Assembly (NCBI RefSeq): GCF_001602375.1
Contig: NZ_BCNY01000014.1
Coordinates: 124,001-188,000 of the forward strand
Direction: 5' to 3'
Length of the DNA stretch: 64,000 nucleotides
Source of the DNA: Methanoculleus horonobensis
GTDB taxonomy: Archaea; Halobacteriota; Methanomicrobia; Methanomicrobiales; Methanoculleaceae
Below, in pieces: positions 1-64,000 of the stretch (position 1 is its first letter; every line of letters begins with the position of its first letter). Under the pieces are notes generated by a model. It made no database searches. It was not told where the DNA came from and saw nothing but the letters and a program-made list of their open reading frames with translations. The translations under genes and the position numbers were made by a program.

Positions 1-600
1 ACCGGTGCGATGCCGCTCGTGCAGGAGTACATTCCCGGAACCGGCTACGGGGTGGAACTGCTTCTCTGCCGGGGAGAACCCAGGGCTATCTTCATGCACA
101 GAAGACTGCGGGAGTATCCCATCACCGGCGGTGCAAGCACGTTGCGTGAGGGGATCTACTCCGATGCATTGCGGGAACCCGCCGTCACTCTCATGCAGAA
201 CCTGAATTGGCACGGCCTTGCGATGGTAGAGTTCAAAGTTGATTCCAGGGACGGAACTCCGTACCTTATGGAAGTGAACGGAAGGTTCTGGGGATCGCTG
301 CCTCTTGCGGTTCTCTCGGGTGTTGATTTCCCGTATCTCCTGCATAAGATGATCATCGAGGGGGACATCCCGCCGGGGGAGGATTACCGCACCGGTCTTC
401 GCAGCCGATGGCTCATCCCGGGTGATATCGCCTGGTGCGCAACATCTCTGCTTCGGCGCCAGAACCGTTTGTCGACGCTCCGGGATTTTTTCAATCTCCG
501 CGATCTGAATGACGACATCATTGCCTGGAACGACATTCTGCCGACGTTCGGCGCCATGATGGGTGCATCGCGAGATCTTACCCGTGTATTATTCAGATAA
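1..600 (+). CDS. ATP-grasp family carboxylate-amine ligase, C-terminal part
   Basis: The frame is open at the left edge of the window, so the true start lies outside; 199 codons remain. ATP-grasp enzymes join a carboxylate to an amine or thiol through an acyl-phosphate. The fragment shows the C-terminal half of the fold: QEYIPGTGYGVELL near residue 8, then a VEFK strand and an MEVNGRFWGS segment whose Glu-x-Asn would bind the Mg-ATP. It resembles the stand-alone ATP-grasp proteins found in polysaccharide and surface-glycan clusters, which fits the glycosyltransferase downstream on the other strand. The substrate cannot be read from the sequence. Confidence 0.8.
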   Translation, partial: TGAMPLVQEYIPGTGYGVELLLCRGEPRAIFMHRRLREYPITGGASTLREGIYSDALREPAVTLMQNLNWHGLAMVEFKVDSRDGTPYLMEVNGRFWGSLPLAVLSGVDFPYLLHKMIIEGDIPPGEDYRTGLRSRWLIPGDIAWCATSLLRRQNRLSTLRDFFNLRDLNDDIIAWNDILPTFGAMMGASRDLTRVLFR

Positions 601-693
601 AACTGCCCCGCTATCGTTATACCCGAATCATTCTGCTATTGGATAGCGTATGCTGCATTCCTCAGGGTTCATGTCGCTCCCCCAATCTGCAGG

Positions 694-1893
694 CTATTCT
701 TGTGGGTCAATCTCCGTATAGACAACGTCTCTCTCAAGGTGTCTCATCTCGGTTATCCACCATCCCATGATCAGATCCCAGGAAAAATTTTCCATTACGT
801 ATGCCTGAGCGTTCTTCCCCACGGTCTCGCGGATAACTTTATCGCTGAGTAATAAACCGATCTTTTCGGTTAATTCCTGCCGATCGCCGGGCTTGATCAG
901 GAACCCGGTCGACCCGTCATGGATAATCTCTTCGGTTCCGCCGACATCGGTCGCAATAACCGCACAGCCGGCAGCACAGGCTTCAAGAACTGACGTCGGT
1001 AGCCCCTCCGAATAAGAGGGGTTCACAAAAATATCAGTGCTCTTCAGGATGCCCGGGACATTTTCCGGACGCAGTTCCCCAAAAAACGTAATATTCGAGA
1101 TGTGCCCGCGATGAGCAAGCGCTTCAAGTTCACTTCTATAAGACCCGTCTCCAACAATAAGCAACTGCACATCTCCTTGTATCCCCGGGAAGACAGAAAG
1201 TAAATCCTGCACTCCTTTCGCATAGATCAGCCGTCCGATATAGGTAATAACGATGCTTCCAGGCCTTTTTATCTCTGTATCGGGTTCTGCATCCTGAAAT
1301 GAAGAGATATCGATGCCATTATGCATGGTCTTCGCTTTCTTCGCACCCAGATGTCTTAAGAAATCGGTGGCAGCAGTTGATACACCAAAGTTTATTGCAG
1401 CCTTTCTCACCAGGAGGGAGCCGACGGAATGATCGTAAAGATTCGCGATGAGAGATATCCAGGAGTTGTTTGAAACCGTATGTTGTGATCCGTGTTCAAG
1501 GTGGATAAGAGGGATTGCATGCCACCGTGAAAGTAGCCATCCTATGAAACATATGGGGTAGAATCGGGTGTTGGTGATGATGCAGTGGTAATCATTCTTC
1601 GCAAGGTTCAACAACGAGACAGTATTTCTGTAACTGATCTTGGGTACCGGAAAATTTCCCTGTACCAGATCCCAGGAAGAGAGCCGGTAAACGTTGACGC
1701 CGTCAAGAGTCTCATATGGAGCCGCGTTACCGCCGTTGCATGTCAATATATCTACGATATAGCCGGAATCCGTAAGTTTCTGTGCTAACTCACGGATTAT
1801 CTTTATATATCCGCCAACAACAGGGACATAAACGCCTGCAAGTATGAGAATACGACCCTGTCCTGTAAGATTGGCGTCTGTTTCCCTTCCCAT
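694..1893 (-). CDS. GT4-type glycosyltransferase (group 1)
   Basis: 399 aa. Transfers a sugar from an activated donor to a glycan or lipid acceptor in the cytoplasm. The N-terminal Rossmann-like half has the PVVGGYIKIIRELAQKL acceptor-domain helix. The C-terminal donor domain begins at ITYIGRLIYAKG, continues with LLIVGDGSYRSELE, and ends with the retaining-GT signature EGLPTSVLEACAAG (E-x7-E) followed by TDVGGTEEII. The start is backed by a GGAGGA ribosome site about 10 bases upstream and a TATA-like box further up. Codon use is less G+C-rich than in the core genes to the right. The sugar and acceptor are unknown. Confidence 0.9.
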   Translation of the reverse strand: MGRETDANLTGQGRILILAGVYVPVVGGYIKIIRELAQKLTDSGYIVDILTCNGGNAAPYETLDGVNVYRLSSWDLVQGNFPVPKISYRNTVSLLNLAKNDYHCIITNTRFYPICFIGWLLSRWHAIPLIHLEHGSQHTVSNNSWISLIANLYDHSVGSLLVRKAAINFGVSTAATDFLRHLGAKKAKTMHNGIDISSFQDAEPDTEIKRPGSIVITYIGRLIYAKGVQDLLSVFPGIQGDVQLLIVGDGSYRSELEALAHRGHISNITFFGELRPENVPGILKSTDIFVNPSYSEGLPTSVLEACAAGCAVIATDVGGTEEIIHDGSTGFLIKPGDRQELTEKIGLLLSDKVIRETVGKNAQAYVMENFSWDLIMGWWITEMRHLERDVVYTEIDPQE

Positions 1894-2372
1894 CTGACCC
1901 TCCTCCCCGTAAAGCCGGACCCTCGTACGCCTTTATGAGAGGGTCACTTCAACCGGCTCACTGCCGCACCGCCATATCGCCATTTTAATATAAATTTTTC
2001 CATAAATCATTTCCGCTGTGGTTTTGTGTAATCCGGTCTGAATCCGATTTTGAACGTGCCGACAAACCTCCATGAGGCATGCTGCAAGATGCACGGGTGA
2101 AAACCGGCAAGACTGATCCTGTCGCCACTCTTTTCCGGTGAATGAATTAGGGCAGGAAATACTCCCTTTTCATGGGAGAAATCTTCCTGCAGCGTAGATC
2201 AAAAATGGTGAGATGGGTTACGGAAAGGCTGCAAGCCATGTGGATGATGAGGCATCTACAGCCCCATCATCACCGAAACCGGTCGATGCACACCCCGCGT
2301 CGCTACCCGGAAGCTTATTGGCGATAAAGCCCGGGTAACGAGATGTGCTGGCGATCGGTTCGAGACGTTGGC
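1894..2372. other. Gene-free interval with promoter and stem-loop
   Basis: A 479-base stretch with no credible coding frame. The left part holds the promoter of the minus-strand glycosyltransferase: AATTTATATT read on the minus strand at about 1986-1997. The middle holds a strong two-part inverted repeat (2152-2190). The rest (about 2195-2372) has no recognisable tRNA, IS or coding feature. Confidence 0.5.
2152..2190. other. Two-part stem-loop in intergenic DNA
   Basis: GCAGGAA at 2152-2158 pairs with TTCCTGC at 2184-2190. Inside it CTCCC (2162-2166) pairs with GGGAG (2174-2178) around a 7-base loop. It is not next to a stop codon and has no U-tract, so it is not an obvious terminator. It could belong to a small RNA or be the end of a decayed mobile element. 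Confidence 0.4.
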
Positions 2373-4640
2373 TCACCTGACTACCGTCTTCTTCTCATAG
2401 ATGTTGTTTGCCGTGCTCTCTTCCACGATGCGATCCATGTCGTCGACCCGGGCCCGGATGGCGTGTTCTCCTGCTGTTGCCGTCCAGGTGGACAATCCTT
2501 TCGGTCCGCCGTTGGCGGTCACGGTGACCCAATGTCCCGGGGGAATCGAAGTCAGGTGATCGTCCGACCAGGTGACGCAGGTGCCGTCAACGTAGAACGC
2601 AACCCCGTGAATGATGCCGTCGGGGGTCGCGGCGGTGCCCTGGTTCTTGATCGTCGCCTTGAATGTTACCGGGCTCCCGGTTGTCGGTTTGGACGGTTCC
2701 CAGCGGATATTCGTCACCACCAGGTCCGGGTTGCCGGTCGGTGTCGGCGCAGGCGTCACCGTCGGTGTGGGGGTCGGTGTCGGCGTGGGAGCGGCTGCGT
2801 CAGTGATGATCACGCCCTCTTCGCGGACATTGTTCGCCGTGTTCCCCTCCGCGATGCGGTCCATGTCGTCGACCCGGGCCCGGATGGCGTGCTCTCCTGC
2901 TGTTGCCGTCCAGGTGGACAACCCGTTCGGTCCGCCGTTGGCGGTCACGGTGACCCAATGTCCCGGGGGAATCGAAGTCAGGTGATCGTCCGACCAGGTG
3001 ACGCAGGTGCCGTCAACGTAGAACGCAACCCCGTGAATGATGCCGTCGGGGGTCGCGGCGGTACCCTGGTTCTTGATCGTCGCCTTGAATGTTACCGGGC
3101 TCCCGGTTGCCGGTTTGGACGGTTCCCAGCGGATATCCGTCACCACCAGGTCCGGGTTGTCGGTCGGTGTGGGGGTCGGCGTCACCGTCGGTGTCGGTGT
3201 CGGTGTCGGGGTTGGTGTTGGAACCTGACCGGAGAGGATCGTGAATGCACTGTGATCCACGGCGCCCGAGAACGGATTTACGTACGTTCCCACGGCGTCC
3301 CCGCTAAGTATGAGCACACTTCCGCCGGTGCTGTCACAACTTTTGGCGATCTTGGAGCCTCCGCCAATGATATGACAGTTCACCGGATTTGTGTAGGGAT
3401 ATACATACAGATCTCCCCAGTACCCGGCATCTGTGCAACCGTTCGCGATTATCTGCCATCCAGAGGTTGCCCGGCAGTTTTTGACGGTGAAGTTGGTGAA
3501 GGCGTTGTTCGCTCCGGCGTACAGATCCAGAGCGCATTTCCCGTCGTTCTCACTCACGCAGTCGATAAACTTGTTCGGGATGTTGTACCCGCTCTCCCTG
3601 GTGAGTATATACCCGGCACCGATGGAATCTGACGAGTGGAAACGCTCAACCACCACGTTCTGAGTCCACCATCCCATAAAGTTCATCCAGCCGCCCTTTG
3701 CAGTGCAATCCCGCACCACGGCGTTCGTAGTGATTGTGAATCCACCGAAGGTCCACCATTCTCCACTCTCCAGTTCGTCTCCGCACTTATACGGATTGGA
3801 CGGCATGCTCCCTTTTGTACCGGAGTAGTCAGCATGGCAGTTCTCGAGAGTGATGTTCTTGGCGCCCGAGAAGCCGCCGAACATTCCTGCCGCCTCCTGG
3901 TGGAAACCTGAAATGAGCGTATGGTCTGCGACGCAGTTTGCAACGTAAGCATCGGCAAGCCGGTTTCGCTCCTGGATGTTGAATCCGGTTCCATCCCATG
4001 CCCAGCCGGATTTGCCTCCGGATAGCAGGTATGCGTCACCGGTGTACGAAGCGCGGCAGTTGGTTATCGTCAGCCCTCTGATCCAGTGGTGCTCGACAGC
4101 GGGCGTAATGCTGCCGACACGATCGTCATGCTGCCACCCGTGCCCGTTGACATGCTCTGCCGTGCACCGGTTATACCGAATGTTGCTGATGTCGACATCC
4201 CTGGCCACGCACCAGAATGCAGCCGGCAGGTACTTGTCCGGCTGGCTGTTTCCCTTCAGATCCCGGTGAGTGACATACAGGTCTTCACAGTTGACGTTGT
4301 TTGCGTTCAGTATGAAGACGTATCCCGCGCCAACGATCGAGAATTTCGACAGTGTGTTGCTCCCCCGAGGATTGACGCTTCCTTTGGACTCGAAGTACAG
4401 GATTGAGTTTGTCGCCGGGTTGCGGGGGTCTGACGGGTCGTGAGCGCCGGTGAGTGTTCTCCCGGCGGGCACGTCGATGTTACCCGAGCAGTAGTACACG
4501 CCGGGCACGAGTTCGACATCTCCTGACCGTAAGGCAGATACAATGCCGGAACTGCCTTCTGAAGGCTGAACGGTAATTGCCGTTGCAGAACTCACGCTAC
4601 AGATTAAAATTAGTAACACAATGAGTGACCGTCTTTTCAT
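2373..4640 (-). CDS. Secreted beta-helix protein with two CARDB domains
   Basis: 755 aa from the chosen ATG, which is followed by a clear signal peptide (MKRRSLIVLLILICSVSSA) and preceded by a CAGGAGGAAT ribosome site; an upstream in-frame ATG at 4724 has neither. Residues about 25-460 are rich in short Asn/Cys/Gly turns typical of a right-handed parallel beta-helix, a fold used for binding or cleaving polysaccharide. Then come a Thr-Pro linker (TPTPTPTPT), a CARDB adhesion-type domain starting NPDLVVTDIRWEPSKP, a second Thr-Pro linker and a second, almost identical CARDB domain. Presumably exported and exposed at the cell surface. No catalytic triad can be assigned. Confidence 0.88.
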   Translation of the reverse strand: MKRRSLIVLLILICSVSSATAITVQPSEGSSGIVSALRSGDVELVPGVYYCSGNIDVPAGRTLTGAHDPSDPRNPATNSILYFESKGSVNPRGSNTLSKFSIVGAGYVFILNANNVNCEDLYVTHRDLKGNSQPDKYLPAAFWCVARDVDISNIRYNRCTAEHVNGHGWQHDDRVGSITPAVEHHWIRGLTITNCRASYTGDAYLLSGGKSGWAWDGTGFNIQERNRLADAYVANCVADHTLISGFHQEAAGMFGGFSGAKNITLENCHADYSGTKGSMPSNPYKCGDELESGEWWTFGGFTITTNAVVRDCTAKGGWMNFMGWWTQNVVVERFHSSDSIGAGYILTRESGYNIPNKFIDCVSENDGKCALDLYAGANNAFTNFTVKNCRATSGWQIIANGCTDAGYWGDLYVYPYTNPVNCHIIGGGSKIAKSCDSTGGSVLILSGDAVGTYVNPFSGAVDHSAFTILSGQVPTPTPTPTPTPTVTPTPTPTDNPDLVVTDIRWEPSKPATGSPVTFKATIKNQGTAATPDGIIHGVAFYVDGTCVTWSDDHLTSIPPGHWVTVTANGGPNGLSTWTATAGEHAIRARVDDMDRIAEGNTANNVREEGVIITDAAAPTPTPTPTPTVTPAPTPTGNPDLVVTNIRWEPSKPTTGSPVTFKATIKNQGTAATPDGIIHGVAFYVDGTCVTWSDDHLTSIPPGHWVTVTANGGPKGLSTWTATAGEHAIRARVDDMDRIVEESTANNIYEKKTVVR
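2426..3171 (-). repeat. Direct repeat encoding the duplicated CARDB domain
   Basis: The segment 2426-2745 is repeated at 2852-3171 with only scattered mismatches, a period of 426 bases (142 codons). Each copy encodes one CARDB domain and the start of its Thr-Pro linker. The near identity at DNA level, including third positions, points to a recent duplication or gene conversion. Confidence 0.9.
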
Positions 4641-5190
4641 ATCATTCCTCCTGCTAACAGTATATTTTGTTGAAAGTTTGGGTATATATAAATTTTCAAT
4701 TTTAATTCTATCTAATATTGTCATAATCCATCAAAAAGGGCAAAAGTTGTCCTTTATATCTGATTTGATGGTGTTGTATATCTTTAAAAAAATGCGCTAT
4801 GTTTATATGCCAAAAAGGATTTGAACGTGGACTTGAAGGCGTACCTCTCCCGGCTCCTTCTGTCCCCGGCCTCAAAAGGGAGTGTCCGGGAATAAATAGT
4901 GTCTAAAACAGATTCTGCTCTCTGACCTGTCGTTCTGTGACTGACCGGTTTGAGTGCTCATCGCTCACAGTAGCGGCCTTTGCCTGGGTAAGAGCACGTG
5001 CTTGCTGGAGATGTTTCTCGGCGCATCACTGGTTCCGATCCGGCTTAACGCTGTATGGCACATTCACGCAGAAACGGCGGCTTTACTGCCCTGGAGCCCG
5101 GTGCATAGACCGACCTGAAATCGGATGCCCTTAGAAGAAGTCGTCACTACCCCCCCCTTTTTCTGCAACTCCATTGCCTGTTCTGAGGAG
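4641..5190. other. Gene-free interval, AT-rich then possible IS remnant
   Basis: Positions 4641-4830 are markedly AT-rich and carry the promoter of the minus-strand gene. At about 4880-4910 the sequence GTGTCCGGGAATAAATAGTG followed by TCTAAAA resembles the terminal repeats of IS256-type elements. The following 200 bases contain only broken reading frames on both strands, and no transposase motif could be confirmed. A run of eight C occurs near 5150. Confidence 0.3.
4684..4695 (-). promoter_or_regulatory. TATA box for the CARDB/beta-helix gene
   Basis: On the minus strand the sequence reads TTTATATATACC inside an AT-rich tract, about 45-55 bases before the ATG at 4640. This leaves a leader of roughly 20-25 bases that contains the GGAGGA site. 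Confidence 0.6.
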
Positions 5191-6939
5191 TTATTTAAGC
5201 GATTTCCAGGGAAAAATCTCTGTAAATCTCCTTAAAAATTGGATGGTGCCGTTTATGATGGAGATATCCTGCGGTGCCTCCGTGGCTTCTACGGTTATGT
5301 TGCAGTGAGAGCAGGGGGTCGCTGCCCCGGTAACCGTGAGGTTGCTGACCACTACCTGCTCTTGTGCGATGTTTTTTATCCCATACTGAAGTTTGGTAAC
5401 CGGGCGAGGGTCTATTATCGTGGAATCTGCAATCCGGATGGTTCCCGCTTTTACAACGGCTGGAACGACGGTAATGCCTGCTGCTTCTTCGTTCTCGCTC
5501 TCGATACTGATGTGCATCCTCTCAATGGTGATGGATTCCGTATCCCACCCATCTATGAAGATGGGGTTGGGCTGATCCGTCTCAATGGTTCCGGTGAACG
5601 TGAGGTTTCTTCCACGCTCGACTCCGAGGGCGGCGGGTGATCCTCCGCCGAAGAACCGGATGTCGAAGTACGAGTCTTCGCAAGGATCGTGCCCGGCAGA
5701 GTCATCGTTTGCCCGAAGATTACCACCGATCATCAGGTTATACATGCCATCGCCTTGCGGATCGATGACGGTGAAATTCGTGAAATATGCATTTTTCGTC
5801 CCGACTTCTGCGCTTAACGCGTGCATGCCGGCGTGGTCGCTGACACAGTTCCTGAAAGTGTTCGGTATCGACCGACCACTGCCGTAAACCAGGAAGTAAT
5901 CCTCAGCCTGAGAGTTCCTGGATGTACAATTCTCTACAGTACATCCCTGGCCCCACCAGAGTTCGACACCGTGATAGTTTCCGTCGGCCGTGCAGTTCCT
6001 GAGCGTAGCATTCGTGCCGAGGAAGTATCCCGCTCCAAAAACCATGTCCGGTGAACCGTCAAGAGTATCGGGGTTCTCGACGTACCTGGCTTTTTGCCCG
6101 TTATTCACGCTGATACAGTCTTCAATGGTGAAATTTTGCGTAGGGTTGCTCGGCTCCTGGTGGAAGCCCGACTGCCAGTTTCCTTCTGCATAACATCCCT
6201 TCACGAGGATATCCTCGGCTGCGTTCGTCTCCTGGAGGCTGAAACCGCCGGACCAGAGTCGGGTGGTCTCGGAAGACGCTCCATCGCCTCCCCCGCACCC
6301 GATCGCCTGGCAGTTGATGTAGCGCACGTTCCTCTGTACCTGTCCCGGCCCCTGCCCACAGGTCCAGTAGCCGAAGCCCGGGACGTTCAACGCCTTGCAG
6401 TCGATGAACTCGATATCTTCGAGCGTTTCGTCGGCATTCATCCACATGCTGAATGCTCCGTCCTGGTATAGGTGCGGGCTATCGACGACCACCTGGTGGA
6501 CCCTGATATGGGCTGTCTTTGTGATGAGGATGCCGCCACGGTTCGTGATCGTCAGGCCCCTGATCGTCAGGTTTTCATCGTCCATGACGACTCCGGGGCA
6601 TTCTCCGGAGCAGTTCAGGTATGTCTGGTTCTCTCCCTGCCCTTCCAGGGTGGTGTGAGGCTCAAAATGGAGATTCTTATTGCAATGGAAGGTACCTTCG
6701 GTCAGTATGACCTTTCCCCCCGGACTCACCTCCCCCAGAGCCAGCCCGATCTCCACCTCATCCGCGAATCCGTCGCAGATTACATCTGCACGTGACCTGG
6801 ACTGCTCGCTGCTGTCGTTCGCAGCGATAACGAGAACTGGTGGCTGCTCGGCTGCCGTACTGCAACTGCCCGGCCCGGAGCCCCACAGGACTACGGCGAT
6901 CATCAGCGTTACTATAATTTTTCTCACAGTCACCTTCAC
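5191..6939 (-). CDS. Secreted right-handed parallel beta-helix protein
   Basis: 582 aa, starting with GTG. The N terminus is a signal peptide (KKIIV-type basic start, then LMIAVVLWGSGPGSC; the Cys might be a lipobox). After residue 45 the protein is a long ladder of beta-helix coils with repeated N-x-T/C-x-x turns, for example LTIRGLTITNRGG and ENCTSRNSQAEDYF. Carbohydrate-active and adhesin beta-helix proteins look like this, but no catalytic residues can be named. It parallels the beta-helix part of the neighbouring CARDB protein. GGAGG lies about 10 bases before the GTG and a TATA box at about 6992-7002. Confidence 0.85.
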   Translation of the reverse strand: MKVTVRKIIVTLMIAVVLWGSGPGSCSTAAEQPPVLVIAANDSSEQSRSRADVICDGFADEVEIGLALGEVSPGGKVILTEGTFHCNKNLHFEPHTTLEGQGENQTYLNCSGECPGVVMDDENLTIRGLTITNRGGILITKTAHIRVHQVVVDSPHLYQDGAFSMWMNADETLEDIEFIDCKALNVPGFGYWTCGQGPGQVQRNVRYINCQAIGCGGGDGASSETTRLWSGGFSLQETNAAEDILVKGCYAEGNWQSGFHQEPSNPTQNFTIEDCISVNNGQKARYVENPDTLDGSPDMVFGAGYFLGTNATLRNCTADGNYHGVELWWGQGCTVENCTSRNSQAEDYFLVYGSGRSIPNTFRNCVSDHAGMHALSAEVGTKNAYFTNFTVIDPQGDGMYNLMIGGNLRANDDSAGHDPCEDSYFDIRFFGGGSPAALGVERGRNLTFTGTIETDQPNPIFIDGWDTESITIERMHISIESENEEAAGITVVPAVVKAGTIRIADSTIIDPRPVTKLQYGIKNIAQEQVVVSNLTVTGAATPCSHCNITVEATEAPQDISIINGTIQFLRRFTEIFPWKSLK

Positions 6940-6991
6940 CTGGCAGGCCTCCGGACTTACACTCAGAACGTAACTTCCCGGTCATCCTCCG

Positions 6992-7002
6992 CTATAAATT
7001 TA
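6992..7002 (-). promoter_or_regulatory. TATA box for the beta-helix gene
   Basis: Minus strand reads AAATTTATAGC, about 55 bases before the GTG start at 6939, in an otherwise G+C-rich stretch. Confidence 0.5.
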
Positions 7003-7114
7003 TCTCAGACGGGTATGCGGGCGGAGCGCTGGATTCCCCGATGATGAGTCAGTACAGCTACAGCCTCTCCATGCCGGTTCCGGCCTGGAGGCCTGCCGTG
7101 CCGACGGCCGCGAG

Positions 7115-7126
7115 AAACTTATATAG
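7115..7126 (+). promoter_or_regulatory. TATA box that decides the acyltransferase start
   Basis: AAACTTATATAG sits about 30-40 bases upstream of the ATG at 7155. Transcription would start near 7148, so an upstream in-frame ATG at 7041 cannot be the start codon. Confidence 0.6.
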
Positions 7127-7154
7127 AGTTCGGGGCTACAGGAGTCCGCCGTTT

Positions 7155-7766
7155 ATGCCGACGAGTTTCGTTGCGGTAATCAAGAAGGATCTGGATCGTT
7201 ATTTCTTCTGGGTGGGGGATGACGTGAAGAAGACCTCACGCAGATCGGGTTTCGTCCTGGCAGTGATAGAGCACCTCATTTATAAGGACGGGTATAGGGC
7301 GCTTTTCTTCTATCGGCTGCAGCAAACTCCTCCTGTGAAGAAGAGTCGCCTTCTAGGAGCCCTCGTCAGGTTGGTAAACGTGCTTTTGAATCGGATCGAA
7401 CTCGATCCTCGTGCACAGATAGGGGCCGGCTGTATAATCCCTCATGGACAGTGCATCATCGTTGGTTCCTCCTGCATTCTCGGTGAAAACGTCACCATAT
7501 ACCAGGGTGTCACCATCGGAGCCATCGCAGGGAGGGTGAAGGACGGTCGTGTCGATCCGATCATCGGAGACGGTGTCATGCTGGGTGCCGGTGCCAAAGT
7601 TCTGGGGCCGGTATGCGTAGGTAAAAACTCCATGATCGGCGCAAATGCCGTCGTGATCGATGACATCCCCGAACGTTCCATCGCAGTAGGCGTTCCGGCG
7701 AAGGTGGTGCGGGAGGCCAGCGTGCCGTTTACCGTGAATCTGGAGGAACATGCGAGAAATGTCTGA
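7155..7766 (+). CDS. Serine O-acetyltransferase-like hexapeptide acyltransferase
   Basis: 203 aa from the ATG chosen on promoter evidence and because the family homology begins at FVAVIKKDLDRYF. The C-terminal half is a left-handed beta-helix of hexapeptide repeats (IGAGCIIPHGQCIIVGSS, then LGENVTIYQGVTIGA), ending in the usual GVPAKVVRE tail. The HGQCIIVG segment corresponds to the CysE active-site region. CysE makes O-acetylserine for cysteine synthesis, but short versions placed among glycosyltransferases, as here, usually acetylate sugars. With the beta-helix and glycan genes on either side, sugar acetylation is the better guess. Confidence 0.8.
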   Translation: MPTSFVAVIKKDLDRYFFWVGDDVKKTSRRSGFVLAVIEHLIYKDGYRALFFYRLQQTPPVKKSRLLGALVRLVNVLLNRIELDPRAQIGAGCIIPHGQCIIVGSSCILGENVTIYQGVTIGAIAGRVKDGRVDPIIGDGVMLGAGAKVLGPVCVGKNSMIGANAVVIDDIPERSIAVGVPAKVVREASVPFTVNLEEHARNV

Positions 7767-7783
7767 GCCTGCCCCGTAGTGCG

Positions 7784-10078
7784 CTAGAGATATGTTTCCG
7801 ACCCGCCGTTACTGTATATCTTTGAACGGTCGTGTGTCAGCCGGGTCACGTTCAACTTGCGGTTTGAACTGGTTGCCTTCTCCAGGACCGTGACACGAAC
7901 CACACCGGTTTTGATATTCACCGAATGGAGAAAGAGTGGGTCCACGTTGGTCGGCGGACTGATGAGTTCGTCATAGGTCTCCTTCTGATCCATATCCCGC
8001 CAGTCGACAAGGTTCAAGCGGAGCAGGAGTTCACCCTTGGTATCCGACAGGAGTCTGGGGTCACCTTCCACGGAGGCATGGAGATGGAGCCATTGCGCTC
8101 CGGTCATCTCACGTTCGTTGTATTTGGGAAAGTCGTCGAGAGAACTGAGTGCCATTGAGGTGGATCTGTCTGCGGTCACCTCATAGATGAACCCGGTATT
8201 GAAGAGCAGGAAGACCGCCAGGAAGACGGCGAGCATTGCATGGGCATGGCAGGAGCGCATGGTCCACGAGAGTGTGCCCCTGAGGAGGTTTTCGGCTGCT
8301 GAAAATACGGTCAGGCCTCCGTACGCAAAGAACGGTGACAGTATGATGATAGTGATCTGGTAGAACCGCTCCACGCTCAGTGCGGATGCCAGGTACGGAA
8401 CAGCGATAGCGGCCACGTCCAGGAGAAGAAAAACGGATGCAAGCGCGATATACTCCCGGGTAAACCGGCGGCGGTCCGGCCTGCTGAAGAGATACGCAAC
8501 GAGACCGATAACGATGAAGAGGTTTGTGATCAGGAAGAGGTATTTCCATACCTCATGAAGCGGCGATGCAGTTTCAAGGACGATCGTGCCCATTCCCTGG
8601 CTTGCGGCGGGGTCTGCCATCTCACCTATGAAATTACTCACGATCTTGTTTCCTATTCGCATGATTGTCGTTAGAACCGAACCCCCTGCTACAAGCGAGT
8701 ACCAGACGACGGTGAAGAGCGAGAAGAAGATGACGAACGGTGCGGTGAGGATGGTGCGCTTCTCCTGCGGGTCCAGAAAGTCCGCGAGTCCGGAACCAGT
8801 TCTCTTCAGGCGGTCAAGTGTCCATGCCCCGATCGCCGAGACCGGGCGGCTCCCGGCGATCAATATCAGTACCCATGCCGCGACCAGTGCCGCCATGAAG
8901 AGGTACGAGAGTCCGTAATGGGAGGTGATCATGGCGAAACCGAAGAATCCCATCAGGAATGCCCTTTTCCCCCCGGTGATGGCGGTGCTCAGCATGAGCA
9001 GCAGGAGCAGCGCAAGGAATAACTCTGCAATCATCTGTCGTGCCAGGAATACCATCCCACTGTAATACTGGAAGTAGGAGACGAACATGAAACAGGCAAA
9101 GAACGCTATCCTATCTTCCGTCTGGTGCTGGTACACCCGATAGAGCGCAACAGCGATCAACGAAAAGATGAGCGGATAGAGCAGTTTGAACACCCATGTC
9201 AGCGGCAGCTCCGTCAACTGGCTCAAGACGGGTGCGAGAACGACGATGCTCAAGCAGCCGTTCACATTGTCGAATATTCCGATATCCCATATCTGATGCT
9301 GAAGGACGGCGGTGGCATAGAAGTTCTCGTTTACGATATCCCATCCCCAGAGGAAAGGAGTAATTAACGCTGTATGGAGGAGCAAGGTGACGGAGGTGAT
9401 GAAGATAGCGATCAGGTATGACTCCCTGCGTACATACCTGTCCAGTCCCACCAGGATGGCGATGAGCACCAGTATTACGACCATTGCGAGGAGGAGATGG
9501 TTCATATAGTAATTATTGACGAGAACCGTACCGAATATAGCAGTAAATGGGATTAAGAATAGGCTCATATTGGGAACGGTCAGGATCTTCGTAACCTGCC
9601 ATTTACAGGTTTTATCAGGCATCCCGCTCTCCCGCAGCCAGCAGAGAATACAGAGGATGGCTGTTACGGAGGTTAGTGCGAGCGTAAGGACTACTGTCGA
9701 GAACGGAGAAGCGATGTTGAGAAGCGGGAGTATGATATTGATGCAAAAGCCCAGGAGGTAGACGATCCCGATACTCAGCCCGATGCTGTAGAGCAGGGTA
9801 TCCGCTGTACAGAGGTGGTGTAGATTGAGCGTTCGGAGAAGCACGATGCCGGGAACGAAGCAACAGTAGATGAACCCTACGACCGGTCGCAACAGGGGCA
9901 CATGTATACCGACCGTTCCAAAAGCGGTAAGTACCAGCAAAAGGGCCTGAATGCCGATGATGGTCGTAAAAAAATCGAAAAACTTCCAGTCGTTCCAGCT
10001 GATCAGGTTTCTGATATGGATATCCGTCTTGTGGACGTCCTCCATCTCGTCGGTCAGCCTCCTGATCATCAGGCTCAT
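7784..10078 (-). CDS. DUF2206-type large archaeal membrane protein
   Basis: 764 aa with about 12-14 hydrophobic segments spread over residues 40-640, then a hydrophilic C-terminal domain of about 120 residues. This layout matches the archaeal DUF2206 family (COG5617), predicted multi-pass membrane proteins related in shape to GT-C glycosyltransferases and commonly found in surface-glycan clusters. The segment WGWDIVNENFYATAVL after the first helices may be the equivalent of the acidic GT-C loop, although this is only inference. The start has GGAGAT about 10 bases upstream. It lies between the acyltransferase (convergent, 17-base gap) and another glycosyltransferase. Confidence 0.7.
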   Translation of the reverse strand: MSLMIRRLTDEMEDVHKTDIHIRNLISWNDWKFFDFFTTIIGIQALLLVLTAFGTVGIHVPLLRPVVGFIYCCFVPGIVLLRTLNLHHLCTADTLLYSIGLSIGIVYLLGFCINIILPLLNIASPFSTVVLTLALTSVTAILCILCWLRESGMPDKTCKWQVTKILTVPNMSLFLIPFTAIFGTVLVNNYYMNHLLLAMVVILVLIAILVGLDRYVRRESYLIAIFITSVTLLLHTALITPFLWGWDIVNENFYATAVLQHQIWDIGIFDNVNGCLSIVVLAPVLSQLTELPLTWVFKLLYPLIFSLIAVALYRVYQHQTEDRIAFFACFMFVSYFQYYSGMVFLARQMIAELFLALLLLLMLSTAITGGKRAFLMGFFGFAMITSHYGLSYLFMAALVAAWVLILIAGSRPVSAIGAWTLDRLKRTGSGLADFLDPQEKRTILTAPFVIFFSLFTVVWYSLVAGGSVLTTIMRIGNKIVSNFIGEMADPAASQGMGTIVLETASPLHEVWKYLFLITNLFIVIGLVAYLFSRPDRRRFTREYIALASVFLLLDVAAIAVPYLASALSVERFYQITIIILSPFFAYGGLTVFSAAENLLRGTLSWTMRSCHAHAMLAVFLAVFLLFNTGFIYEVTADRSTSMALSSLDDFPKYNEREMTGAQWLHLHASVEGDPRLLSDTKGELLLRLNLVDWRDMDQKETYDELISPPTNVDPLFLHSVNIKTGVVRVTVLEKATSSNRKLNVTRLTHDRSKIYSNGGSETYL

Positions 10079-10249
10079 AGGTTGGTCATCTCCGATACTG
10101 CATCTTGTCTGTTACGTATATGGACGGTGCTTCGACAGTTCAGGAACCATAAAAATCTTTCTCACGTTCCACCTCTTATGGAATATGCCGGCGTAGTATC
10201 TCTCCTTGTAGAGCGAAGCCGGTCAAAAAAATTATCGTCATGAGATCCC

Positions 10250-11359
10250 CTATTCGCGTGCTGCCTGCTCGAAAATTTTCAGGTAGCGATCGGCAAGCAG
10301 TTGCCAATCATAGTGGTGCAGCACATACTCCCGTGCTCGAATGGAATCCTGATACGGATCGGTTTTCAGGTAGGAGATGATCGCTTCCGAACTCCGGTCG
10401 ATATCCTCCGTAGGGATGGTGACACCGCAGCGGGCGTCACGGACCATACGCAGATTTGGTATGTTGGAGACGATGCAGGGAAGGCCGGATGCCATGGCCT
10501 CCAGAAGAGACAGTGGTTGCCCTTCGTATCGAGACGTCATGATATAGTAGTCCGAGCAGGAATAGAGATTGGGTTTATCCGCTTCAGGGACGTAACCAAG
10601 GAATTTCACGCTTTCAAGCCCACTGCTCCTGACCCGGGCCTTCACCCTATCGAGGAGTTCGCCGGTTCCGGCGATAGCAAGAGTCACATCATCTGAGCGC
10701 TTTTCAATTCGAGAGTAGAGATCAACCAGCACCTCGGGCTGCTTCTGGGGCGTCAACCTCCCTAAGCTGAGAATGATCCTGCCCTCTTCCGGCAGCCCGA
10801 AGCGTGCCCTGATATCTCCGTTATCCTGGTTCGGCCTGTAGATGGTGGTGTCGACTCCATTTGGGATCTGATGAATCTGACGGCTCTGGAGGCCGATTGT
10901 CTCCAGTTCCCTCTGCACAGTGGGATCGATCACGGTGAATGGTGACAGGTTCCCAAGTCTTCTGAGGCAGGAACACTCGACCAGTGATGCAGTTTTTTTA
11001 TACGCCCGGACGGCCGGCGACCCCACTCTGTTGGCATACTCCCCGCCGTACGTCGTGTGTACGGTATATACTGCGTTCCGAAAGGGCACCTCCCTTAGAA
11101 ATAAGGGCTGATGAACCCAGACGACGTCGTGGTTGTCATCTTTGAAGTTGCGCGAGATCTGGAGCCAGAATTGGAGCAAGCCAAGCACACCCGTGCGTTT
11201 GATCAGATCGTGACTCCCCAGCCAGATATCCCGTCCCGAGGGGGAGCAGACAGTGCAGTGGTGCCCTCTTCTCTCCAGTAACCGGACAATGCTGCTCGCA
11301 ACATTACCTATACCACTTGCATGGGGAGGATACTCGGTTGCCAGGACAAGAATCTGCAC
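10250..11359 (-). CDS. GT4-type glycosyltransferase
   Basis: 369 aa with a GTG start and GGAGAT six bases upstream. Both halves of the GT-B fold are visible: PPHASGIGNVASSIVRLL at the N terminus, then IILSLGRLTPQKQPEVLVDL, LAIAGTGELLDRV and the retaining signature EGQPLSLLEAMASG (E-x7-E). It would act on a lipid-linked or extracellular glycan in the cytoplasm. It is distinct in sequence from the GT4 protein at 694-1893. The same strand continues into the DUF2206 gene after 171 bases that include a separate TATA-like element, so they need not be one transcript. Confidence 0.9.
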   Translation of the reverse strand: MQILVLATEYPPHASGIGNVASSIVRLLERRGHHCTVCSPSGRDIWLGSHDLIKRTGVLGLLQFWLQISRNFKDDNHDVVWVHQPLFLREVPFRNAVYTVHTTYGGEYANRVGSPAVRAYKKTASLVECSCLRRLGNLSPFTVIDPTVQRELETIGLQSRQIHQIPNGVDTTIYRPNQDNGDIRARFGLPEEGRIILSLGRLTPQKQPEVLVDLYSRIEKRSDDVTLAIAGTGELLDRVKARVRSSGLESVKFLGYVPEADKPNLYSCSDYYIMTSRYEGQPLSLLEAMASGLPCIVSNIPNLRMVRDARCGVTIPTEDIDRSSEAIISYLKTDPYQDSIRAREYVLHHYDWQLLADRYLKIFEQAARE

Positions 11360-11689
11360 CTGTCATCTCCATTTTCTGGTTGGTATATCAGGCATCCCTG
11401 CGTGTCGGTACATTCCAGGAGCCTCGTTCAGCATCTCCCATGGAAGCGTTCACCGGGACAGAGGTCCGCCCCTCTAGGAGGGTATCAGTATAAGTAGTTT
11501 TACTCTCTCGGGGCTCTCACCGACTGCGTCCTCTCCGGGACAATACTGCCTGTATCTCAGGTTAATCGAGCATCAGGTCTCTCAAACCGTACCGGTTGGT
11601 TCTCGTTGCGCTTGAGATCAGGGACCCGACTGTGCGGGTTAAGGGGTTGCGTAAGACATATGTATCCGGGGTGAGAGGCGCGTCACATT
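11360..11689. other. Divergent promoter interval
   Basis: 330 bases between two genes that point away from each other. The minus-strand promoter is probably CTACTTATAC at about 11490-11500. The plus-strand gene has ACATATGTAT at about 11653-11662. No small gene or RNA was recognised. Confidence 0.4.
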
Positions 11690-12712
11690 ATGCACCTGTG
11701 GAGCCAACCGGAGGAATCGCCTGGAGTATTTGTCATCTCTCTCGACTTTGAACTCTATTGGGGAGTTCGGGATGTAGTCACCCTTGATGCTTATCGTGAT
11801 AACCTCCTTGGTGCACGGAGAGCAGTCCCCATCATCCTCGATCTGTTTGAGGAATATGGGATCCACGCGACGTGGGCAACAGTCGGTTTTCTCTTCTTTG
11901 ACAGCAAAGAGGAACTCCTGCGTTCGCTCCCTGAGGTAAAACCCCGGTATGCAGATCCGGTGCTGAACCCCTATCCATATATTGAATCAATCGGCGATGG
12001 TGAATGCGACGATCCTTTCCACTATGCTGCAACTCTGGTCCGGGAGATCCACTCCAGCAGAGGTCAGGAGATAGCGACGCATACGTTTTCCCACTACTAC
12101 TGCCTGGAGGATGGGCATGATGTCCATTGCTTCGAGGATGATCTGCGGGCTGCTGTCGGGGCCGCAAAACGACTGGGAATCGATATTCGGTCGCTTGTCC
12201 TGCCGAGAAACCAATTAAATCCTGATTGCCTTGCTGTGCTTGGGAACTTTGGAATCCTCTCCTATCGCGGAACTCCTGATTCGTGGTTGCACTGCGGCAG
12301 GAGCCAACGCCATAATCCGAGGAGCCTGTCCCTCCTGCGCTATGCCGAATCCGTCTGGGGCAAGGTTGGGTACAACTGCTACTCGTTACCCCGACTATCC
12401 CTGTCCGATCCGTGGAATATCCCGGCGAGCCGTTTCCTTTACCCCTGCATTCCGTCGCTTTACTGGTGTGATGCGCTCCGACGCCGCCGTATCCAGAACG
12501 AGCTCTCGTATGCTTCGGAGCATAGTCAACTCTATCACCTCTGGTGGCATCCTCACAACTTCGGTGCAGAACCGGAGAGAAACATCGAACATCTACGAAA
12601 GATCCTCGATCATTTTGCCTCCCTTCGGGATAACGGGGAGATGATCAGTATGAACATGGGGGAGGTGGCGGATTTATTCCAGCAGAAAGCGCACACGAAC
12701 GCCCGGACCTGA
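11690..12712 (+). CDS. Polysaccharide deacetylase (NodB-fold)
   Basis: 340 aa. NodB-type enzymes remove acyl groups from sugars using one metal ion. Visible motifs are ISLDFELYWGVRD (metal-binding Asp next to the catalytic acid position), THTFSHYYC carrying the H-x3-H metal pair, and LWWHPHNFG near the C terminus with the last conserved His. The start is supported by GAGAGG about nine bases upstream and by motif position. There is no signal peptide, so it acts on cytoplasmic, probably lipid-linked, sugar. It fits the surrounding glycan genes. Confidence 0.88.
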   Translation: MHLWSQPEESPGVFVISLDFELYWGVRDVVTLDAYRDNLLGARRAVPIILDLFEEYGIHATWATVGFLFFDSKEELLRSLPEVKPRYADPVLNPYPYIESIGDGECDDPFHYAATLVREIHSSRGQEIATHTFSHYYCLEDGHDVHCFEDDLRAAVGAAKRLGIDIRSLVLPRNQLNPDCLAVLGNFGILSYRGTPDSWLHCGRSQRHNPRSLSLLRYAESVWGKVGYNCYSLPRLSLSDPWNIPASRFLYPCIPSLYWCDALRRRRIQNELSYASEHSQLYHLWWHPHNFGAEPERNIEHLRKILDHFASLRDNGEMISMNMGEVADLFQQKAHTNART

Positions 12713-12761
12713 ACTCGTCGATGAGTACTGCCCCGATAGAACATGACGATGGTTGCCCTGT

Positions 12762-13838
12762 CTATGCGGTTCGATACCCGCACATTCGAAGTATCCTCGT
12801 TCTCCGGTTTCGCAGCGCAAGGTACACCACGGAGGGGATATGCGCGAGGAACAGCGCCTGCCATCTGGATCTCCGGAGACGCCGGGTTCTGCAGCCCTTC
12901 AGATTGCTCCTCGCGAGGTCGGGCCTGCCTGCTTCGAGGTTGCGGCATGCGATCTGGATCTGCCTGGATGCGACGAACTCGAGAACGCTCGCGGTCAACT
13001 CCGGCGGCACCTCTCCCGCCTGCAACGCATTTCGAGCAGAGGCTACGAAGGCATGCTCCCGGATCGGCTCTCTTCTGTTGCAGGCTCTATTCGCTGCTTC
13101 CGTATGGTAGATACCCATACCGTCCCGGGTGAACGCGACAGGATACTTCAGGGCAATCCGTCCCCACAGGTCCACGTCTTCTCCGTACCATGCGCTGGTG
13201 TCGAACCCGCCCATCTCGTTCAGGATGCACCTCGGGACGGCAACGATCGATGTCAAGAGTGGCGGGCTGCCGGAGATGGCGTCGCTGAAGTAGTTGGGGA
13301 GCAGCCCTTCCCACGGCTCCGGGGGTATGGCGGGACTGTATGACGGCGCCCGGTTCGTCGACTCATTCTCTTTCAAGAGGTATGCCGTCCCGTATGCTCC
13401 TGCGTGTGGATACTTCTCTTGCAGTCTCACCAGGGCTCCAAGATGCCGCGGCGTCCATTCGTCGTCCGCGTCCAGAAATGCAACCAGTTCACCCCGGGCC
13501 TCCGCGATCCCCTGATTTCGCGCCGCCGACACCCCCCGGCTTACCTCTCGGAGCAGCCGGATCCGGGGATCGTCGAGTCCCTTGACAACTTCCGTCCCGT
13601 TGTCGGTGGAGCCGTCCACCACAATCACCTCAAAGTCCTGGAAGGTCTGGCTGAGGACCGAGTATAAGGCGCGGGCGATGTAGGGGCCTTTGTTATAGAG
13701 GGGGATGACGACCGAGACAGCCGGCAGCGCCGTCTCGCCCTCGACCGGGTACTCGCGGGCATACCCCGAACCGGTGCGGCTGGTCTTGGGATCTCCAGAG
13801 GCCGGCCGGTCCCCGGCATCCCCGGCGCGTGAGGGCAT
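12762..13838 (-). CDS. GT2-type glycosyltransferase
   Basis: 358 aa. After an unconserved N-terminal extension of about 38 residues the GT-A fold begins at [18 protein letters not shown]. The nucleotide-binding [10 protein letters not shown] and the metal-binding DADDEW (DXD) motif follow, with [15 protein letters not shown] between them. The last 100 residues are arginine-rich and unassigned. A TATA box 25-35 bases upstream supports the start at 13838, giving an almost leaderless mRNA. It converges on the polysaccharide deacetylase gene and closes the glycan island. Confidence 0.88.
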
Positions 13839-13860
13839 CCATGCCGGAGATAATGTGCAA

Positions 13861-13872
13861 GTATTAAAATAT
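13861..13872 (-). promoter_or_regulatory. TATA box for the GT2 gene
   Basis: Minus strand reads ATATTTTAATAC, centred about 28 bases before the ATG at 13838. This is the only AT-rich stretch between the GT2 gene and the upstream RFAP synthase gene, so the two are separately transcribed. Confidence 0.6.
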
Positions 13873-13979
13873 TTCTAAAGAGGGCTGGATCCGGGGAAAT
13901 TGGTGCCGGATCGCGGCCCGTTGCCGCAATTTGGGCCGAGTTTTCGCCCCGCTCCTTTCAGATGCGGCTCTGCCGCCCG

Positions 13980-15527
13980 TCACTCCGCCCGCACGCTCGC
14001 GCCGGAGTTCCTCGCCCGCGTCAGGAGCACCGACCCTCCCCGGTCGCCGAGCACCTCCTTCGCCGCCCGGGCCACATCCTGCATGCCGGAATCCCCGACG
14101 GCGTAGATCGTCGGCCCGAACGAGCTCAGGCCCGCTCCGGCGGCGCCGGCCTGCACCGTCGCCTCGAGGAGCGAGGAGACGACCGGGTGCTGCAGCCCCA
14201 CCTCGACCTTCTTGAACCCGAGCGACTGCGTCCGGTTGATTGCCGAACCGAAGAGGTCGAGATCGTGCTCGACGATGCCCGGGATCATCCGCATGAGCAC
14301 CTCGTGGCAGACCTCGCGGACTTCGTCGAGCGGTACCGGGCAGTGGGTGCGGAAGATATCGACCTCCCCTCTCCCGTGCGCCCCTGCGCCTACCTCGGGC
14401 GTGACGAGCAGGATACGCCAGTCCTCCGGGAACCGGTGCCGGGCGAGAACCGGCGGGGGCGCGACGCCCCGTGACGCTGCCGACGGGCGGAAATCGTCTT
14501 TGCCCCCCGGAGAGCCGAACCGGTGCCCGCCGTCCAGGACGAACCCCCCCTGATCGAACGCCGCCGTGCCGATACCGGAGGTTCCCCCGCGCCCGACGGC
14601 CTTCGCGAGATCGCATACGGAGACGTCCCGCTCGTAAAGCCGGCAGAGGGCAGCGGCCGTGGCGAGAGCAACCTGCGTCCCGCTCCCGAGCCCGGCGTGC
14701 TGCCGTGCGGCGGCATGCAGGGCGATCTCCGCACCCCCGGGAAGTCCGAGCGTCTCCTTCGCCGCCCGTGCCGCATCGGCAACCCTCTTGCGCGACTCCT
14801 CGTCGCCGCCGCGAACCTCGATCCCGGTGGCTTTCCGTGCGTCGAGCACGCATCCGGGCTCGTCGAGGGTGACCCCGACCCCGCCGTCCACCCTGCCCGA
14901 GGCGCCGTTCATATCGAGCAGGGTGATGTGGATCCTGGACGGAGCATCGACGAGCACCCTGATCTCGTCGGTGAACGCCGTGCAGGGGAAGATCTCCTCG
15001 ATGGCGATCAGCGGCTCTTCGCGGTGGATGATCCGGTATTTCCGCGAGAGCATCGGTTCGCACCGGTGGACGTTGAACGTCCGGGCGAGTTTCGTGCCGG
15101 CGCGGACGACGCGGGCGTCGGTGATCTCCCGGCGCGACTCTATCCGGTGGCGGCGGAGGATCCTCCCGATGGGAATATCGGCCCGCATCAGATCCTGCCT
15201 GAACTCCGGTGCAAGCCGCCGGAGCGGGGTGCAGGAGACCGCATAGATGAGCACCTCTCCCGTTACGCCGTCTTTCAGTTCAACGACGCGGTAGTTGACC
15301 TCGTCGCCCTGCTCGATATCGAGTGCCGCCGCCGCCTCGGTATCGGCGCCGACGACGTCCTGTACCAGGGTGGTGATGGTGACCGGATGGCCGGTCGCCA
15401 TCTCGAGCAGGCCGGTCACCGACCCGTCGGTCCCGATGAGAACCTTCTGCATCGGGGAGAGCCTTCCCACGCCCTGCTCGATCTCCTGTATCCTCTCGAC
15501 GATCCCGTCTGCCGTCAGGGGTTCCAT
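13980..15527 (-). CDS. Chorismate lyase-like/RFAP synthase fusion
   Basis: 515 aa in two parts. Residues about 1-175 resemble the DUF98/chorismate lyase-like family, which releases 4-hydroxybenzoate from chorismate. Residues about 188-515 are a GHMP-fold beta-ribofuranosyl-(amino/hydroxy)benzene 5-phosphate synthase, known as MptG in methanogens: SRIHITLLDMNG, then the phosphate loop HAGLGSGTQVALA, GTSGIGTAAFDQGG and the C-terminal GAAGAGLSSFGPT. RFAP synthase condenses 4-hydroxybenzoate with PRPP, losing CO2, as the first committed step of tetrahydromethanopterin synthesis. The fusion would put the substrate-making and substrate-using enzymes in one chain. The start has no strong ribosome site. 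Confidence 0.85.
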   Translation of the reverse strand: MEPLTADGIVERIQEIEQGVGRLSPMQKVLIGTDGSVTGLLEMATGHPVTITTLVQDVVGADTEAAAALDIEQGDEVNYRVVELKDGVTGEVLIYAVSCTPLRRLAPEFRQDLMRADIPIGRILRRHRIESRREITDARVVRAGTKLARTFNVHRCEPMLSRKYRIIHREEPLIAIEEIFPCTAFTDEIRVLVDAPSRIHITLLDMNGASGRVDGGVGVTLDEPGCVLDARKATGIEVRGGDEESRKRVADAARAAKETLGLPGGAEIALHAAARQHAGLGSGTQVALATAAALCRLYERDVSVCDLAKAVGRGGTSGIGTAAFDQGGFVLDGGHRFGSPGGKDDFRPSAASRGVAPPPVLARHRFPEDWRILLVTPEVGAGAHGRGEVDIFRTHCPVPLDEVREVCHEVLMRMIPGIVEHDLDLFGSAINRTQSLGFKKVEVGLQHPVVSSLLEATVQAGAAGAGLSSFGPTIYAVGDSGMQDVARAAKEVLGDRGGSVLLTRARNSGASVRAE

Positions 15528-15598
15528 AGCCTTGGGTAGCGTTGTGTACGGAGACTACAAAAAGATGGTGCCGGGATATCCGCCCTAATCAGGGGGGC

Positions 15599-16753
15599 TC
15601 ACGGCGAAAAGAGCATGGAGAGGAACTCGGGAGCCTGCAGGAGCCCGAACGAGCCGCCTTTCGCCTCGCGCTCGGAGAACGCGGCAACATCGTCCCTTCC
15701 TTTCCCGAGCACCGCGAACGGCACAGGCTCCGCGGTGTGGGTCTTACACCGGATCGGCGTCGGGTGGTCGGGGAGAACCGCGACGGCCGTATCCGGGCGG
15801 TCGAGGACGATCCCGATCGCCTCGTCGAGCCGCTCGATCGCCCGCACCTTCTCCTCCACGCTCCCCATGTGTCCGGCCTCGTCGGGGGCCTCGACATGCA
15901 TGTAGACGAAGTCGAGGCGGTCGAGGGCGTCGACCGCGTACCGGGCCTTCGCCTCGTAGTCGGTGTCGATGAACCCGGTGGCGCCGGGAACGTGGATCAC
16001 CTCCATCCCGGCGAGGCGGGCGATGCCGGCGAGAAGGTCGACTGCGGAGATCACTCCCCCGGCAAGACCGTACTTCTCGCGGAAGGGTGCGATGGACGGC
16101 CTCTTCCCGCCGCTCCACGGCCAGATATCGGTTGCAGCGGTCTTTCCCTCATCGAGGCGGCGCCGGTTGACCGGATGATCGGCAAAGATCTCCCGCGCCC
16201 GCTCCATGCAGTCGAGGAGGAGTCCGGCGTCGTCTCCGCGCGGGAGGAACTCCTTGACCGGCTGACCGACGATGTCGTGGGGTGGGGTGGTGACGGCGCC
16301 GCGCGCGCGGGGCACGACCATCAGGTTCCGGTAGCTGATCCCCGGATGAACCCGGACGTCGCCGAGCGTAGCGTCGAGATCGCGGAGGAGCTCGGCGCCC
16401 TCGGCGCTCGAGATGTGCCCGGCGTTGAAGTCCTCCATCACGCCGTCGCGGATCGCGACCAGGTTGCACCGGTAGGCCATCTCCCCGTCCCGGAGATCGA
16501 TGCCCATGCTGGCAGCCTCGAGCGGCCCCCTCCCGGTATAGGAGGTGCGGGGGTCGTAGCCCAGGATCGAGAGGTTCGCGACGTCGCTCCCCGGCTCGAA
16601 TCCCCCCGGTACCGTCCGGAGCATCCCGCACCGCCCCTCGCGGGCGATCCTGTCCATATTCGGTATCTCTGCGTACTCGAGGGGCGTCCTGCCCCCCAGT
16701 TCGGCAAGCGGCTCGTCCGCCATGCCGTCCCCGAGAATGATGATGTACTTCAT
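15599..16753 (-). CDS. apgM: Cofactor-independent phosphoglycerate mutase, archaeal type
   Basis: 384 aa from the ATG of MKYIIILGDGMADEP; an in-frame ATG five codons earlier is less likely, since the family begins at this strand. Interconverts 3- and 2-phosphoglycerate in glycolysis and gluconeogenesis. It belongs to the alkaline phosphatase superfamily: metal-binding Asp in LGDGMAD, nucleophile Ser in ANLSILGYDP, YTGRGPLEAASMGI, and the late metal ligands in LPDHPTP and KTHTAEPVP. Same strand as and 51 bases after the epimerase gene, possibly co-transcribed. Confidence 0.93.
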   Translation of the reverse strand: MKYIIILGDGMADEPLAELGGRTPLEYAEIPNMDRIAREGRCGMLRTVPGGFEPGSDVANLSILGYDPRTSYTGRGPLEAASMGIDLRDGEMAYRCNLVAIRDGVMEDFNAGHISSAEGAELLRDLDATLGDVRVHPGISYRNLMVVPRARGAVTTPPHDIVGQPVKEFLPRGDDAGLLLDCMERAREIFADHPVNRRRLDEGKTAATDIWPWSGGKRPSIAPFREKYGLAGGVISAVDLLAGIARLAGMEVIHVPGATGFIDTDYEAKARYAVDALDRLDFVYMHVEAPDEAGHMGSVEEKVRAIERLDEAIGIVLDRPDTAVAVLPDHPTPIRCKTHTAEPVPFAVLGKGRDDVAAFSEREAKGGSFGLLQAPEFLSMLFSP

Positions 16754-16804
16754 GTGAACCCTGTGCAAGTCCTGATAATCCCTGAACCGGGGATGGCGTG
16801 CCCC

Positions 16805-17737
16805 CTACCCGAGCATGGCGCGGACAGCCGTCCGGACGCTCTCTTCCGAGGTTGTCCCGCACTGCCACCCGAGACCTTTGAGTCTCTCGACCGAGAGCTG
16901 CATCTTCGGCACGTCGCCGACCCAGCCCCGCGCTCCGCCGGTGAACCGGTAACGGACGCCGGAGAGACCCATCTCCTCCGTGACGATATCGGCGATCCTG
17001 ACAACGTCGATCCAGTCCTCGGAGCCGATATTGAAGGTGTTCACCGGGTCGCTCGAGTGCTCGATCCCGAACTGCACGGCGCGGACGCACTCCCCGACTT
17101 CCAGGTAGGATTTCGTCTGCCTGCCGTCGCCGAGGATCTCGAGTTCCTGCGGGTTCTCGCGAAGTTTCCGGATGAAGTCGGTGATGACCCCGTGCCCGCT
17201 CCGCTCGCCGATGATGTTTGCGAACCGGTAAACCCAGGACGTCATCTCGAACGAGTGGCAGTAGGACGATATGAGCGCCTCACAGGCAAGTTTCGTCGCA
17301 CCGTAGACCGATATCGGCTGAAGCGGCGTGTAGGTCTCCGGCGTGGGGATGACGGTGGCATCGCCGTAGACGGTCGAGGTCGAGGTAAAGACCAGTTCCG
17401 GCACGCCGTGCGCCCGCATCGCCTCGAGCACCCGGTGCGTCGCGACGATGTTGTTCCTGATCTGGGAGTCCGGGGTCACGGCGCTCTGCCGGACGTCGGG
17501 GTCTGCGGCGAGATGGTAGACCCGGTCTGCACCTGAAAATCGTTCCTGCCACCCGTCGTCGAGCAGGTTCTGCCTGATTGAGGTGACCTTCCCGCCCGCC
17601 GCGTGGTGCGCGAGGTTCGTCTCGGTGCCCGCACTGCAGTCGTCGATGACCAGCACGTCGTCCCCCCCTGCCGCCAGGGCGTCGACGACGTGCGAACCGA
17701 TGAACCCGGCACCGCCCGTTACGATACAGAACATCAT
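16805..17737 (-). CDS. NAD-dependent sugar-nucleotide epimerase/dehydratase (GalE-like)
   Basis: 310 aa, an extended short-chain dehydrogenase. TGGAGFIGSH at residues 7-16 binds NAD, STSTVYGD supplies the catalytic Ser/Thr, and YGATK the Tyr-x3-Lys pair. HLAADPDVRQS is typical of UDP-glucose 4-epimerase-like archaeal proteins. It probably interconverts UDP-hexoses for surface glycans, which links it to the glycan island on the left. ATG ATG at the start makes the exact first codon uncertain by one. Confidence 0.9.
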   Translation of the reverse strand: MMFCIVTGGAGFIGSHVVDALAAGGDDVLVIDDCSAGTETNLAHHAAGGKVTSIRQNLLDDGWQERFSGADRVYHLAADPDVRQSAVTPDSQIRNNIVATHRVLEAMRAHGVPELVFTSTSTVYGDATVIPTPETYTPLQPISVYGATKLACEALISSYCHSFEMTSWVYRFANIIGERSGHGVITDFIRKLRENPQELEILGDGRQTKSYLEVGECVRAVQFGIEHSSDPVNTFNIGSEDWIDVVRIADIVTEEMGLSGVRYRFTGGARGWVGDVPKMQLSVERLKGLGWQCGTTSEESVRTAVRAMLG

Positions 17738-18043
17738 AGAGTAATCTTCCTCTCACGCTATAGGATTTACTTATGGGTGGAGCGGGGAGAAGCCCCCTCC
17801 ATCCGGCAAGAGCAGGGGAGTCCGACCCGGAGAAAAGTTAATGTCCGTACGCGGTTCACTCCACGATACGATACCCTCGTTCGGGGCAGATTTTTCATGG
17901 TTGCCCCCGACATATGATGAGTCACAAGGAGTTGTCCGATTGAGAGAGGTATGCACCTGTTGCAGATCCGGCCGGTTTCCCGTCGCCGTCACCCTGCAGA
18001 GCCGAATTTTCGTCTTCGTCGATACCCGGAACGGAGCCGGACG
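17738..18043. other. Divergent promoter interval
   Basis: 306 bases between the epimerase gene (leftward) and the DUF368 gene (rightward). Weak TATA-like sequence on the minus strand at about 17768-17780 (CATAAGTAAATC). The right half is G+C-rich with short spurious frames on both strands. Nothing else recognised. Confidence 0.35.
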
Positions 18044-18919
18044 ATGAGCCTGCGCCCCGATGGAATACGGGAGCACGCGGGGATCTATCTCCGCGGTCTC
18101 GCGATGGGAGCCTGCGACATCATCCCCGGCGTCTCGGGCGGGACGATCGCCCTCATCACCGGGATCTACGAGCGGCTGGTCGGGGCCATCGGCAGCATCG
18201 ACCCCGCCTCGGTAAAACACCTCGCGAGGGGAGACTTTTCCTCTCTCAGAGCGGATCTTGAGAAGATCGACATCCCGTTCCTCGTCGTCCTCATTGCCGG
18301 TATCGGCACCGCCTTCCTCCTGATGTCCCGCGTGATCCTCTCCCTCCTTGCCGACCATGCGGTAGCGACCTACTCCTTCTTCCTCGGTCTCATCATCGCC
18401 TCTGCGGTAGCCATATTCCTCGAGATCCGTTCCCCGAACGTCGGCACTCTCGCCTTCCTCGCCGTCGGAACCGGCGCCGGCTACCTCCTCGGGGGCCTCG
18501 GGAATATCGATCTCGGCCACTCCCTGCCGGTTCTCTTCCTCACCGGGATGGCGGCGCTCTGCGCCATGATCCTCCCCGGGATATCGGGCGCCTACATCAC
18601 CCTCGTCCTCAACCAGTACGAGTTCATGCTTGCGGCGCTCCGGGCATTCTCGCTCCCTGAGATCCTCGCCTACGTCGCGGGCGGCGTTGCGGGGCTCCTC
18701 CTCTTCACGAAAGGTCTCAAGTATCTCCTTGCGACCTACCACGGGGCGATGCTCGCCCTGCTCACCGGCCTGATGCTCGGTTCGGCGAGGATGCTCTGGG
18801 ATAAGGGTGCTGCGGCCGGGGATATGCTCTCCGGCGGCTGGATCTTCTTCGTTGTCGGTCTCGTCGTCGTCGGCGCGGTTGAATACGTAAAGAGGCGTTA
18901 CCAGGCCGGCACGGCCTGA
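18044..18919 (+). CDS. DUF368 membrane protein, PopT-like lipid-carrier translocase
   Basis: 291 aa from the ATG of MSLRPDG; an upstream in-frame ATG at 17951 would add a basic, unconserved leader. About eight membrane helices. The family hallmark is a repeated re-entrant motif, present here as IIPGVSGGTIALITG near the N terminus and ILPGISGAYITLVLN in the middle, implying an inverted-repeat transporter. Bacterial DUF368 proteins (PopT) were reported to return undecaprenyl phosphate across the membrane. Here the likely cargo is the archaeal dolichyl phosphate used for glycosylation; that step is inference. Confidence 0.85.
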   Translation: MSLRPDGIREHAGIYLRGLAMGACDIIPGVSGGTIALITGIYERLVGAIGSIDPASVKHLARGDFSSLRADLEKIDIPFLVVLIAGIGTAFLLMSRVILSLLADHAVATYSFFLGLIIASAVAIFLEIRSPNVGTLAFLAVGTGAGYLLGGLGNIDLGHSLPVLFLTGMAALCAMILPGISGAYITLVLNQYEFMLAALRAFSLPEILAYVAGGVAGLLLFTKGLKYLLATYHGAMLALLTGLMLGSARMLWDKGAAAGDMLSGGWIFFVVGLVVVGAVEYVKRRYQAGTA

Positions 18920-18985
18920 TCGACGCCTCTTCGCACGGAGCGATCCAAAAACTTACTTCCTCCTCCGGGTGCAACGAGATATATC

Positions 18986-19858
18986 ATGTTCATCGGCATC
19001 GACCACGGCACCACCGCGATGCGCTTCTCAAGCGGGGACGCGGAGTTCAAGATCTCCCGGGAAGAGGCCAGGGACTTCTCGGTCGACGATCTTGCCCGCC
19101 TCGCCCCACTCGACGAGATCGAGGGTATTGCCGTCTGCTACTCGATGGGCGACGGCATCTCGGCGATAACCGGTATCGGGAACGTCCAGAACCGCGGCGT
19201 CATCTCCCGGGAGGGCGCCGGCAAGCACATCGGCGGCGGCACCCGGGTCTACGACGGGATTAAAGAGAGCGGCCTTCCCGCCGTCGTCATCCCCGGGCTG
19301 CACCGCGGATCCCCGACCGATCCGCGGTTCAAGGCCTACTCCCACCAGACGAGCCCCGAGAAGATCGGGATCCTGTACGAGGTCGTGCACGACATCGGGG
19401 GCGACGTTGTGGTCTGCGACGCGAGTTCGAACACCGTCACCCTCCTCGTGACCAATGGCCGGATCACCGGCGCGTTCGACGCCTGCATCTTCGCGCCCGG
19501 AACCCGGCACGGTGCTCTCGACGTCGACGCCATCCGCCGGATCGACCGGGGCGAGTCGACGGCGAACGACGCTTTTCTCCACGCGGGCGTGAACTACACG
19601 GTGCCTCCCGATCTGCGGGTAGAGACGATGGCCATGTTTGCCGCGATGGAGTGCGCCTCGATGCTTCTCCTCAACCCCGGTGGGAAGGTCGCCCTTGCCG
19701 GCACCATGGCCCCCGCCATCGCACCGCGGGTCAAGGAACTCCTTTCGCGGAACGTCACCGTCTATGACGAGTGGTGTGCGGCCCGGGGGCTTGCCCGGAT
19801 CGCCCGCGATGTCTTCACCGGGGCAACCGATATCCTCGGGCTCGCGGTTGAGCGGTAG
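18986..19858 (+). CDS. Methanogenesis marker protein 12 (UPF0285)
   Basis: 290 aa. The sequence from MFIGIDHGTTAMRFSSGD to the C terminus matches the family TIGR03281, found in methanogens and otherwise uncharacterised. The N terminus looks like the phosphate-1 strand of an ASKHA (actin/sugar kinase) fold, and VVCDASSNTVTLLVTNG could be the phosphate-2 strand, so an ATPase is plausible. It lies on the plus strand 66 bases after the DUF368 gene and 100 bases before PHI. It is strong evidence that the host is a methanogen. Confidence 0.88.
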   Translation: MFIGIDHGTTAMRFSSGDAEFKISREEARDFSVDDLARLAPLDEIEGIAVCYSMGDGISAITGIGNVQNRGVISREGAGKHIGGGTRVYDGIKESGLPAVVIPGLHRGSPTDPRFKAYSHQTSPEKIGILYEVVHDIGGDVVVCDASSNTVTLLVTNGRITGAFDACIFAPGTRHGALDVDAIRRIDRGESTANDAFLHAGVNYTVPPDLRVETMAMFAAMECASMLLLNPGGKVALAGTMAPAIAPRVKELLSRNVTVYDEWCAARGLARIARDVFTGATDILGLAVER

Positions 19859-19905
19859 CCGCCGCCTGGAGAGACCGGCGGGGAGCGCCCCTCCGGTTTC
19901 GTAAT

Positions 19906-19915
19906 CTTTTAAATG
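19906..19915 (+). promoter_or_regulatory. TATA-like box for the PHI gene
   Basis: CTTTTAAATG about 45-50 bases before the ATG at 19959, with the ribosome site GAGGAGAGG at 19942-19950. Confidence 0.45.
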
Positions 19916-19958
19916 CTGCCGGGTAGTATAGTGGTTTAATTGAGGAGAGGCCGGAACC

Positions 19959-20576
19959 ATGCAGCAGGAATGCCCCAGTATCGCCGATCTCATGCTCCTG
20001 ATGACGTCGCGTCTCGAAGAGGCGGCGCGCACGATGGATCAGCAGAGCGCCGGCCGGTTTCTTGAAGTGATCCTCAGCGCAAAGCGGATATACCTTGCCG
20101 GGGCCGGGCGTTCCGGCCTTGTTGCGCGGGCGTTTGCCCAGCGGCTGATGCATCTCGGGTTCGAGAGTTACGTCATCGGCGAGACGATCACCCCTGCGTT
20201 CGGCCCGGAAGACGTGCTCGTCGCGTTCTCTGGCTCGGGGGAGACGCAGTCGGTCGTGGACGCGTGCGAGACCGCCCGGGAGATCGGGGGGAAGATCTGT
20301 CTCGTCACGTCGACGGCCGACTCGCACATCGGCCGCATGGCCGACTGCATCGTCGAGATCGGGAATAACCGGCTCAAAGATGCGGATATCCCACGTGACT
20401 TCGAGATCCGCCAGCTCACCGGACAGTACCGGTCGGTCTCCGGGTCGTTCGCCCCGCTCGGGACCCTCTTCGAGACCGCAGCACTGGTCTTTTCGGACGC
20501 GATCGTCTCGGCCCTGATGGAAGTGCGGCACTGCACCGCCGAGGATCTCAGAAGCCGCCTGGCAAACGTCCAGTGA
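19959..20576 (+). CDS. hxlB: 6-phospho-3-hexuloisomerase (PHI)
   Basis: 205 aa, a single SIS domain. Interconverts fructose 6-phosphate and hexulose 6-phosphate. Sugar-phosphate binding motifs are visible: IYLAGAGRSGLVARAFAQRL and LVAFSGSGETQSVVD, plus LVTSTADSHIGRMAD and a C-terminal EVRHCTAEDLRSRLANVQ. With the HPS half of the fused protein at 53077 it completes the reverse ribulose monophosphate route that gives many archaea their pentoses. The two genes are 33 kb apart here, whereas in many archaea they are adjacent or fused. Confidence 0.92.
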   Translation: MQQECPSIADLMLLMTSRLEEAARTMDQQSAGRFLEVILSAKRIYLAGAGRSGLVARAFAQRLMHLGFESYVIGETITPAFGPEDVLVAFSGSGETQSVVDACETAREIGGKICLVTSTADSHIGRMADCIVEIGNNRLKDADIPRDFEIRQLTGQYRSVSGSFAPLGTLFETAALVFSDAIVSALMEVRHCTAEDLRSRLANVQ

Positions 20577-20693
20577 GCGGCGGTAGTCCTCGACTCTGCG
20601 TCTCCTTCCGGCACCGGCAAAAATTATCTCCTCTGCGGGGCAACAGGTGTTCCGGCCCGTTCACGGCTCCGGCGCGGCCTGTTGGTGCCGGGT

Positions 20694-20703
20694 ATTTATA
20701 TTA
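20694..20703 (+). promoter_or_regulatory. TATA box of the porCDAB operon
   Basis: ATTTATATTA, about 32-41 bases before the TTG start at 20735, within a 30-base AT-rich patch in G+C-rich surroundings. AAGGGGG at 20721-20727 is the ribosome site. Confidence 0.6.
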
Positions 20704-20734
20704 TTAATCATTAAGATTTAAAGGGGGTTTTTGT

Positions 20735-21280
20735 TTGAGAGAGTTACGCATTCACGGCAGGGGTGGTCAGGGTTCTGTGACCGCCGCCGAACTCATTGCT
20801 TACGCAGCATTCGAGGGCGGTGTCTTTTCCCAGGCATTCCCGGCCTTTGGTGTGGAACGCCGGGGCGCCCCGGTTCAGGCGTTCGTCCGGTTCAGCGACG
20901 AGAAGGTACGGCTGCGCAGCCAGATCTACGAACCCGATTACATCATCGTGCAGGATCCTACCCTGATCGGTGACGTCGACGTCTTCAACGGTATGAAAGC
21001 GGGTGGGATCGCTATCGTCAACACCGAGAAGTCCGACTTCGATTCCGGTGTTCCGGAGGGCGTGAAGGTCTACACCATCGATGCGACCACCATCGCGCTC
21101 GAAGAACTCGGTGTGCCCATCACCAATACAACCCTGATGGGCGCGTTCGCCGCAGCCACTGGAGAGATCGAGCTTGAACCGCTCGAGCACGCGCTGCGGA
21201 GCCGGTTCTCCGGGAGCATGGCCGACAAGAACGTCAGGGCCGCGGAACGCGCGTACAACCTGATCGGAGGTGCCGCATAA
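20735..21280 (+). CDS. porC: Pyruvate:ferredoxin oxidoreductase gamma subunit
   Basis: 181 aa, beginning with TTG. Catalytic gamma domain of the four-subunit archaeal POR, which oxidises pyruvate to acetyl-CoA and CO2 or runs in reverse for carbon fixation. The start is fixed by LRELRIHGRGGQGSVTAAEL, the conserved GxGGQG opening, with GGGGG eight bases upstream. FPAFGVERRGAPVQAFVR is the usual second signature. The order gamma-delta-alpha-beta with overlapping or abutting genes is typical for pyruvate rather than 2-ketoisovalerate enzymes. Confidence 0.93.
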   Translation: MRELRIHGRGGQGSVTAAELIAYAAFEGGVFSQAFPAFGVERRGAPVQAFVRFSDEKVRLRSQIYEPDYIIVQDPTLIGDVDVFNGMKAGGIAIVNTEKSDFDSGVPEGVKVYTIDATTIALEELGVPITNTTLMGAFAAATGEIELEPLEHALRSRFSGSMADKNVRAAERAYNLIGGAA

Positions 21281-21540
21281 TGGCGCTGCGAGTCGGCTGC
21301 GTCGCGGCTCCGGGTAGAGCGCTTGAGAACAAGACGGGTGGCTGGCGGGTCTTCAAACCGGTCTTCGATCCCGAGAACTGCACGAAATGCGGGATGTGTG
21401 CCATGGTATGTCCTGAAGGCTGCGTCCGCGAGACTGAGGAGGGCACGTTCGAGCCCGATCTCGACTACTGCAAGGGCTGCGGGATCTGCGTGGAGATCTG
21501 CCCGAAGAAAGGCATCAGGATGGAGAAGGAGGAGAAATAA
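21280..21540 (+). CDS. porD: Pyruvate:ferredoxin oxidoreductase delta subunit (ferredoxin)
   Basis: 86 aa with two [4Fe-4S] motifs, CTKCGMCAMVCPEGC and CKGCGICVEICPKKG, each followed by the fourth Cys in the right place. Carries electrons from the thiamine/4Fe site to external ferredoxin. Its ATG overlaps the porC stop by one base (TAATG), and the next gene starts the same way, so translation is coupled. Confidence 0.95.
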   Translation: MALRVGCVAAPGRALENKTGGWRVFKPVFDPENCTKCGMCAMVCPEGCVRETEEGTFEPDLDYCKGCGICVEICPKKGIRMEKEEK

Positions 21541-22694
21541 TGCTGGAATTTATGGAAGGATCGCATGCGGTGGCCGAGATCGTAAAGCGTTGCCGCCCGC
21601 AGGTGATCGCAGCCTATCCCATCACGCCGCAGACGCACATCGTCGAAGACCTTGCCCAGATGGTGGCGAACTGCGAGATCGATGCCGAGTACATCACGGT
21701 CGAGAGTGAGTTCTCGGCCCTTTCCGCCTGCCTCGGTGCGAGTGCGGCGGGTTCCCGGGTCTATTCGGCGACGACGTCTCAGGGTCTTGCCCTGATGTTC
21801 GAGGTCTGCTTCAACGCGGCGGGGATGCGCCAGCCGATCGTGATGACGATCGCGAACCGGTCTCTCGGCGCGCCGCTCTCGATCTGGAACGACCAGCAGG
21901 ACTCGATATCGCTGCGCGACTCCGGGTGGCTGCAGTTCTACGCCGAGGACAACCAGGAGACCGCCGATCTCCATATGATCGCTTACAAGGTCTGTGAAGA
22001 CCACGATATTCTCCTCCCGGCGTTTGTCTGCTTCGACGGTTTCATCCTCACGCACACCTTCGAGCCGGTCGCTCTTCCCACCCAGGAAGAGGTGGACGCC
22101 TATCTGCCGGCCTTCAACCCCTACCAGCGGCTGGACGCGGAAAACCCGTTGAGTTTTGGGATGTACGCGACGCCCGAGTACTACATGGAGTTCCGGTACG
22201 AGGTCGACCAGGCGATGCAGCGTGCCAAACAGGCATTCGTAAAAGCAGGGCGTGAGTTCGGAGAGCAGTTCGGCAGGGACTACTCCGCGCTCGTCGAAGG
22301 CTACCGCCTCGAGAACGCCGATATCGCGCTTGTCGCCATGGGCTCCATCTGCGGCACCGTAAAGGACGCCATCGACGAGATGCGCGAGAACGGCCGGAAG
22401 GTCGGGCTCTTAAAGATCCGGGCCTACCGGCCGTTCCCTGCCCGGGAGATCGCGGATGCCCTGAAGGGCGTCTCGACGGTCGCGGTGCTCGACAAGAACA
22501 TCTCGCTCGGCAACGGCGGAGCGGTCGGCACTGAGGTGAAGTCGGCGCTCTATGGCTCCGGTATATCTGTATACGACTACATCATTGCCCTCGGCGGGCG
22601 CGACGTTCGGAAGAAGGACATCGCCGCGGTCGTCGATCTCGCCGAGAAAGGGAAAGGAGACATGTTCTATGGACTACGGACGGAGGTGCTCTGA
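21540..22694 (+). CDS. porA: Pyruvate:ferredoxin oxidoreductase alpha subunit
   Basis: 384 aa. Starts MLEFMEGSHAVAEIVKRCRP and contains the pyruvate-binding AAYPITPQTHIVEDLA segment, then VESEFSALSACLGAS and YSATTSQGLALMFEV, the standard alpha-subunit landmarks. The C-terminal third carries LLKIRAYRPFPAREI and the CoA-region ALGGRDVRK. It overlaps the stop of porD by one base and is followed immediately by porB. Confidence 0.95.
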   Translation: MLEFMEGSHAVAEIVKRCRPQVIAAYPITPQTHIVEDLAQMVANCEIDAEYITVESEFSALSACLGASAAGSRVYSATTSQGLALMFEVCFNAAGMRQPIVMTIANRSLGAPLSIWNDQQDSISLRDSGWLQFYAEDNQETADLHMIAYKVCEDHDILLPAFVCFDGFILTHTFEPVALPTQEEVDAYLPAFNPYQRLDAENPLSFGMYATPEYYMEFRYEVDQAMQRAKQAFVKAGREFGEQFGRDYSALVEGYRLENADIALVAMGSICGTVKDAIDEMRENGRKVGLLKIRAYRPFPAREIADALKGVSTVAVLDKNISLGNGGAVGTEVKSALYGSGISVYDYIIALGGRDVRKKDIAAVVDLAEKGKGDMFYGLRTEVL

Positions 22695-23603
22695 ATGGCT
22701 GAAGTAGAGGGAGGATGCGAACTCTTCTCGGCCGGACACCGGGCGTGCGGCGGGTGCGGTCCGGCGCTTGCGGCCCGGCTCCTCCTCAAGGCGACCGGAA
22801 AGAACGTCATCATCGCTGCCGCTACGGGGTGTATGGAGGTCTTCTCCACGCCCTACCCGGAGACGGCCTGGGGCGTCCCCTGGATCCACTCGCTCTTCGA
22901 GAATCCTGCAGCGGTTGCCTCCGGCATCGAGGCGTCGTTAAAGAGGCAGGGACGGACGGAGAAGGTCGTCTGCATCGGCGGCGACGGGTCGACGCTCGAT
23001 ATCGGGGTGCTCTGCATCAGCGGCGCCTTCGAGCGCGGCCACGACATCACCTACATCTGCTACGACAACGAGGCCTACATGAACACGGGCATCCAGCGGT
23101 CGGGTGCGACGCCCTACGGCGCGAGCACCACGACGAGCCCGGCCGGGTCGTGTTCGCTCGGCAATCCGCGTCCGAAGAAGGACATGCCCGCGATCCTCGC
23201 GGCTCACGGTGCGCCCTACGTCGCAACCGCCTCGATCGCCTACCCAAACGACTTCGTCCAGAAGGTCGAGCGGGCGATCAACACCCCCGGCCCCTGCTAT
23301 ATCCAGGTACATACACCCTGCTGCACGGGGTGGGGCTTTGAGTCCGGCGAGACGCTTAACATGGCCAAACTCGCCATCGAGACAGGTCTCTGGGTGAACT
23401 ACGAGATGGTCGACGGCCGGGTCGAGAAGGCGAAGAAGGTGAGTCGGAAGCCCGTCGAGGAGTATCTCCAGAAGCAGAAGCGTTTCCGGCATCTCTTCAA
23501 GCCCGCCCGCCGGGACGACGTGATCGCGCAGATCCAGGGGATCGCCGACGCAAACGCCGAGCGGTTCGGGATCGACATCAAGCGAAAAGAATCGTCAGAA
23601 TAA
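22695..23603 (+). CDS. porB: Pyruvate:ferredoxin oxidoreductase beta subunit
   Basis: 302 aa. Binds thiamine diphosphate and one [4Fe-4S] cluster: [17 protein letters not shown] gives two Cys, CCTGWG gives another, and ATGCMEV a further conserved Cys. [11 protein letters not shown] with [13 protein letters not shown] is the TPP/Mg motif. [20 protein letters not shown] is typical of POR beta. The gene end overlaps the convergent LysE gene by 26 bases. Confidence 0.95.
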
Positions 23604-24153
23604 AGTACAGCCCGAAGAGGATCATGGCGAGTCCGCTCGCCTGCACCACTTTTTTGTAATGGGGGCCGAGAACGTTCGCTCCCCGCGAGACTGCAAAGGC
23701 AAGGAGCCCGAGCCAGACGATATCCGCGCCGATATGCCCGACGTAGAACTCGACGAACGCCGGATGGAGCGCGAGAAACCCGACGCCGAACGTGAGCCAC
23801 CAGACCCACCAGTAGGGGTTGCCGAGCGTGCATGCGAGCCCGAAGGCAACCGGCGTCTTCGTCTCCCCGGCCGTGGGGACGGCCTCTCCCGCACGGAGGA
23901 ACTGCATCGTGCCGAGTGCGACGAGGACGCCCGAGCCGAGAAGGGCGATGAGGTCGATATGCGGAACGTCGCGCACGCCGAAGGCTATGGCCGCGACCAT
24001 GATGGCCTCGGGTATCCCGTGCCCCGCGACCAGCCCCGCGACGAATCGCCCGGGCTGCCGCCCGCCAAGACCGAGAACCGAGGCGGTCATGGGGCCGGGC
24101 GAGGCGGCCCCGGAGAACCCGATCAGGAACGATGCGGCGACGATCTCGATCAT
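23578..24153 (-). CDS. LysE-family amino-acid or small-molecule exporter
   Basis: 191 aa from the ATG of MIEIVAASF; this start overlaps the upstream stop as ATGA, while the earlier in-frame start would add a basic leader. Six hydrophobic segments and the LysE-family [17 protein letters not shown] opening, with [11 protein letters not shown] in the middle. The family exports amino acids or related compounds. The overlapping upstream genes include threonine synthase, so a threonine-family cargo is conceivable, but the operon is the only support. Confidence 0.85.
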
Positions 24154-24764
24154 TCGCCTTCCTTCCTCCGCGAGATGAGAAGGGGAAGGATCAGGACGGC
24201 CGCGACCGCGATCCATATGGTGCCGAAGGTGGTGAGCAGGATCTCGCGCTCCGGCGTGTAGAAGCGAACTTCCACGAGATTTATCCGGTCCCAGGCGACC
24301 TCCGTGGTCCCGTTCGACCCGGTGGAGATCACGGCGCCGGGGCTGACCATGCCGATGAGCGGGTTCCTGACGTCGAAGCCCCCGGGCAGGGCGACGGTTA
24401 CGGCGTGCGGCGTATCGAAGGCCGCAACAAGGTGGTTATCCCTCACGGGAGCCCGGTAGGTGATCGTGTAGTTACCCTCCGGGAAGGTGATGACGCCTCT
24501 TCCCGCATCCTGGTACTCGACCGGGCCCGAAGGATCGAGCACCTCGAGGTTCTCGACCTGGAGCGGAACCCGCTCACCGAGCATCCCCGGCGTCCAGAAG
24601 GCGTGCTCGCTCCCCGAGACGGTGATCGAGGCGTCGTAGGCGGTGCCGTCGGGGAGCACCCGGACGACGGCCTCCTGTGCCGCCGCCGGAGCGGAGATCA
24701 GGATCAGCGCAAGGCAGAGAGCAGCGAAGGCAGATCCGCGTCGATCTCGGTGGGGGGCTCGCAT
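24150..24764 (-). CDS. Secreted, C-terminally anchored protein (DUF5803-like)
   Basis: 204 aa. An N-terminal signal peptide (FAALCLALILISAPAAAQ) and one C-terminal membrane helix (IWIAVAAVLILPLLI, then basic residues) bracket an extracellular beta-rich domain of about 150 residues. The overall pattern recalls the archaeal DUF5803 family, an assignment made from memory only. It overlaps the upstream threonine synthase gene by 61 bases if the first ATG is used; a later start is possible but would cut the signal peptide. It is coupled to the LysE gene by an ATGA overlap. Confidence 0.65.
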   Translation of the reverse strand: MRAPHRDRRGSAFAALCLALILISAPAAAQEAVVRVLPDGTAYDASITVSGSEHAFWTPGMLGERVPLQVENLEVLDPSGPVEYQDAGRGVITFPEGNYTITYRAPVRDNHLVAAFDTPHAVTVALPGGFDVRNPLIGMVSPGAVISTGSNGTTEVAWDRINLVEVRFYTPEREILLTTFGTIWIAVAAVLILPLLISRRKEGE

Positions 24765-25909
24765 TGTCGTACCACTGTTTCGGGATCTTTCAAGAGATGA
24801 CCGGTCACCACGCAGACGATCCGCTCATCCTTATCGATCAGGCCGAGTTCGGCAAGTTTCCGTATTCCGGCGACCGAGGCTGCCGAGGCGGGTTCGACCC
24901 CGATCCCCTCTTTCCTCGCGAGATCGCGCTGCATGGCAAGGATCTCCTCGTCGGTTACGGATGCCGCCGTCCCGCCCGTCGCGCGGATCGCGACGAGCGC
25001 CTTCTCCGCATTCACCGGGGCGCCGATCCGTATCGCGGTCGCAACCGTCTCGGGCGCGGACTCCGGCACCAGCACCTCGAGGTTCTGCTCAATCGCCTTC
25101 ACCACGGGTGCGGAGCCGGCAGCCTGGATGCCGGTCATCATCGGCAGCCGGTCGATGAACCCGAGCGTTTCGAGTTCCCGGAGCCCTTTGTAGACTGCGG
25201 AGATGTTGCCCGCGTTCCCGACCGGGAGAACCATCCGGTCGGGCACCTCGCCGCCGAGCTGGTCGATCGCCTCGAACCCGATCGTCTTCTGCCCCTCCAG
25301 CCGGTAGGGGTTGACCGAGTTCAAGAGGTAGAGGCCGTGGCTGATGCAGAGCTCGTGTACCATCTCGAGCGCCCGATCAAAGTTGCCGCGGATGGAGATG
25401 ACCCGGGCGCCGTGCATCAGCGCCTGGGCAATCTTCCCGAGAGCGACCTTTCCCGCGGGCAGGAGGACGACACACGGAATCCCGCCCTTTGCCGCGTAGG
25501 CGGCCAGGCTTGCGGAGGTGTTCCCGGTGCTCGCGCAGGCGACCGTCGTCATCCCGAGTTCGCGGGCCATGCTGACGCCCACGGTCATGCCGCGGTCCTT
25601 GAACGAACCGGTCGGGTTCATCCCCTCGTGCTTTGCATAGAGTTCGGGGAGGCCCAGTTCTTTGCCGATCTTCTTTAAGTGGTAGAGCGGGGTGCCTCCT
25701 TCCTGGAGAGAGACCGGTTCGCCCCGAACCGGGAGGAGTTCGCGGTAGCGCCAGACGGAGAGGGGGCGCCGGTTCCATTCGTCACGTGAGACGTCGATGC
25801 CGTCAAGGTCGTATTCGACGGTCAGCAGATGCCCGCAGCGGTTGCATGTATAGATGATCTGGTCCGGTGAGTAGGTTGCACCACAATGAACGCAGACGAG
25901 ACGGTACAT
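24704..25909 (-). CDS. thrC: Threonine synthase
   Basis: 401 aa. PLP enzyme that converts O-phosphohomoserine to threonine. The N terminus is the archaeal zinc-ribbon type (CVHCGATYS and CNRCGH). The PLP lysine lies in NPTGSFKDRGM, the phosphate loop is VGNAGNISA, and ACASTGNTSASLAAYAAKGG is the family hallmark. VEPASAASVAGI closes the site. The start MYRLVCVHCG is conserved. A TATA-like ATATCTATACG on the minus strand lies about 30 bases upstream. Confidence 0.95.
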   Translation of the reverse strand: MYRLVCVHCGATYSPDQIIYTCNRCGHLLTVEYDLDGIDVSRDEWNRRPLSVWRYRELLPVRGEPVSLQEGGTPLYHLKKIGKELGLPELYAKHEGMNPTGSFKDRGMTVGVSMARELGMTTVACASTGNTSASLAAYAAKGGIPCVVLLPAGKVALGKIAQALMHGARVISIRGNFDRALEMVHELCISHGLYLLNSVNPYRLEGQKTIGFEAIDQLGGEVPDRMVLPVGNAGNISAVYKGLRELETLGFIDRLPMMTGIQAAGSAPVVKAIEQNLEVLVPESAPETVATAIRIGAPVNAEKALVAIRATGGTAASVTDEEILAMQRDLARKEGIGVEPASAASVAGIRKLAELGLIDKDERIVCVVTGHLLKDPETVVRQCEPPTEIDADLPSLLSALR

Positions 25910-25970
25910 AGAGAATCGTTGATCGCGCGGATACGTATAGATATGCTATCGAGTTCCAGGAAAGTTCGGA

Positions 25971-26717
25971 TTACCGCCGCCGCCGCTCGGGCCGGACGCG
26001 GGAGACGAGCATGAAGAGCAGCCAGAGGGCGGGGGCTGCGACGAGCACGAGTGATCCGAGTCCCTCGACCGGGATGGCGGTCACGAACGGCGCGACGGCC
26101 ATCCCGGCCGCCGCTATGACGAGCACGATGGAGAACGCTGCAGGACGCACCTCGAAGAGTCCCTGGCTCCGGACACGGCCGGCCACTCGCCGCCGGGAGA
26201 AGGGATAGAGCCAGGCAACCCCGGCCGGGGTGCAGGTGTCCTCCATGAGGTGGAGGATGCATCCTGCAAAGAATGCGCACCCGAAAGCTGGAAGGAGCGC
26301 GAGGGAACTCCCGAGCCAGGTGAGGATGAGTGCCAGGTAACCGGAGAGGACGAGGGCGGTCAGCCCGACACCCGGGAACGAATGGAGCAGTCCGCGGTGC
26401 CTGTGCCGGTAACTCTTCCGGAGGAGCAGCATGAAGACGAGGGAGAGCGGGTAGTAAATGAGATACCTGATGGTATAGCCGAAGATCGGAAGGACCACGG
26501 CAAAACCGTTTACGACCTGGCCTCTCTTCCCTTTCGCGCCGGCAATTCGTCCATTGAATATCGCCGCATCGACGGCATCGGCGTCCGGGGCAAGCGATCC
26601 GACGAAGACGCCGAAGAAAAGGACGGCGATCACGGACGGGTCGATGACGGTGGCCCAGGGAGCGATAAGGAGTGCTGTCGTGGCGAGACTGAGCGATGCA
26701 TGCTGGTCACCCCGCAT
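25971..26717 (-). CDS. Membrane-bound DUF457/YdjM-type metal-dependent hydrolase
   Basis: 248 aa with about six membrane segments. Residues MRGDQHASLSLATT, GSLAPDADAVDAAI and HRHRGLLHSFPG give the His/Asp set that this family is thought to use to bind metal; CILHLMEDTCTPAGVAWLYPFS is the last signature. Members are often annotated as LexA-binding, inner-membrane hydrolases; the physiological substrate is unknown. It follows the nitrilase gene by nine bases and probably belongs to the same transcript. Confidence 0.85.
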   Translation of the reverse strand: MRGDQHASLSLATTALLIAPWATVIDPSVIAVLFFGVFVGSLAPDADAVDAAIFNGRIAGAKGKRGQVVNGFAVVLPIFGYTIRYLIYYPLSLVFMLLLRKSYRHRHRGLLHSFPGVGLTALVLSGYLALILTWLGSSLALLPAFGCAFFAGCILHLMEDTCTPAGVAWLYPFSRRRVAGRVRSQGLFEVRPAAFSIVLVIAAAGMAVAPFVTAIPVEGLGSLVLVAAPALWLLFMLVSRVRPERRRR

Positions 26718-26726
26718 GGGAAATCT

Positions 26727-27524
26727 CTACAGTTTGGAGAGCAGTTCGTGATAAAGGTCACTTCTGCGGTCTGAAAGTGAAGGAAGTGCAGATTGTGCCT
26801 CATGAACCGCTACAGGATCGACTTCGACGATGAAGGCCTCTTCTCCTGCCTCGCACCGGCCGATGATGGTGCCGTCCGGATCGGCGGCAAGCGACCCCCC
26901 GCAGCAGGGCGCGCCCGGCCGGCCGGCCGTGTTGATCCCGGCCACGTAGTACCGGTTCTCGAGAGCCCGTGCGGGGAGCAGGGTCTCCCAGTGAGAGAGC
27001 CGGGAGCAGGGCCATGCCGCCGGTACCAGCATGCACTCCACGCCGGCTATGGCGTAGATCCGGAAGAGTTCCGGGAACCGCAGATCGTAGCAGACGGCAA
27101 TCCCGAACTTCGTTCCGTCGACGGTGAATGTGGCTATCCGGTCGCCTGCAGTGTAGTATCGATCCTCCCCCTCGGGGGAGAAGAGGTGGATCTTCGCGTA
27201 GGCGGCGAGGAGTTCCCCGTCGTTATCGAGCACCACGACGGTGTTTTTCGGGAGGCGCCCCTCCCCCGCTTCGACGATCGACCCTGTGACCGCAATCCCG
27301 CTCTCCCTGGCTATCCGCGCAAACGCGGCGGTGAGCGGGCCGTCCAGGGGTTCGCCGGAGCCCGGCGGGATCTTCGGCGACCATCCGGTCACGAACTGCT
27401 CAGGAAAACAGATGAGCGACGCTCCTGCCGCCGCGGCATCCGCGGCCATCCTGCCGGCCGCATCGAGCCTCTCGGCAGGGCCACCGTGCCCTCCGGCAGC
27501 CTGCGCAAGCGTTATCCTCGTCAT
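26727..27524 (-). CDS. Carbon-nitrogen hydrolase (nitrilase superfamily)
   Basis: 265 aa from the ATG of MTRITLAQAAGG, which overlaps the preceding stop as ATGA; a longer frame reaching 27731 is only a shadow of the neighbour. The catalytic triad is complete: Glu in CFPEQFVTG, Lys in YAKIHLF, Cys in AVCYDLRFPELF. Enzymes of this branch hydrolyse omega-amides such as 2-oxoglutaramate or related small amides. The substrate cannot be decided here. It sits between a two-helix membrane peptide and a DUF457 protein. Confidence 0.9.
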   Translation of the reverse strand: MTRITLAQAAGGHGGPAERLDAAGRMAADAAAAGASLICFPEQFVTGWSPKIPPGSGEPLDGPLTAAFARIARESGIAVTGSIVEAGEGRLPKNTVVVLDNDGELLAAYAKIHLFSPEGEDRYYTAGDRIATFTVDGTKFGIAVCYDLRFPELFRIYAIAGVECMLVPAAWPCSRLSHWETLLPARALENRYYVAGINTAGRPGAPCCGGSLAADPDGTIIGRCEAGEEAFIVEVDPVAVHEAQSALPSLSDRRSDLYHELLSKL

Positions 27525-27727
27525 TCTTGAGACGGGCTTATCTCCCGGCCCCTGCAGGAGAAGATGAGCATGGCGGCGCCGATGACGACGAGCACGGCGA
27601 GCGCCACCATGACGTATGGGGCGAACGGGATAACGACAGCGAACATCTGCGCCGCGATCAGGATCCCGCCTGCAATGATGCAGGTGCTGACCAGGGCGGC
27701 TCCGGGAAGGGTAAGGTCGTGTGTCAT
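27521..27727 (-). CDS. Small two-helix membrane protein
   Basis: 68 aa with two hydrophobic helices (about residues 8-32 and 36-57) and a short charged tail GREISPSQE. No family recognised. Both ends overlap neighbours by four bases (ATGA), with marC upstream and the nitrilase downstream, which strongly supports it as a real gene that is translationally coupled. It may be an accessory of the MarC protein. Confidence 0.7.
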   Translation of the reverse strand: MTHDLTLPGAALVSTCIIAGGILIAAQMFAVVIPFAPYVMVALAVLVVIGAAMLIFSCRGREISPSQE

Positions 27728-28395
27728 GCAATACCTCCGGTGAGTATGGGGAAGGCGGTTCTGATGCCGATGAGGATGAACTGGACTGCGATCGCGATGA
27801 GGAGCATCCCCATCAGCCGGTTGGCGGCGCGGTACTCCCGCTGGCCGATGCGCCGGACGATGATGTCGGCGTTCTGCATCATGTAGTAGGTGATCCCGAT
27901 GGCCGTAACGGCGGCGAGCGGCACGATGGCGATTGCGGCGACGTTCATGTCCATCGCCTCATTCATGCCCATCGCCTGGTTCATCAGCACGACTGCAGAG
28001 GTGATGGCGCCCGGCCCCGTGATCATCGGGATTGCGAGCGGCATGACGGCTATGTCGTCCGTGTCCTGCCCTTCGTACTTCTCGGTGGCCGTCATCTTCG
28101 TCCGGGAAGTCTTCGCGTAGACCATGTCCATGCCTATGCCGAAGAGAAGGAGCCCGCCTGCGATGCGGAATGCCTCGATGGAGATGCCGAAGAGTTGCAG
28201 GATCCAGCCGCCTGCAAAGGTGAAGAGCAGCAGGATGACCAGGGCAAACCGGCTTGCGTCACGTGCCACCTTGAGTTTTGCCTCCTGATCCATCGTGCCG
28301 GTGAGGGAGACGAAGATCAGGGTGGCTGCAAGCGGATTCACTACGATAAGGATCGAAGAGAAACTCAGCAGCGCAAAACTCAGGAGATCTGCCAT
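27724..28395 (-). CDS. MarC-family integral membrane protein
   Basis: 223 aa, six membrane helices. The family pattern is clear: SFSSILIVVNPLAATLIF at the N terminus, FRIAGGLLLFGIGMDMVY in the middle, and IPMITGPGAITSAVVLM before helix four, with NRLMGMLLIAIAVQFIL at the end. MarC proteins are conserved and poorly understood; the original link to antibiotic resistance was not upheld. It is the first gene of a four-gene minus-strand run and is preceded by a long gene-free island. Confidence 0.9.
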   Translation of the reverse strand: MADLLSFALLSFSSILIVVNPLAATLIFVSLTGTMDQEAKLKVARDASRFALVILLLFTFAGGWILQLFGISIEAFRIAGGLLLFGIGMDMVYAKTSRTKMTATEKYEGQDTDDIAVMPLAIPMITGPGAITSAVVLMNQAMGMNEAMDMNVAAIAIVPLAAVTAIGITYYMMQNADIIVRRIGQREYRAANRLMGMLLIAIAVQFILIGIRTAFPILTGGIA

Positions 28396-28880
28396 TTATA
28401 CTCAGGTATGCAGTAGGTTCGATATTAGCACTTGTGGTTTGGGGGGTGGATGGGCGATCCGTTGCTCCGGAAATCGTCTTTTGTGAAGAATGTTTCCGCC
28501 GAAGGGGGCCGAAGGTGCCGGGTTATTCCCATGCGGGAGCTTTTCGTGGTTCGGGAGGTTTGGGGTGTGGGGGGAGGCGGTTAATCTTCAGCGGCCACAA
28601 CGAGGAAGAAGCTCGGCGCAGTGGATTGTGGGGAATACGCATCCCTGGTGCTCGAACTCCGTTTCTTCGCACCTTCGGTGCTCACCCTCCGGTGCTAACG
28701 AACCGTCGCGCTTCGGAGCGTCGCACCTTCGGCCTATCGCACTCCGCACCGTTCGGTGCTCAAACTCCTGCTGTTCCAGCAGTCGTTCCCCGCACCGAAC
28801 GGTGCATCAGTTCCGTTCCTCCGGAACGTCGCCGGTCCAAGACCTTCAGTCTTCTCCTGCTCCTGCCCTTCGGCCAGTCA

Positions 28881-28950
28881 CATATCGCCACGCACTGCCC
28901 GCCCCCCCAGGGGGGCGGGAGGAGCGCGAAGCGCGGGCGGTGGGGGGGTG
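28881..28950 (+). repeat. Repeat module R1, copy in island A
   Basis: About 70 bases, nearly identical in inverted orientation to 51771-51840. Core features are CGCCACGCACTGCCCGCC, a C7/G6 palindrome, and GGAGCGCGAAGCGCGGG. It can fold into two adjacent hairpins. Confidence 0.85.
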
Positions 28951-29287
28951 AAGAGAATCACAGGGCAATTTTTGAGCGGTGGAGACAGGGGAGGGGGCGT
29001 GCCCCCTCCCCGTCAGCCCCACCCCCAATGGCGATATCCCCTTGAAATCCGTGCCAGATGCAACCAAAGAAAATCGTCAGGTGCGCAGTCCTCACGGTCC
29101 ACTGCACGGGGTCTTTCCTCGCATTGACCACTTTGTCGCAACTCACCCCAAAAATCTTCCCTATATAGTGATTATCGGCGCAAATCCCTTTGTGTCATAC
29201 ACAAATCCACTAGCCCGGCGCTGTGCGAGCAAAGGTCCGGCCTACATCTTTCATCCCGGGCGAAAAATCCCCACGCACCGCTACGCC

Positions 29288-29331
29288 ACAAAAACTCAAG
29301 AAAAAGAATCGGTTCCGCCGGAATCCGGCGG
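29288..29331 (-). terminator. Terminator after ndk
   Basis: Downstream of the ndk stop on the minus strand lies a perfect palindrome, CCGCCGGATTCCGGCGG (29315-29331), followed by U-rich RNA (TTCTTTTTCTTGAG, then TTTTTG). It would end the L7Ae-ndk transcript and keep it out of island A. Confidence 0.65.
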
Positions 29332-29340
29332 TTCCGCCGT

Positions 29341-29790
29341 TCACTCGTAGAGAACGGGCTCGTCGATACGGGAGTAATCGGTCAGTTCGCCCGCTGCGAA
29401 GTGGATGCCGAGTTCGCGGGCGGCGCTCTCGGGGGAGTCGGATGCGTGGATCACGTTCCGCCCGATATCGAGCGCGAAGTCACCGCGGATAGAACCCGGT
29501 GCAGCCTCCGCGGGGTTGGTGGCGCCGACCATTCTGCGGACGACCGCGGCGGCACCCTTCCCCTCCCAGGCCATCAGGAAGCAGGGCCCGCTCATGATGT
29601 AGGCCTTCAGGCCCGGGAAGAAGGGCTTCTCCAGGTGTTCCCGGTACTGCTCGATAACCCGCTCCTCGGGGAGGAGTTCGAGTTTTGCCCCGACGAGTTT
29701 GAGGCCCTTTGCCTCGAACCGGGAGACGATCTCCCCGACGAGTCCGCGCTGGACGCCGTCGGGCTTGACCATCACGAAGGTGCGGTCCAT
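29341..29790 (-). CDS. ndk: Nucleoside diphosphate kinase
   Basis: 149 aa from the ATG of [16 protein letters not shown], the normal family start; a GTG three codons earlier overlaps the L24e stop. Transfers gamma-phosphate between nucleotides through a phospho-His, seen in [22 protein letters not shown] and [13 protein letters not shown] are further landmarks. It is the last gene of the ribosomal-protein operon; in many euryarchaea infB comes next, but here the transcript ends. Confidence 0.96.
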
Positions 29791-29795
29791 GCCGG

Positions 29796-29987
29796 TCACT
29801 CTTTACCGCGGGCTTTCCGTCCGGCCGCAGTCCACTCGACGCGGCGCGGCACCCGGCCGAGCCTGTAGTTGTTCTGGCACTTGGTGCTGCAGAAGTAGAG
29901 GATGGTTCCGTCCTTCTTGACGAACATCTTTCCTGTTCCGGGCTCCAGAGCCTCTCCACAGAAATTACAGACGTACTTGTCGACCAT
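29796..29987 (-). CDS. rpl24e: Ribosomal protein L24e
   Basis: 63 aa with a C4 zinc ribbon: [11 protein letters not shown] and CSTKCQNNY. Archaeal/eukaryotic large-subunit protein. Two bases separate it from the S28e stop, so translation is probably coupled. Confidence 0.95.
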
Positions 29988-29989
29988 GG

Positions 29990-30199
29990 TTACCGCCTCG
30001 AGAGTTTCTTGGCCTCACGTTCGGTCTCGAGCAGCGAAAGGATGTCTCCCTCCCTGATCGGGCCCACCGTGTTGCGGGTGATGATCCGCCCCTTGTTCGG
30101 GCCGTCGAGAACCCGGCACTTGACCTGCTGGGCTTCGCCATGCATCCCGGTCATGCCGATGATCTCGATAACTTCTGCGGGCGTTCCGTCGTTTGCCAT
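29990..30199 (-). CDS. rps28e: Ribosomal protein S28e
   Basis: 69 aa. The OB-fold signature [18 protein letters not shown] followed by [15 protein letters not shown] and the [12 protein letters not shown] tail is typical of the family. Small-subunit protein near the mRNA exit. Second gene of the L7Ae-S28e-L24e-ndk operon. Confidence 0.96.
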
Positions 30200-30207
30200 A
30201 ATCTACC

Positions 30208-30576
30208 TCACTCTCTCAGTGCAGCAATCTGCTTCGCGATCTCTTCGATGAGGTCCTTTGCCTTGCCGGACTTGACGATCGCGGCGGCTGCCGAACCGAC
30301 CTCGAGGCCGCTTGCGGAGCCGATGTCGTTCTGCTTGCTGATGTAGACGAACGGGATCTGCTTCTCATCGCAGAGCGGCGGCAGATGCATCACAATTTCT
30401 TCTGGCTCAACGTCCGAACCGATGAGAACCAGCTGGGCAATGTTGCGCTCGACTGCTTTTGTTGCCTCGTTGGACCCCTTCTTCACCTTGCCGGTATCTC
30501 TTGCGATCTCAAGGGCTTCAAGGGCCTTATTCTGGATCTCTTCCGGAATCTCGAATTTTACGTATGCCTTTGCCAT
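30208..30576 (-). CDS. rpl7ae: Ribosomal protein L7Ae, K-turn binding
   Basis: 122 aa. Binds K-turns in 23S rRNA and, in archaea, in C/D and H/ACA guide RNAs and RNase P. Landmarks are [42 protein letters not shown] and the LGSA-equivalent [12 protein letters not shown]. First gene of its operon; the leader of about 80 bases follows a TATA-like ACATTTATCA (minus, about 30673-30684). L7Ae leaders are sometimes autoregulated through a K-turn; none was confirmed by eye. Confidence 0.96.
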
Positions 30577-30689
30577 AACTCACCTCTTTCAGGGGCAGCC
30601 CTCTGCTGCTCCGTCATCATTCATCAGTAGCGTAGCTGATCGAATGCGCTCTATTATGTCATTAAGAGGAGTGATAAATGTTTGTCATT

Positions 30690-30710
30690 CTACCCCCTTT
30701 TCGGGGGTAG
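30690..30710 (-). terminator. Stem-loop after the DUF2298 gene
   Basis: CTACCCCC pairs with GGGGGTAG around a five-base loop. It lies about 50-70 bases beyond the DUF2298 stop on the minus strand and just before the L7Ae promoter, so it may separate the two transcripts. A second hairpin (CCCCGCAT at 30732 with ATGCGGGG at 30761) spans the stop codon itself. Confidence 0.45.
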
Positions 30711-30758
30711 GGTTCCCTCTTTTTCGTGCTGCCCCGCATGGACGTCGTCGCAGACGGT

Positions 30759-32759
30759 TTATGCGGGGATCCGATAGATCTGGACCCCCTGTGCATCATA
30801 GATGAGTTCGAGCGCATCCGTCGGGATCGAGACGGCATAGCGTTCGCGCTCTGCCGCACCCACGTAGAGCAGGGTGGCGTTGTATGCCCGCGCAAGGTCG
30901 ACGGTCCGGTCGGGCTGCTCATAGATTGCCCGCACATCGGCGCTCCGCTCGCTGATGCGCCCTTCATCGCCCCGCCACATGTACTCGTGGAAGGGCATCC
31001 CGATCACGGCCGGGATTCCGGTGAACGACGAGACCCTTGAATAGTAGGTGTAGTCGCCGCCCTCCGCCTCGACGATGACGTGGTCGCCGGGGAGGGTCCG
31101 GAGGAACGCGATCGCCGCCGCGTCAGAGGGATTCGAGCCTTCGAGGTATGCCGCCCCGTCGAGGGTGTGGCTCCCGTAGCCGAAGTCGACGTTGATCGCG
31201 AAGGGCGCGATGAGGAGCAGCACCGCGACCAGGACCGGGAGCGCCTTCTCCGCCCTATCCGGGATCTGCCGGTCGATCCCGGCGCCCCGGAGCCATTCCC
31301 CGATGACGGCGAGGCTCGCCGTCCCCATCAGGAACCATGCCGGGAGGTAGAACTTGAAGACCGTGTTCATCCGGAAGTAAGTTTCTCCCATGTTATCCAC
31401 GAGGTAAATGAGCTCGGTGACGAGGATGATCGCAAGCCCGAGCATCGCAAGCGTTTCGACTGCCGTAAAACGGCGGCGGGCGAGAAGGTAGACCAGCGGA
31501 ACGGCGGCGATGGCCGCGGCCGGGTAGCCGGCGAGCACGAACGGCACCGCGGCGAGCAGGAGGTAGGGGCGTCTCCGGATATCCGGTGCGCAGTACGCGA
31601 TCAGCACCGCGAGGAAGAACCCGTGAACCAGCAGGAACTCCACCGGTGCGGAGGGTGTGGGGACGATTGCGACTCCCGCGACGCCGGGGCTGTTGAGCTG
31701 CAGGTAGAATGGGAGGTAGGTCAGGATCGCGAGCGGTGGCACCGCTGCAAGCACCATCCAGGAGTTCAGGCTGTCCAACCGAAGATTTCCGTAGCGCCAC
31801 CATATCAGGAGGCCGAAGGCCAGCGTGACCGGGGCGTAGACCAGCACGTCCCAGGAGTTGAACCCGGGCATCGACCCGAGGGAGAGGGCGGCAAGCCCAC
31901 AGAGGAGTGCCCGCCCCCGCATGGAGAGTGTCCCCCACCGCATGTAGGCGAAGACCAGGAGAAAGAGCAGGAACCCCTGGTTGAAGAAACTCATAACGTG
32001 CGGGTGCACGTCGCCCCAGAGCATCGAAAAGATGGGATACTCGTTGATGGTGTTCTCGATCGTCCGGGTGCTCCCCCAGAGGACGTCGAACCAGGCATCC
32101 CCTATCAGGATGTGGTAGATGGCGGAGGGGTTCGGGAGGAAGAGTGCAACCACCGGGAGCCACCGGTAACGATCGAGGAGGAGGTGCCCGAGAGCGTAGA
32201 GTGAGACGACGGCAAGACCGAGCACCGTCGGGAGTGCAAGGTTGAAGGCGATCGTCGAAGGCACGCCGGATACGAGCCCGAGCACCCCATCCATCCAGTA
32301 GCCGAGGTAGTAGTAGACGTCCAGCGTCCCCCCTGCATACCAGGGATCGAGCGGCGGGACGGTGGGCACCCGCATGATCGAGGCGAGGATCGCGTGATCC
32401 ATGAACTTCTCGGCGTAGGAGATGCTCGGGTTGATCCAGCGCACCTCGAGCATGAAGAGGAAGGGAAGCAGGAAGGCGAGGTCCCAGGTGAGCGCGGCCT
32501 GTAGCCGCTCCCTCGTGAAGAACCGGCGCGACCCCGCATACGCTACTCCGGCCACAAACGGCAGGAGGCCGAGCACGATTGGGAGTCCTGTCAGTCCCAG
32601 GTACCACGTACCGAGCGTGAAGAGGAGAATTGATGCCGGGTATGCCGCGGCTGCCGAGAGGTTGTCGAGGGTGCGGTCGAGCGCCGGCCAGACGGCGAGT
32701 TGAAGCATCTTGACGACGAGAAGCCAGAGCAGCACGGGAACGATGAACTCAACCGCCAA
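30759..32759 (-). CDS. DUF2298 large membrane protein, putative GT-C glycosyltransferase
   Basis: 666 aa with about 13-15 membrane helices and a hydrophilic C-terminal domain of about 110 residues. Matches the DUF2298 family (TIGR03662-type): RWINPSISYAEKFMDHAILASI, DPWYAGGTLDVYYYLGYWM with acidic residues in the first long loop, WGDVHPHVMSFFNQG, and FRMNTVFKFYLPAWFL. The architecture is that of lipid-linked sugar glycosyltransferases. It overlaps the upstream flippase-like gene by 11 bases and is the last gene of a four-gene operon. Confidence 0.85.
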   Translation of the reverse strand: MAVEFIVPVLLWLLVVKMLQLAVWPALDRTLDNLSAAAAYPASILLFTLGTWYLGLTGLPIVLGLLPFVAGVAYAGSRRFFTRERLQAALTWDLAFLLPFLFMLEVRWINPSISYAEKFMDHAILASIMRVPTVPPLDPWYAGGTLDVYYYLGYWMDGVLGLVSGVPSTIAFNLALPTVLGLAVVSLYALGHLLLDRYRWLPVVALFLPNPSAIYHILIGDAWFDVLWGSTRTIENTINEYPIFSMLWGDVHPHVMSFFNQGFLLFLLVFAYMRWGTLSMRGRALLCGLAALSLGSMPGFNSWDVLVYAPVTLAFGLLIWWRYGNLRLDSLNSWMVLAAVPPLAILTYLPFYLQLNSPGVAGVAIVPTPSAPVEFLLVHGFFLAVLIAYCAPDIRRRPYLLLAAVPFVLAGYPAAAIAAVPLVYLLARRRFTAVETLAMLGLAIILVTELIYLVDNMGETYFRMNTVFKFYLPAWFLMGTASLAVIGEWLRGAGIDRQIPDRAEKALPVLVAVLLLIAPFAINVDFGYGSHTLDGAAYLEGSNPSDAAAIAFLRTLPGDHVIVEAEGGDYTYYSRVSSFTGIPAVIGMPFHEYMWRGDEGRISERSADVRAIYEQPDRTVDLARAYNATLLYVGAAERERYAVSIPTDALELIYDAQGVQIYRIPA

Positions 32760-33729
32760 ACGTATCCTCCTTCTCGATCTCCCTGTTGAATGCTCTCTTC
32801 AGGAGGCTCATCGACCAGTCGCCGAAGTAGTAGATCGACCCGACGCCCCCGACGAGCGTGACCAGGTTCTTGATCAGGTGGTCGATGACCGCTATCAGCG
32901 TTGCCGTGACCGCCGGGGTTCCCGCGAGCCCGAACGTCAGCGCGAGCGCGAGCTCGTAGGTTCCCACCCCTCCCGGAGTGATCGGAACGGCCTTGACGAG
33001 GTTGCCGATGACGATCGCGAGGACGACGATGCCGAACGGCACCGGCGCCTGGAACATCAAGACGACCGCGTAGCAGACCAGCACGTCGACGAGCCAGATC
33101 AGGAGCGATGACCCGCTGAGCACACCGAGAGCCCGGGGGTTGAGGGAGGCCCGCTTCACCTCATCAAGCATCCTCTGGATGGCGGCGACGATCCGGTTCC
33201 CCGACTCCATCCTGCCCGACCAGAGCAGCACGGCGAAGAAGACGGCCCCTGCGGCGAGGGGGACGACGATGACCGTGATGAACCAGTCGGGGACGTCGAG
33301 AACCGCGAGGACGAACGGGAGCGCGACGGCACCGAGTATCGCGATCATCAGGATGTCGAAGACACGCTCGACGACGAGGGAAGAGAACCCCTGCGAGTAG
33401 GTGGCGTCGTCCTCGTGCTTTAAGATCAGCATCCGCACGAAATCACCGAGGCGCGCGGGGACGATGAGGTTCGCCGTCTGGGAGATGAATATGCAGGCGG
33501 TCGAGAACCAGAGGCTCTTTCTGACGTCGAGCCCCTCCAGGATGAACCGGTACCGGTACCCCCGGAGAACCCAGGCAACAACGCAGATCCCGACGGCGGC
33601 AAAGAGGAAGGGTATTACGGCGTGCTCGAGCGTCAGCAGGAGTTCGTCCCATACGCGGTAGAGCATGTAGGCGACGATTCCGACCGCGATCAGGGTGGGG
33701 ATGACGACCGCGCTAACTTTTTTCCACAT
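32749..33729 (-). CDS. Flippase-like membrane protein (UPF0104/LPG synthase TM family)
   Basis: 326 aa from the ATG of MWKKVSAVV, preceded by GGTGGCGG; about eight membrane helices. Conserved UPF0104 features are LRGYRYRFILEG, LIVPARLGDFVRMLILK, SSLVVERVFDILM and the near-C-terminal VPITPGGVGTYELALAL. The family includes archaeal AglD-associated and bacterial MprF flippase domains that move lipid-linked substrates. It overlaps both neighbours (GT2 upstream, DUF2298 downstream), so it is likely to work with them in assembling or flipping a lipid-linked glycan. Confidence 0.88.
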   Translation of the reverse strand: MWKKVSAVVIPTLIAVGIVAYMLYRVWDELLLTLEHAVIPFLFAAVGICVVAWVLRGYRYRFILEGLDVRKSLWFSTACIFISQTANLIVPARLGDFVRMLILKHEDDATYSQGFSSLVVERVFDILMIAILGAVALPFVLAVLDVPDWFITVIVVPLAAGAVFFAVLLWSGRMESGNRIVAAIQRMLDEVKRASLNPRALGVLSGSSLLIWLVDVLVCYAVVLMFQAPVPFGIVVLAIVIGNLVKAVPITPGGVGTYELALALTFGLAGTPAVTATLIAVIDHLIKNLVTLVGGVGSIYYFGDWSMSLLKRAFNREIEKEDTFGG

Positions 33730-34432
33730 GGAGCCGCCACCAGAGACGAAGAATCGCCGATCCCATCTCAACTACGTCGTTCCTCCGTACCGTCGTTCCC
33801 TCTCCCTGCCGCCATTGCACGGGGAACTCCCGTATCCGGTAACCGTTCTTCTGCGCCCGAACCAGCACCTCGGTGTCCCAGAACCAGTGATCTGCAGTCA
33901 CCGACGGGATCAGGGAGAGGAGGCGGTCGCGCCGGAACGCCTTGAACCCGCATTGGTGATCGCAGAGCGAACTCCCGAGGATCGTCCTGACAAGCGTATT
34001 ATAACCGCGACTCGCGATCTCCCGCCCGCCGCTCCGTACAATAACGCTCGCGGGGAGGAGGCGGGAGCCCGTTGCAATGTCGTGGCCGTCGCGGATGGCG
34101 TCGATCAGTTCGGGGAGATACTGCATGTCGGTCGCGAGATCCACGTCGTAGTAGCAGACGATCGATCCCAGTGCCCCGGAAAACGCGCGGTTGAGCGCCC
34201 GCCCTCGCCCGAGCCGCTCGTCGGAATGGAGCAGGCGGACACGGGGGTCTTTGGCCTCGCACTCCCTGACGAACTCGGTGCTCCCGTCGGTGCTCCCATC
34301 CTCGGCGACGATCAGTTCGAACCTCCCCGGTGCGATCGCCTCGAGTGTCTCGAGCGACCGCGGTATCGCGGTCTTGAGGGCTGAAAGATCGTTGTAGACC
34401 GGAAGGACGGCACTCACCTCGACCTCACGCAT
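33713..34432 (-). CDS. GT2 glycosyltransferase, dolichyl-phosphate sugar synthase-like
   Basis: 239 aa. GT-A fold: VSAVLPVYNDLSAL, VAEDGSTDGSTEFV, the metal-binding YYDVDLATDMQYLPEL, and SSLCDHQCGFKAFRRD, the last of which is typical of dolichyl-phosphate mannose/glucose synthases. Unlike bacterial forms it has no C-terminal membrane helices; the next gene may supply them. Predicted to charge dolichyl phosphate with a hexose on the cytoplasmic face. Overlaps the FAD oxidoreductase gene by eight bases. Confidence 0.9.
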   Translation of the reverse strand: MREVEVSAVLPVYNDLSALKTAIPRSLETLEAIAPGRFELIVAEDGSTDGSTEFVRECEAKDPRVRLLHSDERLGRGRALNRAFSGALGSIVCYYDVDLATDMQYLPELIDAIRDGHDIATGSRLLPASVIVRSGGREIASRGYNTLVRTILGSSLCDHQCGFKAFRRDRLLSLIPSVTADHWFWDTEVLVRAQKNGYRIREFPVQWRQGEGTTVRRNDVVEMGSAILRLWWRLHVEKS

Positions 34433-35657
34433 CCGGATACCTCGCGAGAACCCTCTTCGCCACTTCCTGCCCGGCGACGACCGAACCGTTCATGCTCCGC
34501 TCCGGGTAGTTCGGGGGGCTGAACATCCCGGCGAGGAAGAGTCCGTGCTCTTCGTAGTCGGGCAGCCGGTTCCGGAGCCCCGTCGTGTAGACCGGGCCGG
34601 CGTACGGGTCGACCGCGAGCCGATGCCAGTGCACCTCGTCCTCGCTGACGGAGAACCGCCGGCAGAAGTCCCTGAGCATCGACTGCTCGAATCCTTCCGG
34701 GAGCCTGCCGCTGAAGTAGGATGCAAGGTAGACGATATGCTCGCCGTACCACGCGAACGGAGCGAAGTTGGTGTGCGAGACCACCGCACCGTAAGGAGCC
34801 GCATCTTTCATATTCAACCAGTAGATCCCGTCGGTCACGTCCCGATCGAGTGCGAGGGTCATGCAGGCGGCGCCCTGGTAGGGTATCCGGACGATATCGA
34901 GACCGGCAAGGTCTGCGGTCACCTGCGGGGGGAGCGTCGATATGACACAGTCATAGGCCTCTCCGTTGACGAGCCAGCCGCTGCCCTCCCGCCGGATCTC
35001 CTCGACGGGAGTCTCCGGCAGGATCGAGGCGCCCCGTCGCGCCGTCTCTTCCTCGAGCCGCGCGACGAAGGGCCGGAAACCCCCTTTCAGGTAGCCCAGG
35101 CGCTCGCCCCCGGCACCCCGGTCGGATCGGATGGCGATGCGGGATATGAGCCAGGCGGCGGAAACCTCGCCGGCGCGGTCGCCGAACTTGCTTTTCAAGA
35201 GCGGCTCGAAGAACGAGGAGTAAACCCCGGAACCGAGGTTGTCGAGGATGAAGTCCTTCGCGGTGATCCCGTCAAGCGCCGAGACGTCGAACCGGCGGGA
35301 GCGCAGGGTCAGCAGGCCGAGGCGGGCCTTTTCCATGAACGTGAGATGGGGGTAGCGCAGGATCTCGGTCGGAGCAGTGAGCGGGTGGATGATTCCGTCG
35401 ACATAGTAGCCGGTGGACCCTCGAAGCCAGACCAGCCGATCGGCCACCTGCAGCGTATCGAAGAGGTTAAGCAGGGCGGTATCTCCGGCAAAACAATGGT
35501 GGTAATACTCCTCGATCCAGTAATCGCCGATCCGGTACGAACCGAGGCAGCCGCCCGGAACCGGCCTTCGCTCGAAGAGATCTACCTGGTGTGTCCCGGC
35601 GAGTTCGAGCGCCGAGACCAGACCGGACAGACCTCCCCCCACAACGCAGATCTTCAT
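34425..35657 (-). CDS. FAD-dependent oxidoreductase, amine oxidase/UDP-galactopyranose mutase-like fold
   Basis: 410 aa. Begins KICVVGGGLSGLVSALELA (Rossmann FAD motif), then LFERRPVPGGCLGS, and ends FLAGMFSPPNYPERSMNGSVVAGQEVAKRV, the second FAD contact. Middle features LKGGFRPFVARLEEE and VISTLPPQV are seen in protoporphyrinogen-oxidase-like and phytoene-desaturase-like enzymes. As the first gene of a glycan/lipid operon it may modify a polyprenyl lipid or a sugar; archaeal geranylgeranyl reduction is another option. The exact reaction is unknown. Confidence 0.85.
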   Translation of the reverse strand: MKICVVGGGLSGLVSALELAGTHQVDLFERRPVPGGCLGSYRIGDYWIEEYYHHCFAGDTALLNLFDTLQVADRLVWLRGSTGYYVDGIIHPLTAPTEILRYPHLTFMEKARLGLLTLRSRRFDVSALDGITAKDFILDNLGSGVYSSFFEPLLKSKFGDRAGEVSAAWLISRIAIRSDRGAGGERLGYLKGGFRPFVARLEEETARRGASILPETPVEEIRREGSGWLVNGEAYDCVISTLPPQVTADLAGLDIVRIPYQGAACMTLALDRDVTDGIYWLNMKDAAPYGAVVSHTNFAPFAWYGEHIVYLASYFSGRLPEGFEQSMLRDFCRRFSVSEDEVHWHRLAVDPYAGPVYTTGLRNRLPDYEEHGLFLAGMFSPPNYPERSMNGSVVAGQEVAKRVLARYPDA

Positions 35658-35673
35658 TACTACCCCTACGTCT

Positions 35674-35725
35674 GAAAATTATAAGAACACTTTTGGGTTA
35701 TAATGTATGTATGGTCTTTATACAT
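35674..35725. promoter_or_regulatory. Back-to-back promoters of the oxidoreductase and cetZ operons
   Basis: Minus strand: CTTATAATTTTC at 35674-35685, about 25 bases before the ATG at 35657, implying a nearly leaderless message. Plus strand: CTTTATACAT at 35716-35725, about 50 bases before the cetZ ATG, whose ribosome site GAGGGTG lies at 35755-35761. Confidence 0.55.
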
Positions 35726-35770
35726 AAGCGTGGATATAATTAATTAGTCAATATGAGGGTGTGAAGCTGA

Positions 35771-36937
35771 ATGAGGGTCTTCTTCATAGGATTCGGTCAA
35801 GCTGGGGGCAAAATTGTCGATATGTTCATTGAACAGGACAAACGAATGCAGACCCAGAGTTTCAGGGGAATCGCTGTAAATACAGCGCGTACCGACCTGA
35901 TGGGACTGAAGAACATCGAGCTCAAAGACCGGCTCCTGATCGGCCAGACCGTGGTGAAAGGCCATGGGGTCGGGACCGACAACGTGACCGGTGCACGGGT
36001 GACCGCCGACGAGATTGATGCCATCATCAACGCCGTCGATTCGCGTGGTACACACGATATCGATGCATTCGTCATCATCGCCGGCCTCGGTGGCGGAACC
36101 GGCTCTGGGGGTTCGCCGGTGCTCGCCCGCCACTTAAAGCGTATCTACCGGGAACCGGTCTATGCGATCGGCATCCTGCCTGCCCCCGAGGAAGGCCGGC
36201 TCTATTCGTATAATGCAGCGCGTTCCCTGAGCACCCTGGTGAACGAGGCTGACAATACCTTCATCTTCGATAACAGTGCCTGGAAGAATGAGGGAGAAAG
36301 CGTCAAGGACGCGTATAACCGGCTGAACGACGAGATCGTCCGCCGGTTCGGCGTACTTTTCCGTGCCGGCGAGGTCGGCAAGGCGGGTGTCGGCGAGATG
36401 GTCGTTGACTCGAGCGAGGTCATCAACACTCTCCGGGGTGGCGGCATCAGCACTGTCGGGTATGCCATCAGCGAGAAGATCAGTCCGCGCACGAAACAGA
36501 ACCAGGGGCTCCTCTCCGGTCTGGTGCGCAAAAAGGAGAAGACCGAGGAGGTGCTGACCGGCGAGGACAAGTCGGCGAAGATCATCGCCCTCGTCAGGCG
36601 TGCCATGCTCGGACGTCTCACCCTGCCGTGCGACTACTCGACGGCCGAGCGCGGTCTCGTCCTTCTCGCGGGCCCACCTGATGAGATGGACCGGAAGGGC
36701 GTTGAGAAGTCGAAGAGCTGGGTGGAGGAGAACATCGCCGGCGTCGAGGTGCGTGGTGGTGATTACCCGGTGCAGAGCGACTACATCGCTGCGGTGGTGG
36801 TTCTTGCGACGATCGGGAACGCTCCCCGGATCACCGAACTTCTTGAGATTGCCAAGTCCACGAAGGAAGATGTCCTTAAGTCGAAGGAAAAGCGCTCAAC
36901 CATGTTCGACGACGGCATAGAGCCGTTGTTTGAGTGA
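35771..36937 (+). CDS. cetZ: Tubulin-like CetZ protein
   Basis: 388 aa. CetZ proteins are archaeal FtsZ/tubulin relatives that assemble with GTP and, in haloarchaea, control cell shape. The GTP-binding loops are clear: GFGQAGGKI (T1, residues 7-15), NTARTDLMGL (T3 region), the tubulin signature GGGTGSG at 107-113 followed by GSPVLARHLKRIY, and GILPAPEEGRLYSYNAARS (T5/H6 region). The GQAGG T1 loop and GGGTGSGGSP context distinguish it from FtsZ1 and FtsZ2. It is the first gene of an operon with the membrane protein that starts nine bases after its stop. Confidence 0.92.
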   Translation: MRVFFIGFGQAGGKIVDMFIEQDKRMQTQSFRGIAVNTARTDLMGLKNIELKDRLLIGQTVVKGHGVGTDNVTGARVTADEIDAIINAVDSRGTHDIDAFVIIAGLGGGTGSGGSPVLARHLKRIYREPVYAIGILPAPEEGRLYSYNAARSLSTLVNEADNTFIFDNSAWKNEGESVKDAYNRLNDEIVRRFGVLFRAGEVGKAGVGEMVVDSSEVINTLRGGGISTVGYAISEKISPRTKQNQGLLSGLVRKKEKTEEVLTGEDKSAKIIALVRRAMLGRLTLPCDYSTAERGLVLLAGPPDEMDRKGVEKSKSWVEENIAGVEVRGGDYPVQSDYIAAVVVLATIGNAPRITELLEIAKSTKEDVLKSKEKRSTMFDDGIEPLFE

Positions 36938-36946
36938 GGAGACGTT

Positions 36947-38032
36947 ATGAAGGGAAACATCAGCAGATGGCTTATTCTCCTGCTGGCACTGGTCTGTGTC
37001 GTGCAGGCAGTAGCGGCGTTCGACGTCAAGACCGAGAAGGTTGATCCCGCGAGCGGTGCTCTCGAACCCGGTCAGCAGGTGACCGCGCGTTACGTGCTCA
37101 CCTACAATATGGTCACCTCCGGTGGCAACGACGAGACGTTCGAGTTCAGCACCGGACTGCAGAACCCCGTCTGGGACTTCATCGTCTACCGCGACGGGGT
37201 CGCCATCTATACCACCAGAAAGACCGGGTACTACCCGATCCTGACGGAGTTCGAGATCGATTACGGCGACGAGGAGATCGAGCTGGATGCGCAGTTGCGC
37301 GGCATCGTCCCCTCGAGCGCGAGCACAAAGGTTCTGGTGACCAAGATCGAGCATCTGCGGGGCGACGATGTGAAGGACACCCACTCCGTGAGCCGTGACG
37401 TCGTGAATTCGGCTCAGGTCGAGGGTTCCCTTGCCGCCCAGCAGCAGCGCCTCAAAGACCTGAAGGCCGATATCGACGAAAAATCCGCAGAGGGCGTGGA
37501 TGTCTCTGCAGTCCAGGCCGAGTACAACGCCGCGAGCCAGGCGCTCACCAGTGCTGCGTCTGCAGGTCCGTCACAGGCGGCGAGTTACATCGCTACCGCG
37601 AAGAAAGACATAGACGAGGGAATTGCGCTCCTCGATAAGGCGTGGGCCGAGAAGGCGGTCGCCGACACCGGTGCGGCGATCGAGTCTCTCGACGGGATGA
37701 TCACCTACTTCGTCGAGAACCGTTCCATGAGTGCCGATCCGCAGGTGGTCGCCATCATGACCAAGCGCGAGAGCGCCGTCCAGTTCTACTCCCAGGCACA
37801 GGACAACCTGAACGGCAAGAACTATCCGCTGGCGCGCTCGAAGGCCGGAGACGGCCTGAGTAAGGCGAACGAGGCTCTTGGTGATGCAAACGCTCTCCGG
37901 GAGAGGATAGGCGAGGGGTTCAGCCTTGGAGGTGACCTCCTCCTCTACATCGGCGTCGGGATTGTCATCGTCCTCGTTGTCGCGGGTATCGTGATGTACC
38001 GGAAGAAGACCGGGTGGGACGAACTCGGATAA
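36947..38032 (+). CDS. Membrane-anchored extracellular protein co-transcribed with cetZ
   Basis: 361 aa, no family recognised. A signal peptide (ISRWLILLLALVCVVQAVAA) is followed by a beta-rich domain (about residues 25-150), an alpha-helical region with coiled-coil character (about 155-315, many Ala/Gln/Glu/Lys, for example LAAQQQRLKDLKADIDEK), one membrane helix (about 327-350) and a short basic tail RKKTGWDELG. So nearly all of it lies outside the membrane, with ten or so residues inside. GAGGAG precedes the ATG, nine bases after the cetZ stop. A transmembrane anchor or envelope sensor for the CetZ polymer is a reasonable hypothesis. Confidence 0.8.
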   Translation: MKGNISRWLILLLALVCVVQAVAAFDVKTEKVDPASGALEPGQQVTARYVLTYNMVTSGGNDETFEFSTGLQNPVWDFIVYRDGVAIYTTRKTGYYPILTEFEIDYGDEEIELDAQLRGIVPSSASTKVLVTKIEHLRGDDVKDTHSVSRDVVNSAQVEGSLAAQQQRLKDLKADIDEKSAEGVDVSAVQAEYNAASQALTSAASAGPSQAASYIATAKKDIDEGIALLDKAWAEKAVADTGAAIESLDGMITYFVENRSMSADPQVVAIMTKRESAVQFYSQAQDNLNGKNYPLARSKAGDGLSKANEALGDANALRERIGEGFSLGGDLLLYIGVGIVIVLVVAGIVMYRKKTGWDELG

Positions 38033-38601
38033 CCCTGACACCCACCCTCTTTTCGCACCCCCGGTTTCCCGATTTTTACCCGATTCATCTGAACGATGCC
38101 TAGATGTTCTGGTTGATCTCTGACGAGCATTCTTCTGGAACGGATCACTGGCGTCTGCCTCCTTGTTCCACAAACTTCGGTTCTGGCGAGTATCTGGTGC
38201 TTGAGAAGGCCCGGTAGTCTGTTCATTCTGGCGCCGGTCAGATGAGGTCTCTGGCAGTGCTGCAAGGTGCGACAGGCCTGAGCCCCAGGTTCGAGCGCCG
38301 CCGGGACGGGATGTTTGAGAAACTGCCGGGTTGGGAAGGAAGGTCGATGGTTAGCCTTCGGGGGCTTCCTTAGAACTTTAGCGAAGTAATGAGACCGTGG
38401 TTCTTGAAAATAAGTTGTCGATAGCGGATGATCTTCGCGTCTGACAGCCTATGATAGTGACAAGAACTCACATGAATCGCGGAGAAGAGTGGAGAGTATC
38501 TCAGAATGAGCGCACCTGAAACTCACGCCCGCAGGGGCTGGGGATTGCACCACCATCATTGACGGTGCAGTTCTCAGGCTACCGGCGCCTTCCCGCGAGT
38601 C
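38033..38601. other. Long convergent interval without a gene
   Basis: 569 bases between two genes that run toward each other, where no promoter is needed. Only broken frames are present; a minus-strand stretch at about 38060-38265 has protein-like composition but no start or motif and may be a decayed gene. A nested inverted repeat occurs near 38335-38370 (GGAAG and AAGG pairing with CCTT and CTTCC). No tRNA, RNase P RNA or SRP RNA signature could be found. Confidence 0.4.
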
Positions 38602-40290
38602 TCAGGCAGTCGTCCCTGTGGGAACCCTCGAGAAGACCTCGAGGTTCCTGCTCCCCATCTTCCCGTCCCGCAGGAAGTAATACTCGGGCAGCCTGTTCTT
38701 GTTCTCCTCGTAGGAGAACCAGTAGTTCAGCCGGTAGGTCTCCTTCACGTAGCCTTCGAGGGTCGGGTAGGTATCGGCGTCGTGGGTGATCACGAGATCG
38801 AAGTTTCCTCCGTATATCGTCGCTTCACTCACCTTCTCGCTGTAATACGCGAGTTTTGAGGCGCGATCGCCCCGGTAATACCAGGGGAGCGGCCAGTAGG
38901 AGTCGGTCGCGACCGCCACCTTATCCGCGGCATCGATCTTCGCGAAGACCTCCCGCAGGTCTTCGGAGTTCTGCACCTGCACGATGGGCTCGTTGATATC
39001 CGTCGGGGTGTACACGACGTGGAGCGTCATGACGATCAGGAAGACGCTTGCCATGACGGCGATGACCGCCTTCTTCGTGGTCATCAGATAGACCGCGACG
39101 AAGATCATGGGCAGGAGTTGGTGGAGGATCAGCCACGGCACCTTCTCGCCGAGGTAAGCGTAGACCGCAAGCGAGAGAAGCATCCAGAAGATGGCGAACC
39201 TCGCGAACTCCTTCTGCCGGTCGATCGGCAGGAGTTCTCCGCTGCCGGAGAGGATCTCGCGAAGCCGGTCTTTGAAGCCCGATCTCCGTCCGACGGGCGG
39301 GGCTTCAATCTCTTGAGCCTCCTCAGTCTCTGCCTCTGCCTCGGTCTCTTCTCCTTCGCCGGGACTCTCCGTGCTCCCCGCCCGTCGCCCCTTCCAGCGG
39401 GAGATTATACCGGGGATATCGACGAACTGCAGAACCCCGATCGCGGCGAGGATCAGGATCGGCACCTCGTAGAGGAGGAAGAGCAGGATATAGAAGTACG
39501 GCGGCCCACCGAGGCGCTGGGCCTGGTGCATCGACGTCCAGTGCTCGATTGCCCGGAGCCATCCGTCCATGAGCACCTCGGGGTGGGCGCCGAACGACGA
39601 GTAGAAGACCGCCATGATCCCGATCGTGACGAGGGCGCCGAGCACGAGATCGCGGATCCAGCGTCTCGGAAGCCTGACCTTTCTCGTCCAGATCAGGTAA
39701 AGGAGATATGCCCCGAAGATCAGGACGATGATCGGCATGTTCTCCTTCGCGGTCATCCCGAACCCGATCGCCGCTCCGGCAATGAGCGCATACTGCATCT
39801 TCTGCCGCTCGAAGTAGTAAAGGAGGGCGACGAGGAGCACCATCGTGAAGAAAGCGATGAATATGTCGTTTCGGAGAAACCGCGAGAAGTAGACCATATT
39901 CGGCGATACGGCGAGGAAGAGCGCCGCGACAATCGTCTGCTTCTTATCGAGATAGCCGAGCCGGTAGATTGGGTATACCAGGGGGACGAGCAGGGTGCCG
40001 AGCAGTGCCGGGAAGAGCCGGCCCACGAGATCGGAGTCTCCGAGCAGCGAGAATATCCCGGCTGTTACGTAGTAGAGGAACGGCCCGTGATACATGGGAT
40101 CGTAGGTATACGTCCCCTCGGTCAGGAGCCGATAGGAGAACCACGCGTGAATAGCCTCGTCGTGGTGAAATAACTTTACGTCGAGCGAGTAAAAACGGAG
40201 GGCAATTGTGGCCAGAAATATGAGGAGAAAAAGCCCCTCGAATGAGAGTAACCGTTCACGGACTCCTGCCGCGAACACGGCGGCCTTCAC
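38602..40290 (-). CDS. Agl23-like flippase-associated membrane protein (TIGR03663 family)
   Basis: 562 aa, about 11-12 membrane helices in the GT-C/PMT style. The signature FHHDEAIHAWFSYRLL in the first outer loop (catalytic acidic residue position) plus YDPMYHGPFLYYVTAG, FSRFLRNDIFIAFFT and GFGMTAKENMPII match the archaeal family tied to N-glycan flipping. An acidic insert rich in Glu (about residues 305-335) sits in a cytoplasmic loop. It starts 12 bases after the S10 stop and so is transcribed with EF-1 alpha and S10, an odd home for a membrane glycosylation protein. Confidence 0.85.
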   Translation of the reverse strand: MKAAVFAAGVRERLLSFEGLFLLIFLATIALRFYSLDVKLFHHDEAIHAWFSYRLLTEGTYTYDPMYHGPFLYYVTAGIFSLLGDSDLVGRLFPALLGTLLVPLVYPIYRLGYLDKKQTIVAALFLAVSPNMVYFSRFLRNDIFIAFFTMVLLVALLYYFERQKMQYALIAGAAIGFGMTAKENMPIIVLIFGAYLLYLIWTRKVRLPRRWIRDLVLGALVTIGIMAVFYSSFGAHPEVLMDGWLRAIEHWTSMHQAQRLGGPPYFYILLFLLYEVPILILAAIGVLQFVDIPGIISRWKGRRAGSTESPGEGEETEAEAETEEAQEIEAPPVGRRSGFKDRLREILSGSGELLPIDRQKEFARFAIFWMLLSLAVYAYLGEKVPWLILHQLLPMIFVAVYLMTTKKAVIAVMASVFLIVMTLHVVYTPTDINEPIVQVQNSEDLREVFAKIDAADKVAVATDSYWPLPWYYRGDRASKLAYYSEKVSEATIYGGNFDLVITHDADTYPTLEGYVKETYRLNYWFSYEENKNRLPEYYFLRDGKMGSRNLEVFSRVPTGTTA

Positions 40291-40302
40291 GCCGCACTCA
40301 CC

Positions 40303-40611
40303 TCAACTCTCCAGCACAATCTCAATGCCGATGTCTTTTGGAACCTGAATGCGCATCAACTGGCGCAGCGCACGCTCGTCGGCATCGATGTCGATGAGCC
40401 TCTTGTGCACGCGCATCTGCCAGCGATCCCAGGTCGCGGTACCTTCGCCGTCAGGGCTCTTCCTGGTGGGGACCACGAGTTTCTTCGTGGGCAGCGGGAT
40501 AGGACCTGCCAGATTGACGCCGGTACGCTCTGCTATCTCTTTGATCCGGTCGCAGACCATCTCGATTTTTTCGAAGTCGGTTCCGGAAAGACGTATTCTG
40601 GCTTTCTGCAT
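40303..40611 (-). CDS. rps10: Ribosomal protein S10
   Basis: 102 aa. Typical archaeal S10: [43 protein letters not shown], and the long-loop [21 protein letters not shown]. In archaea it is usually encoded just after EF-1 alpha, as here (31-base gap). Confidence 0.97.
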
Positions 40612-40642
40612 GTTTAACCACCAAAAAATTATAGGTACCTTC

Positions 40643-41920
40643 TTATCTCATCTGCTTGGGCGTAATGTCCATGCACACGCCGGCCGCAATGGTGGATCCC
40701 ATATCACGGACAGCGAACCGCCCGAGCTGCGGGATCTCTTTGACCTTCTCGATGACCATGGGCTGGGTAGGCTTGATCTTGACGATTGCGGCATCGCCGG
40801 TCTTGAGGAACGTGGGGTTCTCTTCCTTGACCTGGCCGGTCCGCGGGTCGAGTTTCTTCATGAGCTCGACGAAGGTGCACGCGATCTGGGCGGTGTGGCA
40901 GTGGAAGACCGGGGTGTACCCGACGGTCAGGGCACTGGGGTGGTGGAGCACGACGACCTGTGCGATGAACTCGTCCGCAACGGTCGGCGGCACGTCGGAG
41001 GGACCGCAGACGTCGCCACGGCGGATGTCGCCCTTGCCGATGCCGCGGACGTTGAACCCGACGTTGTCGCCGGGGAGTGCCTGCGGGATCTCCTCGTGGT
41101 GCATCTCGATGGACTTGATCTCACCCTCTTTGTTCGCGGGCATGAAGCTGACCTTCATTCCCTTCTTCATGATGCCGGTCTCGACACGCCCGACGGGGAC
41201 GGTTCCGATACCGGAGATGGAGTAGACGTCCTGGATGGGGAGACGCATGGGGAGGGTCGTGGGCTTCTCGGGTTCAGTGAGCGCGTTGAGTGCGTCGAGC
41301 ACTGCGGGTCCCTTGTACCAGGGGGTGTTTGCGCTGGGCTTCGCGATGTTGTCGCCGACGAACGAGCTCATCGGGATGAAGCTGATGGAATCAGGCTTGT
41401 AGCCGACCATCTTGAGCAGCTGGGAGAGCTGTTCCTTGACCTCGTTGAAGCGCTTCTCGTCGTACTTGACGACGTCCATCTTGTTGACGCCGATGATCAG
41501 CTGGTTGATGCCGAGCGTACGGGAGAGGAAGACGTGCTCCTTGGTCTGCTCCATCACGCCGTCGGGTGCGGCGACGACCAGCAGCGCGGCGTCTGCCTGG
41601 GACGCGCCCGTGATCATGTTCTTGACGAAGTCACGGTGACCGGGGCAGTCCACGACGGTGAAGTAGAACTTGTCCGTGTCGAACCGCTTGTGGGCGATAT
41701 CGATGGTGATACCACGCTCACGCTCTTCCTTGAGGCTGTCCATGACCCAGGCGAACTCAAACGAGCCCTTGCCCTTGGATTCGGCCTCTTTCCTGAACGA
41801 CTCGATGATGTGCGGGGCTACGGCTCCCGTCTCAAAGAGCAACCGACCGACGGTGGTAGACTTCCCGTGGTCGATGTGTCCGATAACTGCTAAATTCATG
41901 TGGGGCTTCTCAGCTGCCAT
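40643..41920 (-). CDS. tuf: Translation elongation factor 1-alpha
   Basis: 425 aa. GTPase that brings aminoacyl-tRNA to the ribosome. G1 [16 protein letters not shown]2 region [13 protein letters not shown]3 DCPGH, G4 NKMD and G5 SFIPMSSF are all present, then the two beta-barrel domains. Preceded by the ribosome site GGAGGA and a leader of about 55 bases with a strong TATA box. Confidence 0.97.
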
Positions 41921-41998
41921 AGTTTGTATCCTCCACTCAATAGGCCTGTCAGCTCGAACAGCCTGCTTATGCGAGTATCTTATACGTATGACGTCTTA

Positions 41999-42007
41999 CA
42001 TATAAAG
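41999..42007 (-). promoter_or_regulatory. TATA box of the EF-1 alpha operon
   Basis: Minus strand reads CTTTATATG, about 80 bases before the ATG; strong match to the archaeal consensus, as expected for a highly expressed operon. Confidence 0.6.
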
Positions 42008-42097
42008 CATTTCCATGCGCGCCCGTAGCGCGCATCCTCCAGAAAACCCCGGCAATCGACAGAATCTTATTCTCCTGAAATCTACGTTCTTCGTACC

Positions 42098-42400
42098 ATG
42101 AAGATACTTGAGTTTCACCGTGACGATGGAAGTGACCGGGTGAAGGTAGCATGCGCAGATCGCGAGGTCTCGGTTCACTCACATTGTGGTTACTGCAAGC
42201 ACTGTGCGGGTGTCCGGGTGGGCAAGCGGACGATCCCGACACCGCAGCGCCAGGCTCTCTCCGGTGCCCGGCTGGGCGGCAACCCCGACGAGAATCTGCT
42301 CAACGCAGCCATGATGTTCAACACCCTCGTCCGTGACGGCACCGCTATCGAGTGCGAGGACGACGCGGGCGAAGGGTTCACTTCGATGTACGGCCGCTAG
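42098..42400 (+). CDS. Small Cys-cluster protein, unknown
   Basis: 100 aa, no family recognised. Four cysteines near the N terminus form C-x10-C-x2-C-x2-C (VACADREVSV, then HCGYCKHCAG), suited to zinc or an iron-sulfur cluster. The remainder is moderately charged with one hydrophobic helix (LLNAAMMFNTLV). Codon use and G+C match its neighbours, and an ATG with a plausible upstream promoter opens the frame, so it appears real. It diverges from the EF-1 alpha operon and converges on the sulfite-reductase-like gene. Confidence 0.6.
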   Translation: MKILEFHRDDGSDRVKVACADREVSVHSHCGYCKHCAGVRVGKRTIPTPQRQALSGARLGGNPDENLLNAAMMFNTLVRDGTAIECEDDAGEGFTSMYGR

Positions 42401-42469
42401 ATCCCGGAACCGGTTCTTCACCGGGGCGGCTGCCGGCCTCGGGCCGCCTCCGGCACACCGGACTATCCT

Positions 42470-43351
42470 TTATTCTTCTGCTTCCGGGGCGCCCGGCCCG
42501 AACTCCTTTCGGATCCCCTCCGCGAAACTATCATACCCGATCTCGTCCATCTGGTCGGCGAGGGGCCGGCCGCTCCATGCGGTTCGGTAGATCCAGTAGA
42601 CGATGCGGTCGACGACCTCGACGACCTCCTCTTCTGTCTCGACGGTGACGAGTTCTCTTCCCGGGGCGGGGGAGGTTCCGCGCCGCCCCCCGACCGTGAT
42701 CTGGTAGTGGGCGTACTCGGACTTCAGGAGGTGGTAGGGGCAGGAGTGGATGCAGATGCCGCACTGGACGCATTTGCTCTCGTCGAGAACCGATATACCG
42801 TTCTTCAGTTTTATGGCGCACTGCTTGCAGTACTCTACGCAGGTGCCGCATCCCGTGCAGAGTCCCGGAACCCGCAGCGGCCGGATCCTGCCGATGATCC
42901 CGATGTCGTTCAAGAGCGGACTGTTGCACATGTAGGTGCAGCTGGATATCGCGATGCGGAGCCGTATCGGAAGTTCCTTCCCGAATACCCGCTTGTCGAT
43001 CTTCCGGGCGAGGTCGATCGTCTCGCAGTTGGCGTACTTGCACCGATCCGTGCCCGGGCAGGCCATGATGTTGACGATTTCGTTCTGCTCCGCCCCGATG
43101 GGCGTCCCGTTCTTCTCGAGCGCTTTCGCGATCTTTACGAGGTTCTCGGGGTTCACGTGCGGGATCTCCACTGCCTGGCGCATGGTGAGGTGGAGCGAGC
43201 CGTCGCCGTACTTCTCACTGATCTTCGCAAGTTGCTTGACCTGCGCCGCGGAGAGAACTCCTGCCGGAACCCGCAACCGAACCGTTGCATAGTCCGCGTT
43301 CCGCTCGGTGATGATTCCTCCCCGCGAGTGGAGGGTATGGTCCTGCATCAT
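42470..43351 (-). CDS. Sulfite reductase-like siroheme/ferredoxin protein (Dsr-LP)
   Basis: 293 aa from ATGATG at 43351; a longer frame to 43471 only reads back into cobS. N-terminal half is a sulfite/nitrite reductase repeat (ATVRLRVPAGVLSAAQV, GSLHLTMRQAVEIPHV). The siroheme-[4Fe-4S] ligands are intact: CPGTDRC (C-x5-C) and CTYMC (C-x3-C). Two ferredoxin clusters follow, CTGCGTCVEYCKQC and CVQCGICIHSCPYH. Such short Dsr-like proteins are common in methanogens; they lack the full-length duplication of dissimilatory enzymes and their substrate is unsettled. Six U residues after the cobS stop suggest separate transcription. Confidence 0.88.
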   Translation of the reverse strand: MMQDHTLHSRGGIITERNADYATVRLRVPAGVLSAAQVKQLAKISEKYGDGSLHLTMRQAVEIPHVNPENLVKIAKALEKNGTPIGAEQNEIVNIMACPGTDRCKYANCETIDLARKIDKRVFGKELPIRLRIAISSCTYMCNSPLLNDIGIIGRIRPLRVPGLCTGCGTCVEYCKQCAIKLKNGISVLDESKCVQCGICIHSCPYHLLKSEYAHYQITVGGRRGTSPAPGRELVTVETEEEVVEVVDRIVYWIYRTAWSGRPLADQMDEIGYDSFAEGIRKEFGPGAPEAEE

Positions 43352-43388
43352 TCTACAGTAGTAGCGGGTGCCGGGGTAAAAAAGGTGA

Positions 43389-44099
43389 TTACAGGAGAAC
43401 GATGAGGAGAATGATCCCTGCCCGGATGATCTCGTTTGCGGCGCCGACGACGTCGCCGTTGACACCGCCAAAGAGCCGCCGGGAGAGGGCGAGCATCAGT
43501 GCGGCGATGACGACCGTGGCTGCGAGGGCGAGCGCGACACTCGCCCGCGGCACCGGCAGCAGGAAGAGGGGCAGCGCAAGCAGGAAGGCCGGAACGACGA
43601 ACCATGGTTTTGCAAACCCATGGAGGTAGGAGTGAATCCCCTCCCGGAACGGCGTGCCGAGTGCGGTGAGCCAGGACATCGCGACCTTCGCGCAGACCTC
43701 GGCGATGAGGATGACTGCCGGGAGATTTGCGGCGGTCTGGAGTCCGGCGAATGCGAGGAGCGTGACGACGAGCCCGGCCGCGACGGCTCCGGCCCCGGTC
43801 GTGCGGTCGGTCATGGCCGCGATCCTCTTCTCCCTGCTCCCGTGAGCCATGAGGCCGTCGCCGAAGTCCAGCAGCCCGTCGAAGTGGTTGCACCCGGAGA
43901 GGAGGAGCACCATTGCGACGGCGACGGCCGCACCCACCACGGGGGATGCTATCCAGTAGGTGATACCGGCCGCTATCCCGCCGATGACGTAGCCGGCGAG
44001 CGGGTAGAGGTAAGAGCGGCGGGCGAAGTGCTCGAAGTCGACCGGCTTTCCGAGGGGGAGCGAGGTGCAGAACTGCAGGAGGGCGAGAACGGATTTCAC
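43389..44099 (-). CDS. cobS: Adenosylcobinamide-GDP ribazoletransferase (cobalamin synthase)
   Basis: 236 aa, about six membrane helices. Joins adenosylcobinamide-GDP to the lower-ligand nucleotide in the membrane. The acidic metal motif GCNHFDGLLDFGDGLMAHGSREKR is recognised by its DGLLD-x-x-DG core, and MTDRTTGAGAVAAGL follows as usual. Overlaps the upstream cobZ stop by four bases (ATGA). Confidence 0.95.
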   Translation of the reverse strand: MKSVLALLQFCTSLPLGKPVDFEHFARRSYLYPLAGYVIGGIAAGITYWIASPVVGAAVAVAMVLLLSGCNHFDGLLDFGDGLMAHGSREKRIAAMTDRTTGAGAVAAGLVVTLLAFAGLQTAANLPAVILIAEVCAKVAMSWLTALGTPFREGIHSYLHGFAKPWFVVPAFLLALPLFLLPVPRASVALALAATVVIAALMLALSRRLFGGVNGDVVGAANEIIRAGIILLIVLL

Positions 44100-44539
44100 A
44101 TCGATCCCATCGACTCGCTGTAGAGGCGCGACGTGCAGCCGGCGATCAGCCCGGCGACGGCGTCGTCGAGGAACGGCCCGAGTTTGCCCAGGATTCCCGG
44201 CTTCTTCTGGTCGTAGCGGGTGAACTCGAACCGCGCGTAAGTCCCCCCGATCACCTCGGCGATGGCCATCCCGATGATCTCGTCGGAGAGGAGGAAGACC
44301 GGGTCGTCGGCGATCTCGGAGTCTTTCCGCTTCACGTAGAGTTCGTCCTCGAGCAGGAGGGCTCCGAGGAGGAGCGACGATATGTTCGGATCCTCAAGCG
44401 CCTTCCCGATCTTTGCGTCAAGCCTGCGCGCGGCCTCGTCCGCCTCTATCCCGTGGGGAACGTAGAGTTCCATCGCGGCGGCGACGATATCTCTCCTTAT
44501 GATGCCCTTCTCTTCCAATCTCCGCTCTATCTCGAACAT
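44096..44539 (-). CDS. cobZ: Alpha-ribazole phosphatase, CobZ/PgpA-like
   Basis: 147 aa. Similar to the phosphatidylglycerophosphatase A fold (LGPFLDDAVAGLIAGC near the C terminus, with EIIGMAIAEVIGGTY in the middle). CobZ is the archaeal substitute for CobC and removes the phosphate from alpha-ribazole 5-phosphate or adenosylcobalamin phosphate. Position just upstream of cobS, with overlapping stop and start, supports this role over lipid metabolism. Confidence 0.88.
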   Translation of the reverse strand: MFEIERRLEEKGIIRRDIVAAAMELYVPHGIEADEAARRLDAKIGKALEDPNISSLLLGALLLEDELYVKRKDSEIADDPVFLLSDEIIGMAIAEVIGGTYARFEFTRYDQKKPGILGKLGPFLDDAVAGLIAGCTSRLYSESMGSM

Positions 44540-45128
44540 TGTTGAAGTATTTGGTTTGGGGAGGTATTTTTGGGTTTGTGTTTAAAGGCGCTCGGAGAAA
44601 ACCGAAGGTCTTCGACGCGTGAGCGTAGCGAACGTGAGCACCGGAGGTGCGAACGGCGACGGACAGGATTGGGGACTGCGCCGTGAGAGGGGGTGCATGT
44701 GGGATTTTAGGGCTCGTGCTCGTGGCTATCCTGTCCATAACGTTCTTGGACACGGATTCCCCTAGGATATCGCGCTTGGGGGTGGGGCTGACGGGGAGGA
44801 CGACGTTCCGAAGCGCGACGGTTCTTTAGAACCGGAGCGTGAGCACCGAAGGTGCGAAGGAACGGAGTTCGACCACCGTCAGGTGCGAGGTGCGAACGGA
44901 GTGAGCATGAGAAGACCGAAGGTCTTCGAGGGGGAGTATCCCCCCTCCCCTGTCCCCTCCCCCCTATGGCGATTCCCCCACAGTCCACTGTACTGGAATA
45001 GCCGGGGAATACCCTGCCACGGCCCCGGAGATGTATGCGCCCCCTCCCCCCTCACACCTGGCCCCCGCACTCCTCCCCCAAGCCCCGACAGCAACCTCTT
45101 CTATCCCGCGGCACCTACCCTGTACACA
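44540..45128. repeat. Island B: gene-free, hairpin-rich repeat island
   Basis: 589 bases between the divergent cobZ-cobS and cobT-like genes. Tri-loop palindromes include GCACCGGAGGTGC (44638-44650), GCACCGAAGGTGC (44843-44855) and GAAGACCGAAGGTCTTC (44911-44927). It carries module R2 (44776-44798), the CCACCGTCAGGTG box (44873-44885, also in island C) and module R3 ending in GTCCACTGTA (44983-44992). No cobalamin riboswitch signature was found despite the flanking cob genes. No gene is evident. Confidence 0.7.
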
Positions 45129-46145
45129 ATGTCCAACCCGTTCCTCTCACAAGATCCGCTCTTCAGGCCGAAGCGCCCGATGCTGGCGCTCGTTCTCGGC
45201 AACACCATGCTCTCCACGGTCCCCGGGATATCCGGTGCCGGGCCGACCCCTGAAAAGACGCTGCTCACCCCGAACCTGGATGCGGAACTCGTCACGACCG
45301 GCGCTATCACGAGTGTCGCGGCCCGGCCGAACACCCCCACCGGCTGCCCGACGCCCGCGACCATCACCCGGTCGATGGTGGAACTGACCGGGCTTGCCCC
45401 CGTCGTCATCAACGCGGGGCTTGCCCATACTCCCACCGTCCCCTGCATCGACGTCTACGGGAGTCCCGGCGGCGATCCGAGGGCGGAAGACGCGGTGCCG
45501 CAGGCGGCAGCCCTCTTCGAGCGGGGCGAGGCGGTCGGGAGGCTGCTCTCGCAGTACAGCGACTTCTTGATGCTCGGGGAGTGCGTCCCCGGCGGGACGA
45601 CCACCGCCCTCTGCGTTCTCCGGGCGCTCGGCTATAACGCCTCGGTCAGCAGTGCATTTGTAGAGAACCCTCTTGGACTGAAAGACGCCGTCTGCCGGGA
45701 AGCGCTCGCCCGGATCGATGCGACGGGCGCACGAGAGCCCCTCGATATCCTCCGCGCCGCGGGCGACCCCATGATGCCGGTCGCTGCAGGGATCGCGAGC
45801 GCCTACTCCGGCGAAGTCATGTTTGCCGGCGGAACCCAGATGCTCGCCGTTGCGGCCGTCCTGAAAGCGCTTGGAAGACGGGTGCCGCGCCTCGCGACGA
45901 CGGTCTACGTCAGGGACGATCCATCCGCCGGGTTCGTCCGGTCGGTTGCCGATGTCGGCACCGCCGCGTACTACGTCGACCCGAACTTCGCCGAGCTCGG
46001 CCACGTCGGGCTCGCTCGCTACTGCATCGGCGAAGTCAAGGAGGGGATGGGGGCCGGCGGGGCGCTGACGCTCGCATACCTCATGGGCCATGAGCCCGAA
46101 GAGATCTCTCAAAAAGTCTTCGATTTCGTCAGGAAGTATGCCTGA
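45129..46145 (+). CDS. Nicotinate-nucleotide/lower-ligand phosphoribosyltransferase, archaeal CobT-like (TIGR00303)
   Basis: 338 aa from the ATG of MSNPFLSQD; an earlier in-frame ATG reads through the repeat island and is rejected. Makes the alpha-ribotide used as the cobamide lower ligand. Landmarks are LVLGNTMLSTVPGISGAGPTP, VINAGLAHTPTVP, GECVPGGTTTALCVL and EVMFAGGTQMLAVAAV. It sits opposite cobZ-cobS, so one 11-step branch of cobamide assembly is clustered here. Confidence 0.88.
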   Translation: MSNPFLSQDPLFRPKRPMLALVLGNTMLSTVPGISGAGPTPEKTLLTPNLDAELVTTGAITSVAARPNTPTGCPTPATITRSMVELTGLAPVVINAGLAHTPTVPCIDVYGSPGGDPRAEDAVPQAAALFERGEAVGRLLSQYSDFLMLGECVPGGTTTALCVLRALGYNASVSSAFVENPLGLKDAVCREALARIDATGAREPLDILRAAGDPMMPVAAGIASAYSGEVMFAGGTQMLAVAAVLKALGRRVPRLATTVYVRDDPSAGFVRSVADVGTAAYYVDPNFAELGHVGLARYCIGEVKEGMGAGGALTLAYLMGHEPEEISQKVFDFVRKYA

Positions 46146-46184
46146 GCGAAGGACTATTACCTTTTTACATCAATCCTATAGGCA

Positions 46185-46739
46185 ATGCTTCCACTCTATG
46201 TGGTCAACAATCACGGACAGTTCAATCACCTGATCCTCCGGACGCTCCGTGACATGGATATCGAGGCCACGATGATCTCGAACGAGACGCCGCCGGCCGA
46301 GGTCTCCCGGGGCTGCCGGGGCATCATCCTCGGCGGCGGCCCGACCCTTGAGCGCGCCGGTGTCGCTCCGGCATACCTCGATCTCGGTCTTCCCGTCCTC
46401 GGGATCTGTCTTGGGCTGCATATCATGGCGACGGGCCGCGGGGGTGCGATCCGCCAGGGTGCGAGCGGCGGGTTCGGTGCGGTCGAGGTCGAGATCCTCG
46501 AAGAAACCCCCCTCCTCCGGGGCTACCCCGACCGGATGCAGGTATGGGCATCGCACGCGGATGAAGTCTCGGTTGTGCCGGAAGGGTTTGTCCGGCTTGC
46601 AAAATCGTCCATTTGCGGCGTGGAAGCGATGGCATCCCCCGATGAACACCTCTACGGCATCCAGTGGCACCCGGAGGTCAGCCATACCGTCAACGGGCGG
46701 CTTCTCTTTGAGAATTTTGACAGGATATGCTCGGAGTAG
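46185..46739 (+). CDS. guaAA: GMP synthase, glutamine amidotransferase subunit
   Basis: 184 aa. Archaeal GMP synthase is split; this chain hydrolyses glutamine and passes ammonia to the ATP-pyrophosphatase subunit. The class I triad is visible: Cys in PVLGICLGLHIMA, then His and Glu in IQWHPEVSHT. VVNNHGQFNHLI at the N terminus is typical of the archaeal branch. The next gene starts inside its last codons. Confidence 0.94.
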   Translation: MLPLYVVNNHGQFNHLILRTLRDMDIEATMISNETPPAEVSRGCRGIILGGGPTLERAGVAPAYLDLGLPVLGICLGLHIMATGRGGAIRQGASGGFGAVEVEILEETPLLRGYPDRMQVWASHADEVSVVPEGFVRLAKSSICGVEAMASPDEHLYGIQWHPEVSHTVNGRLLFENFDRICSE

Positions 46740-47269
46740 ATGACGTTGCGGCCCAACTCGGGTCGATTGGATTTCGTTGCAGGGAGTGCGGCGCCTGCTG
46801 CCGGCGGGTCGCGGAGGACTCGAACCTCGTACTGGTGAGCCCTGCCGAGGTCCGGGCGATCATGGCGGCGACCGATATGGGCTGGAACGAGGTTGCCGAG
46901 CCCTACCCCGACTTCATCGGTGCCGATAACGGCGCTGAGTACACCCTTGCCTGGTGTCTCAGGCGAACGGCCGATGCCTGCATCTTCCTCCGGGACGGGC
47001 GGTGCTCGATCTACGCTCACCGTCCCTGGATCTGCCGCACCTACCCATTCATGCTGGTGGACGACGACCTCGCGGCATCGGAGTGCCCCGGCCTCGGTGC
47101 GCCGCTCTCCCCCGGCGATGCGCGTGATGCGGCGGCCGACCTCTGCAGGCGGCAGGCCGCCGAGGCGATGGAGGAGGCCGGTATCCGCACTGTCTTCCGT
47201 GAAGCAACAGTGCCGCCGGGAAAGCGCGCCGTGATCGACAGCGAGGGTGTGAAGGTGCTCGATGGCTGA
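46727..47269 (+). CDS. YkgJ-family Cys-cluster (zinc/iron-chelating) protein
   Basis: 180 aa. FRCRECGACCRRV and, further on, FLRDGRCSIYAHRPWICRTYPF give the eight-Cys pattern of the family, proposed to bind Zn or Fe-S. It overlaps the end of guaAA by 13 bases and its own end overlaps the TraB gene by eight, so the three are co-translated. Function unknown. Confidence 0.85.
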   Translation: MLGVDDVAAQLGSIGFRCRECGACCRRVAEDSNLVLVSPAEVRAIMAATDMGWNEVAEPYPDFIGADNGAEYTLAWCLRRTADACIFLRDGRCSIYAHRPWICRTYPFMLVDDDLAASECPGLGAPLSPGDARDAAADLCRRQAAEAMEEAGIRTVFREATVPPGKRAVIDSEGVKVLDG

Positions 47270-48458
47270 GGTTCGCCTTGTCGGGACGGCGCACGTCTCG
47301 CAGAAGAGCGTTGAAGAAGTCCGATCCGTCATCGAGGAGTTCCAGCCCGATATCGTCGGCGTCGAGCTCGACCGGGGGCGGTTCATATCGCTCACGGAGG
47401 AGACTGCCGAACCGTCGGTGGGGGAGATCCTGAAGGGTGGAAACTTCGGCCAACTCCTCGTTCAGTGGGTGCTCACCTACATCCAGCAGCGGATCGGCGC
47501 AGAGACCGGCGTGAAGCCCGGTGCCGAGATGCTCGCCGCCGTCGAGGAGGCCGAGGCGCACCAGAAGCCCGTGGCGCTCATCGACCGGGATATCCGGATC
47601 ACGCTTGCCCGGTTCTGGGGCAAGATGGGTGTCTGGGAGAAGATCAAGCTCATCGGAGCGCTGATCTACTCGCTCGTGAGTGTCGAGGGGCAGAAGATCG
47701 ATGTCGACGAATTCATCGATCAGGACGTCGTGAGCGCCGCGATGGAGGAGTTCCGCAAGTTCTCCCCTCAGGGTGCTCAGGCCCTGATCGATGAACGGGA
47801 CGCTTATCTGGCCCACCAGATTCTGATGCTCACCGGTCGGTACGAGCGGGTGCTCGCCGTCGTCGGCGCCGGGCATATCCGTGGGGTGCAGCGCTACCTT
47901 GACGCACCGGAGACGCTGCCGCCGCTCCCGGCCCTGACCGCCGGGGTGAAGACTCTCCCGTGGGCGAAGATCATCGGGGTGGGCGTCACCATTCTCTTCC
48001 TCCTCCTGATCGCCGCGATAGCCTTCTCGGGCGTTGGGATAGATGTCCTGCTGACGGCTCTCCTCTACTGGGTTCTGATCAACGGTGTCCTGAGCGCCGC
48101 GTTCACCCTGGTTGCCGGCGGGCATCCTCTCTCGGCCGTCACGGCGTTTGCGGTTTCCTGGCTGACATCGCTCAATCCGCTGCTTGCGGCGGGCTGGTTT
48201 GCCGCCATCGTCGAGGCGAAGATCCGGAAGCCCGCCGTCGGTGAGTTCCGGCAGATCATCGAGGCGGAGACTCTGGCGGAGATGCGGCGGATCCCGCTCT
48301 TTCGGGTGGTGCTGGTTGCAGCCCTCGCGAACGTCGGGAGTACGCTCGGGACGGTCCTCTACTTCCTCTTCATCTTTCCGATCCTCGGGATCGACCCGAC
48401 CGTGGTCATCGCCGACGGCTTCTCGAACATGGTGGAGATGATACGGGGACTCTTCTAG
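47262..48458 (+). CDS. TraB/PrgY-family membrane protein
   Basis: 398 aa. The N-terminal half is the TraB (Tiki-like) domain: LVGTAHVSQKSVEEV, VGVELDRGRF, and AVVGAGHIRGVQRYL, each with residues thought to form a metal-dependent peptidase site. The C-terminal 180 residues carry three or four membrane helices. Archaeal members are widespread but unstudied; bacterial TraB/PrgY inactivates a pheromone peptide. Starts within the last codons of the YkgJ gene. Confidence 0.9.
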   Translation: MAEVRLVGTAHVSQKSVEEVRSVIEEFQPDIVGVELDRGRFISLTEETAEPSVGEILKGGNFGQLLVQWVLTYIQQRIGAETGVKPGAEMLAAVEEAEAHQKPVALIDRDIRITLARFWGKMGVWEKIKLIGALIYSLVSVEGQKIDVDEFIDQDVVSAAMEEFRKFSPQGAQALIDERDAYLAHQILMLTGRYERVLAVVGAGHIRGVQRYLDAPETLPPLPALTAGVKTLPWAKIIGVGVTILFLLLIAAIAFSGVGIDVLLTALLYWVLINGVLSAAFTLVAGGHPLSAVTAFAVSWLTSLNPLLAAGWFAAIVEAKIRKPAVGEFRQIIEAETLAEMRRIPLFRVVLVAALANVGSTLGTVLYFLFIFPILGIDPTVVIADGFSNMVEMIRGLF

Positions 48459-48534
48459 GACGGCCCTTCTACCGGAGCCCTTCCTTTCTCCATTTCCCCA
48501 AGGTATTTAGGCCAGGAGTGCCCACCATCGTTGC

Positions 48535-49065
48535 ATGAGTCCGATTGGTGGAACGGTTAATCTCGGTGTCACCGTGATACGGAGCAGGCACAGCGTGCGG
48601 AAGTACAAGGACAACCCCATCGAGGATAAGATCGTAAAAGACGCCCTCGACTGCGCACGGCTTGCCCCGACCGCGCGAAACGAGCAGCCCTGGCTTTTCG
48701 GGACGATCCAGAACCGTGATACGCTGCGGGCGATTGCCGATCTCGCCGAGAACGCCAGGTTCATCGCCGATGCGCCGATCTGTTTTGCCGTCTTCGGGAA
48801 GAAGGATGCAAAGTACTATCTCGAAGACTGCTGTGCGGCGACGATGCAGCTTCTCCTCGCGCTCCAGGCGTGGGGTGTCGGAACCTGCTGGGTTGCAGGG
48901 GAGAAGAAGGATTACGCCGAGGATGTCCGGAAACTCCTCAACGTCCCGGAGGGTTATACGCTCGTGTCGCTCGTGCCGGGAGGGTACCCTGAGGAGATTC
49001 AGATCAAGGAGAAGAAGGTCATCGACGAGGTCGCGTTCTTCGAGCGCTACGAGGAAGAAGAGTAG
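48535..49065 (+). CDS. Nitroreductase-family flavoprotein
   Basis: 176 aa. FMN-binding fold: IRSRHSVRKYKDNPIEDKIV, ARLAPTARNEQPWLFG, and LLALQAWGVGTCWVAG near the active site, with VSLVPGGYPEE at the end. Substrate unknown; many archaeal members reduce quinones or participate in flavin redox. Separate promoter region of 76 bases and a T-tract after the stop suggest a single-gene unit. Confidence 0.9.
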   Translation: MSPIGGTVNLGVTVIRSRHSVRKYKDNPIEDKIVKDALDCARLAPTARNEQPWLFGTIQNRDTLRAIADLAENARFIADAPICFAVFGKKDAKYYLEDCCAATMQLLLALQAWGVGTCWVAGEKKDYAEDVRKLLNVPEGYTLVSLVPGGYPEEIQIKEKKVIDEVAFFERYEEEE

Positions 49066-49085
49066 ACCCGCATATCACCAGCCTC

Positions 49086-49092
49086 TTTTTTT
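49086..49092 (+). terminator. T-tract terminator after nitroreductase gene
   Basis: Seven consecutive T about 20 bases past the stop codon, the typical U-rich archaeal terminator, without a strong hairpin. Confidence 0.5.
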
Positions 49093-49127
49093 CTGCCGGA
49101 TGCTCCGGCAAGACCTGTGAACCTGTC

Positions 49128-49676
49128 TCATCCGTCGCTCTGCTTTGCCGGGCAGTAGGGGCAGAGGGCGTTCTCGACGTCGTCGGCCTTCTCCCTGACC
49201 GGGCAGAGGTATTCCCCGTTCCTGACCTCGACCTCGAACCCGCCGGGAAACGGCGTGCCCACGGGGTGAGCGGGGCGGTCGAGGACGAAGATGTTGAAGG
49301 CGGCAAGGAGGAAGTAGAGGAGTTCGAGGTGCCGCTCCTCCTCGCCTCCGCGAAGGCATGTCTCCTCGACCATGTCGCAGAAGTCCTGGAACTCGCCCGG
49401 GAGCAGCCTCTCCCCGTCTCCCGGATCTCCGCGGCGGCCAGCGACGATGAGGGTGTGGTGCGTCTCGAAGATCTGCTCCATCGCGCTGGGGTAGAGGCGT
49501 CGCCGGTATCCGGCGGGAACTGATCGGAGGTCGCGCTCCACCCTCCCCCGCATCTCCTGGAGGTCGAAGAGCGAGTAGCCTGATACCGCATGGTAGAGGA
49601 TCTTCGCGAGTTCCCTTTGGGTCTTCGCCGACCGCAGGCGGGCGCAGACCTGCCGGACATCGCCCTTCGTGCTCAT
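49128..49676 (-). CDS. UPF0305/DUF2115 protein
   Basis: 182 aa. The C-terminal CPVREKADDVENALCPYCPAKQ pattern (Cys-x-x... then Cys-x-x-Cys) is the hallmark of DUF2115, a family restricted mostly to methanogens and of unknown function. The N-terminal part is all-helical with SGYSLFDLQEMRGRVERDL. It is transcribed away from amt. The start MSTKGDVRQVCAR has no strong ribosome site. Confidence 0.8.
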   Translation of the reverse strand: MSTKGDVRQVCARLRSAKTQRELAKILYHAVSGYSLFDLQEMRGRVERDLRSVPAGYRRRLYPSAMEQIFETHHTLIVAGRRGDPGDGERLLPGEFQDFCDMVEETCLRGGEEERHLELLYFLLAAFNIFVLDRPAHPVGTPFPGGFEVEVRNGEYLCPVREKADDVENALCPYCPAKQSDG

Positions 49677-49740
49677 CGCATCACGCAGATATGATCTGTA
49701 CCTCCAGATGCATCAGTCCTTCCGTTACGTGTGCAAATAG

Positions 49741-49753
49741 AAAAATTTATACC
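49741..49753 (+). promoter_or_regulatory. TATA box of amt-glnK
   Basis: AAAAATTTATACC in an otherwise G+C-rich region; predicted transcription start about 49775, leaving a leader of about 45 bases before the amt ATG. Confidence 0.65.
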
Positions 49754-49761
49754 TGTAAGAA

Positions 49762-49775
49762 GGAAACTTCCTTCC
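49762..49775 (+). promoter_or_regulatory. NrpR-type operator overlapping the amt transcription start
   Basis: GGAAACTTCCTTCC fits the GGAA-N6-TTCC operator known for the methanogen nitrogen repressor NrpR. It lies directly downstream of the TATA box, where a bound repressor would block polymerase. NrpR releases on 2-oxoglutarate, so amt-glnK would be induced in nitrogen limitation. The nrpR gene itself is not in the window. Confidence 0.65.
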
Positions 49776-49819
49776 GATGAATGACAAGAACACTTTGTGG
49801 TTGATCCGGGAGCCGGAAC

Positions 49820-51013
49820 ATGATTGACTCCGGCGCTACGGCGTTTATCCTTGTCTGTACGGCACTGGTCATGCTGATGACCCCGGGAGTGGGGCTCTTC
49901 TATGGCGGGCTCGTGCGGCGGAAGAACTTCATCTCCATGCTTGCGCTGGCGTTCATCGCATTCGCCCTCGTCAGCATCCAGTGGGTCGTCTGCGGCTACA
50001 GCCTCTCCTTCGGCGCCGATATCAACGGGCTGATCGGGAGCCTGGAGTACGCCTTCCTGCAGGGTGTCGGGATGGACGGCGACGGCATCCCGGATCTGCT
50101 CTTCATGGCCTTCCAGATGGTCTTTGCGGGCCTCACGCTTGCAATCGTGACGTCCGGGGTTGCGGAGCGGATAAAGATCAGTTCCTTCGTCGTCTTCGGT
50201 CTGCTCTGGACGACGCTGGTCTACGACCCGCTTGCCCACTGGGCGTGGGGCGGCGGATGGGCTGCGCAGCTTGGTGCGCTCGACTTCGCCGGCGGCACGG
50301 TCGTTCACATCAGTTCCGGGTTCTCTGCGCTCGCGCTCGCGCTCGTCATCGGGAAGCGCCTCGGGTTCGGCGGCCACGGCATGGAGCCGAACAACATCCC
50401 GATGGTTCTCCTCGGCGGGGCGCTCCTCTGGTTCGGGTGGTTCGGGTTCAACGCCGGGAGCGCTCTCGCCGCGGACGGCCTTGCGGCAAACGCGTTCGTC
50501 GTGACGAACATCGCCGCCGCTTCCGGGGCGCTCGCCTGGCTCTGTGCCGCATGGGTTCGCGGCAGGCCCGGATCGGTCGGGATCATCAGCGGAGCGATTG
50601 CCGGGCTCGTCGCCATCACGCCGGCGGCCGGATTCGTCACGCCCATGGCCGCGATTCCCATCGGCGCCGCTGCCGGCCTCGTCTGTTACGGCGCCCTGCT
50701 CTTCCGGGTTCGTCAGGGGCTCGACGAGAGCCTCGACGCGTGGGCGATCCACGGCATGGGCGGGATCTTCGGCGCCCTTGCAACCGGAGTCTTTGCGGTC
50801 GCGGCAATCGGCGGCGTGGACGGTCTGCTCTACGGCAATCCGGGCCAGCTCCTCATCCAGATTGTGGATGTGGCCGTCGTCGTGGCCTACTCGTTCGGCG
50901 TGACCTACGTCATCGCGAAGGTCGTCGATCTGGCGATGGGCCTGCGGGTCACCGAGGAGGAGGAGTATGTCGGACTGGACATCGCCCAGCACGGCGAGTC
51001 CGTGCGGGTGTGA
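49820..51013 (+). CDS. amt: Ammonium transporter
   Basis: 397 aa, 11 membrane helices, no signal peptide needed. Key pore residues are present: the twin histidines in [13 protein letters not shown] and [12 protein letters not shown], the aromatic gate in [11 protein letters not shown], and [14 protein letters not shown]. The cytoplasmic tail [20 protein letters not shown] is the conserved GlnK-binding element. glnK starts 11 bases after the stop. Confidence 0.96.
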
Positions 51014-51023
51014 GGTGGTGCGG

Positions 51024-51362
51024 ATGAAGATGGTTACCGCAGTCGTCAGGCCCGAGATGTTCGATGCCGTGAGGGCGGCGCTCGAGGCCGACGGCATCTA
51101 TGGGATGACCGTGAGCGAGGTGATGGGGCGGGGGGCGCAGAAGGGTATCGCCCTCCGGTTCAGGGGAAAGACGATGCCGGTCGAACTCATCCCGAAGGTG
51201 AAGATCGATATGGTCGTAAGAGACGCCGATGTCGAGCGGATCGTCGGGATCGTCCGGGCAAACGGCCGGACCGGCAGGCCGGGCGACGGCAGGATCTTTG
51301 TCCTGCCGGTCGAGAGCATCTGCCGGGTTCGGACGGATCAGGAGGATCCGGAGGAAGGGTAA
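51024..51362 (+). CDS. glnK: P-II nitrogen regulator GlnK
   Basis: 112 aa from the ATG of MKMVTAVVRPEMF with GAGGTGG upstream. Trimeric P-II proteins block Amt and sense ATP and 2-oxoglutarate. Body motifs are normal (VSEVMGRGAQKG, LIPKVKIDMVV, and the C-terminal GDGRIFVLPVE). The T-loop is unusual: where most P-II proteins have LYRGAEY with Tyr51, this reads RFRGKTM, so neither Tyr is present and uridylylation is impossible, as expected for archaea but with a more altered loop than usual. Confidence 0.95.
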   Translation: MKMVTAVVRPEMFDAVRAALEADGIYGMTVSEVMGRGAQKGIALRFRGKTMPVELIPKVKIDMVVRDADVERIVGIVRANGRTGRPGDGRIFVLPVESICRVRTDQEDPEEG

Positions 51363-51363
51363 C

Positions 51364-51371
51364 TTTTTTTT
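51364..51371 (+). terminator. T-tract terminator after glnK
   Basis: Eight T immediately after the glnK stop codon, closing the amt-glnK transcript. Confidence 0.6.
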
Positions 51372-51770
51372 GGGGCTGGTTGGTGGCACATATGTTTAGA
51401 CTCTGAACATTCAGTTTGCTGCCACTCGCGCTTGCGACACTCATATTCCTACCACTCGTGATCGCACAACTCTTGCACGGTTTTTCAGTGGATCTCGCCC
51501 TTTGGGGAGGGGCTGACGGGGAGTGCGATGCTCCGGAGAACGACCGTCCGCAGGACGGGAGTTTGAGAAGCCATCAGGTTTCGAGGAGCAGAGCCCGACC
51601 ACCGTCAGGTGGGGAGGGGGGGGCACGCCCCCCTCCCCTGTCTCTTCGCATCAGACAGTGTTCAAATACGTGCTTCGAAGATCTTCGGCCATCTCAAGCC
51701 TCGAACACTATCCGTCGGCCCTTTCATGATAGGAGCGCTCCCCCTATGTGGGCGCCCGCAAATTTCTCAT

Positions 51771-51840
51771 CAACCCCCCACCACCCGCGCTTCGCGCTCC
51801 TCCCGCCCCCCCGCAGGGGGGCGGGCAGTGCGTGGCGATG
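51771..51840 (-). repeat. Repeat module R1, copy in island C
   Basis: Read on the minus strand, this 70-base block matches 28881-28950 with only a handful of differences, including the CGCCACGCACTGCCCGCC start and the GAGCGCGAAGCGCGGG end. Confidence 0.85.
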
Positions 51841-52012
51841 CTTCCATAGTCCACTGTATCGAATTCTTCTTTGGTTGAAGGTGCTAGTTGTCACGACTCC
51901 ACTGTCTCCGTACTCGCCTCCCCGGCCCTCACCTTCGCTACAGTGCTCCGGTGCATGGAGGGTGACGGCAGGGCATGGAGTGAATATGAACCGGTGTCTC
52001 TACTCCCCTCCC

Positions 52013-52975
52013 CTACTTTCCAAAATGCGGCAGAACTTCCTTCGCGTAAAACTCCATGAACTCCTGCTGCTGGGGCCCGATCTGGTGGATGCAGACGTGG
52101 TCGAACCCTTTCCCGATGCTCTCCTCGATCTTCTTGATGTGCGCCTCCGGGTCGGGCCCGCAGACCACATGCTTCGCCACATCCTCCGGCGTCACCATCT
52201 TCGCCGCCTGCTCGTAGTGGACCGGCGTGGGGAGGAGCCGATTGAGTTCTCCCGTGTTTGCAGGAATCGGCCACTGCTCGTAGGCAGTTGTCTGCCCCGC
52301 CTCTTCGGTCTCCGCCCAGCAGACCGAGTTCTCGATGTATGCCGGTTTATCGCCGCCCCCCGAGTCGCGGAAGATGATGAGGTTCTCCTCGGCGTTGCTG
52401 CCCGGGTTGATGAACCCGTCGCCGACCCGCGCGGCCATGGATGCGCTGATCGGGCCTTCCGACGCGATGTAGATCGGGGGGAGGTCTTCCGGGAGCGAGA
52501 AGACCTGCGCGTTCTCGAGCGTGTAGAAGGCGCCGTAATAGTTCTTCATCCCGCTCTTCCAGAGCAGCCGTATCACCTCCACCGCCTCCTCGAGCATCTC
52601 GATCCTGACCGGCGCCGGGGGCCAGCGGTCGCCGAAGACGTGCTCGTTGAGGTTCTCTCCCGACCCGAGGCCGAGGGCAAATCGCCCCGGCATCATCATG
52701 GCGGCGGTTGCAGCGGCCTGGGCGATGATGCCCGGGTGGATCCGTATTGTCGGGCAGGTGACACCCGTCACCAGCGGGAGAGTCGCCGTCACCTGCGAGA
52801 TGCCGCCGATGACGCCCCAGACAAACGGGCTCTGTCCCTGTTTGCTCGTCCAGGGGTGGTAATGATCCGATATCATGGCAAACACAAAGCCGGCATCCTC
52901 CGCCTGGCGGGCGTTGCAGACGAGTTCCGGGGGAGCGTGCTCCTCACAAGCCAGTTTATAACCGATCTCGACCAT
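52013..52975 (-). CDS. F420-dependent LLM-class oxidoreductase (TIGR03557-type)
   Basis: 320 aa from the ATG of MVEIGYKLACEEHAP, where family similarity begins; another in-frame ATG at 53011, close to the predicted transcription start, is an alternative. Luciferase-like TIM barrel that uses coenzyme F420: FVFAMISDHYHPW, GVTCPTIRIHPGIIAQA, GRFALGLGSGENLNEHVFG and IASEGPISASMAARVGDGFI. Substrate unknown; relatives include F420-dependent glucose-6-phosphate and secondary alcohol dehydrogenases. Confidence 0.9.
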   Translation of the reverse strand: MVEIGYKLACEEHAPPELVCNARQAEDAGFVFAMISDHYHPWTSKQGQSPFVWGVIGGISQVTATLPLVTGVTCPTIRIHPGIIAQAAATAAMMMPGRFALGLGSGENLNEHVFGDRWPPAPVRIEMLEEAVEVIRLLWKSGMKNYYGAFYTLENAQVFSLPEDLPPIYIASEGPISASMAARVGDGFINPGSNAEENLIIFRDSGGGDKPAYIENSVCWAETEEAGQTTAYEQWPIPANTGELNRLLPTPVHYEQAAKMVTPEDVAKHVVCGPDPEAHIKKIEESIGKGFDHVCIHQIGPQQQEFMEFYAKEVLPHFGK

Positions 52976-53045
52976 CCGTCTCACATCCGTGCCGCCGACC
53001 ACCTCAAGCATCTCATGGGATATAGGTTTCCCCGGCCCGGCACCA

Positions 53046-53055
53046 GATAAATAGA
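53046..53055. promoter_or_regulatory. AT-rich element shared by divergent genes
   Basis: GATAAATAGA (plus), TCTATTTATC (minus) is the only TATA-like sequence between the F420 enzyme and the HPS fusion gene. It is suitably placed for both: about 25-30 bases before the plus ATG (leaderless) and 35-45 before the first minus ATG. Confidence 0.45.
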
Positions 53056-53076
53056 ACCCTCGCCATACTGTACTGC

Positions 53077-54366
53077 ATGGCAACACCCACTCTCCAGGTG
53101 GCGCTCGATCTCCTCGAGCTCGATCGTGCGGTTGAGATCGCAGATGAGGCGGTCCGCGGCGGTGCGGACTGGATTGAGGTCGGGACACCCCTGATCAAGA
53201 GCGAGGGGATGCAGGCCGTGCGGACGCTCCGGGAACGCTTCCCTGGCCACGAGATCGTCGCGGACATGAAGATCGCCGATACCGGGGCGGTCGAGGTTGA
53301 GATGGCGGCGAAGTCCGGCGCCGGTGTCGTCTGCATCCTCGCGGACGCCGATGATGCCGTGATCGTCGAGGCGGTGCGCTCCGCCCGCAAGTACGGCGTC
53401 CGGCTCATGGCCGACCTCATCAACGTCGCCGATCCCGTCTCCCGGTCACGGGAACTTGCCGCGCTCGGCGTCGACTACATCAACGCCCATGTCGGCATCG
53501 ACCAGCAGATGATCGGCAGGTCGTCGCTCGACCTCCTCCGCCGTCTTGCCGGAGAGGTTGGCGTCCCGATCGCCGTTGCGGGGGGACTCGATGCGGAGAC
53601 CGCATCCGAGGCGGTCGCCGCCGGTGCCTCGGTCGTCATCGTGGGAGGGAACATCGTCAAGGCCGCCGACGTGACCGGGGCGGCGCGGCGGGTCCGGGAG
53701 GCCATCGACCGGCCCGAGATCCGGCCGCGGGAGGAGGAGAGCCGGGATGCCGCGATCCGCCGCCTCTTCGAAGGGGTCTCCGCACCGAACGTCACCGACG
53801 CCATGCACCGGAAGGGCTCAATGGCGGGTGTCGTCTCCATCTGCGGCAGGGTCAAGGCGGTCGGCCCGGCGGTGACCGTCCGGACCCTTGCCGGGGACTG
53901 GGCAAAACCCGTCGAGGCGATCGACGTCGCCGCTCCGGGGGATGTCCTCGTCGTCAGAAACGAAGGGAGGACGGACGTCGCCCCCTGGGGCGAACTTGCC
54001 ACCCACTCCGCGAAGAACCGCGGGGTCGCGGGTATCGTGATCGACGGGGCGGTGCGGGACGTGGACGATATCCGGGAGATGAAGTTCCCGGTCTTTGCCA
54101 CGGCGACCGTCCCGAACGCCGGAGACCCGAAGGGTCTTGGGGAGATCAACACCGAGATCGCCTGTTGCGGCCAGGAGGTACGGCCGGGAGACTGGATCGT
54201 CGCCGACGAGAGCGGGGTCGTGGTGGTCCCCCGGGAGCGGGCCTATGAGGTTGCCCGGCGCGCGATGGAGGTCCGAAAGACCGAGGAGCGGATCCGCGAG
54301 GAGATCCGGCGCGGAAAGACGCTCTCAGAGGTCTCGGAACTCCTGAAATGGGAGAAACGACACTGA
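53077..54366 (+). CDS. 3-hexulose-6-phosphate synthase fused to RraA-like domain
   Basis: 429 aa. Residues about 1-210 are HPS (orotidine-decarboxylase superfamily): [17 protein letters not shown], catalytic ADMKIADTG (D-x-K-x2-D), VAVAGGLD-type [11 protein letters not shown] and [13 protein letters not shown]. It condenses ribulose 5-phosphate and formaldehyde, or the reverse, to make pentoses. Residues about 225-429 are an RraA/4-carboxy-4-hydroxy-2-oxoadipate aldolase-like domain: [27 protein letters not shown] and VIDGAVRD, which retains the Arg-Asp pair of the aldolases. The fusion is known in archaea; the role of the second domain is not. Confidence 0.92.
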
Positions 54367-54440
54367 CCGGCGGGGGGCACCGCTTTTATCTCTTTTTGCG
54401 ATAGAATACCTGATCACCGGCATCGGGGAGGAACGGCAGG

Positions 54441-55136
54441 ATGATGCAGGATATCAGGGAGTCGGTCTTTGAGGTTCTCCGGGCAGTCCTTCCCATCATC
54501 CTCGTCATCACCATCTTCAAGATCGCCCTCCTCCGGGTGCCGCCGTCGGATCTCCTCCTCTTCCTGCTCGGTAGCGGCATGGTCGTTCTCGGGATCGCGC
54601 TCTTTCTCACGGGTGTCAAGGCGGGCCTCCTCCCCGTCGGCGAGGCGATAGGCTCGGAACTGCCTGCCCGGGGTTCGCTCCTGCTGGTCGTCGCAGGCTC
54701 ATTCCTCTTCGGGTTCCTGACGATCATCGCGGAGCCGAACCTCCGTGTCCTCGTAGATATGCTTGATGCCGTCTCGGGAGCCGGCATCCCCGCGGCTCCC
54801 CTGCTCCTCGCGATCGCGGTCAGTGTGGGCTTCGTCATCACCGTCGCAGTCCTCCGGATCATCTTCGGGTTTCCTCTCGCGTACCTCTTCGCTGCAGGGT
54901 ACGGTGCAATCCTCCTCCTTGCCCCGTTCTCGTCGCCCGAGTTTCTCGCCGTGGCGGTTGATGCGGGAGGGATAACCACCGGACTCCTGACGATCCCGAT
55001 CATCCTGGCGCTCGGCGCCGGTGTCAGTGCGGTTCTTGCCGGACGGTCGGCTCTCACGGACGGCTTCGGGTTGATCGGGCTCGCCTCGATCGCCCCCATC
55101 CTCGGCGTCATGGCGATGGGGTTGATCTACCCATGA
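54441..55136 (+). CDS. DUF1538 membrane protein, first of a pair (UmpA-like)
   Basis: 231 aa, about six or seven membrane helices. Shares with the next gene product the pair of family motifs: TIIAEPNLRVLVDML and DAGGITTGLLTIP. A DUF1538 pair (UmpAB) from Halomonas was reported as a two-component Na+(Li+, K+)/H+ antiporter, recalled from the literature; that activity is not proved for archaeal forms. Its stop overlaps the next start as ATGA. Confidence 0.85.
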   Translation: MMQDIRESVFEVLRAVLPIILVITIFKIALLRVPPSDLLLFLLGSGMVVLGIALFLTGVKAGLLPVGEAIGSELPARGSLLLVVAGSFLFGFLTIIAEPNLRVLVDMLDAVSGAGIPAAPLLLAIAVSVGFVITVAVLRIIFGFPLAYLFAAGYGAILLLAPFSSPEFLAVAVDAGGITTGLLTIPIILALGAGVSAVLAGRSALTDGFGLIGLASIAPILGVMAMGLIYP

Positions 55137-55864
55137 TCACAGCGGCGTTTCTCGCCGGGATCGGCCAGGTTGCCCTCGAGGTTGCCCAGGCGCTCCTCCC
55201 CCTGCTCATCTTCTTCGCGGTCTTCCAGGTGCTCTACCTGAAACTTCCGCGAGTCTACGTCGTGAATCTCGCCAAAGGCGTCCTGCTCGCGTCTCTTGGC
55301 ATGGTTCTCTTTCTCCAGGGGGTCAACGTCGCGTTCCTCCCGGCGGGCAGGGAGATCGGCGGGGCTTTAGCAGCGTTCGACCAGAGGTGGCTGCTCATCC
55401 CGTTCGGGTTCTTTCTCGGATTTCTTGCAACCTATGCGGAGCCTGCGGTCCGGGTTCTCGGCTATCAGGTCGAGGAGTCATCGAGCGGGTACATCGGGGA
55501 GTCTCTGATCCTTTACACCCTCTCCTTCGCGGTCGCCGTCTCCGTATCGCTCGGGATGGCCCGCCTTGTCTACGGCATCCCGCTGCTGTGGCTCCTCATT
55601 CCCGGCTACCTTCTCGTCATCATCCTTCTTCTCTTCACCGAAAAGGAGTTTGTCGGGATTGCGTTCGACTCCGGGAGTGTCGCCACCGGCCCGATGGCGG
55701 TCACCTTCCTCCTCTCCCTTGCCGTCGGGGTTGCGGCGGGGATCGAGGGTCGCAACCCCGTCGTCGACGGGTTCGGCCTGATTGCGCTGATAGCGCTTGC
55801 ACCCATCCTCTCGGTGCTGATGCTCGGCATCCTCTACCGGAGAACACGAGGTGAAGATACATGA
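55133..55864 (+). CDS. DUF1538 membrane protein, second of a pair (UmpB-like)
   Basis: 243 aa, similar topology to its neighbour. The equivalent motifs are ATYAEPAVRVLGYQVEE and DSGSVATGPMAVTFLL. The two proteins probably form the two halves of one transporter. Overlaps the upstream gene and the downstream P-II-like gene by four bases each (ATGA), so the three are made together. Confidence 0.85.
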   Translation: MITAAFLAGIGQVALEVAQALLPLLIFFAVFQVLYLKLPRVYVVNLAKGVLLASLGMVLFLQGVNVAFLPAGREIGGALAAFDQRWLLIPFGFFLGFLATYAEPAVRVLGYQVEESSSGYIGESLILYTLSFAVAVSVSLGMARLVYGIPLLWLLIPGYLLVIILLLFTEKEFVGIAFDSGSVATGPMAVTFLLSLAVGVAAGIEGRNPVVDGFGLIALIALAPILSVLMLGILYRRTRGEDT

Positions 55865-56229
55865 GCAATGATTACGGTAACGAACTGATCATCACGATCG
55901 TAAAACGGGGCTGGTCCGAGCCGGTGCTCGCGGCGGCCCGCGGTGCCGGGGCCGAAGGAGGAACCATCCTCCTCGGCCGCGGAACCGGTATTCATGAGGT
56001 AAAGACGCTTCTCGGGATCGCCATCGAGCCCGAGAAAGAGATCATCTTAACGGTCGTCGCCGCCGACCGGACGGATACGGTGCTCGATGCGATTGTCGCC
56101 GCTGCGGAACTGGATCAGCCGGGGATGGGCCTTGCATTCGTCCTTCCGATCCGGCGCATCACGGGACAGGTTCACATGTTCCGCAAGGACGAGGCCGAGA
56201 GCCCGGGAGCGCCCCGGGCTCCTGTGTGA
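55861..56229 (+). CDS. P-II-like regulator linked to the DUF1538 pair
   Basis: 122 aa. Ferredoxin-like P-II fold: LIITIVKRGWSEPVLAAARGAGAEGGTILLGRG, then the strand-rich EIILTVVAADRTDTVLDAIVAAAELD and the C-terminal GLAFVLPIRRITG. It lacks the long T-loop of GlnK; the corresponding segment is TGIHEVKTLLGIAIEPEKE. It resembles the PII-like proteins that control carbonate or cation transporters, so it may gate the DUF1538 pair in response to a nucleotide. Confidence 0.85.
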   Translation: MSNDYGNELIITIVKRGWSEPVLAAARGAGAEGGTILLGRGTGIHEVKTLLGIAIEPEKEIILTVVAADRTDTVLDAIVAAAELDQPGMGLAFVLPIRRITGQVHMFRKDEAESPGAPRAPV

Positions 56230-56235
56230 TCCGGG

Positions 56236-56667
56236 TTACCTGGAGAGGGATGCCTTGAGGAGTTCACCGCCGCGGGCGAGGATCTGCCGGACGGCGTCCT
56301 CGACCTGGTCCACGCGCAGGATCAGGACGGCGGCGTCCTTTCCTGAGTAAGCATAGGCGTACTCGATGTTGATCCCGGCGTCCCCGAGGATAGATGCGAT
56401 ATCCGAGAGACCGCCGGGCTCGTCGCGCATCTTCACGCCGATGACGTCCGTGAACGAGACGCGGAACCCGAGATCGGTCAGCGTCCGGTGTGCGTCCTCC
56501 GGCCGATCGACGAGGGCACGAACGACCCCGAACCCGTCCGCCTCGGCGATACTGAACGCAAGGATGTTGATCTTCGCATCCCGCAGCGCGCCGGCGACAG
56601 CCGCGAGGCGTCCCGGGCGATTCTCCGAAAAGATGGAGATCTGTTTTACGATATACGACTTCTCCAT
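56236..56667 (-). CDS. Tandem ACT-domain protein
   Basis: 143 aa with two ACT domains, each starting with an ENRPGRLA or DEPGGLS ligand turn. ACT pairs bind amino acids and regulate the enzymes beside them. It shares one base with the end of the CoA-ligase gene upstream (TAATG), and the same ACT-PaaK pairing is common in methanogens, so it may sense aromatic amino acids. Confidence 0.9.
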   Translation of the reverse strand: MEKSYIVKQISIFSENRPGRLAAVAGALRDAKINILAFSIAEADGFGVVRALVDRPEDAHRTLTDLGFRVSFTDVIGVKMRDEPGGLSDIASILGDAGINIEYAYAYSGKDAAVLILRVDQVEDAVRQILARGGELLKASLSR

Positions 56668-57968
56668 TACAATGACCTCCTGTCAACAACTTTCTTCGAC
56701 TTGCCTTCGAACCGTGGAAGCGTTCCCGGTTCGACCAGTTCGACGTCCACGCTCACGTTCAGCGAGCTCCGCAGGCGGTGCTCCACGGCCTTCTTGATCA
56801 CCATCAGTTCGGTGATCTTGTCGGAGAACGCCTCTTCGCTCACCTCAACCCGCACGAGCATGGAGTCGAGCGCACCCTTGCGGTCGACGACGATCTGGAA
56901 GTGCCTGCCGACCTGTGGGATCTCGAGCAGCGCGTGCTCCACCTGCGACGGGAAGACGTTGATGCCCCGGACGATCAGCATGTCGTCCACCCTCCCGCGG
57001 ATCCGGCCGATGCGTGGGTGAGTCCGCCCGCAGGCGCAGGGCCCTTCCTCGATGGCCGTGAGGTCGCCGATCCGGTACCGAACCATGGGGAGCGCCTCTT
57101 TCTGCAGCATGGTGATCGTCAGTTCGCCCTGTTCGCCGGCCTCTAGCACCTCGCCGGTCGCGGGGTCGACGATCTCAACGAGGGCGAGGTCGCCCCAGAT
57201 GTGGATCCCCTGCTGCTCGGCGCACTCGGTGAACATCGGGCCGGAGAGTTCGCTCGTCCCGTAGATGTCGTAGGCGCGGATCCCGAGCCAGTCCTCGATC
57301 CTCGTCCGCATCTGCTCCGACCAGGGTTCGGCGCCGAGGAAGCCCATGCGAAGGTCGGTGTCGTTCTTGATCGAGACGCCCATCTTCTCCGCCACCTCTC
57401 CTATGTGGAGGAGATAGGAGGGGGTGCAGGCGATGGCGGTGACGCGGAGATCCTGCATCAGTTCGATCTGCCGCTCGGTGTTCCCGACGCTTGTCGGAAG
57501 GACGGTTGCGCCGACACGCTCAGCGCCGTAGTGGGCGCCGAGGCCGCCGGTGAAGAGGCCGTAGCCGTAACTCACCTGCATCACGTCGCCCCGCCCAAGG
57601 CCGCAGGAGGAGAACCCGCGTGCCAGCGACTCGCTCCAGTTCTCGATATCGCGCTCCGTATACCCGACGACCGTCGGTTTCCCCGTCGTCCCGGAGGAGA
57701 CGTGGTACCTGACCAGTTCGTTCTGCTCTGCGGAGAAGATCCTGTCCGGGTAGCCGTCCCGCAGGTCGCTCTTGTACATGAACGGGAGTTTCGCAACATC
57801 CTCAAGCGTCCTGATATCGTCGGGATGAACCTGCTGCTCCTTCATCCGGCGCCGGTAGAAGTCGTTGAAGCTGTAGAGCCGGTAGACCAGGGATTTAACC
57901 AGTTTGAACTGGAGCCGTCGCAGTTCGTCGAACGGCACCTCCTCCATCCGCAGGTTCCAAGGCGCCAT
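56667..57968 (-). CDS. paaK: Phenylacetate-CoA ligase family protein, copy 2
   Basis: 433 aa, AMP-forming acyl-CoA ligase. SSGTTGKPTVVGYTERD is the phosphate loop, IYGTSELSGPMFTE the adenylation motif and GRIRGRVDDMLIVRGINVFPSQ the hinge. In methanogens such enzymes are thought to activate aryl acetates, which indolepyruvate:ferredoxin oxidoreductase then carboxylates to aromatic amino-acid precursors. iorAB is not in this window. Start overlaps the stop of copy 1 by four bases (ATGA). Confidence 0.93.
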   Translation of the reverse strand: MAPWNLRMEEVPFDELRRLQFKLVKSLVYRLYSFNDFYRRRMKEQQVHPDDIRTLEDVAKLPFMYKSDLRDGYPDRIFSAEQNELVRYHVSSGTTGKPTVVGYTERDIENWSESLARGFSSCGLGRGDVMQVSYGYGLFTGGLGAHYGAERVGATVLPTSVGNTERQIELMQDLRVTAIACTPSYLLHIGEVAEKMGVSIKNDTDLRMGFLGAEPWSEQMRTRIEDWLGIRAYDIYGTSELSGPMFTECAEQQGIHIWGDLALVEIVDPATGEVLEAGEQGELTITMLQKEALPMVRYRIGDLTAIEEGPCACGRTHPRIGRIRGRVDDMLIVRGINVFPSQVEHALLEIPQVGRHFQIVVDRKGALDSMLVRVEVSEEAFSDKITELMVIKKAVEHRLRSSLNVSVDVELVEPGTLPRFEGKSKKVVDRRSL

Positions 57969-59257
57969 CAGAACACCCCCCGCCGGTCGATCACCCGCTT
58001 CGCCTTCCCCTCGAACCGGGGCAGCGCTCCCGGCTCCACCAGTTTCACCGCCGTCCGAAGACCGAGTATATTGTGGAGTTCGCCGGAGATCTTCTTCTGC
58101 ATCCGGGCAAGGTCCTGCAGTTCACCGGAGAACCCGGCCCTGCTCATCTCTACCTCGATAGTCATCTCATCAAGATGTTTGACGCGATCAATATATACGA
58201 TGAACTGCTCCCCGACCTCCGGGAGGGCTCGCAGCACGTGCTCGATCTGGGACGGGAAGACGTTGATCCCCCGGATGACCAGCATATCGTCGCTCCGGCC
58301 CGTGATCCGCTCGATCTTCTGCCCGCGCCCGCAGACGCACCCGTCGTCCATCAACCGGGTCACGTCGCCGGTGCGGTAGCGGACGAGCGGCAGGGCGTTC
58401 TTGACGAGCGGCGTGATGACGAGTTCGCCGCGCTCTCCGGGAGCGAGCCGCTCGCCGGTCTTCGGATCGATGATCTCGACAAGGTAGCAGTCGTGCCAGA
58501 TGTGAAGCCCGTCCCTCTCCGGGCACTCGAACGCCACGCCGGGACCGTACATCTCCGAGAGCCCGTAACTGTCGTAGGCCTTCACTCCGAGACGCCGTTC
58601 GAGCTCGTTGCGCATGCTCTCCGACCAGGGTTCGGCCCCGAATATCCCGGTTTTCAGGGTATCGAGCGTCTTTCCCATCGACTCGGCCACCTCGGCGAGG
58701 TGGAGGGCGTAACTTGGCGTGCAGTGGAGGGCGGTCACCCCGAAGTCCTCGATCATCTCGATCTGGCGGCGGGTGTTCCCGGTCGCGCTCGGGATCACGG
58801 TCATCCCGATCTTCTCGGCGCCGTAGTGGAACCCGAGCCCCCCGGTGAAGAGGCCGTAGTTGACGGCGTTCTGGAAGACGTCGTCCTCCCCTAGACCGAT
58901 CATCGTCATGTTTCGCGCGATCAGTTCCGACCAGTTATCCAGATCCTGCCGGGTGTAGCCGACGACGGTTGGTTTCCCTGTCGTGCCGGAGGTGGTGTGG
59001 ATTCGGACGATCTCTTTTAGGGGAACCGCGAAGAGACCGAACGGGTATCCGGCCTGGAGCTCCTTTTTGTAGGTAAAAGGGAGCTTCTCCACGTCGTCAA
59101 GCGTCTTAATATCGTCCGGCGAGATGCCCGCTTCCTTCAGCTTTCTCTGGTACAGTCCTACTTTCTGTGCCTGGGCTAGCGACCATTTCAGCCGCTTCAG
59201 TTGCAGATCCGCGAGTTCGCTAGATCGGATCGTCTCCATCGCTCTATTCCAGAACAT
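57968..59257 (-). CDS. paaK: Phenylacetate-CoA ligase family protein, copy 1
   Basis: 429 aa. Same motifs as its neighbour: TSGTTGKPTVVGYTRQD, SYGLSEMYGPGVAFEC and ERITGRSDDMLVIRGINVFPSQ. The two copies are clearly paralogous but diverged throughout, suggesting different aryl-acid preferences, for example phenylacetate versus indoleacetate. First gene of the PaaK-PaaK-ACT operon; a weak TATA-like CATATAACGG (minus) lies at about 59377. Confidence 0.93.
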   Translation of the reverse strand: MFWNRAMETIRSSELADLQLKRLKWSLAQAQKVGLYQRKLKEAGISPDDIKTLDDVEKLPFTYKKELQAGYPFGLFAVPLKEIVRIHTTSGTTGKPTVVGYTRQDLDNWSELIARNMTMIGLGEDDVFQNAVNYGLFTGGLGFHYGAEKIGMTVIPSATGNTRRQIEMIEDFGVTALHCTPSYALHLAEVAESMGKTLDTLKTGIFGAEPWSESMRNELERRLGVKAYDSYGLSEMYGPGVAFECPERDGLHIWHDCYLVEIIDPKTGERLAPGERGELVITPLVKNALPLVRYRTGDVTRLMDDGCVCGRGQKIERITGRSDDMLVIRGINVFPSQIEHVLRALPEVGEQFIVYIDRVKHLDEMTIEVEMSRAGFSGELQDLARMQKKISGELHNILGLRTAVKLVEPGALPRFEGKAKRVIDRRGVF

Positions 59258-59657
59258 AGTATCCCATCGGTTTTTTGCCGGTTGGAGAGATCGTGCCCAA
59301 TTCCGGCTATATTGTCCGGTATCAGGTTGCGATACTCCTGACGGTCCTGCTCCGGCAGGCCGCCGGGCATACTTTACCGTTATATGAGCGGGCGGTGCGG
59401 AAAAGGTTTGTCAATGCGTGGCATGGTACACCGTGACACCCCGGCGCTCCGGTTCCGCCGTCCCGTGCCGTCGGGTTTTCTCTTCCTGAAACGCCCCCGG
59501 AGCAGAGCCCTCTGGCATCTGCGTCGGACGACGGCGCCACAGGCGGCCGGCCGATCACTCCGCTCCTCTTACTTTGCTATTGTATTCTCTCTGTATCCGG
59601 GAGATTCGATGCATTAATCACCAAAAACAGCCCAATACTCATTTCCAGAGTGATCAG
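59258..59657. other. Divergent promoter interval before cas1
   Basis: 400 bases between copy 1 of the CoA ligase and the solo cas1. No CRISPR repeat, leader or tracrRNA-like element was seen. AT-rich patches at 59560-59590 and 59605-59640 could hold the cas1 promoter. Confidence 0.4.
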
Positions 59658-60593
59658 ATGGCAGCGACGGAACCCTGGCTCCCCGTCTTCGGCTACGGGG
59701 GGCACATCAAGGCGACGACACAGGAGTTGATCATCGCGCGCGGGAGCGATACCCGGCGTTATCCCATACAGTCGGTGAAGCACCTCCTGATCGTCGGCGG
59801 GCATACCCTGCACACCTCGGCGGTGACGAATCTCCTCAAAGCCGGCGCTGCCATCACTATATTCGACATCGACGGCACGCCTGTAGGGTACGTCTATCCG
59901 TACGGCTATCGGCCGGACGAGTCGGTGCGCCTCGCCCAGGAGCGGGCCGGTCCGCATCGTTTCGCTCAGACGCTCGCACGGGCCGCCCTCCAGTCGAGGC
60001 TTCTTCTCCTCGAGGAACTCTACGACCACACCGGGCACGATATCTTCTACGCCGGAGAACTCGACTTCCTCCACCAGGCCAGAGAGGAACTCTCGGTCTC
60101 GGTCACGATGGAGGATCTGCGGCGGCTCTCCCGCCTGACCGCCGATATGTACTACGAGATCCTCTCCCGCACGCTCCCGCCGGAACTCGGGTTCCGCCGC
60201 AGAACGAGTCGCCCGTACCTCGACCCCGTCAATGCGATGTTTGCGTTCGGTTACGCGATGCTTTACGGCAACTGTTGTGTCTCGGTGATCGGGGCTCACC
60301 TCGATCCCGACCTCGGCATGCTTCACGAGGGGGTGGGGAGTTTCGTCCACGACCTCATCGAACCGCAGAAAGCCTTGATGGTGGACCGTGCCGTCATCCG
60401 GTTTGCCCGTGAAGAGATCTCAAACGGGGATTACGAATACGGTGAAAAGCGGTGCTACCTTGGTAGTGATCTCTCCGCCCGGTTGAGCGCGGCGCTCCAC
60501 GACTCCATCGACCAGACCCGTATCGACGCGCAGGTGCGCATCGTGCAGGATGCGCTCCTCAAAAACGCTGAGTTTCACGTGCTGTACTGGTAA
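59658..60593 (+). CDS. cas1: Solitary Cas1-like protein, active-site Glu replaced
   Basis: 311 aa from the ATG of MAATEPWLPVFGYGG; upstream in-frame codons to 59574 are unconserved. Cas1 is the metal-dependent integrase that inserts CRISPR spacers, and it is also the transposase of casposons. The Cas1 fold is clear: an N-terminal beta domain (IKATTQELIIARG) and the helical domain YLDPVNAMFAFGYAMLYGN, GMLHEGVGSFVHDLIEPQKAL. Metal ligands His223 and Asp232/Glu235 are present. The first ligand, normally Glu in an EG-x-AA-x2-Y motif, aligns without gaps to Ser158 (LRRLSRLTADMYYEIL). No cas2, other cas gene, CRISPR array or PolB is in the window. Confidence 0.85.
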   Translation: MAATEPWLPVFGYGGHIKATTQELIIARGSDTRRYPIQSVKHLLIVGGHTLHTSAVTNLLKAGAAITIFDIDGTPVGYVYPYGYRPDESVRLAQERAGPHRFAQTLARAALQSRLLLLEELYDHTGHDIFYAGELDFLHQAREELSVSVTMEDLRRLSRLTADMYYEILSRTLPPELGFRRRTSRPYLDPVNAMFAFGYAMLYGNCCVSVIGAHLDPDLGMLHEGVGSFVHDLIEPQKALMVDRAVIRFAREEISNGDYEYGEKRCYLGSDLSARLSAALHDSIDQTRIDAQVRIVQDALLKNAEFHVLYW

Positions 60594-60862
60594 CTGCCCC
60601 GCTGGATGGTGAACTCGGGGTAAGCAGCATGGGGGATCTCCTGCTGGACGAGATCCCTGATGACGACCCGGGGACACCCATACAGCATGGAGACGAACTT
60701 GTCGAGAATGACCGGGTCGGCGGTTGCGGTGATCAGCACCCGCCCGTCGGGGAGATTCATCGCTTCGCCTCCGACGCCGAGGTTGGTGGCGATCCTCTTG
60801 ATGCACGCGCGGAATCCGACGCCCTGCACCCTCCCCGAGACCCGGATCTCGATCGTCTTCAC
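60575..60862 (-). CDS. acyP: Acylphosphatase
   Basis: 95 aa, GTG start. Hydrolyses acyl phosphates such as carbamoyl or acetyl phosphate. VSGRVQGVGFRACI gives the phosphate loop and catalytic Arg, and MNLPDGRV retains the catalytic Asn. The usual GWVRN is replaced by GGEAMN. Its start overlaps the stop of the helical-repeat protein (GTGA) and its end overlaps the cas1 end by 19 bases in the opposite direction. Confidence 0.93.
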   Translation of the reverse strand: MKTIEIRVSGRVQGVGFRACIKRIATNLGVGGEAMNLPDGRVLITATADPVILDKFVSMLYGCPRVVIRDLVQQEIPHAAYPEFTIQRGSYQYST

Positions 60863-63800
60863 AGCCAGTGCTCCTGGATGATCCGCATGGACATATCCAG
60901 CTCGTCGTAGACCTCGTCCCGGATCGCCGAGTCGCGGATGTTAAGCGCCTCGCTCACTGCCAGATCGAGGATCTCCCTCGAGCGGTCTTCGTAACGCTCC
61001 GCATAGATCCGGCACGCCATATCGCCGAGCACGAATGCCCGCCGTGAGAGCGGCCTGATGATCCGGGCCTCTTCGAGCGCGCAGAGCAGCATCCTGTCCG
61101 CAACCTCCTGCTGCCCCGCGCCCCGGGCAATGAGATAGAGCTCCGTATAGTAGGCTGCCCGCTTCGCCCTGTCGGGCGCCGCACGGATCGCCCGATCGAG
61201 CGCGACCATGTCCTTGGTGGTGTAATCGCTGTTCCGGATCTTGTCCCGGCAGTCGAGGATCCTGGCGTAGACCGAACTCTTCCAGGACTGGGGCATGTTC
61301 TGCTCGAGCTGGACTGTCAGGTTATACCGGATCCTGTCGTCTTCGATGGCGGAGACGATACCGGTCGCGCGCTCCCGGGCGGCAGATTTCCCGCTCGCCC
61401 GGTAGAACGAGAAGAGCATCTGGGCCATCCGCTGCTGCGCCATGGCGGTGATGAACGGGATCTGGATGTAGCCGGCGGTCTGCTCCATGCCGTTTAGCAG
61501 TTCCTCGATCTCCTCTTCGTCACCGTACGTCTCGGCAAACTGCGCCACGTCAAAGAGCATCGAGAGCCGGACATAGGGGAAGGAGATGTTCACGACGGTG
61601 TGGCACATCGACGAGAGAATATCTTTTCTCTGTGCGGGTTCGCTGACCATGTCGAAGACCGCCGCAAGAGCGTCCACGTACTCGACCGGGTCCTCGATCC
61701 TGCCGACCTGCTCCATTGCCCACTCGACGTCTTTCTCCTGCCGGTTTACGGCGTTGAGACTTCTTGCGGCGTAGATCAGGTTCTTCCTGATGAATGCCTC
61801 CCGCTCGCTCCCTATGGCATCAAGCGTCCTCTGCGCCTCGCCGAGGTACTCCCTGGCCGCATCATGATCGATCCCGGCCATCAGTCCGGCGAGGTCGGAG
61901 AGCATGATCGCGCGGACGGACGGATCGGAGAGGTCGCCGATGGTCTCGTGGAGCCTCCGGATGATCGTCTCAGCCTGCTCAACGTTTTCGAGAGCCGAGT
62001 AGGCGCTCACGATCCGGTACATCCCGGTGTAGCGTGCATAGACGTCGCTGGTGTGCTCGAAGAGCCGGTACATCAGTTCGAGCACCGGCTGCGCCGCTGT
62101 CCCTCCTTCGACCCCTTCGAGTAGATACGCCGTCACCTCGTAGGGGTCGGCCGAGTCGAACTCTTTCGTGTAGTCGGTGAAGAACGTGAGGATCCGCTGG
62201 ATCATGGCGGTCCGCTCGTATTCGCCGTCGATCTCGAGCGAGAAGAGCGACATGGGTGCCGCAAAGATCGGGCTCGCGTAGATCTGCGTGTACTCGAGCA
62301 TGATATCGACGTAACTTGCTATCTTGATCGATATCTCCTCGTGCGGGGTGCTTGTCTTGAGGAGGTCGAGCGCGATCTCGAACGGTTCCAGCATGCCGTC
62401 GAAGATCTGCGCCTCCCCCCGGGAGAGCTGATCTGCCACCTGCAGGCTCCCGACCCGGATGTAGCCTTCGACGAGGGGATCGGCCAGCTGCCGCTGCAGG
62501 GACGGGTCGGCGATCTGGGAGAGGATCTGGCCTGCCTCGTCCAGCGCCTGGAGCGAGAGCTGCTCGATCCCGTACATGATCAGGCCGTGGATGACCTTGC
62601 CCATCGCGAAGAGGCAGTAGTCCCGCTCTAAGAGGGATGTGGAGAGAACTCGCATCCCGTGGAGCAGGTCGAGGTCGCCGTCCTCAACGGCGAGTACGGC
62701 CGCCTGGTCCACGATACCCCCCATTGCCTCGGCCCGGGCCCGCTGATCCACGATCTCGCAGGTGAGTCCGGTCGCGTGCCGGAGGAGATCCCGGTCTTTC
62801 CGGGCGACGCCGACCCGTGCCATCTCGACTGCGATGGTCGAGATGGCCTGCTCGCGGAGATTTTGCTCTCCAATCTGGCTCACCAGATCCACGAGGGCCG
62901 ACGGCTCTTTCTGGCGGACGAATCCCCGCTCGATCAGGATGGTGTTGCACTCGAGAAGGAGGGTGTCCTGTGCGCGGTGCGAACTCGCGAGTTCCTTTAT
63001 GGCCGGTACGTGCCTGACGACCTCGTCGAAGTCGTACTCCTTGCAGAAGTCGGTCACCGCCTGGTGAACCAGCGAATCGGCGATCTCGATATCCAGTGTG
63101 GCGAGGATGTTCTCGCGAACGAGCCCGATCTCGTCGCGCCGGACACCCTCCTTGATCAGGCGGACACTGGTGTCGAAAAATTGGGCGTTGATCCTCTGCG
63201 CACTACTGCTGGCCTTCTTCATGACCTCGATTGCGTGGTAGAAGTCGCCCATGCGGGAGAGTGCGTCGGTGATCTGCCGGTAGAGCTGGGCCGCTTTCGC
63301 AGCATCACAGGACGCATCGATCAGCGGCGTGATATCGAGGAGGACGGTCGGGTTGCCGCTCTTCTCGACGACCGCGATCCCGGAGAGGACGATCTCCTCG
63401 ATGGGAAGCTGGCTCTCTCCCTCCCCCCGGGCGTTGAACTCGAAAGCCTTCTCGAGGAACCAGCGCTCCCCGCTCCGCTCGGCTTTCTTCAGGAGTTCGA
63501 GGACGAGGATCTGGCCGGCCCACGGCTTTTCGTCGTCGATCCTGAGCAGTCTGGTGTATATCTGTTTCTTGTCCCGCTGGCGGTCGAGGAGCTGCTCGGT
63601 CAGGATCGCGAGAACCTCCGTGAGCCGCTCTTCGGGGATATCCGGGAGAGAGTCGAGGATCTGTTCGATATCGGAGATCTCTTTCTTCAGCGAGGATTTC
63701 CAGGTGGCGTCCACGATATCGGCGATCGAGTTGGTGCGCCGGATCTTCTGGTTGATCTCGGTGGCGCTTGAAAGCCCGCTGATCACGAGGTTGATATCGC

Positions 63801-64000
63801 CGGACTCGATGCCGGAACCGGCAATCGCCCGGGCCACGTCGGCGTGGAGTTGCGACTGCCGCGATATGTCGCCGATCTCGGGAAGCATCTGGAGAGCATA
63901 CTGCATGATGTCGACGTTCTGATGCTTCTGACCGTACCGGATGAAGAGCGGGATGATCTCGGAGAGGATTGCCGAGCGGTATTTGCGGATGCTGATCTTA
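60859..64000 (-). CDS. Very large helical-repeat protein, incomplete at right edge
   Basis: At least 1046 codons, with the frame still open at the window edge (the residues before the internal Met at 63906 read smoothly into it: FIRYGQKHQNVDIMQYALQ). No membrane segment, signal peptide or catalytic motif. Almost the whole length is amphipathic helix with a period of roughly 35-40 residues rich in Ala, Leu, Arg, Asp, Glu, like a TPR- or HEAT-type solenoid that would act as a scaffold. No family recognised. It is translationally coupled to acylphosphatase. Confidence 0.75.
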   Translation of the reverse strand, partial: KISIRKYRSAILSEIIPLFIRYGQKHQNVDIMQYALQMLPEIGDISRQSQLHADVARAIAGSGIESGDINLVISGLSSATEINQKIRRTNSIADIVDATWKSSLKKEISDIEQILDSLPDIPEERLTEVLAILTEQLLDRQRDKKQIYTRLLRIDDEKPWAGQILVLELLKKAERSGERWFLEKAFEFNARGEGESQLPIEEIVLSGIAVVEKSGNPTVLLDITPLIDASCDAAKAAQLYRQITDALSRMGDFYHAIEVMKKASSSAQRINAQFFDTSVRLIKEGVRRDEIGLVRENILATLDIEIADSLVHQAVTDFCKEYDFDEVVRHVPAIKELASSHRAQDTLLLECNTILIERGFVRQKEPSALVDLVSQIGEQNLREQAISTIAVEMARVGVARKDRDLLRHATGLTCEIVDQRARAEAMGGIVDQAAVLAVEDGDLDLLHGMRVLSTSLLERDYCLFAMGKVIHGLIMYGIEQLSLQALDEAGQILSQIADPSLQRQLADPLVEGYIRVGSLQVADQLSRGEAQIFDGMLEPFEIALDLLKTSTPHEEISIKIASYVDIMLEYTQIYASPIFAAPMSLFSLEIDGEYERTAMIQRILTFFTDYTKEFDSADPYEVTAYLLEGVEGGTAAQPVLELMYRLFEHTSDVYARYTGMYRIVSAYSALENVEQAETIIRRLHETIGDLSDPSVRAIMLSDLAGLMAGIDHDAAREYLGEAQRTLDAIGSEREAFIRKNLIYAARSLNAVNRQEKDVEWAMEQVGRIEDPVEYVDALAAVFDMVSEPAQRKDILSSMCHTVVNISFPYVRLSMLFDVAQFAETYGDEEEIEELLNGMEQTAGYIQIPFITAMAQQRMAQMLFSFYRASGKSAARERATGIVSAIEDDRIRYNLTVQLEQNMPQSWKSSVYARILDCRDKIRNSDYTTKDMVALDRAIRAAPDRAKRAAYYTELYLIARGAGQQEVADRMLLCALEEARIIRPLSRRAFVLGDMACRIYAERYEDRSREILDLAVSEALNIRDSAIRDEVYDELDMSMRIIQEHWL

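Follow-up and report, generated by a model that had tools for sequence, protein, structure and literature searches.

SepF, FtsA and ZipA are the closest counterparts, in proposed role, of the gene pair described here, as each links a tubulin-family polymer to the membrane. They do so with a folded cytosolic domain that binds the C-terminal region of FtsZ, as reported for SepF (PMC8178401). In a second type of system, FtsZl1, an FtsZ/tubulin homologue likewise shares an operon with membrane proteins, but it belongs to a different FtsZ-like family and has vWA, kinase and GTPase partners (PMC2875224). For CetZ itself, we found no membrane partner in the papers searched. One published survey of cetZ neighbourhoods (PMC9856176) is relevant. 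In its accessible text, the section on cetZ1 names nolA, cof and pur genes, the non-haloarchaeal synteny analysis is restricted to cetZ genes from outside the Halobacteria branch, and the gene described below is not mentioned.

We analyzed a 64,000-nucleotide stretch of Methanoculleus horonobensis DNA, hereafter the window, in which a cetZ gene is directly followed by a gene for a predicted type I membrane protein, its partner (Table 1). In Pfam, the cetZ product matched the CetZ_C family (PF21011) at 246.7 bits (cut-off 21.6) and the Tubulin GTPase domain (PF00091) at 110.6 bits, and the GGGTGSG T4 loop was present as GLGGGTGSGG. Its best PDB sequence match was 4b46, which we take to be Haloferax CetZ1, at 418 bits, compared with only 84 bits for 3zid from the other subfamily. 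Because of this difference, sequence comparison places the protein in the Halobacteria-like CetZ subgroup and not in the Thermococcus/Methanosaeta-like one. The CetZ1 of Haloferax resembles it in CetZ_C family, in the match to 4b46 and in a C-terminal peptide of the [ED]PLF type, and in Haloferax species, too, a homologous partner gene follows. The intergenic region upstream of cetZ contains a TATA-like element, TTTATACATA, and is probably the single promoter of both genes, which are probably made from one message. The same genome encodes a second, non-Halobacteria-like CetZ (L004, C15:884873) of 648 codons with a long C-terminal extension. By inspection, neither this gene nor FtsZ1 or FtsZ2 of the genome had a neighbor combining the partner architecture with its tail.

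Table 1. Features of the cetZ-partner locus and its surroundings, in window coordinates
Feature	Position	Strand	Basis or remark
Flanking glycan genes	32749-35657 and 38602-40290		LPG_synthase_TM, GT2 and amine oxidase divergent; PMT convergent
Intergenic region 5' of cetZ	35658..35770	+	TATA-like TTTATACATA at 35717-35726
cetZ, 388 aa, encoding a tubulin-superfamily GTPase, Halobacteria-like CetZ group	35771..36937	+	PF21011, PF00091, PDB match
CetZ C-terminal peptide DGIEPLFE	36911..36934	+	[ED]PLFE in 63/68 pairs; also kept where partner lost
Partner gene, 361 aa, predicted type I membrane protein	36947..38032	+	ATG 9 bases after cetZ TGA
Predicted signal peptide, residues 1-24, MKGNISRWLILLLALVCVVQAVAA	36947..37018	+	Sequence; helix 4-18 in AF2 model
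Predicted Ig-like beta-sandwich head, residues 25-152	37019..37402	+	AF2 model
Predicted helical stalk, five helices, residues 155-323	37409..37915	+	AF2 model, pLDDT mostly >90
Predicted transmembrane helix, residues ~331-351	37937..37999	+	Sequence and AF2 model
Predicted cytosolic tail RKKTGWDELG	38000..38029	+	WDELG = 38015-38029, near-invariant

The first-pass annotation had read the second gene as starting nine bases after the cetZ stop, which the two open reading frames confirm to the base. It had also read in its product a signal peptide, a beta domain, a helical region, a membrane helix and a basic tail. An AF2 model built from 48 aligned natural homologues reproduced this architecture with a mean pLDDT of 88.8, and disorder was limited to a linker and the last residues. 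The supposedly coiled-coil-like region did prove helical in the model, but the decisive feature of the protein turned out to be its near-invariant C-terminus instead. This tail should face the cytosol because RKK directly follows the membrane helix, as the positive-inside rule would predict. The annotation's remark that the protein is unlike known CetZ-associated proteins also held in the papers searched and in the databases, since searches of Pfam, NCBIfam and PDB sequences gave no hit to the partner that passed a cut-off. For the head, a Foldseek search against the PDB returned only generic Ig-like sandwiches at low TM-scores.

Several known identities were considered for the partner and rejected. 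It does not appear to be an archaeosortase substrate (PGF-CTERM and similar), as no NCBIfam CTERM model matched, nor an annotated S-layer protein, as no S-layer domain of Pfam or NCBIfam did. Membership in SepF, FtsA or ZipA was likewise discarded because none of these families was found at E<=1 in Pfam or NCBIfam. From sequence and model together, we propose a partner family with a signal peptide, an Ig-like head, helices, one membrane helix and a short basic tail ending in aromatic-D-[EK]-L-[GRK], all of which the window protein has. Whereas SepF, FtsA and ZipA keep their folded domain in the cytosol, the partner would place a tail of ten residues inside and its fold outside, and its adaptor logic therefore looks inverted relative to theirs.

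To place the pair within the window's order, Methanomicrobiales, we counted both genes in 150 of its genomes. CetZ_C was found in 148 of these and the partner in 139, or in 107 of the 108 good assemblies. By joined coordinates, the partner lay directly 3' of a same-strand CetZ in at least 131 of the 150 genomes, so the pair is conserved across the order and is not a peculiarity of this one genome. The CetZ domain and the partner match were 85-144 nt apart in 129 of those 131 genomes, and the gap between the genes was 1-19 nt in 67 of 68 distinct extracted pairs. This adjacency is far above chance. Tail-bearing partners without a detected CetZ alongside were limited to four genomes (G136, G061, G044 and G127), all of them fragmented assemblies. 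Glycan genes around the pair were also kept across the order (GT2 in 25 of 25 other representatives, PMT in 17), and adjacency inside the order is therefore less telling than adjacency across classes.

The two proteins have changed at very different rates. Among 17 genomes compared, identity to the window pair was 68-98% for CetZ but 28-82% for the partner; on these alignments, the partner ectodomain evolves fast and CetZ does not. The most conserved stretch of the partner was its last five residues, WDELG, with a mean conservation of 97.5% compared to 46% across 357 well-filled columns, and the D, E and L of this tail were invariant in all 48 partner sequences. All 68 extracted methanogen pairs had a partner ending in [WY]DEL plus one residue, but because this ending was also used to select the pairs, a genome-wide count of WDELG followed by a stop codon is the unbiased figure. 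Of the 150 genomes, 132 had this codon pattern once and only once, while the reversed control pattern produced 2 matches in total among all of them. The 132 sites comprised 128 at the exact base where a partner found by homology ends, three just behind CetZ (G130, G106 and G098) and a remaining one in G144. Genomes without the pattern were mostly incomplete assemblies or carried variants such as YDELF, YDELG and WDELA. By contrast, paralogues in one family (f2) that are unlinked to CetZ have kept the ectodomain but lack the membrane helix and tail; instead, they have a Ser/Thr-rich linker and a C-terminus of another kind. The tail is thus dispensable for the ectodomain and has been retained with the CetZ-associated type.

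Haloarchaeal partners were detected independently, starting from CetZ loci, with no partner sequence in the query. In Halobacteria, the end of cetZ1 is overlapped by a gene of 250-275 codons (start overlaps mostly 23-38 nt) encoding a signal peptide, an Ig-like domain, helices, a membrane helix and a tail of YDKLG, YDKLR or YSKL. Its AF2 model (mean pLDDT 87.2) has the same order of elements as the methanogen partner, and profile-profile comparison found the two homologous (E 7.5e-22), with the alignment reaching into the tail. Fifty of 71 haloarchaeal partners end in aromatic-D-[KR]-L. Among named cetZ1 loci of haloarchaea, 46 of 80 had the partner, including 12 from Haloferax, where a CofC-like gene comes next. 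By locus numbering, the H. volcanii partner should be HVO_2203, between cetZ1 (HVO_2204) and cofC. HVO_2203 is mentioned in none of the papers searched, a search that did not extend to supplementary tables or bioRxiv, and the literature on CetZ membrane anchoring found there contains no such partner.

The other 34 named cetZ1 loci, nearly all from Halorubrum and its allies, had no partner. A profile search of 13 partner-less genomes found no copy elsewhere in them, while each of 3 positive controls yielded one. The partner was also absent at the 16 loci examined in a second haloarchaeal family (f21), as well as in L285. Both groups have kept CetZ with an intact C-terminus. To identify a possible docking site, we compared CetZ of the two groups without the partner for parallel substitutions, but none was common to both. 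In f21 alone, cetZ1 (L269-L284) has E125 replaced by I or V and E353 by R, two sites at which other CetZ proteins nearly always have an acidic residue. All groups, including the partner-less ones, have kept the C-terminal [ED]PLF-type peptide of CetZ, so this peptide has some other task or ligand. Moreover, vesicles of Halorubrum lacusprofundi reportedly contain CetZ (PMC10927574); the presence of CetZ at the envelope of Halorubrum, where the partner is missing, indicates that the partner is not the sole membrane attachment of CetZ. An apparent CetZ-partner fusion in a Haloquadratum MAG (L220) was rejected because it is due to a scaffold gap filled with N.

Outside these groups, the class containing G252, which is probably Archaeoglobi, had CetZ in 58 of 59 genomes, and in at least 19 of the 59, by coordinates, the gene following CetZ ended in [WF]DEL[RK]. 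Profile comparison again found this partner homologous to that of methanogens (E 3e-42) and aligned into the tail. The partner is unlinked to CetZ in several genera of Archaeoglobi. The first-pass annotation had counted a partner gene with its own promoter in unrelated contexts as evidence against the pairing, and such unlinked genes do exist; however, they still end in WDELR or WDELK, and this retention favors a functional link to CetZ. In eight more families (f10, f11, f16, f18, f19, f24, f26 and f34), CetZ is followed by a protein of the partner architecture, with tails that vary (RRWERL, SSWDKLG, RRWDRLG, KRGIY) and in some cases are quite different (KRGIY, RRPPLG). The pair spans one large archaeal phylum, in which a partner gene usually comes after cetZ, and occurs in Methanomicrobiales, Archaeoglobi, Halobacteria and eight other families; its earlier description as a possible module of methanogens was too narrow. 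Across classes, only CetZ and the partner were regularly shared between neighborhoods, except for an epimerase-like gene common to one family and Halobacteria. Members of a further family, f12 (L240, L241 and L242), have a partner homologue without a detected CetZ, with tails of RKKL, RSKL and RAKL.

The best explanation, to which we assign a probability of roughly 0.6, is that the two genes form a unit of CetZ and a dedicated transmembrane adaptor that docks on CetZ through its cytosolic tail. After export directed by the signal peptide, a single membrane helix would retain the adaptor, leaving the stalk and Ig-like head outside and about ten residues inside. Its basic stretch and C-terminal aromatic-D-E/K-L-G/R would then dock on CetZ, or on a constant companion of CetZ, and thereby link CetZ polymers with the membrane and the exterior coat. 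A tail of about ten residues could hardly be an enzyme and is thus likely a binding peptide, and CetZ is the only protein observed alongside the tail throughout. Counted against an adaptor are the f12 homologue without a detected CetZ, the divergent tails and the lineages that keep CetZ without a partner. We infer direct binding of the tail to CetZ, contact of the head with the surface layer and cell shape as the output, although the contact between head and surface layer is doubtful. Equally tentative is the proposal that an ancient, widespread linker couples CetZ to the surface layer via a five-residue docking motif, in the manner of an integrin, and that this explains cell shaping. Integrin-type linkers are type I membrane proteins with external folded domains and a short cytosolic tail that meets the cytoskeleton. 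The partner would have a similar layout, but the comparison with these eukaryotic proteins is an analogy only, as no homology was found.

The same data could describe a surface receptor or sensor, whose head would sense the coat or exterior and whose tail would modulate CetZ assembly without mechanical anchoring. Receptors, like linkers, typically combine a rapidly evolving ectodomain with a fixed tail, but we consider this reading unlikely given that the protein has no signaling domain and a cytosolic part of only about ten residues. The tail could also dock on another conserved cytosolic protein (e.g., a MinD-family ATPase or a glycan/S-layer assembly factor), with CetZ co-expressed because both serve envelope growth and without direct contact between them. 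CetZ1 localization does depend on MinD2/MinD4 (PMC11621097), conserved glycan genes (GT2, LPG_synthase_TM, amine oxidase and PMT) flank the pair in the order, and the two lineages that lost the partner show no shared CetZ change. Still, another ligand is also unlikely, as CetZ alone regularly neighbors the partner across classes, the tail tracks Halobacteria-like CetZ and unlinked paralogues lose the tail. Conserved synteny without functional meaning, in which the pair was co-inherited and never broken up, would suit the conserved wider gene order within the order but is very improbable, since the pairing persists between classes with differing other neighbors and since unlinked Archaeoglobi partners retain the tail, whereas unlinked paralogues have lost it.

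With an inward-facing tip that is nearly constant in evolution, the partner is a strong candidate for the link between the internal CetZ skeleton and the cell surface, and it provides a named candidate for CetZ action on the envelope in the model genus Haloferax. The five-residue tail is open to deletion and point mutation, which makes the question of how CetZ and the envelope are connected directly testable. If the linker reading is true, a mechanical connection between inside and outside, analogous to integrin-type linkage, would extend across the phylum.

Other gene arrangements were observed around relatives of the partner. At six loci (L144, L145, L146, L147, L151 and L155), a WDELR protein is followed by another membrane protein with [DE]KW at its end; the two genes overlap, mostly by ~18 nt, with no CetZ within the stretch examined. 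The partner homologue of L240 (f12) adjoins GrpE- and DnaK-like genes, as judged by eye. The f2 paralogues (L124, L125, L126, L127 and L128) have a conserved C-terminus of their own, LHSEV...ASDN and similar, and in L124 and L128 they appeared, again by eye, to adjoin a universal-stress-type gene.
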